Of a stretch of DNA of 31,849 nt, positions 1-31,849 are shown piece by piece. The notes beneath the pieces are model-generated. The model worked only from the letters and a program-made list of their open reading frames with translations. It did not search any database and was not told where the DNA came from. The stretch's first letter is position 1; every line of letters begins with the position of its first letter. Origin of the DNA: a virus; the IMG/VR virus record IMGVR_UViG_3300045999_005095, positions 1-31,849 of that record; one strand, given 5' to 3'. The position numbers and the translations under genes were made by a program.

Positions 1-116
1 CCCTTGAGGATCTCCAGGAGGCAGCGGGACTTCCCGGTCCCCATCCCCATATGCAGCAGAACGCACAGCCTGCCGGCGGCCCACGCAATTGCGTCCCGCT
101 GATGTTGCCAGAGCAT
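1..116 (-). CDS. N-terminus of a helicase/ATPase (SNF2-like), cut by the window edge
   Basis: Only the first 38 codons are present; the rest lies beyond the left edge. The ATG at 116 is preceded by a strong Shine-Dalgarno (AAGGAGGG, about 5 bases upstream). The translation begins MLWQHQRDAIAWAAGR and then gives HMGMGTGKSRCLLEIL, a Walker A P-loop. A Q-motif-like 'hQ..a' stretch followed closely by GMGTGKS is typical of SF2 helicases of the SNF2/DEAD type found in phage replication modules. The family assignment rests on this short piece; the P-loop is what is seen. It follows the double-HTH gene by 38 bases on the same strand, so it is probably the second gene of a leftward early operon. Confidence 0.7.
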   Translation of the reverse strand, partial: MLWQHQRDAIAWAAGRLCVLLHMGMGTGKSRCLLEILK

Positions 117-154
117 CGCTCCCTCCTTGGTGCGTGGAGGATAGCGGTCGATGG

Positions 155-673
155 CTACCTGTCAACAAAACTCTTCCTGGGCCTGCCCATCTTCTGTCCG
201 GATTGCTCCAGGCGGGACGACTCGGCGGCGCGGGCCTCGCACGACTGCCGCGACAGCACCCAGAGCCGAGACTGGCTGGCCCTGCCGGAGTGCAGAATCC
301 GGCCGACGATTTTTCCTTCTTTGGCCAGCCGCGGCACCAGGGTCCAGAAGACACCTAGGATTTTTGCCGCCTCGTAGGCGCCGATGGCGTCGCCGAACTT
401 GATTTTGGGCCGTCCCTTGGCGGCCAGCAGTTTGATTGCCGCCGGCCGCTCGTGGACAGCCGTCCGCGGCCTCCGGCCGCCCTGGCGGTTGGCGACGTAG
501 TCACGGTAGTTCTGCTCGCACTCGTCCCTAGAATAAACGGCAAACTCCCGCCCCTCCTGGCCGCACACCACGCGGACAGAAATAGCCCCCGCGTCCGCCA
601 TGCGGCGGACCCGTGACCAGTGGACGCCCATCAGGGCCGCCGCCTCCCACGCACCGATAGCCTCGTCTTTCAT
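155..673 (-). CDS. Putative DNA-binding regulator with two helix-turn-helix units
   Basis: 172 residues from the ATG at 673. That start was chosen because the sequence upstream of it reads as non-coding and the first HTH begins right after it. Two similar segments occur: residues about 4-35 (EAIGAWEAAALMGVHWSRV) and about 94-125 (DAIGAYEAAKILGVFWTLV). Each resembles a MerR/excisionase-type winged HTH (HTH_17 style), so the protein looks like an internal duplication. Two GRP cores (AKGRPK before the second unit, MGRPRK near the C-terminus) resemble AT-hook motifs. There is no recognisable Shine-Dalgarno, but a possible promoter lies so close that the message may be leaderless. It faces the integrase cassette and precedes the helicase-like gene, so a lysogeny/early regulator or directionality factor is likely. 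That role is inferred. Confidence 0.72.
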   Translation of the reverse strand: MKDEAIGAWEAAALMGVHWSRVRRMADAGAISVRVVCGQEGREFAVYSRDECEQNYRDYVANRQGGRRPRTAVHERPAAIKLLAAKGRPKIKFGDAIGAYEAAKILGVFWTLVPRLAKEGKIVGRILHSGRASQSRLWVLSRQSCEARAAESSRLEQSGQKMGRPRKSFVDR

Positions 674-679
674 GGTGGT

Positions 680-709
680 ATTGTGGGCAGAATATACCGT
701 CCTTGACAA
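680..709 (-). promoter_or_regulatory. Possible promoter/operator for the double-HTH gene
   Basis: On the minus strand TTGTCA (709-704) and CACAAT (685-680) are 18 bases apart, matching the sigma70 consensus at 5/6 and 4/6 positions. Transcription would begin close to the ATG at 673, which fits the lack of a Shine-Dalgarno there. The same stretch holds an inverted pair ATTGT (680-684) and ACAAT (706-710), 21 bases apart, which could be an operator. On the plus strand TTGACA at 703-708 is a perfect -35 box pointing at the integrase cassette, but its -10 (AACACT at 726-731) is weak. The 85-base gap 674-758 is the only divergent intergenic region in the window. Confidence 0.35.
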
Positions 710-758
710 TTGGAGTGGAGGCGGCAACACTCTAAAGACGACCACGGAGGGCCGCTAA

Positions 759-962
759 ATGAGGCGATGGATCGTCATAGTCGATTGGGTCGACGGCAAT
801 GTTGAGGATTCTGACGAGATTGTCGTTCGCGCAAGAACTGCCGCCGGGGCAACTTCTAAGGCGCGTGCCGTCTGGTCTATCACCAACCGTGCCGAGTGGC
901 CGTTGAGCCAGATTCAAAAAGTTTTCGTTTTGACGCCGAAACGACTTCGGCGCCTTGCGTGA
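759..962 (+). CDS. Small conserved-looking phage protein upstream of the integrase
   Basis: 67 residues, ATG at 759 with GGAGGG about 7 bases upstream. The sequence is compact and well formed (MRRWIVIVDWVDGN..., ending LTPKRLRRLA), with no signal peptide, membrane segment or obvious HTH. It lies 41 bases before the integrase on the same strand and probably shares its message. Position next to an integrase and opposite a regulator makes an excisionase-like or modulator role conceivable, but nothing in the sequence shows it. A 7-bp hairpin (CGCCGAA 934-940 with TTCGGCG 946-952) sits just inside its 3' end and might modulate read-through into the integrase. Function unknown. Confidence 0.6.
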   Translation: MRRWIVIVDWVDGNVEDSDEIVVRARTAAGATSKARAVWSITNRAEWPLSQIQKVFVLTPKRLRRLA

Positions 963-1003
963 CCACAAGTAGGTGGCATCGTACTTCTTCAGAAGGGCCA
1001 CCA

Positions 1004-1861
1004 ATGACGCTGACACAATTTCTCGACGAGATCTACATCCCACTCAAAGGCATCTGCAAGCACACTGAAATCCTCTACAAAATCACAATCTCCGAGTTCG
1101 GCAAATCCCTCGGCCACGAGCCGACGCTGGCCGACCTGGAGGAACTCAAGGTGGCACGGTTCCTGGCCAAGCGCGTCCGCGAGCGACGGCCGGCGACGGC
1201 CGCCAAGGACCGGAGCCAGATCCGCGCCATGTGGGAACTGGCGGCGCGGCGGCGGATGGTCGATATGTGGCCGACGATCGGCCTCGTCAAAGTGCCGGAG
1301 CGGGTGCCGGAGGCGTGGACGTCCGACGAGATGCGGCTGATCATGCAGTCAGCCAGCAAAGAGACGTCACTCTACGACGGCATCCCGGCGGCCCTCTGGT
1401 GGCGCGCGTTCTTGCTCGTGTGCTACGACACTGGCGAGAGAGTGGGGGCCGTCAAAGCCCTGCGGTGGCGGGACGTTCGCGGGGGGACGGTCCTGTATTC
1501 AGCCGAGAACCGCAAAGGCGGGCGGCGAGACATTCTGCGGGCCGTCAGCCCAGAGACCAAGGAGGCGCTTGATCAGATTCGCTGCGGGCGTGGCGCCGAG
1601 GACGCCGTGTTCCCCTTCCCCCGCATGAAGTCCTATCTCTGGACGCGGCTGGGCATCATCATCCGTCGTGCCGGCCTGCCGGCCGACAGAACGTGCAAGT
1701 TCCACAAGATCCGGAAGACAACGGCGTCCTACGCAGAGGCCGCCGGACTCTCGGCGCAGGCGATCCTGGATCACTCCGACCCCAAGACCACCCGCAAGTA
1801 CCTCGATCCTAGGATCGTCGTCCAGGCCAATGCCTCGGACGTCCTGCCGAAAGTCAGTTAG
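1004..1861 (+). CDS. int: Tyrosine recombinase / phage integrase
   Basis: 285 residues from the ATG at 1004, which has AAGGG about 7 bases upstream; the open frame extends further 5' but that part overlaps the preceding gene and looks non-coding. The C-terminal catalytic domain shows the expected set: Arg146 (TGERVGA), Lys171 (NRKGGRR), His234 and Arg237 (HKIR), His257 (LDHSD) and nucleophile Tyr266 (TTRKYLD). Residues 1-100 form a SAM-like core-binding domain. It catalyses site-specific integration between attP and a host attB, which makes the element temperate. Its stop overlaps the stop of the last late gene on the other strand. No att site could be identified within the window. Confidence 0.93.
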   Translation: MTLTQFLDEIYIPLKGICKHTEILYKITISEFGKSLGHEPTLADLEELKVARFLAKRVRERRPATAAKDRSQIRAMWELAARRRMVDMWPTIGLVKVPERVPEAWTSDEMRLIMQSASKETSLYDGIPAALWWRAFLLVCYDTGERVGAVKALRWRDVRGGTVLYSAENRKGGRRDILRAVSPETKEALDQIRCGRGAEDAVFPFPRMKSYLWTRLGIIIRRAGLPADRTCKFHKIRKTTASYAEAAGLSAQAILDHSDPKTTRKYLDPRIVVQANASDVLPKVS

Positions 1862-2166
1862 CCGTCCACCGGCAGCAACGCCACCGCCTCGCTCCAAGGG
1901 ATCACCTCCACCGCAGGCAGCAGGACGGCCTGGTCGGCCGCTTCCCACATCCCCTGTAGCAAGCCTCCCGGCCCCACTTCGGTCAGCACATCCGCGCACA
2001 ACATCAGCCTGCCGTCCGTCAGAACGCGAGGCATCGGCACGCAGTTGGTGGTGCCGTGTTCGGCGTGGAGTTCCGCGAGCCTCGCGGCGAGTTGCGGCGT
2101 GAAGACCAGCGCCAATTCTTTGGCGTCGGCGTCACTGATCGGGAGCGTGAGGTCGGAGAGGGTCAC
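1858..2166 (-). CDS. Hypothetical protein, last gene of the late operon
   Basis: 102 residues starting with GTG at 2166, whose G is shared with the TAG stop of the large LamG protein (TAGTG), so translation is probably coupled. It has a short acidic N-terminal helix region, then a segment with two Cys (TTNCVPMPRV, RLMLCADVL) and a Gly-rich turn; no transmembrane segment or signal peptide is visible. I do not recognise the family. Its position directly after a tail-fibre candidate would suit a small fibre chaperone, but this is only positional. The TAA stop overlaps the integrase TAG on the other strand, leaving no room for an intergenic terminator. Confidence 0.6.
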   Translation of the reverse strand: MTLSDLTLPISDADAKELALVFTPQLAARLAELHAEHGTTNCVPMPRVLTDGRLMLCADVLTEVGPGGLLQGMWEAADQAVLLPAVEVIPWSEAVALLPVDG

Positions 2167-4553
2167 TAGACGTTCCTCGTAAGCGCGTTTTGGAACGCCT
2201 GTATGGCGGTGTAGTAACTCGCGGTCTGGGCGTCACTCAACCCTGCTCCGATGGAGTATCCAGCCATAAGACCGTTGTAATATTCGACAGGCCCGTTTCG
2301 GGCGAATACGAAGAAGGGGCTCGCGCCGGTCGTTTCGGCGGTGCTAGTGGCGTTGGTCCCAAGCGACACTGCATCGTCGTAAAGCGTAAGGAGCGCCGTA
2401 CTGGTACGGCTTGCGAGAATTAGGCCGCCGTTTGTGTTGGTACGGTTATGTGCAACTGCGCTGTTTGCCTTGCCTAGTTCCGTCTGGATTCCGTAGTTCG
2501 GCGCAGACGAGCCAGACAACTGAAGAAACAGCCGATAGCGGTCCGTCACGCCGTTTAACAGTACACCGACCAGAGTCCTTGCCGACGCAATGTTCTGCGT
2601 TCCCCGAATGTACGCCGCTAAGTGGCAGTTGGCGGCACCGGGCAACTGATCGACGTTGAAGCCGGTGTTGAGGTATTTACTCGTCCCGTTCCCCAGCAGA
2701 CCGCCACTCGCCCCCGTCTCAACGTAGTCGCCCGAGACAAAAGGCCCATTGTTCGTATCGGTGGCATTCCCGTACTGCGTCCCGCCCAGCGACGGCCCGC
2801 GATACAGCGGCACCAGACACGCCTCAAGGCCGGTGCCGCAGAAGAGATTGAGGCGGTAGAAACGATCCCGAATCCCAGCCGCGTCGATGGCTGTGCAGAA
2901 CGCATTCACCGCCGTCGCCGTAGTGGACGAGACGGTGCCGCCGTTGGCGTAGACGCGGTTCACCCAGTCTTGGGCATCGGCGTTGCTGACGATTGGGGCG
3001 AGCGTGATGCCCCACTTGGCGGCGAGGTAGCGTTCGATGTGCTGGCGTTCACTGCCAGACAGCGTGCGAGCATAGACGAGAAGTTCCGCAACCCGGCCGT
3101 TGTATAGAGACGTATTTGTAGACCGCCCAAGCGCCCCAACCGTAAACCTGTCCACGCTCAATGTACCGATTGTCTGCGTTACGGACGAGACAACGGCGCC
3201 GTTGATCGCGAGCGAGCGAGCCGTCTCGCTGGAGACGCCAGCCATCATGTATTTCTCACCGCCTGCGCGGACGGCAGAAATCGCCTGATCGCCAGTCGCG
3301 TTAGTGTCCCGAAGCCAGTATGCTGGCGTTCCTGTATACATCGCCGCTAGTGAACTTGAGCCATTCGACGGCCCTGCTGACGCGACCACAACGGCGCTTG
3401 ATGTGCTTGGCGTAACGACGGCAATCATGGACGCCGACTGATCGGCGCTGTTGAACACAGTCGCCGCTGCGTCCGCGCGGAGATGATCGTCGGAGCCGTC
3501 AAACGACAGCGCCGACTTGGCTGCAAAATAACTAGCAATCGTCGGCCTGCTCCCGGCCGTCGCCTGCGTGGCGTGCCTGTTGTTCCCAGACTTGTCGCGC
3601 CAATACCCCACCGGATCGTTGGTCGCCGTTGCCTGCGCGTGGACTCCGCTGATCCCCCATTTCGCGGCGAGGTAGGCTTCGACGCGGGCGCGGTCGGAGG
3701 TGGAGATGACACCCTGATAGAAGATGATCTCCGCTATCGCAGCAGGCGCACCACCGCCGCCGAAGTTTCCGATAGTTAGGTCAAATGAGGCGTTCGTTGC
3801 AGCAGCCGCGTTCGCGGCAGTGTTGGTCGCGCCGGACAGGACGCCGTTCTGCCTCGCCAGCAACCGCGAAGCCGCTGTCGCGTTGGCGTTGTCCATGACA
3901 GCGGACATGATGCAGAAGGAGTTGGCCGCAGTGAAGAAGTCGTTTTGGCTTAACGATGACGTTGAGTTTCCGCTGACGCCGCGACTGACTGTGAATTGCA
4001 GGCTGTTATTACGCGATACGCTGGAGCGATCATCCATGAAGATGGAGACGCCCGTATTGCCAGATGTGTTGTTGGTGTTGTTGAACAAGTACCGGATGCC
4101 GTCCGGGTTGCTCGTCGTTGCTGGCTTCAGCACAACAAACATGGTGGCGCCGGTGGCGTTATGCAGATAATTGAACGCCGCAGTGCTGCTGCCAAAAACA
4201 AGCGAATCGGTGTCATCAAACTCTATGGTTGCGCGTCCATTGAGGCTGGATGCAACCCGCTGCGGCCTGTTGGCCGATACAGCCTGCGATGCTGCGGGAG
4301 AGCCAGCCCCGCTCTTGTCTCTCCACTCTGAAACATTGCTGCCAGAGAGCGTCATGCTGTTCAAGTCATCCGCATCAAGCCACAACGCGCACCCACTGAT
4401 CTCCGTAGGTGCCGACACCGCCGTCACCGGCCCAGCGTCGGTGGTGTAGAGCGACGAGGTGTCAGCCGCGTCCAGCCAGAGGGCGAGGCCAGAGATGCTA
4501 CGCGGGTCGAAGCCCGAGGCACGGGGCCGCAGGAGGCGTTGATTCATTCCCAC
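2166..4553 (-). CDS. Large LamG/concanavalin-A-like protein, probable tail fibre or receptor-binding protein
   Basis: 795 residues; the GTG at 4553 has AGGA about 8 bases upstream, and an ATG two codons later (4547) is an alternative. The protein contains lectin-like LamG modules. ISGLALWLDAAD starts at residue 20 and EISGCALWLDADD at 51. WRDKSG occurs at 77 and 318, and the module-closing motif YLAAKWGI at 294 and 509. The order suggests one LamG module inserted into another. Residues 520-795 are a separate C-terminal domain (AQDWVNRVYANGGTV...FYRLNLFCGTG). LamG jelly rolls bind carbohydrates, which fits attachment to a host surface polymer. It follows the holin-like gene by 3 bases. No signal peptide or membrane anchor is seen, as expected for a virion protein. 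The virion role is inferred from position and domain type. Confidence 0.8.
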   Translation of the reverse strand: MGMNQRLLRPRASGFDPRSISGLALWLDAADTSSLYTTDAGPVTAVSAPTEISGCALWLDADDLNSMTLSGSNVSEWRDKSGAGSPAASQAVSANRPQRVASSLNGRATIEFDDTDSLVFGSSTAAFNYLHNATGATMFVVLKPATTSNPDGIRYLFNNTNNTSGNTGVSIFMDDRSSVSRNNSLQFTVSRGVSGNSTSSLSQNDFFTAANSFCIMSAVMDNANATAASRLLARQNGVLSGATNTAANAAAATNASFDLTIGNFGGGGAPAAIAEIIFYQGVISTSDRARVEAYLAAKWGISGVHAQATATNDPVGYWRDKSGNNRHATQATAGSRPTIASYFAAKSALSFDGSDDHLRADAAATVFNSADQSASMIAVVTPSTSSAVVVASAGPSNGSSSLAAMYTGTPAYWLRDTNATGDQAISAVRAGGEKYMMAGVSSETARSLAINGAVVSSVTQTIGTLSVDRFTVGALGRSTNTSLYNGRVAELLVYARTLSGSERQHIERYLAAKWGITLAPIVSNADAQDWVNRVYANGGTVSSTTATAVNAFCTAIDAAGIRDRFYRLNLFCGTGLEACLVPLYRGPSLGGTQYGNATDTNNGPFVSGDYVETGASGGLLGNGTSKYLNTGFNVDQLPGAANCHLAAYIRGTQNIASARTLVGVLLNGVTDRYRLFLQLSGSSAPNYGIQTELGKANSAVAHNRTNTNGGLILASRTSTALLTLYDDAVSLGTNATSTAETTGASPFFVFARNGPVEYYNGLMAGYSIGAGLSDAQTASYYTAIQAFQNALTRNV

Positions 4554-4556
4554 GAG

Positions 4557-4868
4557 TCAGTTCCTCGTCTGTTCTTCGACCACCGACCGCACGACTTGAT
4601 GCAGTTCGCGCTGCCCGTGTGCCAACTCTTGCAGGGTCACGGCCTGCTGGCGCTGCACCTGTCCGATTTCTTTGAGCGTCTCCGATGTCGTGTCCAGGAA
4701 CTCGACATGGGACTTGACCATCGGCTCGACGACCGTCCCGTGCAGGGCGATCGCGGCCTCGCGGCCAAAGAACATCACGACCGCGAGAATGACACACGGC
4801 ACGCCGAACCTGTCGGCGATGCGGATGAAGGCGTCCAGCACACCCTGCTTGATCTCCTCGGCCGTCAC
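4557..4868 (-). CDS. Small one-TM protein with coiled coil, holin-like candidate
   Basis: 103 residues, GTG start at 4868 with GAGGGGG a few bases upstream. After a short amphipathic N-terminus there is one hydrophobic segment at about residues 22-42 (FGVPCVILAVVMFFGREAA). A helical, Gln/Glu-rich tail predicted to form a coiled coil follows (ETLKEIGQVQRQQAVTLQEL). One TM plus a charged cytoplasmic coil is compatible with a class III-type holin or a spanin-like/inner-membrane accessory protein. It sits between two surface-protein genes, and no endolysin was recognised nearby, so the lysis role is a guess. A tail-fibre-associated membrane protein is an alternative. Confidence 0.6.
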   Translation of the reverse strand: MTAEEIKQGVLDAFIRIADRFGVPCVILAVVMFFGREAAIALHGTVVEPMVKSHVEFLDTTSETLKEIGQVQRQQAVTLQELAHGQRELHQVVRSVVEEQTRN

Positions 4869-4881
4869 GGTCGCCCCCTCG

Positions 4882-5235
4882 TCAGGTCTTGAGGAGGACG
4901 ACGCACGACACCGCCGTGCCGGCGGCTTGGCCGGCGACGAGTTTCAGCGCTCCGACGCCGTAGGCGGCGTCAGGGAGGGCGTAAACGCGGGCCTCGGTGG
5001 CCGATTGGGCCAAGGTGATGTCGGCCGCACTGCCGCTGGCGTCATAGAGCCGGCCGAACGTGCCGTCTGTCGTGCCGCTGCACCAGAGTTGAATCGAGGT
5101 GGCCGCGGTTGCGCCGGTGCCGAGAAGCACCGCGCCGCCGGCAATGTCGTCCCAGCGAATCGTGGTGGCCGCAGCGGTCGCCGTGGACAGCGTGACGGGG
5201 AGAGCCTTGAACTTCCGCCTGATTTTCGGTTCCAC
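4882..5235 (-). CDS. Beta-rich virion-like small protein, function unknown
   Basis: 117 residues from a GTG at 5235 with an excellent Shine-Dalgarno (AAGGAGGTG) 4-5 bases upstream, which fixes the start. The basic N-terminus (MEPKIRRKFKALPVT) is followed by an Ala/Thr/Gly-rich sequence with alternating hydrophobic residues, as in beta-sandwich decoration or tail-surface proteins. It ends with a run like VSCVVLLKT. In style it resembles the decoration-like protein behind the capsid gene (22738-23181) and the paralogous pair near 20-21 kb, though no clear homology can be claimed by eye. It is 13 bases upstream of the holin-like gene. No catalytic motif is visible. Confidence 0.6.
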   Translation of the reverse strand: MEPKIRRKFKALPVTLSTATAAATTIRWDDIAGGAVLLGTGATAATSIQLWCSGTTDGTFGRLYDASGSAADITLAQSATEARVYALPDAAYGVGALKLVAGQAAGTAVSCVVLLKT

Positions 5236-5293
5236 TCTGCACCTCCTTGTGCGTTGCGGGCCTCTATGGGCCTCACGGGGCGTGCTACAGGGG

Positions 5294-5848
5294 CTATACC
5301 ACCATTGTAGCGGCCAGTAGCCGGCTCATTGCGGCATCGACGGCGGCCTGGAGCGCCAGAATGCCGCCCCCGTTGACGATCTCGTCGTCGACGTATTCGT
5401 CGGGGATGCCTCGCTCGCTCTCATGGCTCGCCGTCTCGCCATCCAGGACGCCGAAGCCGGGACGCACCACCCGCCACACGACGCCGCCGCGGGCCTTGAT
5501 GGCCGCCGCCTCGTTGGGGAAGCGGACGTCGGTGATGCAGAGGTCGCCTCCGGCGGCCTCTGCCCGCTGCATCGTCGCCATGACCCAGATTTCGGGATGG
5601 ATCATGTTTCGGCCCCAGTCGGTGCCGAGGGTCTGAAGGAGCCTCCGGGGCGAGCAACTGATCCACCCCAGCGTGTTCTCCTTCCGGGAGCGGTCCTGCA
5701 ACTGCTCAACAGTCAGCCCAGTGATCGCCGACACGGCGTCATAGAGCGGGTCGGCGAACGCTAGCGGCACGAACCGATGCTCCAGGCACAACCGCGCCGC
5801 AACCGTGTTCTTCCCCGCCCCGGCGGCCCCGCAGAGTCCAATGATCAC
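5294..5848 (-). CDS. Deoxynucleoside monophosphate kinase
   Basis: 184 residues, starting at GTG 5848, which overlaps the deaminase stop (GTGA). The P-loop GAAGAGKNT is at residues 7-15. SPRRLLQTLGTDWGR at 66-80 and ITDVRFPNEA at 105-114 match the T4 gp1-like dNMP kinase family, where the QxxGTdxxR and DvRfxxE segments form the NMP site. The enzyme phosphorylates dNMPs to dNDPs, supplying DNA precursors during phage replication. Directly downstream of a dCMP deaminase it would help channel dUMP-derived nucleotides. Early-type metabolism genes embedded in the late operon are unusual but known in phages. The family assignment is fairly secure; which bases it accepts cannot be told. Confidence 0.85.
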   Translation of the reverse strand: MIIGLCGAAGAGKNTVAARLCLEHRFVPLAFADPLYDAVSAITGLTVEQLQDRSRKENTLGWISCSPRRLLQTLGTDWGRNMIHPEIWVMATMQRAEAAGGDLCITDVRFPNEAAAIKARGGVVWRVVRPGFGVLDGETASHESERGIPDEYVDDEIVNGGGILALQAAVDAAMSRLLAATMVV

Positions 5849-6348
5849 AGCGTCATCTCCTCGCCGTCGAACTTGATCGTCACCCCCAGCGGCTCCGCGA
5901 GCCACCGCATACTGACGTTCGCCTCGCGGAGCATGGCCTCGGCCTTGACGATGCTCGACGTCCACCGCTCCGGCGTCGCGGCCCGTGGCTTGACATGGCC
6001 GACGACCTCGGTGATCCCGGCCACGATGATCGCCCTGGCACAGTCCATGCAGGCGAACCAGGGGCAGTAAAGCGTCGCCCCCAGCGTCGGCGTGCCGACG
6101 CGGGCGGCCTGATAGATCGCCATCCGCTCCGCGTGTTCGATGTATTCGTATTTCGCCGGCCGCGTGAGCCGATCCGGCGCCGCCCACACGCCCGCCGGCA
6201 CCTTGTTGACGCCGACGCAGACGTAGGCCGCGGCCCGCGGCACCAGGATCGCGCCGTTCTGGGTGTGCATATCGTGGCTCCCCGCAGCGGCCTCCTGGGC
6301 GGCGATGCGGAGCCAGTCGAGCGGTGTGTTGTGTAATTGGGTAGCCAT
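5845..6348 (-). CDS. Deoxycytidylate (dCMP) deaminase family protein
   Basis: 167 residues, ATG at 6348 overlapping the preceding stop (TGATG). The zinc site of the CDA superfamily is visible: His72-Ala-Glu74 (EHAERMAIY) and Cys100/Cys103 (CPWFACMDCARAI). The Pro normally next to the first Cys in PCxxC is replaced by Ala, while an earlier CP is present. The C-terminal VVGHVKP region and overall size match dCMP deaminases (ComEB-like), which convert dCMP to dUMP for dTMP synthesis. A free-cytidine or modified-base deaminase remains possible. It is coupled to the dNMP kinase, which supports a nucleotide-pool role. Confidence 0.85.
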   Translation of the reverse strand: MATQLHNTPLDWLRIAAQEAAAGSHDMHTQNGAILVPRAAAYVCVGVNKVPAGVWAAPDRLTRPAKYEYIEHAERMAIYQAARVGTPTLGATLYCPWFACMDCARAIIVAGITEVVGHVKPRAATPERWTSSIVKAEAMLREANVSMRWLAEPLGVTIKFDGEEMTL

Positions 6349-6521
6349 CAGTCCCTGACCTCAAGCCATTTCCGCAGCCGCTCGTTCTCGCCGCGAAGAC
6401 TTTCGATCTCTTCTGCGGCCGACTCAATCCAGGACTCAAGAACGAACTCGTAGCATCCGATGTCCTCGGTACGATGTTTCAGCAGGTCGCGGAGGACTTG
6501 AAGGATGTCTTTTTTGTTCAT
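6348..6521 (-). CDS. 57-residue helical protein between phosphoesterase and deaminase
   Basis: A short gene read directly from the sequence. The ATG at 6521 overlaps the phosphoesterase stop by four bases (ATGA), and its TGA at 6350-6348 overlaps the deaminase ATG (TGATG). The product begins MNKKDILQVLRDLLKH and ends ESLRGENERLRKWLEV, a leucine-heptad-like coiled coil with a single Cys23. Perfect stitching into both neighbours and a clean helix-coil composition support it being real. It has no enzymatic motif and may be a small oligomerisation or adaptor protein. Function unknown. Confidence 0.7.
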   Translation of the reverse strand: MNKKDILQVLRDLLKHRTEDIGCYEFVLESWIESAAEEIESLRGENERLRKWLEVRD

Positions 6522-7675
6522 TCCGCCCCCGCAACGTGCATCGACACCAGCCCGCCCTCGGGGCGGTACAGGAACGTCTCCATCGCTCGCCGCGAGCCGA
6601 TGAATCCGTTCTCGGCGTGCCAGTCATCCGGCGGGCAGAGGGCCGGGGCCGTCCTGACGATCACGCCGTCGATTGTTTCGATGGGGCGTTGCCACTCGGC
6701 GGCCTGCGAGTGGTAGTGGCCGGTGTGCCACTCCCGGCAGACAGACTGGCTCCAGTGCCGCGGCTGCTCCAGCGCCATGATCTGGCCCAGTTTCCGCTTG
6801 GCCTTGTGGCCGTGGCAGAAGCCAATCAAGTTTTTGCCGTGTGTCGCGTACTGCCGGCCCGTCCACGCCCCAGACACGGTGACGCGGCCGTCGTTGCGAA
6901 ACCGTTCCGCCAGCACTCGCTGAAAGGCCCAACTCAAGGTTTCGTCGTGGTTTCCGTTGACGACCAAGACGTCTGTCGGCGCCGTCGAGGCCGACCGCTC
7001 GACGATTTCCAGCAGGCAGTCCCAGCCGATCTGGAGCATCTTCTGAAGCCGGCCGTCCCGCTCCAGTTGCGTGCCGGAGGTGGTCTGGCCCCGGGGGTTG
7101 TCGTAGTGCAGTAGATCCCCCAGGAACGCGATCGTTCGGCGGGCCGGCTTCATGGCGTCGCCCACGGCCAGCAACTCGCCCGACGCCTGCCGCACTACTT
7201 TCTCGGCGATGTAGAGATCGTAATTGCTCCCGCCCGTCGTTCCCTGGTAGGCGTAGTTGCCAAAGTGGACGTCGGACACGACCACGACTTGCCAGAGGCC
7301 GCTGCGCTTCGCCGGCTTCGGCACGGCCTTGCGGCGCAGGTCTTTCGTCGCCGCCTTGATCATCGCCTCGACGCACTCGCGGACCCCAGGCCCAGCCTTG
7401 GGCTTGAGGCGAACGAAGACGCGGTGGAGTTCGACGGTCCCGCCACTTCCGTCGCCGCACTCCCACTTGGTCGCTTCAGACGAGGCGACTTCGTATGCCT
7501 GCATATCCGCGCCGATATGCCGCAGGAGGTCTTCGACGGTCTTGATCCGCCGCGAGGTGCTTTTCGCCTCCAGCGTGTCGCCGTCCTGCCGCTGCGTGAC
7601 CTGCTCGGAATCCGCAGCCGGCGTCTCCGCAGGCAGCGTCGAGAGGATCGCAGCCTTCAGCCCCTTTGCAGCCAT
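6518..7675 (-). CDS. Calcineurin-like metallophosphoesterase
   Basis: 385 residues, ATG at 7675 with CAGGAG 7 bases upstream. All five metal-binding blocks of the family are present: SDVHFG (Asp135, His137), FLGDLLHYD (Asp187), VNGNHDE (Asn242-His243), CHGH (His288) and HTGHYHS (His320/His322). Residues 1-125 are an extra N-terminal region with a helical segment and no recognised domain. These enzymes are two-metal phosphodiesterases or phosphatases; phage members are often DNA-processing nucleases related to SbcD/Mre11, but protein or nucleotide phosphatase activity cannot be excluded. It opens the nucleotide-metabolism cassette and its start overlaps the preceding small gene by 19 bases. 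Confidence 0.88.
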   Translation of the reverse strand: MAAKGLKAAILSTLPAETPAADSEQVTQRQDGDTLEAKSTSRRIKTVEDLLRHIGADMQAYEVASSEATKWECGDGSGGTVELHRVFVRLKPKAGPGVRECVEAMIKAATKDLRRKAVPKPAKRSGLWQVVVVSDVHFGNYAYQGTTGGSNYDLYIAEKVVRQASGELLAVGDAMKPARRTIAFLGDLLHYDNPRGQTTSGTQLERDGRLQKMLQIGWDCLLEIVERSASTAPTDVLVVNGNHDETLSWAFQRVLAERFRNDGRVTVSGAWTGRQYATHGKNLIGFCHGHKAKRKLGQIMALEQPRHWSQSVCREWHTGHYHSQAAEWQRPIETIDGVIVRTAPALCPPDDWHAENGFIGSRRAMETFLYRPEGGLVSMHVAGAE

Positions 7676-7992
7676 GCTTCGACTCCTGGGAATCCGATCT
7701 TGCAGATGCCGCGCTCGTTGAGTTGCTTGGCAATCGCCTTCGCGAGCGTGCGTCGCGGTGTCTTGATGGCGCCGGCCCGAAACTGCCGCTTGATCTCGTC
7801 CAGTTCCGCCCTGGCGTCCGGCGCGACGTTGTCGATCCAGTAGCCGATGCCGTGGTAGGTGTCCGGGAGCGTGGCGACGACGGCGTCAAGCAGACTCGTC
7901 GCGGAGGCTCCAGAGGACGCGGGAGATGTCGCGGGCGGCCTCGGTAACGTGTTCTTCGCTGGCCGTGGGGAACGAGACATGGATGCACTCAT
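7657..7992 (-). CDS. Hypothetical small protein, start uncertain
   Basis: The open frame from ATG 7992 gives 111 residues; an ATG at 7980 is also possible. The first 30 residues are low-complexity (Ser/Pro/Ala/Arg) and overlap the coding part of the mini-metallopeptidase, so the true start is probably further in, near SLLDAVVATLPD (around 7893). The conserved-looking part (about 78 residues) contains DAVVATLPDTYHGIGYWIDN and a basic helical C-terminus (AKAIAKQLNERG). I do not recognise the family. It lies between two metal-dependent enzymes and overlaps both. Being sandwiched in a tightly packed operon supports its reality. Confidence 0.5.
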   Translation of the reverse strand: MSASMSRSPRPAKNTLPRPPATSPASSGASATSLLDAVVATLPDTYHGIGYWIDNVAPDARAELDEIKRQFRAGAIKTPRRTLAKAIAKQLNERGICKIGFPGVEAWLQRG

Positions 7993-8170
7993 GCAGGATC
8001 GTCTCCAGGCGGGCGCGGCCCGTGAGCCGCTCGTCGATCAGGATCTTCCGCGGCATCTTCGGGTTCTTCGCATCCGGCAAGTACGCCCACCCGGCCGCCC
8101 TGCCACGCAACCGCGTGAAGCGGAGGAGCCATTTGACGCCGTGGATGGTGAAGTGGTGGTCACCGGGCAT
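7886..8170 (-). CDS. Mini zinc-metallopeptidase-like protein (HExxH)
   Basis: 94 residues from ATG 8170. HECIH (His60, Glu61, His64) lies in a helix after LETIL, and a second helix TEAARDISRVLW offers Glu77 as a third ligand, the arrangement of minimal gluzincins seen in phage genomes. The N-terminal half is beta-like and contains GWAYLPD and KILIDERL, as in SprT/ImmA-like mini-peptidases where a substrate strand precedes the HExxH helix. No secretion signal is visible, so it would act in the cytoplasm or virion. The substrate is unknown. It sits 21 bases downstream of the Cys-motif protein and may act on it or on tail proteins; this is speculation. Confidence 0.7.
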   Translation of the reverse strand: MPGDHHFTIHGVKWLLRFTRLRGRAAGWAYLPDAKNPKMPRKILIDERLTGRARLETILHECIHVSFPTASEEHVTEAARDISRVLWSLRDESA

Positions 8171-8191
8171 ATAGATATGTTGCCATGTTGC

Positions 8192-8575
8192 CTATTGGTT
8201 GTCCACGGCTACTTTGCCTATCTTCTCGCGGGCGCGCCGGCAGGCTTTCCTAACCAGCCACTTCGCCCCAAGTTCGCTCCACGGCAGAATCGTCTGGCGC
8301 TTGGCGAGTCGCTTGGAATGCTCCGTTCGCATGGCCTTGATGATTTCCGGCATCCCCGGCCCCTCGCACCAGTCTGGGCCGTTGGTGTTCATCTTCTTCG
8401 CCATTGCGTTGCACGAGCAGCCGAGCGTGGCGACGATCCCGAGCCAGTCCTTCAGGAGCGCCTTGAGTTCCGTCCCCGGCCCGGTTTCTGGCATATGGGC
8501 CGCTGCCGGCGCGCCGGTGTGGCAGTCGCGGTAGACGGCCTCGCCGTTCTCGTAGGTTTTTTCGACGCAACTCAT
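8192..8575 (-). CDS. Cys-motif small protein, function unknown
   Basis: 127 residues, ATG at 8575, two bases after the stop of the large Cys-rich protein. After GPGTELKALLKDWLGI there is a tight motif GCSCNAMAKKMNTNGPDWC (Cys53, Cys55, Cys70), followed by a helical basic C-terminus (KWLVRKACRRAREK). The CxC...WC spacing suggests a small metal or Fe-S binding knuckle. I recall similar 'PGTELKxLL...GCxCxxxAxxMxxxGxxWC' sequences in phage-related proteins, but cannot confirm this. Adjacent to a protein with 40 N-terminal cysteines, it could assist folding or disulfide handling; only the position supports that idea. Confidence 0.68.
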   Translation of the reverse strand: MSCVEKTYENGEAVYRDCHTGAPAAAHMPETGPGTELKALLKDWLGIVATLGCSCNAMAKKMNTNGPDWCEGPGMPEIIKAMRTEHSKRLAKRQTILPWSELGAKWLVRKACRRAREKIGKVAVDNQ

Positions 8576-8577
8576 GG

Positions 8578-10989
8578 TTATGCAATCGTGAGCGTGGATG
8601 TCGCCGAGTTATAGGTGCCTGTCTTCGTCGTTCCCGTCAGCGTAACGGTCCCGTAACTGTTGACAGTAGGTCCGGCAAGCAGGACATACGCTGCGCCGGA
8701 CGACGGCTCTCCGGAAAACGCCACCGTTAGCGTGTTGCTCGTAAACGTCGCCGAGGTCACGAGGCCGCCGGGATTGGTGATCGGCTCGTTGACGATCACC
8801 GTGCCGCCAGTGATCGACATACTCCCAGTCATGCTGTTTTGGTTGAGCGTCAGCGTGCCGTCTTCATTGACAATGCTGCCCGCGCCAGACAGGTCGGCGA
8901 CTGTGAGCGAGCCGCTGCCGTCCAAGGTCAGCGTCCCTGTGACGGTCAGTTCGTCCAAGGACTGCGACGCAGGCGGGTCGCCCGGTTCCTCCTGCACTGT
9001 GAGCGTGGCGGATGCGGCAGTCACGGCGGTCGCTGGATCAATACCGAATGGCGGACTCCTCACCAAGCGAAGCGTGGTTCCGGCTGAAAGCACTATTCCG
9101 CCGCCGGCCGACAGGACTGTCTCTCCAACAACCGCAGTTCCGTATCGAATAAATACCGTACCGCTCGTAGAGAATGTCCCGTCATAATTCTGCAACATAA
9201 CTGTGCCAGCGAAGCCGTTGGCGCCGATGGTCACGTTATGCGTGGCGGGGGCAAGGTTTGTGGCGCCAGCCCAGCGGTTCTCAAAGTAAACTGTGCCGCC
9301 ATCCGCGGCCACCAGCGTCACATCGCGGCTCATTCGGACATTGCCGCCGGAGAACGTCGCCGTACCGGAAGTGTTGGCGCCGCCGATCAGAACCACCTGC
9401 GCCCCCGCCGATGCCCTCACATCAAAACTTGCAGTCGTATTGACGTTTTGTTCCAAAAGTAGCGCCGCGAACCCCCCTGCCCCTGCGGCCGTGTCCCCGA
9501 TTGCGATCGTACTTCCGACCGCTGCGGCATTTGCGACCTGCATGGTGCCGCCCTTGACGGTCAGCGTGCCAAAGAAGTCCCTGCTGGTGGCGTTCATTCT
9601 CCACAACCCGATGCCTTCTTTGACAACGTTGCAAACGTTGCTGCCAGCGGGGTCGCCGATTCGTCGGATTTCGTTGAGGTGCGTGCTGGAGCCGGCCAGC
9701 GTCAGCGTCCTGTCGCAGTTGCCAGCGTGCGTGACGGCACTCGTCAGCACGAGCGGCCCCATGCCGTCTGCGCGAATCTCGCCGTCGCCTCGCATTACGA
9801 TGTTGGCGTTGCTCGTGTGGCCTGGGCCGTCGTAGGTCATCACCGTCTTGCACTCGTACAGGCAGTTGCCCAGCCAGATTGTGATGTTGTTGCAGCCAGA
9901 GAACTTCAGCGTCTCAAGGTCGGTCGCCAGTTGATCCCAGCACACCTTGATCTTGAGGTCTTGGAAGTTGGAGCCGCACGGCACCGGCTCGACGTTGAAT
10001 GCGTCCCAGCACAACGGAAACACAATCGTCTCGCGGACGCACCGATCGTATGGCGTCGGGATATACAACTCGCCGTGAACGCGGACGGCTGAACTAGATT
10101 CAAGTTCCACCCGCACCCAAACCGTATCGCTGATCGGCGGCATCCGCTTAGTGCGTGGCTGGTAGAATGTCAGGCCAGCGGCCTTGCTGGTTTTTTCTTC
10201 GCAGCAGCAGGCGTCAAACGGCGGTCGGCAACGAGCGTCCTGCGGAAACCCCGGCTCCGTGCATCCAAGGCACTCCGTCGTTCCTACGCCCTGGAACTCG
10301 CCGCCGACTCCGTCGCAGTTCGCCTTCGTTGTCGGCGACGACTCGTGCAGGACGTAGCCGTTTTCCTCGTCATAGACGCAACACGCCCCCACGCATGTGG
10401 CTTCGTCGCAACTGTTGCCCACGCCGCGAATGAGCGGCGCAGGACACGTCTGCTGGTCAATGACTTCACACGATTCCCCATCTGGGTCACAGCACGGCAC
10501 CGGACACCCGCGATCACAGCAGCCGCCAAGAACCTCACCGGCGCATTCGGAAGGCTTCTTGTTCTGGCAGTTGCCGTTTTCGCAGCACCGGCCCGGACAC
10601 TCCCCCCACTGGTCGCGAAACACAATGCCGTCGCACGCTGGGCAGCACAAAGACGCCGCGACGTTTTCGGCGCCCTCAATGCCGCCGTTCTGCGCGGGGT
10701 CCATGAACTCCGGAGGCACGCACCCGCAGCACTGATCGACCCCGTCACCCCACCGCAGGAACGTCCAACCCTCCTCGCATGGTGCGTCGGGGTCGTTCTC
10801 TGGACTCCACAGTTCGTCGCCGCAGCAGTACCCAGGCTCCGTCTTCCACTCGTCGTTGCAGCACTCGCCCTCGTCGCAGTGGCACTCTCCGTTGCAGCAA
10901 GTGCCGCCACGAACGCACTCGCACCAGAACCGAAATGTTTTGACAATCAGGCCGTTGAACACGGCCAACGCGCCGTTGATTACGAACAT
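8578..10989 (-). CDS. Cys-rich beta-repeat surface protein, probable tail-tip adhesin
   Basis: 803 residues, ATG at 10989 overlapping the previous gene by 10 bases. Residues 23-263 hold 40 cysteines (about 17%), with around ten CC doublets. Repeats such as VGACCVYDEENG...GGEFQGVGTTECLGC match the GACC...C...GGxFxGxGTxC...C pattern I associate with planctomycete secreted proteins. Residues about 270-390 form a linker domain (KVCWDQLATDLETLKFSGCNNITIW). From about 395 to the end, short Gly/Thr-rich repeats (GTLTVKGGTMQVAN, GTLTLDGSGSLTV, GSMSITGGTVIV) resemble passenger-type beta-helix (PATR-like) units. There is no signal peptide. Placement just after the tail-tip genes supports a receptor-binding or host-adhesion role, which is inferred. 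Confidence 0.82.
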   Translation of the reverse strand: MFVINGALAVFNGLIVKTFRFWCECVRGGTCCNGECHCDEGECCNDEWKTEPGYCCGDELWSPENDPDAPCEEGWTFLRWGDGVDQCCGCVPPEFMDPAQNGGIEGAENVAASLCCPACDGIVFRDQWGECPGRCCENGNCQNKKPSECAGEVLGGCCDRGCPVPCCDPDGESCEVIDQQTCPAPLIRGVGNSCDEATCVGACCVYDEENGYVLHESSPTTKANCDGVGGEFQGVGTTECLGCTEPGFPQDARCRPPFDACCCEEKTSKAAGLTFYQPRTKRMPPISDTVWVRVELESSSAVRVHGELYIPTPYDRCVRETIVFPLCWDAFNVEPVPCGSNFQDLKIKVCWDQLATDLETLKFSGCNNITIWLGNCLYECKTVMTYDGPGHTSNANIVMRGDGEIRADGMGPLVLTSAVTHAGNCDRTLTLAGSSTHLNEIRRIGDPAGSNVCNVVKEGIGLWRMNATSRDFFGTLTVKGGTMQVANAAAVGSTIAIGDTAAGAGGFAALLLEQNVNTTASFDVRASAGAQVVLIGGANTSGTATFSGGNVRMSRDVTLVAADGGTVYFENRWAGATNLAPATHNVTIGANGFAGTVMLQNYDGTFSTSGTVFIRYGTAVVGETVLSAGGGIVLSAGTTLRLVRSPPFGIDPATAVTAASATLTVQEEPGDPPASQSLDELTVTGTLTLDGSGSLTVADLSGAGSIVNEDGTLTLNQNSMTGSMSITGGTVIVNEPITNPGGLVTSATFTSNTLTVAFSGEPSSGAAYVLLAGPTVNSYGTVTLTGTTKTGTYNSATSTLTIA

Positions 10990-11483
10990 GCGGTTTCTGT
11001 CGATATGGGCAGCGAGAGCGTCGCCGTCTCGCCGGGGTAGGGAATCCAGGTCAGGATGCGCGTGAACTCGATGGCGGCCGTGGTCATAGTGACGGAGACG
11101 AACACGGCTGTCTCGTGGTGCTGGACGTTGAGGAGATGCCAGTCGGCCGTGGCTCCGGCTGGTTCAAGAGAAGAAACCTTGCCGATGTAGGCAACCTGTT
11201 CGTCGCAGGCGTCGCCAATTGTAAACAACTGGTTCGTGGCGACGACGGTGTTCGGGGTCGAAGTCACGCCCTGAAACGTCAGGGTCTTGGTCTCGTTGAT
11301 CGTCCACGAGCCGGTGAAGGTGCAGGCGCGGATCTGCTTTCCAGAAGACGCAGCCGGCATTTCCTCAAACCGCGTCGGAATCCGGGACGTACCGTTCTGG
11401 TACGGCGTCGAGTCGACCCGCTTCACCACGCTGATGATGCGGTCGGTCAATACCGGGCCAAACGTGTTGCCCTTCTCGGCCAT
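10980..11483 (-). CDS. Tail-associated hypothetical protein
   Basis: 167 residues, ATG at 11483 sharing a base with the upstream stop (TGATG). The sequence is beta-rich without membrane or signal segments (ACTFTGSWTINETKTLTFQ, VFVSVTMTTAAIEFTRILTWIP). It lies between a 350-residue tail-tip candidate and the Cys-rich adhesin, so it is probably a minor tail or tip protein. I recognise no family. Two cysteines near the centre and one near the end are unlikely to form a motif. Coupled translation with both neighbours suggests a fixed stoichiometry. Confidence 0.6.
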   Translation of the reverse strand: MAEKGNTFGPVLTDRIISVVKRVDSTPYQNGTSRIPTRFEEMPAASSGKQIRACTFTGSWTINETKTLTFQGVTSTPNTVVATNQLFTIGDACDEQVAYIGKVSSLEPAGATADWHLLNVQHHETAVFVSVTMTTAAIEFTRILTWIPYPGETATLSLPISTETACS

Positions 11484-12535
11484 CAGACAATGTCCTGGAT
11501 GCGAACGCCCATGTTCACGAAGTTATTGCCGAATGGAATCGCCCCTTGCGTGATGTATTTCTTCGTCAGCACGCCGTTGGCCTGGACGTCACGCGGGGTT
11601 CCGTCGAGGTTGAGGGCGACGGGCAACGCAGACGGCCGCTGCATAAACCTCTTGCCGTTGAGGCTCGCAATCGGAATTACCGCCCGCACTTTCTTGTTGG
11701 CCGTGTTTTCTGTGAGCGCGAACGGAACGACCACCTCGCCGTCAACGTGCTGCAGGTTCAGCCCCTCGTTGTATACATTTGCGCCGTTGAGATTCTTGTT
11801 GATGATGTTGAAGCCCTCGATCACCACTCGTTTCCACCATCCGTCGTATGGATTGATCGCAAACTCATATGTTCTGGTGAAGCCTCTGTAGATCAGCGTT
11901 CCGAACGCTTCCACGGTCGGGCGGACGTTCACACCGCGCAGCATACAAGTGTACGGGGCAACATCCATGCCAAGGAACGTAAGCCGGTCGGAGTTGATAA
12001 ATCCAGACTCCGTAAGCCGACTTGTGGGATAGTTGTCGAACTGCTCAATGGAAATCGTCAGCATGGACGAGAAGTTCGTAACGCCGTCGTACCTGTCTTT
12101 TACGGGATTGACAGCCGGCGCAAACTGAGGCTGGACGGGGTTGCCGTCCTCGTCTTCGATCTCTGCCCATTGCGTTGCCGGCGTCTCGACGAGACTTGAC
12201 GAAATCGAGAACTTGGCTGGGCGAATGTCAGGCGGCTGGTTGTTTGGGTCGTTTGCGGTGCTGCTTCCAGGCGTTGCGCGGTAGGTCGCCGTCACGACGC
12301 GCACGACACGAGACTCGCCCTCGGCTCGCTCCGAGAACGATACGCACGGGAGCGTGCTGTTGACGGGGTGCATATCCCCGATCTTCACGCCGATCGCAGA
12401 CTGGATGTCGTAGCCCTCGGACGGCGAGTTCAGGATGATTCTGAACGTCCGCACCGAGACGTCCGCAACGGCGCCGCCGTCAGCCGATCGCTCGTTAGAC
12501 CCGCCGGAGGTGATTTCCTTGACTAACTTTGGCAT
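11483..12535 (-). CDS. Probable tail-tip/baseplate structural protein
   Basis: 350 residues, ATG at 12535 with GGAGGG 6 bases upstream. It is a mixed alpha/beta sequence with an N-terminal DVSVRTFRIILNSPSEGYDIQ segment and a long beta-rich C-terminal half (GTLIYRGFTRTYEFAINPYDGWW, VRAVIPIASLNGKRFM). Position, two genes after the tape measure, is where distal-tail and tail-tip hub proteins usually lie, but no distal-tail motif is recognisable. The role is positional. The family may be specific to phages of this host group. Confidence 0.62.
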   Translation of the reverse strand: MPKLVKEITSGGSNERSADGGAVADVSVRTFRIILNSPSEGYDIQSAIGVKIGDMHPVNSTLPCVSFSERAEGESRVVRVVTATYRATPGSSTANDPNNQPPDIRPAKFSISSSLVETPATQWAEIEDEDGNPVQPQFAPAVNPVKDRYDGVTNFSSMLTISIEQFDNYPTSRLTESGFINSDRLTFLGMDVAPYTCMLRGVNVRPTVEAFGTLIYRGFTRTYEFAINPYDGWWKRVVIEGFNIINKNLNGANVYNEGLNLQHVDGEVVVPFALTENTANKKVRAVIPIASLNGKRFMQRPSALPVALNLDGTPRDVQANGVLTKKYITQGAIPFGNNFVNMGVRIQDIV

Positions 12536-12537
12536 CT

Positions 12538-12906
12538 TCAGCCCTCCGTGATGTCTACCCGCAGCCTCGTGCCGGCCGCGCCAACCGCGGAGTAGTTAGT
12601 GCCGGCCGCCATCCGAAAGACCTGCGGCTCGCCGGCGCGCAGCGTGCAGAACGGCGCGAACGATCCGCCCGCCGTGATACCGATCTGGGCCGTGGACGAG
12701 GTGGCCGTGGATAGGTTTCGCAGGAAAGCCAAGCCGACGCTCGACAGGTTGGCCGTTGGGATAGAGACTGCGTTCGTCGTGAGCGTGAGCGTGAGCGACT
12801 GCAGTCCAACGCTGTTCATGGTGGCCGTGATGTTCGACACCGCCACCTGATTGACGAGGTTCTCTTTGTTGACGGTCAGAACGATTCCGTAAGAAATATC
12901 TGGCAT
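12538..12906 (-). CDS. Small beta-rich tail protein
   Basis: 122 residues, ATG at 12906 with AGGGGG about 5 bases upstream and only 2 bases after the tape measure stop. The composition is Thr/Ser/Ala/Val-rich with alternating strands (ATMNSVGLQSLTLTLTTNAVS) and a C-terminal RAGEPQVFRMAAG...RLRVDITEG. This form, VxA-rich strands ending in a hydrophobic 'RVDI' strand, is common among small phage tail and decoration proteins. No enzymatic motif is present. Likely a tail-surface or tail-tip component; family not recognised. Confidence 0.6.
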   Translation of the reverse strand: MPDISYGIVLTVNKENLVNQVAVSNITATMNSVGLQSLTLTLTTNAVSIPTANLSSVGLAFLRNLSTATSSTAQIGITAGGSFAPFCTLRAGEPQVFRMAAGTNYSAVGAAGTRLRVDITEG

Positions 12907-12908
12907 GA

Positions 12909-15900
12909 TTACCCCCTGATTTCGACGATGGCGTTTTGGTCTTGCTTGCGCAGTTCATCGAGCGACTGCTGCAGAATCTCTGTCTGCTTCTGCAGTTCGA
13001 TGAGATTGACGTCACGATTCGGGTCGTCGCCGCGGAGCAAGCGGTTGAGTTCCCGCTGGCCGTCCATGGTGTTGGCGTCGGCGACATTGAGCGCCGCCCG
13101 CGACGGCCCCTGAAGCAGCGCGTTGAGCCGCTCCTCGCGGAATCCCATCACGAGCGGCGCAACCTGCTGCGCCCTCTCAAGTGCCAACTGGTTCATCTTT
13201 TCGTTCCGCATGGCCTGCGGTGCGTTGATGCGATTCATTTCAGCGACAAGATCCCGTGCCTGCTGGGCGGACTCCCTGGCCGCCCGCTGGGCTGGAGTCA
13301 TCGCCAGTTCGCGGCCGCGGTCCTCGGCAGACTGCCGCTGCTCGATCCTTGTGCTGTTGTCCCTGGCCGCACGAACGGACGGCGATTCCTCGATCTGACG
13401 GTCTACCTGATCCTGGAGGCGCCGCCGTTCTTCGATGAGGCGCTGCCTGTCTTGCGGCGTGCCGGCCCCGGAGGCCAACTGCTCGTCGATCTCGCGGAGC
13501 CGCTTGAACGTCTGGTTGAGAGGGTTGTTGGCATCTTGCGCAAGCCGCTCAAGGCGGTCTCGCTCGCTGGCGACGGCCTCTTCCACCTTTCTGTTGGCGG
13601 CTCTCTGCTCCTCGACGTTCTGCCTTGCGCGATCCCTGTCTGCCTGCGTCGGCAGTGCCGCGCCGCGGCCTGGGGCAAGTCCTCGCCGGCGGACGTCGTC
13701 GTCGCGCTGCTGCGCTGCCTGCAGATTGCTCTCGGCCTCGGCCGTGGCGCGGGCAAGGGCTTCCGTAAACCGCTTCAGGCCAAGCGTGGCGGCCTCGATC
13801 GCTTTCATCTCCTCATTGATGGCCGCGATCTCTCGGTCTGCGCGCCTGCGAACGAAGACGCTATCTGGCCGCGCGGAAACTTCCGAATCCACCTTCGCCC
13901 TTCTGGCGTCAAGTTCCCTGATCCGGCGAGCAAGTATGCCCTGGTCTGCGCCAGCGGCCTGAAGATTTGCCTCTGCCCGCTGCCTTCTCGCATCCAGAGT
14001 CGACTGTGGGTCAAGGATCCGGCGCTGCTCCAGTTCGCTGGCCTGGGCCTGGGCTAGCAACCTCTGCTCCCTGCTTCGCTCGATGCGCGCTCTTGCTTTG
14101 CTTACTCGCTCGTCGCGAAGCGCGGCGTCCTCTTGCGTCAGGCCGCTTTCGGCAAAGTCTTTCTGCGCGGAGCGAATCTCGTTTTGCGCAGAGTCGATCT
14201 CTTCGGCGAGACTGTCGAGAAGCCCCTGGAGGGAAATCGCGGTGGGTACGCTAGATTTGATTGCGTCGGCTACCTGCCTCTGCGACTCTTCGATGGCAAT
14301 GGCAGCGGCGTTCGCCGACTTGAAGATGTTCTGAATTGCCTTGTCTGCCTGCAGGCTCGCCGGAAGCCGCAGCGACTCAAGCAGCGACGTCAGCGCCGTA
14401 ACATCTTCTCTCGCATTCGTTATTTCGACTGCGTCGCCGGTAAAGAAGTCGAGGGCGCCGATATTGCGGGAGGCGGTTTTCTGCCGCTCTCTGATTCTCT
14501 GCTCAACAATACGCGACAGCGCGAGCGGATCTGATCCGGCGGCGTCGAGTTCCCTTGCCGCGCGATCTCTCCTTGCCGCTGCCTCTCTTCTGGCCTGCTC
14601 ATCAACCAGACGCACCGGGAACAGCCCGCCCTTTTCTTCAGAGAGCCTTGCGAACTCATTGTCTCGGATGCCTTCGATGACTGACTTGCGAACCGCATCT
14701 GCGGAAGGCGCGGCGGCGCCAACCCTAGCACGGATTGCGGCGCGTTCCTTTCGGCGAGATTCCTCGATTTCCCGCAGGATCGCTACACGCTGGCCGCCGT
14801 CAGAGGTGGCGTCAAGACGCTTTCTAAGACCCGCTTGCGTCGCTCGCTCGCTCTGTACCTGCGGATCGAGGAACGAAACGCGCTCCTCGCGGAGTTCTTT
14901 TTGCTTCCTGTCTATGTCGGCGAGTTCTTTTGTGAATGCCCTCGTAGACTGCCCAGCCGAAGAAAACGCCTTGCGGGCAATGGAGTCGCCGAGCGACTCA
15001 AACGCTTGCGCAAGACCCTCGACAAGCGACTTCTGCCGGGACAGGGAGTCATTCAGGGCTTTCGCCTTGTCGTCAGCCAACTCCGAGCCGGTTGCATACT
15101 TAAGGATCGACGTAATGACCTGACCGCCGATTACGGCCGACAGGCCGAGGAACAAGCCGGTCGTTGCCGAGAGTCCCGGAATCAGGCCGGACTGGCCAAG
15201 CAGCAATCCGAGTTGCGTGATGTTGTTGCCTACCGCGCGGAGTTTGTATTCCAGGCCGCCCGTCGCCGAGATGAGGTCATCAATCGCGAAAAGCCCCTGC
15301 TGAAACGCCAACTGCGCCACGGCGGCGCCGCCAACGCCGAACGAGCCGCGGTTCTTCAGGTTTCGCTCCGCAATGGCCCTGACCCTGTCGACGCCCATTC
15401 CCGCAGAGCCGTCGGCTCGCGACGAGTCAGCCACTGTGTTCAAAAATGCGTCGCTGCGCTTTCTAGCCGCGAATTCGACGGCTTTCCTGGCGCGATTTCT
15501 GCTCTCCTCACTCTTGAACTGGCCGTCGGCTATTTTCTGCTGCTTTATGGCGAGTTTTTCAAAGAACGCCAAGTCGCGCTCGATGGCCTGCTCGACCGAT
15601 CGGCGGCCCACAGTGTTTCCGGACTCAAAGTTGCCGGCCAGTTGCCGGCCAGTTGCGATAAAACTCGCAGCGCGCTCAAGGTCTGTTCCGAGTTTATCGC
15701 TGCGGCTTCCGGAGATGGTCAGGAACTGGTCAAACCTCTTGCGGGCAGTTTCGGCAGACTTGAGTTTCGATTCAAACTTGTCGATCACCGGCAGCAGCGA
15801 CTCAAGTTTTGCCTTGTAGTTATCAAGCCCCAGCGTGCCGCCGGCGGTCGTTTTGGCATCAAACGCGGAGTCAAGAGTGGCGTTGGCGTCTGCGGCCAGT

Positions 15901-17255
15901 TTTCTGATGCTGTCGAACTCGCCCGCTATTCCTGCGTCTTTTAGTCCTTTCACTCTGGACGAAAGATCTCCCACCCTGCCGGCAACACCGCGATTGAACT
16001 CCTCCCTAGCGAGAGACAGATTCTCACGAAGGCCAATTGCCGCCAGCCTGCGAGTGCCGGGATTTCTCTCCGACAAGATCTGGTCTCGTTGCTTTTGGGC
16101 GTCCTCGCGAATCTTGGAGATTTCTCTTTCTGACTCCGTCCTGATGAGGGCGTCAGCCTTGCCGAACCCTTCTTTGCCGAACGCCTTTGTGGCGTCCGCT
16201 GCGGCAAGCGCATCTATAGCCAATTTGGCCTTCTTGGCCGACACCTCGCTGCGGTTGAGTTGCTCGATCACTCGCCCAACGGACGCGATCAGACCCTCAA
16301 ATCGCTGGTCGTCTCCATCTCGCAGCCTCGCCGAAAGTGTGCCAAACTTGTCTGTTAGTTGCTCGACCTGCGACACGGCCTCGGGCGATATGATCTGCTT
16401 GATCTCGGCAGAGGAAATCTCCCTCCTGAACGACATATTGGTCGCTTCCTGGATGCGAACCAGGGCGTCAAGTCGCTGCTGCGCCACTCCTCTTGCCGTC
16501 AGCGTCGCAGGATTTTCTCCTTCATTTGCGACCCGAATCTGCGCGGCCGAAAGCCTTGCCGCGGCGCGCTCGATGAGGTCAGCGTTTCGCTCTGACCTCA
16601 CAGACAGGTCGCCAAAGACCTCGCTCCTGGCTCTCGCAGGAATTTCCGATGCCTTCTTCCGCAGCGCCAGCGCGTCTGTCAGCGCGCCTTTGGCTCGTGG
16701 ATTAAAGAAGTCCGCGCCGGTGTTTTTTGCCTGCAGGCTACCCGCCAGCCGCTTGAAGTCATCGGAGATGGCCGTGGCCCTTCCAAGGGCAACAAGCCTG
16801 CGTCGCAGGGCGTCGATCCGCTGTCCTGCGGCGTCGAACGTCGCCGTGCCTTCGCCAATCTCCGCGAAGAGGCGCTGAAATCCGTCCTGAATCCTCGACA
16901 GTTCCGGATACAGGCTCGACTGGACGGATGTGGCGAACCCTTCGATTTGATTCTTGAGGGCGGTCAGCGGCTTGCCGATGTCCTCAAGGACGCGAAACTG
17001 ATCCTCAAGTCGGCGTGTATTCGGGAGTCCGGCCCCTACTCCCCTCGACTGCAGGTCTTCAATCTGCCGCAGCGTCCGCTGGAACCGCTGCAGCCTAGTC
17101 AGCGTGCCGTCGAGTGCCTGCGTGTTGAGGTTGAACTGGATGCCGCGTGCCTGGCGCGCAAAATCCTGCAGTTCACGCCGGGACTCGCCAATGCGGCGAG
17201 TGAAGTCCTGCGTGTTCGCAGTCAGAACGGCAGAGATTTTGCCGAGCAGGGCCAT
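12909..17255 (-). CDS. Tail tape measure protein
   Basis: 1448 residues, ATG at 17255 with AAGGA 6 bases upstream. Most of the protein is charged helix rich in Arg, Glu, Gln and Ala, typical of tape measures. A hydrophobic Gly-rich stretch lies at about residues 635-725 (LAFQQGLFAIDDLI, LGLLLGQSGLIPGL, LFLGLSAVIGGQV), as expected for the segment that enters the host membrane. It sets tail length as the tube assembles around it. At about 0.15 nm per residue the tail would be about 215 nm, a rough estimate from the general rule. It directly follows the gpG/gpGT chaperones, the canonical order. Confidence 0.95.
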   Translation of the reverse strand: MALLGKISAVLTANTQDFTRRIGESRRELQDFARQARGIQFNLNTQALDGTLTRLQRFQRTLRQIEDLQSRGVGAGLPNTRRLEDQFRVLEDIGKPLTALKNQIEGFATSVQSSLYPELSRIQDGFQRLFAEIGEGTATFDAAGQRIDALRRRLVALGRATAISDDFKRLAGSLQAKNTGADFFNPRAKGALTDALALRKKASEIPARARSEVFGDLSVRSERNADLIERAAARLSAAQIRVANEGENPATLTARGVAQQRLDALVRIQEATNMSFRREISSAEIKQIISPEAVSQVEQLTDKFGTLSARLRDGDDQRFEGLIASVGRVIEQLNRSEVSAKKAKLAIDALAAADATKAFGKEGFGKADALIRTESEREISKIREDAQKQRDQILSERNPGTRRLAAIGLRENLSLAREEFNRGVAGRVGDLSSRVKGLKDAGIAGEFDSIRKLAADANATLDSAFDAKTTAGGTLGLDNYKAKLESLLPVIDKFESKLKSAETARKRFDQFLTISGSRSDKLGTDLERAASFIATGRQLAGNFESGNTVGRRSVEQAIERDLAFFEKLAIKQQKIADGQFKSEESRNRARKAVEFAARKRSDAFLNTVADSSRADGSAGMGVDRVRAIAERNLKNRGSFGVGGAAVAQLAFQQGLFAIDDLISATGGLEYKLRAVGNNITQLGLLLGQSGLIPGLSATTGLFLGLSAVIGGQVITSILKYATGSELADDKAKALNDSLSRQKSLVEGLAQAFESLGDSIARKAFSSAGQSTRAFTKELADIDRKQKELREERVSFLDPQVQSERATQAGLRKRLDATSDGGQRVAILREIEESRRKERAAIRARVGAAAPSADAVRKSVIEGIRDNEFARLSEEKGGLFPVRLVDEQARREAAARRDRAARELDAAGSDPLALSRIVEQRIRERQKTASRNIGALDFFTGDAVEITNAREDVTALTSLLESLRLPASLQADKAIQNIFKSANAAAIAIEESQRQVADAIKSSVPTAISLQGLLDSLAEEIDSAQNEIRSAQKDFAESGLTQEDAALRDERVSKARARIERSREQRLLAQAQASELEQRRILDPQSTLDARRQRAEANLQAAGADQGILARRIRELDARRAKVDSEVSARPDSVFVRRRADREIAAINEEMKAIEAATLGLKRFTEALARATAEAESNLQAAQQRDDDVRRRGLAPGRGAALPTQADRDRARQNVEEQRAANRKVEEAVASERDRLERLAQDANNPLNQTFKRLREIDEQLASGAGTPQDRQRLIEERRRLQDQVDRQIEESPSVRAARDNSTRIEQRQSAEDRGRELAMTPAQRAARESAQQARDLVAEMNRINAPQAMRNEKMNQLALERAQQVAPLVMGFREERLNALLQGPSRAALNVADANTMDGQRELNRLLRGDDPNRDVNLIELQKQTEILQQSLDELRKQDQNAIVEIRG

Positions 17256-17258
17256 GCT

Positions 17259-17890
17259 TCATCCTTGAAGTTTCTGTAGTTCCGCAAACATCTCGTCCGG
17301 CGTCTGATGGGGCTTTGCCTGCGACGGAATAAAGATGTTTTCCTCTGGCACCCGCTTGTAGTTCCCACTCGCCGCCATCACCGTCCGACACAGTCGCGCT
17401 GTCTGCCACCAGGAGTCAGGCAGCGGCCACCGCTGGTCGTAGGCATACCACTCACTCAACTCCGCGGAGTCGCACTCCGTCAGCAGCCGCTTGACTGTCA
17501 TGCCTAGGGCCAACGCTAGGCGGAAATAGAACCTCCGCTCTGGTCGGTCAGTGAATCTTTTCCCAGGCTTTCCACAGCCTCCGACGTCAGGGCGTTGTGG
17601 CTCCACGCCTTCTCAAACAGCCGGTTGATCACCACGCTCGACTTCTTGCCGAGCAGGTCGAGGTCGGCATCGGCGAACAGGCGGTCGCCGGAGTCGTCGC
17701 ACAGCGTCAGCAGGAGGAAGCGGACGCGGAACGACTTCATCTTCTGTTCGGCGTAGGACTCCTCAAACGAGTCCCGCTCCAGGCCAGAGAGCGTCTTGAC
17801 GTAGACGTCACCGCCCCACTCGGGAACCTTGATCGCGTCGCTCAACCGAACGTCCTTCGCCGCCAGAATCGCAGCCTTGCTCAAAGCCAT
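17259..17890 (-). CDS. Tail assembly chaperone, frameshifted form (gpGT-like)
   Basis: Made from the gpG frame plus a second frame joined by -1 frameshifting at the GGGAAAA heptamer. Codons up to AAA (17890-17558) are followed by reading from 17558 again, to the TGA at 17261-17259, giving 110 + 99 = about 210 residues. The frame after the slip begins RFTDRPERRFYF and runs through GMTVKRLLTECDSAELSEWYAY, which resembles the DUF4035/lambda T segment (ELxEWxAY). In lambda and many siphophages the G:GT ratio set by the slip controls tail tube loading on the tape measure. A separate start at the internal ATG (GMTVKRLL, 17501) is an alternative but lacks a clear ribosome site. The tape measure start follows 3 bases later. 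Confidence 0.85.
17516..17890 (-). CDS. Tail assembly chaperone, unshifted form (gpG-like)
   Basis: 124 residues, ATG at 17890, 3 bases after the preceding tail-tube gene. The product contains DVYVKTLSGLERDSFEESYAEQKMKSFRVRFLLLTLCDDSGDRLF, the 'phage tail assembly chaperone' (TAC, gpG-type) style: a short basic N-terminus, a conserved L-x-x-x-E/D-R region, then an acidic C-terminal stretch. About 14 codons beyond the slippery heptamer the frame ends at TAG. It is located just before the tape measure and after the tail-tube genes, exactly where this pair sits in lambda-like phages. Confidence 0.85.
   Translation of the reverse strand: MALSKAAILAAKDVRLSDAIKVPEWGGDVYVKTLSGLERDSFEESYAEQKMKSFRVRFLLLTLCDDSGDRLFADADLDLLGKKSSVVINRLFEKAWSHNALTSEAVESLGKDSLTDQSGGSISA
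17558..17564 (-). promoter_or_regulatory. -1 programmed ribosomal frameshift heptamer
   Basis: Minus strand GGGAAAA, read in the gpG frame as CTG GGA AAA GAT. This is the canonical X XXY YYZ form with X=G, Y=A, and differs from the lambda heptamer GGGAAAG in one base. Re-reading one base back opens the T-like frame, which stays open for about 100 codons. The heptamer lies about 40 bases before the 0-frame stop, the usual geometry. Confidence 0.9.
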
Positions 17891-17893
17891 CTG

Positions 17894-18274
17894 TCAGGTT
17901 CCCTGGTAGTCGGTGAAGCGAAAAGTCGCAGACCCGCGCACCAACTCACCAACGCGGGCCTCCGTGTTTGCAGACTCAAGAATCGCGCGTTTCGACACCG
18001 ACCATGTCGGCGACGAAAACGTCAACTGGCCGATGCCGCGGACAATTGCCGCAACGTCGCCGGTGGCCGGCGTGGCCAAGAAGTCCAGCGACACGCTGCC
18101 GCCAGACAACTCGCCGGTCGGCACAAGAACGGAGTACCCCGCCGGGTCTGCTGGAGACGTCATGTCGACGACCTCCGCGACCGGCGTCTCGACGCTGATG
18201 CCGACGACGCTGCCCTGGAAACTGCCCAGCGAACCGGCAAACGTGAAGGTCGCGCCGTGAGCAGATAAGGCCAT
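17894..18274 (-). CDS. Tail tube-like protein, second copy
   Basis: 126 residues, ATG at 18274 with GGAGGG about 4 bases upstream. The sequence is a predominantly beta protein (HGATFTFAGSLGSFQGSVVG) whose C-terminal strand LVRGSATFRFTDYQ closely matches the adjacent upstream gene's FVRGSATFRLA. The two are therefore paralogues. It also carries VAEVVDMTSP, a strand motif common in small tail tube proteins. Two proteins in tandem before the chaperone pair suggests one is the major tail tube and the other a tube terminator, adaptor or alternative tube protein. Which is which cannot be decided by eye. Confidence 0.75.
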   Translation of the reverse strand: MALSAHGATFTFAGSLGSFQGSVVGISVETPVAEVVDMTSPADPAGYSVLVPTGELSGGSVSLDFLATPATGDVAAIVRGIGQLTFSSPTWSVSKRAILESANTEARVGELVRGSATFRFTDYQGT

Positions 18275-18289
18275 CGGACCCTCCGGTCG

Positions 18290-18622
18290 TCAGGCGAGCC
18301 GGAAGGTCGCAGAGCCTCGCACGAAGTCGCCGACCGAGCCGCCGAGGGACGCAGACGAGATCGTCGCGTTGCCGCTGAACGACATGGGGCCGGAGATCGA
18401 CAGGGCGCCGGACACGCCGGCGGTGAGGATCGTCGAGTTGATGTAGTCGATCTGCACTTCCCGGTCGGTCGCGAATCCGCCAACGAAGATGCGGCGGGCG
18501 TTGGGGGCCACGCCGAGGTGCGTCGCGTCGAGGAGGTCTTGGGTGTCATTGACCTGGACGGAAGTGACGGTGACGCCAGAGCCACCGAAGGTGAACGTAA
18601 GTCCCTGTGCCGAAGTTCCCAT
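18290..18622 (-). CDS. Tail tube-like protein, first copy
   Basis: 110 residues, ATG at 18622 with AAGGAGG 9 bases upstream, one of the strongest ribosome sites in the late operon, fitting high expression. The protein is beta-rich (GLTFTFGGSGVTVTSVQVND, DLLDATHLG, ISGPMSFSGNATISS) and ends SVGDFVRGSATFRLA, shared with its downstream neighbour. Size and position (after the tail terminator, before the chaperones and tape measure) match a small major tail tube protein. At 110 residues it is shorter than the well-known tube proteins, so family assignment is by position and by the duplication. Confidence 0.75.
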   Translation of the reverse strand: MGTSAQGLTFTFGGSGVTVTSVQVNDTQDLLDATHLGVAPNARRIFVGGFATDREVQIDYINSTILTAGVSGALSISGPMSFSGNATISSASLGGSVGDFVRGSATFRLA

Positions 18623-18649
18623 TACGCCGCGCCTCCTTGCGCTATTGTG

Positions 18650-19078
18650 TTAGCCGGTCGCCTCGGACCAGCGAACCTGAAACAGTTGTCTGACTTCGTA
18701 TGCCGGCGGAAGTTGCGCCCCAACCGCCGTGGGGTCGAGGAAGTCGTCCACTTCGGAGACAAGCCTCATATCGTGTATTGTAACCCCGAGTAGTGTGCCT
18801 GTGTGGCCATCCAGGGCCAGCCTCACCTCGTCGGCGAGGTCTTTGGCGCCCTCGTAGGTCAGCGCCCAGGAGGCGATCTGGAGCGACACCTCCGGCATGA
18901 ACAGCGGGGTGTTGCCCAGCGTGCCTTCCCGGCGGACGTTCGCCCGCTTGTAGATCACAAACGGCATCGCGGCGCCTTTTGGTACGGCGATGGGGTAGAT
19001 CTGGAAGCCAACGAGCCGCGCTACTCCGGGGGCCGAGGCCAACTTCGCGTAAACGTGCTTTTCTGGGAGCAATAGCAT
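18650..19078 (-). CDS. Tail terminator/completion protein (DUF3168, gp17-like)
   Basis: 142 residues, ATG at 19078 overlapping the upstream stop (TGATG). The pattern PGVARLVGFQIYPIAVPKGAAMPFVIYKR followed by EVSLQIASWALTYEGAKDLADEVRLALDG is the DUF3168/tail completion gp17 signature: a short helix, a YP-hydrophobic strand, FVIY, then a central QI..W....A..LA..V...L. These proteins cap the tail tube and join it to the connector. Placement between an HK97 gp10-like protein and the tube genes is canonical. Confidence 0.85.
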   Translation of the reverse strand: MLLLPEKHVYAKLASAPGVARLVGFQIYPIAVPKGAAMPFVIYKRANVRREGTLGNTPLFMPEVSLQIASWALTYEGAKDLADEVRLALDGHTGTLLGVTIHDMRLVSEVDDFLDPTAVGAQLPPAYEVRQLFQVRWSEATG

Positions 19079-19797
19079 CAGAGTGACCCCGCGATGGCTG
19101 CGTTGATGGCGTCGATCAGCCCGTTGCGGATGATCGTCTGGGCCTGCGACCGGCGGGCCGAGATGGTGTTCTCCATGAGGTGATACCCGGGCATTGCGCC
19201 GTAGGTTTCCCCAGGCTGGAGCGTGAAAACGCCGCCGTCCGGCAGGAAGTCGTGGGTGTACCCCCGGCCGGCGCGGGCCTGGCGCGTCGGCTCCCGCCAC
19301 GACGACATGAGGAAGTAGTAGCCCTTGGACCGGCGGGCGAACTTGTCACTGTCCTCCAGTTTGGCGACCTTCGTCATCTTCATGTTGATCGACTGGTGGA
19401 CATTGACGTAGGTCTTGCGCGTGCCGCGGCTGGATGGGCTGCGGCGGCCGTTGGACCCGAACTCCACCAACCAACTGTGATTGCCACTTGCCTGTTGTCC
19501 TGTGGCCCCCATATTCCCGGTGTGTCGCGGGCCGGCAATGGCCACCGAGACACCGGGGCGGTACGTCTTGGTCTTGATGGTCGTGCTTTTGGCGAGGTTG
19601 CCGGTCGCGTCGTGACGCAGGGCGGCGGCGCGGTAGCCGTCCCTGATCGGCCGCGCCGCTCGCTGCAGCACTCGCTCCAGCGCGTCGCCTGCGGCCAAGG
19701 CTCCAGCGACGTTCTGCAGGGTATCCAGGACAGGGCGAACGCCTTCGACGCCGATGCGAATGAATGCCTGCGCGCGTCCGAAATTGTCGATGGCCAT
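19078..19797 (-). CDS. HK97 gp10-like head-tail joining protein
   Basis: 239 residues, ATG at 19797, its A shared with the adaptor stop (TGATG). Residues 1-110 match the HK97-gp10_like form: an N-terminal helix (GVRPVLDTLQNVAGALAAGDALERVLQRAARPIRDGYR), a strand NLAKSTTIKT and VSVAIAGPRHTGN, then HSWLVEFGS. The remaining 130 residues (TYVNVHQSINMKMTK, YYFLMSSWREPTRQA, ISARRSQAQTIIRNGLIDAINAAI) make it longer than the usual 120-150. The PRHTGNMG/HSWLVEFG block is characteristic. It joins the head to the tail and acts with the SPP1-type adaptor gene upstream. The extension is unexplained. Confidence 0.8.
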   Translation of the reverse strand: MAIDNFGRAQAFIRIGVEGVRPVLDTLQNVAGALAAGDALERVLQRAARPIRDGYRAAALRHDATGNLAKSTTIKTKTYRPGVSVAIAGPRHTGNMGATGQQASGNHSWLVEFGSNGRRSPSSRGTRKTYVNVHQSINMKMTKVAKLEDSDKFARRSKGYYFLMSSWREPTRQARAGRGYTHDFLPDGGVFTLQPGETYGAMPGYHLMENTISARRSQAQTIIRNGLIDAINAAIAGSL

Positions 19798-20111
19798 CAC
19801 TGCACCTCTCGGGCGAGGATTTCCAGGGCCGTGCGATTGTCTCGCTCGACGACGCTGGCGATTTCCATGGTCCGCCCGCGCCACAGGATCCGCTGTGTGT
19901 GCGTGACGTCGGCCCGGTAGCGGATCCGGATGCGGTGCGTGGCCACGAGATTGGCCTGCTGGGCCTGCAGAATGTCCCGCGTCGATAGGCCGTCGACGCT
20001 GGCCCACACCGTCGCCAGCGTGGCCCAGGTCAAAGTCGTCTCGCCAACCGAGGTGCGAACCTCTGTCGGAGACTGGATCGTGACTCGCTCCCTCATGCGG
20101 CCGATGATCAT
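19797..20111 (-). CDS. Head-tail adaptor, SPP1 gp16 type
   Basis: 104 residues from ATG 20111, overlapping the previous stop (ATGA); a longer open frame exists upstream but is low-complexity Arg-rich and lies in the preceding gene. The product MIIGRMRERVTIQSPTE..., then TWATLATVWASVDGLSTRDI, RIRIRYRADVTHTQRILWRGRTMEIASVV matches the phage head-tail adaptor family (PF05521), in which an R.RV.IQ strand and a VWA.V segment are diagnostic. It forms the ring under the connector. Confidence 0.85.
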   Translation of the reverse strand: MIIGRMRERVTIQSPTEVRTSVGETTLTWATLATVWASVDGLSTRDILQAQQANLVATHRIRIRYRADVTHTQRILWRGRTMEIASVVERDNRTALEILAREVQ

Positions 20112-20614
20112 GTAACCGTGCCTTCGCCGATGAAGATGACGTCGTAGGTACAGGAGCCGGAGGCGGCGGCGAAGCGAGCGATAGAGGCATTGACGCCTGA
20201 AGATACGGTAAAACCGCCGTCGCTTGGCCCCGCAACGAGATAGCACCCGCCAGGAGGGATCTCGATGAACACGTTGATTGGTAGCCCGCTAAACGCCGTC
20301 AATCCAGACACGCCGCCGATCCGAAGGCTCTGCGTGCTGCTCGTGTTCCTCACATAGACCAGTTTGATCTGCGTGAAGGCCACGACGACGGCGGCTCCGT
20401 CGCGGGTGTCCGAGAGAGCCGAGAGCGATAGGTCGTCGTTCGCCGTCGTCGCCGTCCGCGAGTCACTCCACACCACCTGCGCCTGATTGGCCCCGGTGCC
20501 GTCAGTGATCGACAGGGCGTAGTTGGCCGGCGTGGCCCGCAGCGTCCGCGACAGGTCGCCGATCGACGTCTCGTGGGCAAGGATGGAGAGGGCGATTTGA
20601 GCATTGAGCGCCAT
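20108..20614 (-). CDS. Beta-rich structural protein, paralogue of its upstream neighbour
   Basis: 168 residues, ATG at 20614, three bases after the stop of the upstream gene. It has the same architecture as that gene: an N-terminal AQIALSILAHET strand, a QVVWSDSRTATTANDDLSLSAL segment aligning with TTVWSDRRTFASGYDEVDFSAI, then IKLVYVRNTSST aligning with VKLLCLKNLSTT. A Gly/Pro loop (IPPGGCYLVAGPSDGGFTV) aligns with REGGAFMLCSPNSAGF. Probably a capsid- or connector-decorating protein with a jelly-roll type fold, inferred from position. Family not recognised. Confidence 0.7.
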   Translation of the reverse strand: MALNAQIALSILAHETSIGDLSRTLRATPANYALSITDGTGANQAQVVWSDSRTATTANDDLSLSALSDTRDGAAVVVAFTQIKLVYVRNTSSTQSLRIGGVSGLTAFSGLPINVFIEIPPGGCYLVAGPSDGGFTVSSGVNASIARFAAASGSCTYDVIFIGEGTVT

Positions 20615-20617
20615 TGG

Positions 20618-21103
20618 TCAGGTTCCCATAACGTAGATTTCGTAGTTCTGCCCACTCGTGCCGCCGACGCGGAGGATGCTGCCGCCGGACGTCGTGCCGA
20701 ACCCAGCGGAGTTCGGGCTGCACAGCATGAACGCCCCGCCCTCGCGGATCGGGTAGCCACGCAGGGTCAGCGAGCCGAGGTTCACCATCGGCGAGAAGTT
20801 CCAGGCCGACGCGTCCTGCCGGAAGACGCTGAACTGGCTCCCCGTCCAGCCGGCCGACAGGGCAATCTGGTTTGTCGTCGACAGGTTCTTGAGGCACAGG
20901 AGTTTCACCGTGCCGATGCCGATGGCCGAGAAATCGACCTCGTCGTAGCCAGACGCAAACGTGCGTCGGTCGCTCCAGACCGTCGTGCAGTCGCCGACGT
21001 CGAAGAAGAACGTCAGCGGGTGGTCGGTGATCGAGGACGTCAGGCCACTTGTCGTGGCCGACCGTGCCGACACGGTGGCTGTGACCTGCGCCTCAATGGT
21101 CAT
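20618..21103 (-). CDS. Beta-rich structural protein, first copy of the pair
   Basis: 161 residues from ATG 21103, chosen because it overlaps the preceding connector stop (ATGA); an ATG five codons upstream is possible. The beta-rich sequence EAQVTATVSARSATTSGLTSSI is followed by VWSDRRTF, LKNLSTTN and REGGAFMLCSPNSAGF, which are shared with its neighbour. Both lie between the phiE125 gp8-like connector and the SPP1-type adaptor, where most siphophages have no gene or only one. No catalytic motif. Likely virion structural; the duplication may have produced two subunits of one hetero-oligomer. Confidence 0.7.
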   Translation of the reverse strand: MTIEAQVTATVSARSATTSGLTSSITDHPLTFFFDVGDCTTVWSDRRTFASGYDEVDFSAIGIGTVKLLCLKNLSTTNQIALSAGWTGSQFSVFRQDASAWNFSPMVNLGSLTLRGYPIREGGAFMLCSPNSAGFGTTSGGSILRVGGTSGQNYEIYVMGT

Positions 21104-21744
21104 CGGTATCCGCCCCATCCGGAGGCGGCCAGCAGCGTCTCAAAGGTGGTCGGAATCGGCATCTGGCCGCCGGCGGCGACCGGCTGGCGGGCCTCGTACC
21201 AGTGGGCGACAAGCAAGAGGATCAGGTGCTTGAGGACGTTCGGCACGCTCGCCCCGGAAGCCCCGTACCCGGCCGACCACCGAACCAGCACGCTGTTTTC
21301 GTCGCCCCGGACGGCTGGCCAGACGCCGCCGTAGATCGGGAAGATTCGCCCAGGCGTGGCATAAAAGTCCGTCTGAAACGCGCCAGTACCGCTCGTCAGC
21401 GTCTGATTGGCGCCGCCCTCGTCACGGTAGACCAGCGTGACGTTGGCGTTCTGCATGGGTGGCCTGGGGAGGATGATCTCCCACAGCGGGAACGTGTCGT
21501 AGCGGGCCTCCCACACGGTCGTGATCATCGAGATGTCCAGGACGCTCTCGACGTACTCGCGGGCCGTGGCGATCAGCGTCGTGATGTAGGCGTCGTCGTC
21601 GCTCGTGTCGACGCGGCACTGCACCTTGGCCTCTGCGAGCGTCACCGGCTCGACGGCCGGCGCCGTGTATCGCGTCAGGCTGCGGTACGGGGTGATCGCG
21701 GAGTCGGGCTGCTGGGGCGAGCCGTAGACGATAGTGACAGTCAC
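21100..21744 (-). CDS. Head-tail connector protein (phiE125 gp8 / HK97 gp6 type)
   Basis: 214 residues; GTG at 21744 shares bases with the previous stop (GTGA). The start AVEPVTLAEAKVQCRVDTSDDDAYITTLIATAREYVESVLD is the hallmark of the phiE125 gp8 family (PVTLxEAKxxLRxxxxxDDxxIxxLIxAAxxxxE). A YDTFPLWEIILPRPPMQ segment and a hydrophobic VPNVLKHLILLLVAHWYEAR segment before the end complete it. It forms the ring attached to the portal. Confidence 0.9.
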   Translation of the reverse strand: MTVTIVYGSPQQPDSAITPYRSLTRYTAPAVEPVTLAEAKVQCRVDTSDDDAYITTLIATAREYVESVLDISMITTVWEARYDTFPLWEIILPRPPMQNANVTLVYRDEGGANQTLTSGTGAFQTDFYATPGRIFPIYGGVWPAVRGDENSVLVRWSAGYGASGASVPNVLKHLILLLVAHWYEARQPVAAGGQMPIPTTFETLLAASGWGGYR

Positions 21745-21935
21745 TTGTGCCTCTTCTTTCCTTGCGGCTGGACGGCCTTCTCGGCGCGAAGTTCCATGGC
21801 GGCGGTCTCTTCGTCGCGCTCTTCGACCTGCCGGACGAGGCCGCGGGCGAGCAGGACTCTGGCCATGCCGTCGCCCCAGTCAAACTCTTGGCCGACCTTG
21901 TAGCCGCCGAACTCCTTGACGATTTTGACTCTCAC
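21741..21935 (-). CDS. Small hypothetical protein between glycosyltransferase and connector
   Basis: 64 residues if started at GTG 21935, which overlaps the glycosyltransferase stop (GTGA) and has GGGG about 8 bases upstream; an ATG at 21950 would add five residues. It starts VKIVKEFGGYKVGQEFDWGDGMARVLLARGLVRQVEE, a short beta-turn-helix pattern, then a charged Lys-rich tail (AEKAVQPQGKKRHK). Similar short proteins often lie next to the connector in siphophages, but the family is not recognised. Confidence 0.6.
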   Translation of the reverse strand: MRVKIVKEFGGYKVGQEFDWGDGMARVLLARGLVRQVEERDEETAAMELRAEKAVQPQGKKRHK

Positions 21936-22660
21936 TTCACAAACCCCCATGCGCCCTCTGGCGGCGTCCTGTCGCTGTTCCAGAACTCGGTCGTGTGCTG
22001 CTGAACTTTGCCGCACTCCACGGTCCTGGACGGCCATGTAATCATCAGTTCGGCGTGGCCGACGCTGACGCTGGTGGCGATCCCCAACTTGTTCCCCGTG
22101 GCGTGAAACTTCTTCCAGAAGTAAATGTCCTCATCAACGTGGCCGCCGGTGAACGTCCCCTCGGCGTTGGCCTCGGCGAGAAACCACGGCTTCGGCATCT
22201 TCTTGATGGCTTCGGTGCGGATGAACGTGCAGCCGAAGTGGGCCGTCTCGACCAACTGCACCGGCTTGGAGAACCAGTCGTTCTCGACCGTTGTCTTGTC
22301 GTCAGAGGTGACCCCAGGCAGTGCGAACATCACTGTGTTCGCTTCCCGCTTGGTCTGGAGTGGCGCGATGGCGTCGACGCCGGAATACATCATCAGCGCC
22401 AGGAGCGCCTCGACGGTCTTCGCGGTGAAGATCGTGTCGTAGTCGATCGTCAGCACGACGTCGTGCGTGTCGATGACCTGCTCCATCGTCCGCTGCAGGC
22501 ACTGGCCAAAGAACGCCCCGGTGTATTTGATCGGGGCGATCTTGTGCGGCGCTAGCGCCTGGGAGATGCAGAAGAAATTATCCGTGAAGCCGAGGCGTGG
22601 CACGCTCATGAGAGCGGCCACCTTGACCTCGGCTTCACAATTACCAACGCGAACCAGCAT
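21932..22660 (-). CDS. Glycosyltransferase (GT-A-like) within the head operon
   Basis: 242 residues, ATG at 22660 with AAGGAG 6 bases upstream. GT-A hallmarks: an N-terminal beta-alpha unit (EVKVAALMSVPRLGFTDNF), then LTIDYDTIF with a DxD-type Asp73-Tyr-Asp75 for metal/UDP-sugar binding. An 'added helix plus Cys' segment TAHFGCTFIRTEAIKKM follows, then HVDEDIYFWKKFH (acidic catalytic-base region, around 175-186) and GHAELMITWP. There is no signal peptide and no membrane anchor, so it would act in the cytoplasm. Sitting between the capsid/decoration genes and the connectors, it could glycosylate a virion protein or a cell-surface component; the target is unknown. It is preceded by a hairpin that buries the ribosome site. 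Confidence 0.8.
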   Translation of the reverse strand: MLVRVGNCEAEVKVAALMSVPRLGFTDNFFCISQALAPHKIAPIKYTGAFFGQCLQRTMEQVIDTHDVVLTIDYDTIFTAKTVEALLALMMYSGVDAIAPLQTKREANTVMFALPGVTSDDKTTVENDWFSKPVQLVETAHFGCTFIRTEAIKKMPKPWFLAEANAEGTFTGGHVDEDIYFWKKFHATGNKLGIATSVSVGHAELMITWPSRTVECGKVQQHTTEFWNSDRTPPEGAWGFVK

Positions 22661-22664
22661 CGTG

Positions 22665-22682
22665 CGCTCCTTGTGAGGAGCG
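22665..22682 (-). promoter_or_regulatory. Hairpin that sequesters the glycosyltransferase ribosome site
   Basis: On the minus strand CGCTCCT, loop CACA and AGGAGCG form a perfect 7-bp stem with a 4-base loop. The right arm contains the AGGAG Shine-Dalgarno of the glycosyltransferase, so the site is paired in the free RNA. It is not followed by a T run and so is not a rho-independent terminator. The gap 22661-22737 otherwise holds only a short repeated GACGGCC element. This may lower or condition translation of the glycosyltransferase relative to the neighbouring highly expressed structural genes. Confidence 0.45.
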
Positions 22683-22737
22683 GGCGCGCATCCTTGCGCC
22701 TTTGTCGGCCGTCAATGGCCGTCCCGCTTATGCAGGA

Positions 22738-23181
22738 CTAGCCCTTGACGAGACCGAGGACGCCGGCGTCGGCCGCCGTGGCCGGCGACTCTTCGCCGCG
22801 ACCCAGGCGAGCCACGATCGCCACGTTCGCCGACGCACCGGGGGTGTAGGACACCTTCAGGTAGCGCTTCTTGGCCTTCGTGTCGATGTCCATCTTGAGG
22901 ATGGACGCCGAACCCGTGGCCGACGCAGCGATCGCCGGGATCGAGAAGCCGCCAGTGCCGCCGCCAACGAGGGCCGTGACGTTGGAGTAAGACGAGTTGT
23001 CGTCCGACTCCTCGACCTTCACGGCGCTGGCAAACACCGTGCTGGCGTTGCTGGCGCGCAGTACGGTCACGCTGGCGTGGTCGTACCCGATGGTGTCGAT
23101 AACAAGCGTCGCAGTCGCAGTCGCACCGACAGCCGCCGCCGGGACTTCGGCGACAACCTTATGGTTCTGGGAGTGAATCAT
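22738..23181 (-). CDS. Decoration-like structural protein next to the capsid gene
   Basis: 147 residues, ATG at 23181 with AAGGAG 10 bases upstream. Beta-rich, with TATATLVIDTIGYDHASVTVLRA and KVEESDDNSSYSNVTALVG, then KKRYLKVSYTPGASANVAIVARLG. This is the common form of small phage head proteins that bind the outside of the shell: a central 'Y..V.V...' strand, 'ES.D...Y..V' and a C-terminal RYLKVxY. It lies immediately downstream of the major capsid gene, the usual position for decoration proteins. No precise family is claimed. Confidence 0.7.
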   Translation of the reverse strand: MIHSQNHKVVAEVPAAAVGATATATLVIDTIGYDHASVTVLRASNASTVFASAVKVEESDDNSSYSNVTALVGGGTGGFSIPAIAASATGSASILKMDIDTKAKKRYLKVSYTPGASANVAIVARLGRGEESPATAADAGVLGLVKG

Positions 23182-23199
23182 TTGCTTTTGGCTCCTTTA

Positions 23200-24543
23200 T
23201 CACGAAGCAGCCGACTTGAGGGCGACGACGGGGCCGACCTCCGAAGTGCTGCCGAGGCTGTGGTGGTTGATGTCGAACCGCATGGTCCCCTGAAGCAGCA
23301 GTTGATCGGTGGTCGCGTAGACCTGATCGAACAGCCGCACCGAGAAGTCCCGACGACGGGCGTAGATGCTGGACAGGCCCATGTTGCCGAACAGCACCTT
23401 GACCTTGTTGGTGTCAGCGCCGAGCGTGCTGTTGAGGACATGAACCATCCGCACCGGGTAGCCGAGGAACGACTCACCGGCATCGCGGCCGAGGTTGTCG
23501 ACCGTGTTGCCACCGGCCGCATACTTCAGGCGGCTGATGGACGCGGCGTAGCCGGCCGGCGAGACGTACCACGCAGCGCCCTGGCGGGCGTAGAGCGGCA
23601 ACTTGCCGATGACGCCGAGGAAGTCCTCGATGTCGAGGGTCTCAAACGCCGTGTTGCCCGAGGCCGCCGTCACGACGCTCGCCGTGTGCGTGCCGTCGTT
23701 GATCTTGTTCACGATGCCGTTGATGCCGCCGAACTCGGACGTCCCCGAGCCGAGCCAGCCGCAGGTGTCGATCTTGTAGGCCAGCGAGGTCGCGAATTCA
23801 GCAGCCACACTGTCGGCCAGCGACACCAGGGCATCCTCGACCACTTCGGTCGACATCCGGCAGGACACGCCCAACTTCTTGGCGACGAGCGACACGTTGC
23901 CGTAGGTCGGCTCGCTCTCGCTGATGCTCGACCCCTCGCCAATAAAATACGCCGTGGTGCCGGACAGGCGCTTCGGCACCACCATCGTGTCGCGGTTCAT
24001 CGAGACGTTCTCGGCGGCGCCGGGGAAGGTGCCGTAGGTCTCGACCAGCCGGATCACGCGGTTGGCGAACTCTTCGGGAACCAGCGCACCACCGGCCGAG
24101 TTGCTGCCCTCGTTCAGAGCGCGGCTCTCGACGCCGTGGTCGCGGCACCACCGGAGATCCTCCTGGTTGCGGAACAGCGTTGCCCGCAGCCAGCGGCCGC
24201 AGCGGTAGGCGCTCTCGACGGCGTCGGGGCCGTCGTTGAAGGCCCGCAGGCTCGTGTGATGCGGGTTGATCGCCCGAATCTCGGCCTTCTTCGGCTCCTC
24301 GGCCGGGGCAGCGACGGGCGCCGGGGCGGGGGCGGCCCGCTCGACGACCGAACGCAGTTCCGCCTCCTTGGCGGCCAACTTCTGCTCAAACTCCAGGTCC
24401 GACTTGACCTTGTCGGCCTCGTCCGTCAGGCGACGGAGTTCGGTGGTCTGCTCCTCGGAACGCTCCTCGCAGTCGGCGAGTTCGTTGAGGCGGGCGGCGA
24501 TCGCCGCGGCACGGTCCTGAAGACGCTTGAGGTTGGAAGCCAT
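23200..24543 (-). CDS. Major capsid protein (HK97 fold)
   Basis: 447 residues, ATG at 24543 with AAGGAG about 10 bases upstream. The N-terminal 80 residues are a charged coiled coil (delta-domain type, LKRLQDRAAAIAARLNELAD), followed by an Ala/Pro linker, and would be removed by the prohead protease. The mature region has the HK97 order: SAGGALVPEEFANRVIRLVETYGTF, TMVVPKRLSGTTAYF, VAKKLGVSCRMSTEVVED, the ALAYKID-type sequence, GIVNKI and LGYPVRMV, with RFDINHHSLG near the end. It assembles the icosahedral head with the portal and protease upstream. Confidence 0.95.
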   Translation of the reverse strand: MASNLKRLQDRAAAIAARLNELADCEERSEEQTTELRRLTDEADKVKSDLEFEQKLAAKEAELRSVVERAAPAPAPVAAPAEEPKKAEIRAINPHHTSLRAFNDGPDAVESAYRCGRWLRATLFRNQEDLRWCRDHGVESRALNEGSNSAGGALVPEEFANRVIRLVETYGTFPGAAENVSMNRDTMVVPKRLSGTTAYFIGEGSSISESEPTYGNVSLVAKKLGVSCRMSTEVVEDALVSLADSVAAEFATSLAYKIDTCGWLGSGTSEFGGINGIVNKINDGTHTASVVTAASGNTAFETLDIEDFLGVIGKLPLYARQGAAWYVSPAGYAASISRLKYAAGGNTVDNLGRDAGESFLGYPVRMVHVLNSTLGADTNKVKVLFGNMGLSSIYARRRDFSVRLFDQVYATTDQLLLQGTMRFDINHHSLGSTSEVGPVVALKSAAS

Positions 24544-24717
24544 TTGGCTGTTGCTCCTTTTTTGAGCCAGCCAAACGCAAACGCGGCGGCTGGCGGGGTA
24601 TCCCGCAAGCACGCCGCGACAAGAATCCTCAAGTCGCTCGCACTGATCTCCGCGAAATCCATCGCGGAGCGGTTATGTCTCTCTGTAGCCTAGCGTGTGG
24701 ACGCGTAGGCGTGCAAG
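24544..24717 (-). promoter_or_regulatory. Intergenic leader of the capsid gene with hairpins
   Basis: A gap of 174 bases in an otherwise closely packed operon. It holds a perfect 8-bp hairpin (CTCCGCGA 24648-24655, loop AATCCA, TCGCGGAG 24662-24669) and a 5-bp one (GCGGG 24593-24597 with CCCGC 24602-24606) nearer the capsid ribosome site. Neither is followed by a T run on the minus strand. A weak promoter-like pair TTGCAC/TAGGCT, 18 bases apart, lies just inside the upstream end. An overlapping short frame (24662 leftwards) is probably not a gene. Likely a capsid-specific promoter, processing or attenuation region. Confidence 0.4.
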
Positions 24718-25017
24718 TCAGTCGGGGGCGCCGTCTTCGGGTAACGCCATCGCTTCGTGAATGATGGGCTGGAGATTTTCGATGTCGCACGAGATTCCCC
24801 AGTTCTGCAAAAACTCCGCCGCATCTGGATAGAGCATCCCGTACCGGCGGCCGAGATACGTCGATGAGTCGGCGTAGCCGCTGATCCTTTCAGGAGAGAA
24901 GTGTACGAGCAGCATTTTGAGCGGAACGTCCAGTCCGGCGCCTTCGCCTCGCCACACGCCTGCTTCATCGTCGACGTAAGCAGTCCAGTCGCTTCCGACG
25001 AGTGCGGTTCGCTTCAT
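24718..25017 (-). CDS. Small hypothetical protein between head protein and capsid
   Basis: 99 residues, ATG at 25017 overlapping the preceding stop (ATGA). It starts MKRTALVGSDWTAYVDDEAGVWRGEGAG, then PLKMLLVHFSPERI and LYPDAAEFLQNWGISCDIENL, without membrane segment or signal. I do not recognise the family. Coupling to the coiled-coil metallopeptidase gene suggests a joint role in head assembly, or that it merely fills the operon before the capsid leader. Confidence 0.6.
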   Translation of the reverse strand: MKRTALVGSDWTAYVDDEAGVWRGEGAGLDVPLKMLLVHFSPERISGYADSSTYLGRRYGMLYPDAAEFLQNWGISCDIENLQPIIHEAMALPEDGAPD

Positions 25018-26585
25018 AGCAGCCCAGCCAAGACGAGGAGTGAGATGTCAAAGCCGTGCCGCGCTCGCTTACGAAATGCAGCCGGTTCACGGTACACCGA
25101 CTCAATGCCAGTTGAAAACACTTCTGTCCCCTTGTCAACGCGCGCGGCGTCTGGGTGATTTGCGTAGCGTGTCACCATCGACCCTTTGAATCCAGCGTCA
25201 GAGTATCTGCGCGCGTACCCAAGGTAACTTGGAGCGTCAATTTGGTAGTCGCCTACCTTCTCTCCGGCTTTGTGAATTGCTTCATAGTCAGGGGCTGCGC
25301 TTAGCGATTTGTATTTGGCGCCTTTGTTTGAAGCCAAAAAGTCAGCCGCCCTTGCCCTGTAGTCCTCCGTCAGCGCACGAAGCGTGTCTTTGCTTGCCGA
25401 CTCAATGGCGTGTCCGTACTCATGGGCTGTCGTTTTTCTTATCCCAGCGCCCAAGTCGTCAACGCCTATCGTGATATCGTTTTTTCCGTTTACCGACTGA
25501 TGCGATCCGCCGCCACCGGGCCTCAACTTGATTGTGGCGCTAAGAATTCTTTCTTCGTGCTTCCTGGCGGCAACACGCGACAGCCAATTCCAGGCTCTTG
25601 CTATCTCTTTTTTCGCAATTTCGGCATTGTTTTTAGCCGTGGCAATGGCGCTTTGGACAAAGACACTTCCGGACGACGCAAGAGAATCGGTCCTAGCAAG
25701 CGCGCCGGCGTGCGCAATCGTGAACTCGCCGACCAAGTCGTGCAGATCGCTGTCCCGCTTGGTCTCCAGTTCCTCAATCCGCTTATTCGCAGCGTTGTAT
25801 TTGTCAAGCGATGCGCTTGACCCATTCGTCCTGTACCCGGCGTATGCGTCGTCGCGATCTTTCTTTGCTTCTGAAAGTTGCTTTTCGTATCGGGCCTCGA
25901 TCTTTGTGGCCTCGGAGTGGTAGGCGTCGAGGTCTTTCTGGTATTTGCGCTTGAGAAACTCGGTCTTGAGTTCTCCCTGCGCCTGAACAGCAGACTCGTC
26001 GCCTCTGCCAGAGAACACCGATGGGGGCTTTTCGACAACCTTGAGTTGCTCGTTCGCCTTCTTGATGCGGATCTTCTGCAGCATGGCGGACCGCTTTGCG
26101 GCGGCGGCCTCGGCGGCGGCCTGCTTCTCCGCGGCATCGCGCTCCCCCTTCTGGGCCTTGCGCTCGGCGGCAGCGCGGCGCAGTTCGTCGATGCGCTTCT
26201 GCTTTTCTGCGGTCTTCTTCCGCTCCAGGCGGGCGGCCTCGCGCTGCGGTCTGGTGGCCGCTGACTTGGCCTTGTCGGCGGCCTCTTTCTTGGCTTTCTT
26301 TGCGGCGGCCTTCTCGCGCATCGCCTTGGCGCGGGCAAGGTCGCTCTTGGCATTGGCGCCCTTCAGCGCGCCGCCCTGCGAGAGCGGCTTCCGCGGGATG
26401 CCATCTTCGGTTGCGCAGTTGTTGCCGGCCTTGAAGCCGCCGGCTCCAGTCCCGCACCCAGCCGACGCGCCCATCTTGGCCGGCCGGCGATTGGCGACCT
26501 TGACCTTCTTCTGCTTGCGAGGGCCGCGGCGGCGAAACTCGGCGAACCGCTCTAGGGCGGCCCGCAGTTCAGCGAGGACGTCCAT
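25014..26585 (-). CDS. Coiled-coil head-associated protein with a C-terminal zinc metallopeptidase domain
   Basis: 523 residues, ATG at 26585, overlapping the prohead protease stop by 17 bases. Residues 40-60 contain a Gly/Cys motif (GASAGCGTGAGGFKAGNNCA) of the sort seen in some phage head proteins. Residues about 80-185 and 200-345 are long charged coiled coils (Lys/Glu/Ala-rich). The C-terminal domain has HEYGH (His388-Glu389-Tyr-Gly-His392) in a TTAHEYGHAIE helix and Glu488 in TEVFSTGIESV, a plausible third ligand, so it looks like an intact gluzincin. This adds a second protease beside the prohead serine protease. Substrate and timing are unknown; a virion-borne peptidase or a toxin-like domain are alternatives. 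Confidence 0.75.
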   Translation of the reverse strand: MDVLAELRAALERFAEFRRRGPRKQKKVKVANRRPAKMGASAGCGTGAGGFKAGNNCATEDGIPRKPLSQGGALKGANAKSDLARAKAMREKAAAKKAKKEAADKAKSAATRPQREAARLERKKTAEKQKRIDELRRAAAERKAQKGERDAAEKQAAAEAAAAKRSAMLQKIRIKKANEQLKVVEKPPSVFSGRGDESAVQAQGELKTEFLKRKYQKDLDAYHSEATKIEARYEKQLSEAKKDRDDAYAGYRTNGSSASLDKYNAANKRIEELETKRDSDLHDLVGEFTIAHAGALARTDSLASSGSVFVQSAIATAKNNAEIAKKEIARAWNWLSRVAARKHEERILSATIKLRPGGGGSHQSVNGKNDITIGVDDLGAGIRKTTAHEYGHAIESASKDTLRALTEDYRARAADFLASNKGAKYKSLSAAPDYEAIHKAGEKVGDYQIDAPSYLGYARRYSDAGFKGSMVTRYANHPDAARVDKGTEVFSTGIESVYREPAAFRKRARHGFDISLLVLAGLL

Positions 26586-28098
26586 GGGCCGCGGTCTCCA
26601 GTGCCTTGGCCTTGAGGCGGGCCGCCTCGGCCGCCGGATCCACGCTCCGCTTCGCGGGCTGCGCGAGGCGTTCCTCGGGGATGACCCAGAGTTTGCAGAC
26701 GGCGTTCGGGTCGATCTGCCCTTCCACAACGTCGCACGAGCCGCCTTCGTTCCAGAACACGCAGTTCTGGCACTTCATGCCGCGTTCGGCGAACGGGTTC
26801 TCGGTCATGTAGTGGGCGCCGTCCGGCCCTTCCTGCGGCCACTGGCCGTTCTCGACGGCGATCTGCTCGATGGCCTCGTAGAGCGCGAAGTTGGCCGGCG
26901 ACAGGGACTCCATGGTGGCGTCTTCTTCGGCGCGGACCTCGACCTCCTGGGCCGGCGCCTCGCGGTCGGCCGACTCCATGGCCGACACCTTGCGGGCTGA
27001 CCAGTTCTTTGCCGGCGTGCCGCCCCACAGCAGCCACGCCACGAACCCCGGCTTCTCCTCGCCGGCCTTGTCCCACCCCGGCGACTTGCTCGCCTTCTCA
27101 TGCCTCGCGAACCACGCGTTCATCTCGCGGACATGGTCGTCGGTGAGTTCTTCCCGGCGGGCGATCTTGTTGGCGCGGGCCACGGTCTCGGGCTTCAGGC
27201 CGTCGCCTGACTTGCCCTCCTCGTGCAGCCGCAGGCCACGCTTGGCTGCGGCGGCCATGCCGGCAGTGGGCTTGAGGCCGACTGCCCGCTGGTCGATGAA
27301 CGCCGGAACCTCGCCCATGATGTTGCTGGCGGACACCAGTTCGCTCATCTTCTTGGCGACGAAGTAGTCCGACTCTTCCCAGACGCCTTCCTCAAAGTCG
27401 TACTTTCGCACCAGGGCGGCCGGATCGTCAGGCGTGGCCTCGATTGGCTCCTCGGAGTAGTCGCCGATCGTGCCTTCGGCCATGACGTACTCGATGCGAC
27501 CGACGCCGCCGTCCCAGGCCACGAAGTCGCCCGCCTCGTACATGGCCCGCTTCGCCATCTCCAGCGCCCGGCGGCTGACGAACACCTCGGTCGCCGGGTA
27601 GGCCGGCCGCAGGACGGGGCCGACGTCGAACAGGCCGTCGAAGTCGACGATTTCCCGGAGTTGGCGGCCGTCTGTCATCCGAGACCAGCGCTCGCCAGCC
27701 CCTTTCACCTTGAAAGCGAAGGACGAATTTCTGACTTCACCACGCTCGATAGCCTCCACGACGTCAGCGCGGCTTTCAGGAGCGTCGATCTCATAGCGCA
27801 GACCACGCTCGTCGACGGAGAGACGAAGAGTTCCGGCCGACTCGCGACCAAGGAGGAACATCGGCTCATGGTTGTAGAGAGCGACGACGTCGGTTCCGCG
27901 CTTGATGACATTGTCAAAGGCTCCGGGGAGAATCCGCTCCACAAACCCGCCCAAGTCCTGCGAGTCGCTGGAAAATAATGCCGCATAGCCGCGGATGACG
28001 GTCTTCTTCTTGCCAGTCTTGTCGCAGAGGCAGCGCTCGACCCCGGTATCGGTGTCGATCAGCCGTCGCTCAAGGTCTTCTCGACTCTGTCCGTCCAT
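26569..28098 (-). CDS. Prohead protease (HK97 family) with extra C-terminal domains
   Basis: 509 residues, ATG at 28098 with GAGGAGG 10 bases upstream. Residues 30-180 are the HK97-type prohead protease: RGYAALFSS, ALYNHEPMFLLGR (His77) and VRNSSFAFKV (Ser126, SxxF), then DVGPVLRPAYPAT. It would cut the capsid delta domain and itself. The enzyme usually ends near 200 residues. Here residues 186-250 (GDFVAWDGG...EATPDDPAALVRKYDF) are a phage module. Residues 276-365 (PTAGMAAAAKRGLRL...ARHEKAS...WLLWGGTPAKNW) are another. Residues 443-471 carry four Cys (CQNC...GSC...AVC..W) spaced like a high-potential Fe-S protein. Overlaps the portal by 40 bases. Confidence 0.85.
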   Translation of the reverse strand: MDGQSREDLERRLIDTDTGVERCLCDKTGKKKTVIRGYAALFSSDSQDLGGFVERILPGAFDNVIKRGTDVVALYNHEPMFLLGRESAGTLRLSVDERGLRYEIDAPESRADVVEAIERGEVRNSSFAFKVKGAGERWSRMTDGRQLREIVDFDGLFDVGPVLRPAYPATEVFVSRRALEMAKRAMYEAGDFVAWDGGVGRIEYVMAEGTIGDYSEEPIEATPDDPAALVRKYDFEEGVWEESDYFVAKKMSELVSASNIMGEVPAFIDQRAVGLKPTAGMAAAAKRGLRLHEEGKSGDGLKPETVARANKIARREELTDDHVREMNAWFARHEKASKSPGWDKAGEEKPGFVAWLLWGGTPAKNWSARKVSAMESADREAPAQEVEVRAEEDATMESLSPANFALYEAIEQIAVENGQWPQEGPDGAHYMTENPFAERGMKCQNCVFWNEGGSCDVVEGQIDPNAVCKLWVIPEERLAQPAKRSVDPAAEAARLKAKALETAAHGRPR

Positions 28099-29663
28099 GT
28101 CTCAAGAACCTCCTCGTAGGGGCGGCCGCTGCGATGACACTCCAGGAGCAAATCCCGCGTCTCGTTCATCCAACTCGCCGCGAACTCGTCAATCTGTAGC
28201 CCGGTAGCCTGGGCGACGTCGCACAGTTCCGTCCGCATCCGCTTCTCGTGCGCCTCCAGCCACGCCGCCAACTTGGCGGGCTTCGTTCGCCGTTCGCGAA
28301 TCCCGTCCGCCTCGACGGCGGCCAGTTTCCGCAGGGTCTGCTTGAACAGGACGCCGGCGGCCGAACGGGCGGCAGGCTCCTCTTCGATCATCGGCTCCTC
28401 ATCCTGCACCGGCGCCTCTTCGGCTGGTGCTGGCGCTTCTTCCGCGGGCGGCGGTTCCGGCGGCTGGACAACGAACGACTCCAGCAGCGCCATGTTGACC
28501 TGCACGAACCGCTTGTCGCCATGTTCGATGGGGTTCATGCCTTCGGCAGCGCGGATCTCGTTAATCGACAAAACGCCCAGGTTCCAGAGTTCCCGGAAAT
28601 ACTGGGCGCGGCCGGCGTTGTCGCCGCGGAGCAGGCCGCGGACGTCGAACTCGGCGAAGTAGTTGTCGTCGTCGGCCACGAGGTCGCGGCGGACGGCGCT
28701 CTCCCAGCGACGCAGCCACGGGACCAGCGTGAACGTGACGAAATCCAAGCCTTGCTGCTCGACCGAGGAGTACGAACTTTTGGTCAAGTCGCCGATCATG
28801 TAGACCGGGACGCGGTAGGCGCGGGCGATGTCTTCGACTTGGTAGCGGCGGGTCTCGATGAGTTGACTGGACTCGTTGCTGCCGGAGAGTTCTTTGATTT
28901 TGATGCCGTGCGGGAGGACGGCTGTTTTGTTGCCGTTCTTTGGGCCGCCGCCGTGAATATCGTCCCACGACTGCCGCAGCCGCTGGGCGGTCTCGGGCTT
29001 GAGCGGCTGATCGGATTCCAATACGATCCCCGGCCGCGCGCCGTTCCCAAAATATGCGCTGCTGTGTAGTTCTGTAGCCCTTGCGAGGGCGATGGCTTCG
29101 CGGGAGATCGTCGTTGGGACGTAGCAGTTGACGCCGTCCTGCGTCATCCATGGGATCCGGAAGATCTGATCCTGCGAATAGATCGTCGGCGTGGCCTTGT
29201 CTGGCTCCTGGTAGAGAAACCGAAGCCGGCCGTTCTTGATCCGCTCGACCTTCATGCGGCTGGGGTGGAGCGGCCACAGTTCGGTCACCGCGCCGAGGCG
29301 GCCGGGGCGGATCTCCGCGTAGGCCGCGCCCCAGAGCATACACCAAGACTGCATCAGTTCCCGGAACTCAAAACTCGTCATCCACGAGTTCGGCTGCTCC
29401 GACAGGATCTTGTGCAGCGGCATCCCATCGGCGATCTCCTTGCCTCCGGCCATCAGTCGGCGATAGAGCGAGAACGGGAGCGAGGCCACCGATTCCGATA
29501 CCACGCGGACACAGGCGAGGACCGCGCTACACTGGAGGGCCGTTTCTGGCGAGACATGGATGCCGGAGACGGTCCTGCTGCTCTCGGCGATCTCCTCAAA
29601 GACCCGCGAGATGCCGCTGCGAACCTCAACAATGTCGTCGATGACGGAAGTCTGTGGTTCCAC
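28059..29663 (-). CDS. Portal protein (HK97 family)
   Basis: 534 residues if started at the GTG at 29663 that overlaps the terminase stop (TAGTG); a GTG at 29735 would add 24 residues, but that N-terminus is Arg/Ser-rich and overlaps the terminase gene. The HK97-type portal pattern is clear: SPETALQCSAVLACVRVVSESVASLPFSLYR, LHKILSEQPNSWMTSFEFRELM, GAAYAEIRP, IFRIPWMTQ and IARAYRVPVYMIGDLTKSSYSSVEQQGLDFV. A Pro/Glu-rich linker (about 400-430) precedes a C-terminal helical segment of about 100 residues. The portal forms the dodecameric ring for DNA entry and the tail joint. Confidence 0.92.
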   Translation of the reverse strand: MEPQTSVIDDIVEVRSGISRVFEEIAESSRTVSGIHVSPETALQCSAVLACVRVVSESVASLPFSLYRRLMAGGKEIADGMPLHKILSEQPNSWMTSFEFRELMQSWCMLWGAAYAEIRPGRLGAVTELWPLHPSRMKVERIKNGRLRFLYQEPDKATPTIYSQDQIFRIPWMTQDGVNCYVPTTISREAIALARATELHSSAYFGNGARPGIVLESDQPLKPETAQRLRQSWDDIHGGGPKNGNKTAVLPHGIKIKELSGSNESSQLIETRRYQVEDIARAYRVPVYMIGDLTKSSYSSVEQQGLDFVTFTLVPWLRRWESAVRRDLVADDDNYFAEFDVRGLLRGDNAGRAQYFRELWNLGVLSINEIRAAEGMNPIEHGDKRFVQVNMALLESFVVQPPEPPPAEEAPAPAEEAPVQDEEPMIEEEPAARSAAGVLFKQTLRKLAAVEADGIRERRTKPAKLAAWLEAHEKRMRTELCDVAQATGLQIDEFAASWMNETRDLLLECHRSGRPYEEVLETWTDRVEKTLSDG

Positions 29664-31165
29664 TACAGCACCAGGATTTCGGGTTCTACCTGCGGCCCGT
29701 GAACTTCGCCGCTGGCGAGAGAGAGGGCCATGCACAGGGCGACGATGCCGTCGATGCGGCCGATGTCGTGAGACGACTTTTTGACGGGCTTGATAAGACC
29801 TTCGTCATTCGTCTTCACTTGCACGTTGCTGGCCTGCCACATCAGTACCGGGTTTCCGCCGTGCCGCAGCCTGCCGGATGTCACAAGGTTTTCAAGCAGG
29901 CGCGTCGGCGCGTTCATCGGGCCAAAACCCTGCCCGAACGGGTGAACTGTGACCCCTTCGGCCGAGAGTTGGGTCATGAGGTGGACCGCATTCCAGCGGT
30001 CCACCGCCACGCCCTTGACCCAATTTTTCTCGCAAAATTCGAGAATGTAGTCCCGAATCTCGTCGTAATCCGTTATGTCTCCATCAGTTAGTCTAACAAA
30101 ACCGTCCTTGGCCCATGAGCCATACGGCACCCTGTCGGCCTTCTCGCGCTTGTCGGCGTTGTCACCTGGGATCCAGAACGTCGCCTGAACGTCGACGCTG
30201 CCGTCCTCGTCAGGCCAGATGGCCACGAACGCCGTCGTGTCGTAGGTGCTGGCGAGGTCGAGGCCGCAATAGCACGGCCGGCTGGCTGACGCCCGGAGCG
30301 GCGCGTTGCAGGCTTCAAAGGCGCCATGCTTGAAGAACTTTTCTTCCGAGGCCGTCCATTGGTTCAAGTGGAGCCGGCGAAAGGTCATTTCGTCGCTCGT
30401 CGACTCCCTGGCCTTGGCCGACATTTGCGCGAAGTAGTCTTCCTTGATGGTCACGCCGAAGTTCGGATTAGCAGCGCGCCACGTTGCGGAGTCAAATGGG
30501 TCGGCGTCCTGCGCAGCCGCGTAGATGCAGGGCAGAAACGTCTCGTCGACCAGGAGGCCGTCGCGGATCTTCTCGGCACGCTCCCAGGTCTTGAAGCACG
30601 GGGACTGCCGGTCGTAGCCGGCCGTCGTCAAGAAAATGGTCAGCGGCTGGCGTCTGGCGCCGGTGGCCGTTTCTAGGACGTCGACCAATTCCCGGTCTTT
30701 TTGGACATGGTATTCGTCCACCAGAATGCACGATGGGTTGTACCCGTGCTTGGTTGCCGCCTCGCTGGAGATGGTCTTCATGACGGCGTTGGTGCCGGGG
30801 ACAGCGATGCTGTTCCGGTACAACTTGCAGCGGGAGAGCAGGGTCTCGTTGCTCTCGACCATCTGCTTGGCGGCGTCATGGAGGAGGGCCGCCTGCTGGC
30901 GGTCGCCGGCCGCGACGATCACTTCCGCGCCGATGTCGTCGCAGAACAACATATACAGCCCGATGGCTGCACAGAGTTGCGTCTTGCCGTTTTTGCGAGG
31001 AATCGCGAGCAGGCTTGAGCGATACTGACGCAGGCCGTCAGGCCGGTAGGTGTTGAACAACTTGTGCAGGTACTCGGCCTGCCACGGGAACAGTTCAAAC
31101 GGCTTGCCGGCGAACTCGCCGCGCGTGTGCCGCAGGCACGAGATGAAATCGCGTATGTCAACCAC
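29663..31165 (-). CDS. terL: Terminase large subunit
   Basis: 500 residues; start GTG at 31165, overlapping the small subunit by 8 bases. N-terminal ATPase: adenine-type PFELFPWQAEYL, Walker A IPRKNGKT (55-62), Walker B CILVDEYH (146-152) and a TTAGY coupling motif (180-184). The C-terminal nuclease has RNase-H-like acids at GLDLAS (Asp303), AVDRWN (Asp389) and IDGIVAL (Asp472). This pattern is of the Terminase_1 (PF03354, YmfN-like) family that packages DNA into procapsids, typical of HK97-type phages. The adjacency to the portal agrees. Confidence 0.95.
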   Translation of the reverse strand: MVDIRDFISCLRHTRGEFAGKPFELFPWQAEYLHKLFNTYRPDGLRQYRSSLLAIPRKNGKTQLCAAIGLYMLFCDDIGAEVIVAAGDRQQAALLHDAAKQMVESNETLLSRCKLYRNSIAVPGTNAVMKTISSEAATKHGYNPSCILVDEYHVQKDRELVDVLETATGARRQPLTIFLTTAGYDRQSPCFKTWERAEKIRDGLLVDETFLPCIYAAAQDADPFDSATWRAANPNFGVTIKEDYFAQMSAKARESTSDEMTFRRLHLNQWTASEEKFFKHGAFEACNAPLRASASRPCYCGLDLASTYDTTAFVAIWPDEDGSVDVQATFWIPGDNADKREKADRVPYGSWAKDGFVRLTDGDITDYDEIRDYILEFCEKNWVKGVAVDRWNAVHLMTQLSAEGVTVHPFGQGFGPMNAPTRLLENLVTSGRLRHGGNPVLMWQASNVQVKTNDEGLIKPVKKSSHDIGRIDGIVALCMALSLASGEVHGPQVEPEILVL

Positions 31166-31646
31166 CGGCCAGCAGCGCCTGCATCGGGTCTGCCGACTTG
31201 GCCTGACGGTCGACGATTGCCATTCCTAGGCGCGTCCTGTCGGCGGGCGTGAACCCAAGAACCGACTCAAGTTGTCGCAACTGCTCGTGACAGGCTGACG
31301 ATTGCGCAAAGAACGGGGAAGGCTTCGCTGCCTTCTCCTCGCCCTGGCGGCCCGTCATGGAGTGAAAATGGATCGCTGATTTGGACAGTTCTTCCTCGGC
31401 CGAATACCAGCGGTCGAGCGTGACGGCGTAGCGGAGGACAGCGTGCTTGTCCGTCTTCGCCAGTACGCCCATCGAGTCCAGGTGCTTGCAGGCTTCGCGG
31501 AAGAACTCGCCGGCCCGCTCGCGGACGAACTCCGGCGGCTCGGGCAGTTTTTCGTAGAACTCGCCCAGTTCCTCGCGGTGGTCGGCGCGCCATGACCCCT
31601 TCAGGGCCAGAACGTGCTTGGGCTGCGGTGGCGGTCCTCGTCGCAT
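31158..31646 (-). CDS. terS: Terminase small subunit
   Basis: 162 residues from ATG 31646, with AGGAG 9 bases upstream; a longer frame from 31811 exists but its first 55 residues look non-coding. The start MRRGPPPQPKHVLALKGSWRADHRE, then REACKHLDSMGVLAKTDKHAVLRYAVTLDRWYSAEEEL and LRQLESVLGFTPADRTRLGMAI, matches the phage small-terminase style (P27 family-like): proline-rich N-terminus, helical core, and a C-terminal LGFTPADRTRL helix. It recognises the packaging site and hands DNA to the large subunit. Confidence 0.85.
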   Translation of the reverse strand: MRRGPPPQPKHVLALKGSWRADHREELGEFYEKLPEPPEFVRERAGEFFREACKHLDSMGVLAKTDKHAVLRYAVTLDRWYSAEEELSKSAIHFHSMTGRQGEEKAAKPSPFFAQSSACHEQLRQLESVLGFTPADRTRLGMAIVDRQAKSADPMQALLAGG

Positions 31647-31849
31647 TGACAATGCTCCTACTATCCCTAGGATACAGAAGCACAGAATCCGGCGCGAGGA
31701 GTCGCCGGAAACCGGGGGAGTTTCCCGTGCGCGATAGGAACCTACGAGAACCCACGAGGATCGCGTGCGCGCGCGTTGGCATCCCGTGCGCGCGAGGTCT
31801 TTTTTTCTCAAACCCGTGATCGGGTGCGAGACCTTGGCATGCGCCTCTT
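31647..31849. other. Non-coding region upstream of the terminase genes, candidate packaging site
   Basis: No gene is visible here except the start of terS. It holds repeated CCCGTGCGCG (31724-31733 and 31783-31792), a variant CGCGTGCGCG (31762-31771) and a 10-base imperfect tandem (CCTACGAGAA, CCCACGAGGA at 31741-31760). A nested hairpin is also present: an AGGTCT...AGACCT outer stem around 31795-31834 and an inner ACCCG/CGGGT stem at 31812-31825. Repeats beside terS fit a cos/pac recognition region. They do not look like a terminator. Confidence 0.4.

Follow-up and report, generated by a model that had tools for sequence, protein, structure and literature searches.

A protein made in the cytoplasm is not expected to form disulfides before lysis. 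What, then, is the function of a phage protein that is encoded behind the tail genes and contains 49 cysteines, and where does its cysteine-rich repeat come from? We address these questions for the window, that is, the whole stretch of viral DNA that we analyzed (31,849 nucleotides; IMG/VR record IMGVR_UViG_3300045999_005095). The protein is encoded by positions 8578–10989 and is called the adhesin here; the window features whose coordinates are given below are all on the minus strand.

Genome context and cysteine content

The window is a siphophage-type genome, with genes for TerS, TerL, portal, protease, an HK97-type capsid, connectors, and tail completion proteins. The genome also has a tail chaperone pair, two overlapping genes (124 and 115 residues; 17259–17890) that contain the heptamer GGGAAAA at 17564, a canonical slippery site placed correctly for a −1 frameshift, like that of the lambda G/GT tail chaperones. 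In Rhodococcus and Streptomyces phages, relatives of the first gene are annotated as tail assembly chaperones. Next come the probable tape measure gene (1448 residues; 12909–17255), which is assigned by length and position and has no family match, three genes encoding 167, 350, and 122 residues (10980–12906), the adhesin gene, and a small partner gene (8192–8575). This order is kept in siphophage relatives despite sequence divergence. Synteny in the first of the two phage groups described below places the adhesin gene among the tail genes of a tailed phage.

The adhesin gene is an open reading frame with an ATG start that encodes 803 residues, and approximately 30 viral contigs encode relatives. 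Exactly 40 of the 49 cysteines are inside residues 23–263 (241 residues, the head), so the count of about 40 in about 240 residues made in the sequence-only reading is correct. The remaining proteins of the window contain 97 cysteines in 9447 residues (1.03%); because these average 1% cysteine, the number in the head is far beyond chance (binomial P = 3e−35 for at least 40 cysteines among 241 residues). The head is acidic (45 Asp/Glu, 12 Lys/Arg, and 2 His). An alignment of the window protein with 12 divergent relatives shows conservation of at least 90% at 31 of the 40 head cysteines, vs 22 of the 201 other head positions; no other property of the head is as constrained as its cysteine pattern. 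A match to Ribosomal_L27 falls in a Gly-rich stretch and was rejected as chance.

Domain layout and the GACC repeat

The adhesin is modular: a short variable N-terminus, a di-cysteine β-hairpin head, a jelly-roll, and a PATR-type β-helix. The N-terminus (residues 1–22; 10924–10989), for which tail attachment is proposed and AlphaFold predicts a hairpin of low confidence, differs among the aligned and translated relatives (e.g., MFVINGALAVFNG, MTVIKFENGKP, MTQIFVKGD, MPCACCC); it is hydrophilic or Cys-rich in most of them (e.g., L041, L198, L040, and L037), and three (L173, 7899–11405; L175, 6732–10694; L186, 4177–4959) have a hydrophobic stretch (DPISLPLWLxAxxAxxxYPLG) together with a long insert in the head. 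The first part of the head (residues 23–132; 10594–10923) is recognized as di-cysteine β-hairpins by conservation, repeat count, and AlphaFold; it includes a 12-residue unit (CCxxxW...CC, e.g., CCGGVWRTGEGE) that occurs in tandem; the window adhesin has one full copy, and relatives have as many as six. The second part contains a first partial GACC unit (residues 133–151; 10537–10593; weak HMM match of 2.0 bits, up to 8.9 bits in relatives), a second partial unit (residues 164–199, CCDPDGESCEVIDQQTC...; 10393–10500; weak HMM match of 5.4 bits), and a full unit (residues 201–240, GACCVYDEENGYVLHESSPTTKANCDGVGGEFQGVGTTEC; 10270–10389). The jelly-roll-like β-sandwich (residues 264–385; 9835–10200) has seven cysteines, is kept in all of the relatives, and is predicted by AlphaFold to consist of strands; the PATR-like β-helix (residues 386–735; 8785–9834) is the proposed host-contacting part and the region in which we detect recombination (see below).

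With an alignment of 12 sequences, AlphaFold models the β-helix confidently (mostly pLDDT 80–95) and the head poorly; when 18 sequences of greater diversity are used, pLDDT rises to 70–89 over most of the head. In this model, 7 of the 11 vicinal CC pairs are wholly within the predicted strands of short hairpins. The description of the C-terminal part as PATR-like needs one qualification: the β-helix is backed by AlphaFold, and PATR (PF12951) is over the Pfam cut-off in six of the seven relatives tested (L040, L167, L171, L173, L175, and L028), but the window copy scores 16.7 bits, under the gathering threshold of 27. The adhesin therefore resembles proteins with the PATR/autotransporter β-strand repeat (PF12951, TIGR02601) in having a β-helix with the same repeat; unlike PATR autotransporters, it has no autotransporter barrel and is found in a phage tail context. 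Fold searches of the PDB with the adhesin gave nothing at E < 0.001; the top Foldseek match is to the jelly-roll fibers of Ena endospore appendages (9i0y; E = 0.0076, TM 0.37 of target), which have a similar layout and a related PDB entry titled ‘disulfide-linked pili’, but this match is weak, Ena is from a different organism and has a different role, and the likeness is not evidence of kinship. A fold search of BFVD gave one marginal match, an uncultured phage protein named autotransporter-like (E = 9e−4).

Structurally, the head is best compared with galaxins and calcarins, which corals and sponges secrete (PMC2726143, PMC12419799); the ladder of di-Cys hairpins predicted for them fits the AlphaFold strands of the head. 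These proteins are also acidic and have di-Cys every 10–15 residues at the starts of short β-hairpins, and successive hairpins are predicted to be joined by disulfides (PMC12419799). The likeness is of layout, not of kinship: galaxins and calcarins are animal proteins, and no Pfam family matches any of seven phage heads at E ≤ 10.

The sequence-only reading had described the head as a series of GACC...GGxFxGxGTxC repeats of a planctomycete-like type. The full unit occurs once in the adhesin; two diverged half-units can be counted in addition, since residues 133–151 and 166–183 match weakly the first half of the unit only (CC..GxC......C), so several full repeats are not present. To find bacterial counterparts, we scanned a DNA pattern for the unit over one genome per species (84,980 species) and obtained at least 80 loci; the taxon shares that follow describe a sample, the matches listed. 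Among these, after removal of five that are spurious, 64 of 75 loci carry planctomycete titles, for the most part Phycisphaerae; the rest come from Myxococcota, another Deltaproteobacterium, Gemmatimonadetes, Bacteroidetes, Zixibacteria, a Peribacteraceae, a record titled Leptolyngbya, and three unnamed bacteria. This gave a first impression of broad planctomycete enrichment that the genome samples narrowed: the pattern is found in 7 of 61 sampled genomes of Phycisphaerae (seed included), 2 of 199 of Planctomycetota (seed included), and 5 of 189 of Myxococcota (a seed and one apparent chance match included). The repeat is thus rare in Planctomycetota at large, about as rare as in Myxococcota, and from the comparison of 7/61 with 2/199 the likeness is to a repeat centered on Phycisphaerae, not one that is found throughout the phylum.

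Is the phage unit related to the bacterial one? An HMM built from 86 bacterial units matches residues 201–238 of the adhesin (P0001) with E = 3.5e−5, and a control of 200 shuffled heads gave no match at E = 10 or better; the test is partly circular, because the seeds came from a DNA pattern drawn from the motif. A position that the pattern left free is informative in another way: Gly is found two residues before the CC in 90 of 92 bacterial units and in 17 of 17 phage units (GACC...C...GGx[FW]xGxG[TS]..C). A fifth, middle cysteine (GxC) is present in 87 of the 92 bacterial units but is absent from the full unit in all 17 phage proteins, although it is found in the two partial units. No 12-residue CCxxxW repeat of the phage family is present in the bacterial GACC proteins examined, for which we found no named family. 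By eye, many of these proteins have signal-like starts and dockerin-like ends, and they mostly look exported; four of them (L086, L098, L122, and L082) have 96–128 cysteines and several GACC units each.

The strongest of the alternatives that we consider is that the planctomycete likeness is convergence, that is, that extracellular proteins repeatedly acquire di-cysteine hairpins and that the head of the adhesin is not planctomycete-derived. It would account for a head with a single full unit that lacks the middle cysteine, for the absence of the CCxxxW repeat from the bacterial proteins examined, and for similar units in Myxococcota and other phyla; also, the calcarin study leaves multiple convergent origins of such proteins open (PMC12419799). 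The HMM match, the Gly that was not searched for, and the strong Phycisphaerae skew, both among the matches listed and in the genome samples, argue against convergence, so we regard it as a real possibility but not the expected outcome. Capture of the head repeat from a planctomycete, as the sequence-only reading proposed, is plausible as one direction of transfer; we find no support for its further suggestion of host-surface mimicry.

A two-gene cassette in two phage groups

Searches of viral contigs retrieve the approximately 30 adhesin relatives, which range from identical to 37–55% identity over the head and jelly-roll. No match to the adhesin, or to the head of one relative, was found in INPHARED phages or in plasmids, and a profile scan of genome contigs with the head alignment found no relative.

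The partner gene (127 residues; CSCNAMAKKMNTNGPDWC motif) starts 2 nt past the adhesin stop. In every relative with downstream DNA the partner adjoins the adhesin, starting 1–2 nt after the stop or, in L040, overlapping it. The partner proteins have approximately 100–127 residues and share an N-terminal stretch (M[SAG]CxE...RxC...). Their C-termini are of two types, that of the window (CSCNAxAxxMDxxGxxWC) and a second (CxGC...CxxCGCP...CPVGKWG; phrog_13558, with a DUF6171 match under the cut-off); both types are present in both phage groups. The window partner has no family match, and every contig retrieved by searches with the partner either encodes an adhesin of this family or is a fragment of insufficient length to judge. 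We read the pair as a two-gene cassette, a putative exchangeable tail-tip adhesin and its accessory protein.

The relatives are found in two groups of phages. In group 2 (L040, L015, L037, and L171), the TerL, portal, and capsid proteins best match families other than those of the window, and no structural genes of the window are detectable, yet the same cassette is present. Exchange also occurs within the adhesin gene: approximately 560 bp of the β-helix of L015 (group 2) are 83–84% identical in DNA to those of L002 (group 1) or the window (84% over 568 bp for L002), but the heads are 39% identical as protein; therefore, recombination has occurred inside the gene. The match of L015 to L037 (79%), also of group 2, extends through the head. 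In a tree of head sequences, L040 falls with group 1 (82/85), but a single group 2 clade is not rejected (AU p = 0.23), so the test gives no significant support for repeated exchange of whole heads between the groups. The L015 contig (57,870 bp) has two related capsid genes (67% identical), one at each end; these may be a tandem pair in a genome that is circular.

Unrelated phages are already known to exchange host-recognition modules; what is new here is this two-gene cassette and its presence in two otherwise unrelated phage groups. What the analysis itself establishes is the domain order, the conservation of the cysteines, the strict adjacency of the partner, the occurrence in two groups with different head genes, the recombination between these groups within the gene, and the likeness of one head repeat to the Phycisphaerae type. 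In our literature searches we found no description of this pair of genes and no described phage adhesin, made in the cytoplasm, with a conserved cysteine-ladder head (at least 30 cysteines). A published precedent is the tail fiber and chaperone of Alteromonas phages A5, V22, and P24, a host-recognition module that is common to unrelated phages (PMC10579305). Both consist of an adhesin and an adjoining small accessory gene; however, no cysteines are mentioned for the Alteromonas module (PMC10579305), the two are not known to be alike in sequence, and the accessory role of the window partner is putative.

As to the host, relatives of TerL are found in 19 of 392 Planctomycetota genomes, compared with 1 of 284 from Myxococcota, and the window has a TerS-to-chaperone block in common, at low identity, with one planctomycete contig; TerL and chaperone relatives of similar identity are also found in Firmicutes and actinobacterial phages. 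Searches of the 392 Planctomycetota genomes with head and partner models found no copy of the cassette; the head model gave two weak matches that look like isolated repeats and the partner model gave one. A planctomycete host is a reasonable guess and should be read as a guess, because no cassette is found in the 392 genomes and similar TerL proteins are found in Firmicutes phages. If the cassette is what we propose, it would allow phages of little-studied hosts, possibly planctomycetes, to be recognized from their sequence.

Proposed function and the state of the cysteines

The best explanation is that 8578–10989 encodes a tail-tip receptor-binding adhesin of an HK97-type siphophage, that 8192–8575 encodes a dedicated accessory protein, and that the pair moves between unrelated phages as a host-recognition cassette; we think that this is probably correct. 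The identity as a tail adhesin is inferred from the fixed place of the gene behind the tail genes and from its exchange between phages. In the proposed mechanism, the variable N-terminus would attach the adhesin to the tail, the acidic di-cysteine head and the jelly-roll would form the stalk, and the β-helix would contact the host, probably a planctomycete. The adhesin would be synthesized in reduced form, and cross-linking of the cysteine pairs after lysis would give a durable fiber; the partner may help in the folding, capping, or cysteine handling of the adhesin. If this is true, it poses a testable question, that is, how a phage builds and oxidizes a cysteine-ladder adhesin, and the redox behavior of so unusual a head is worth experiment.

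The cysteines might instead bind a metal (zinc or iron), with the adhesin fully folded in the cytoplasm and the partner supplying or sharing the metal. A presumably reducing site of synthesis and the CxC or CxxC motifs of the partner (including the second type, with its resemblance to DUF6171) are consistent with this explanation; the cysteines of the head, however, are mostly vicinal CC pairs in predicted strands and not spaced CxxC knuckles, only two His are available, and the comparable animal hairpins are predicted to be joined by disulfides (PMC12419799), so we consider metal binding unlikely. We give about the same low weight to an extension of the adhesin reading in which the reduced protein would be loosely folded, the partner would guard its thiols or carry metal, and the di-cysteine ladder would lock after lysis, hardening or activating the fiber outside the cell, with the cassette circulating among unrelated phages that infect the same host.

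Least probable is that the protein, instead of being in the virion, is a moron-type surface protein that the infected cell or lysogen exports and displays, with disulfides permitted by the periplasm: the bacterial GACC proteins mostly look exported, the cysteine content would suit an oxidizing compartment, residues 1–16 of the window adhesin are hydrophobic (19-mer mean 1.62), and the hydrophobic N-termini of L173, L175, and L186 could be membrane anchors, which would count against a tail adhesin, but no charged n-region or evident cleavage site is seen by eye, the N-termini of most relatives are hydrophilic or Cys-rich, and the gene keeps its place inside the tail operon.

The start (MGMNQRLLRPRASG) of a LamG-like protein of 795 residues (phrog_10356; 2166–4553) in the window recurs in group 2 (L229, 8748–9599; L228, 15585–17129), so this may be a second module common to both groups. 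By eye, kinase-like, deaminase-like, and phosphoesterase-like genes (5294–7675) adjoin the tail region and are 72–98% conserved in L007/L008. A glycosyltransferase-like gene (21932–22660; under the Pfam cut-off) is located between the capsid and connector genes, with 43–45% identity to its counterparts in L003 and L042.
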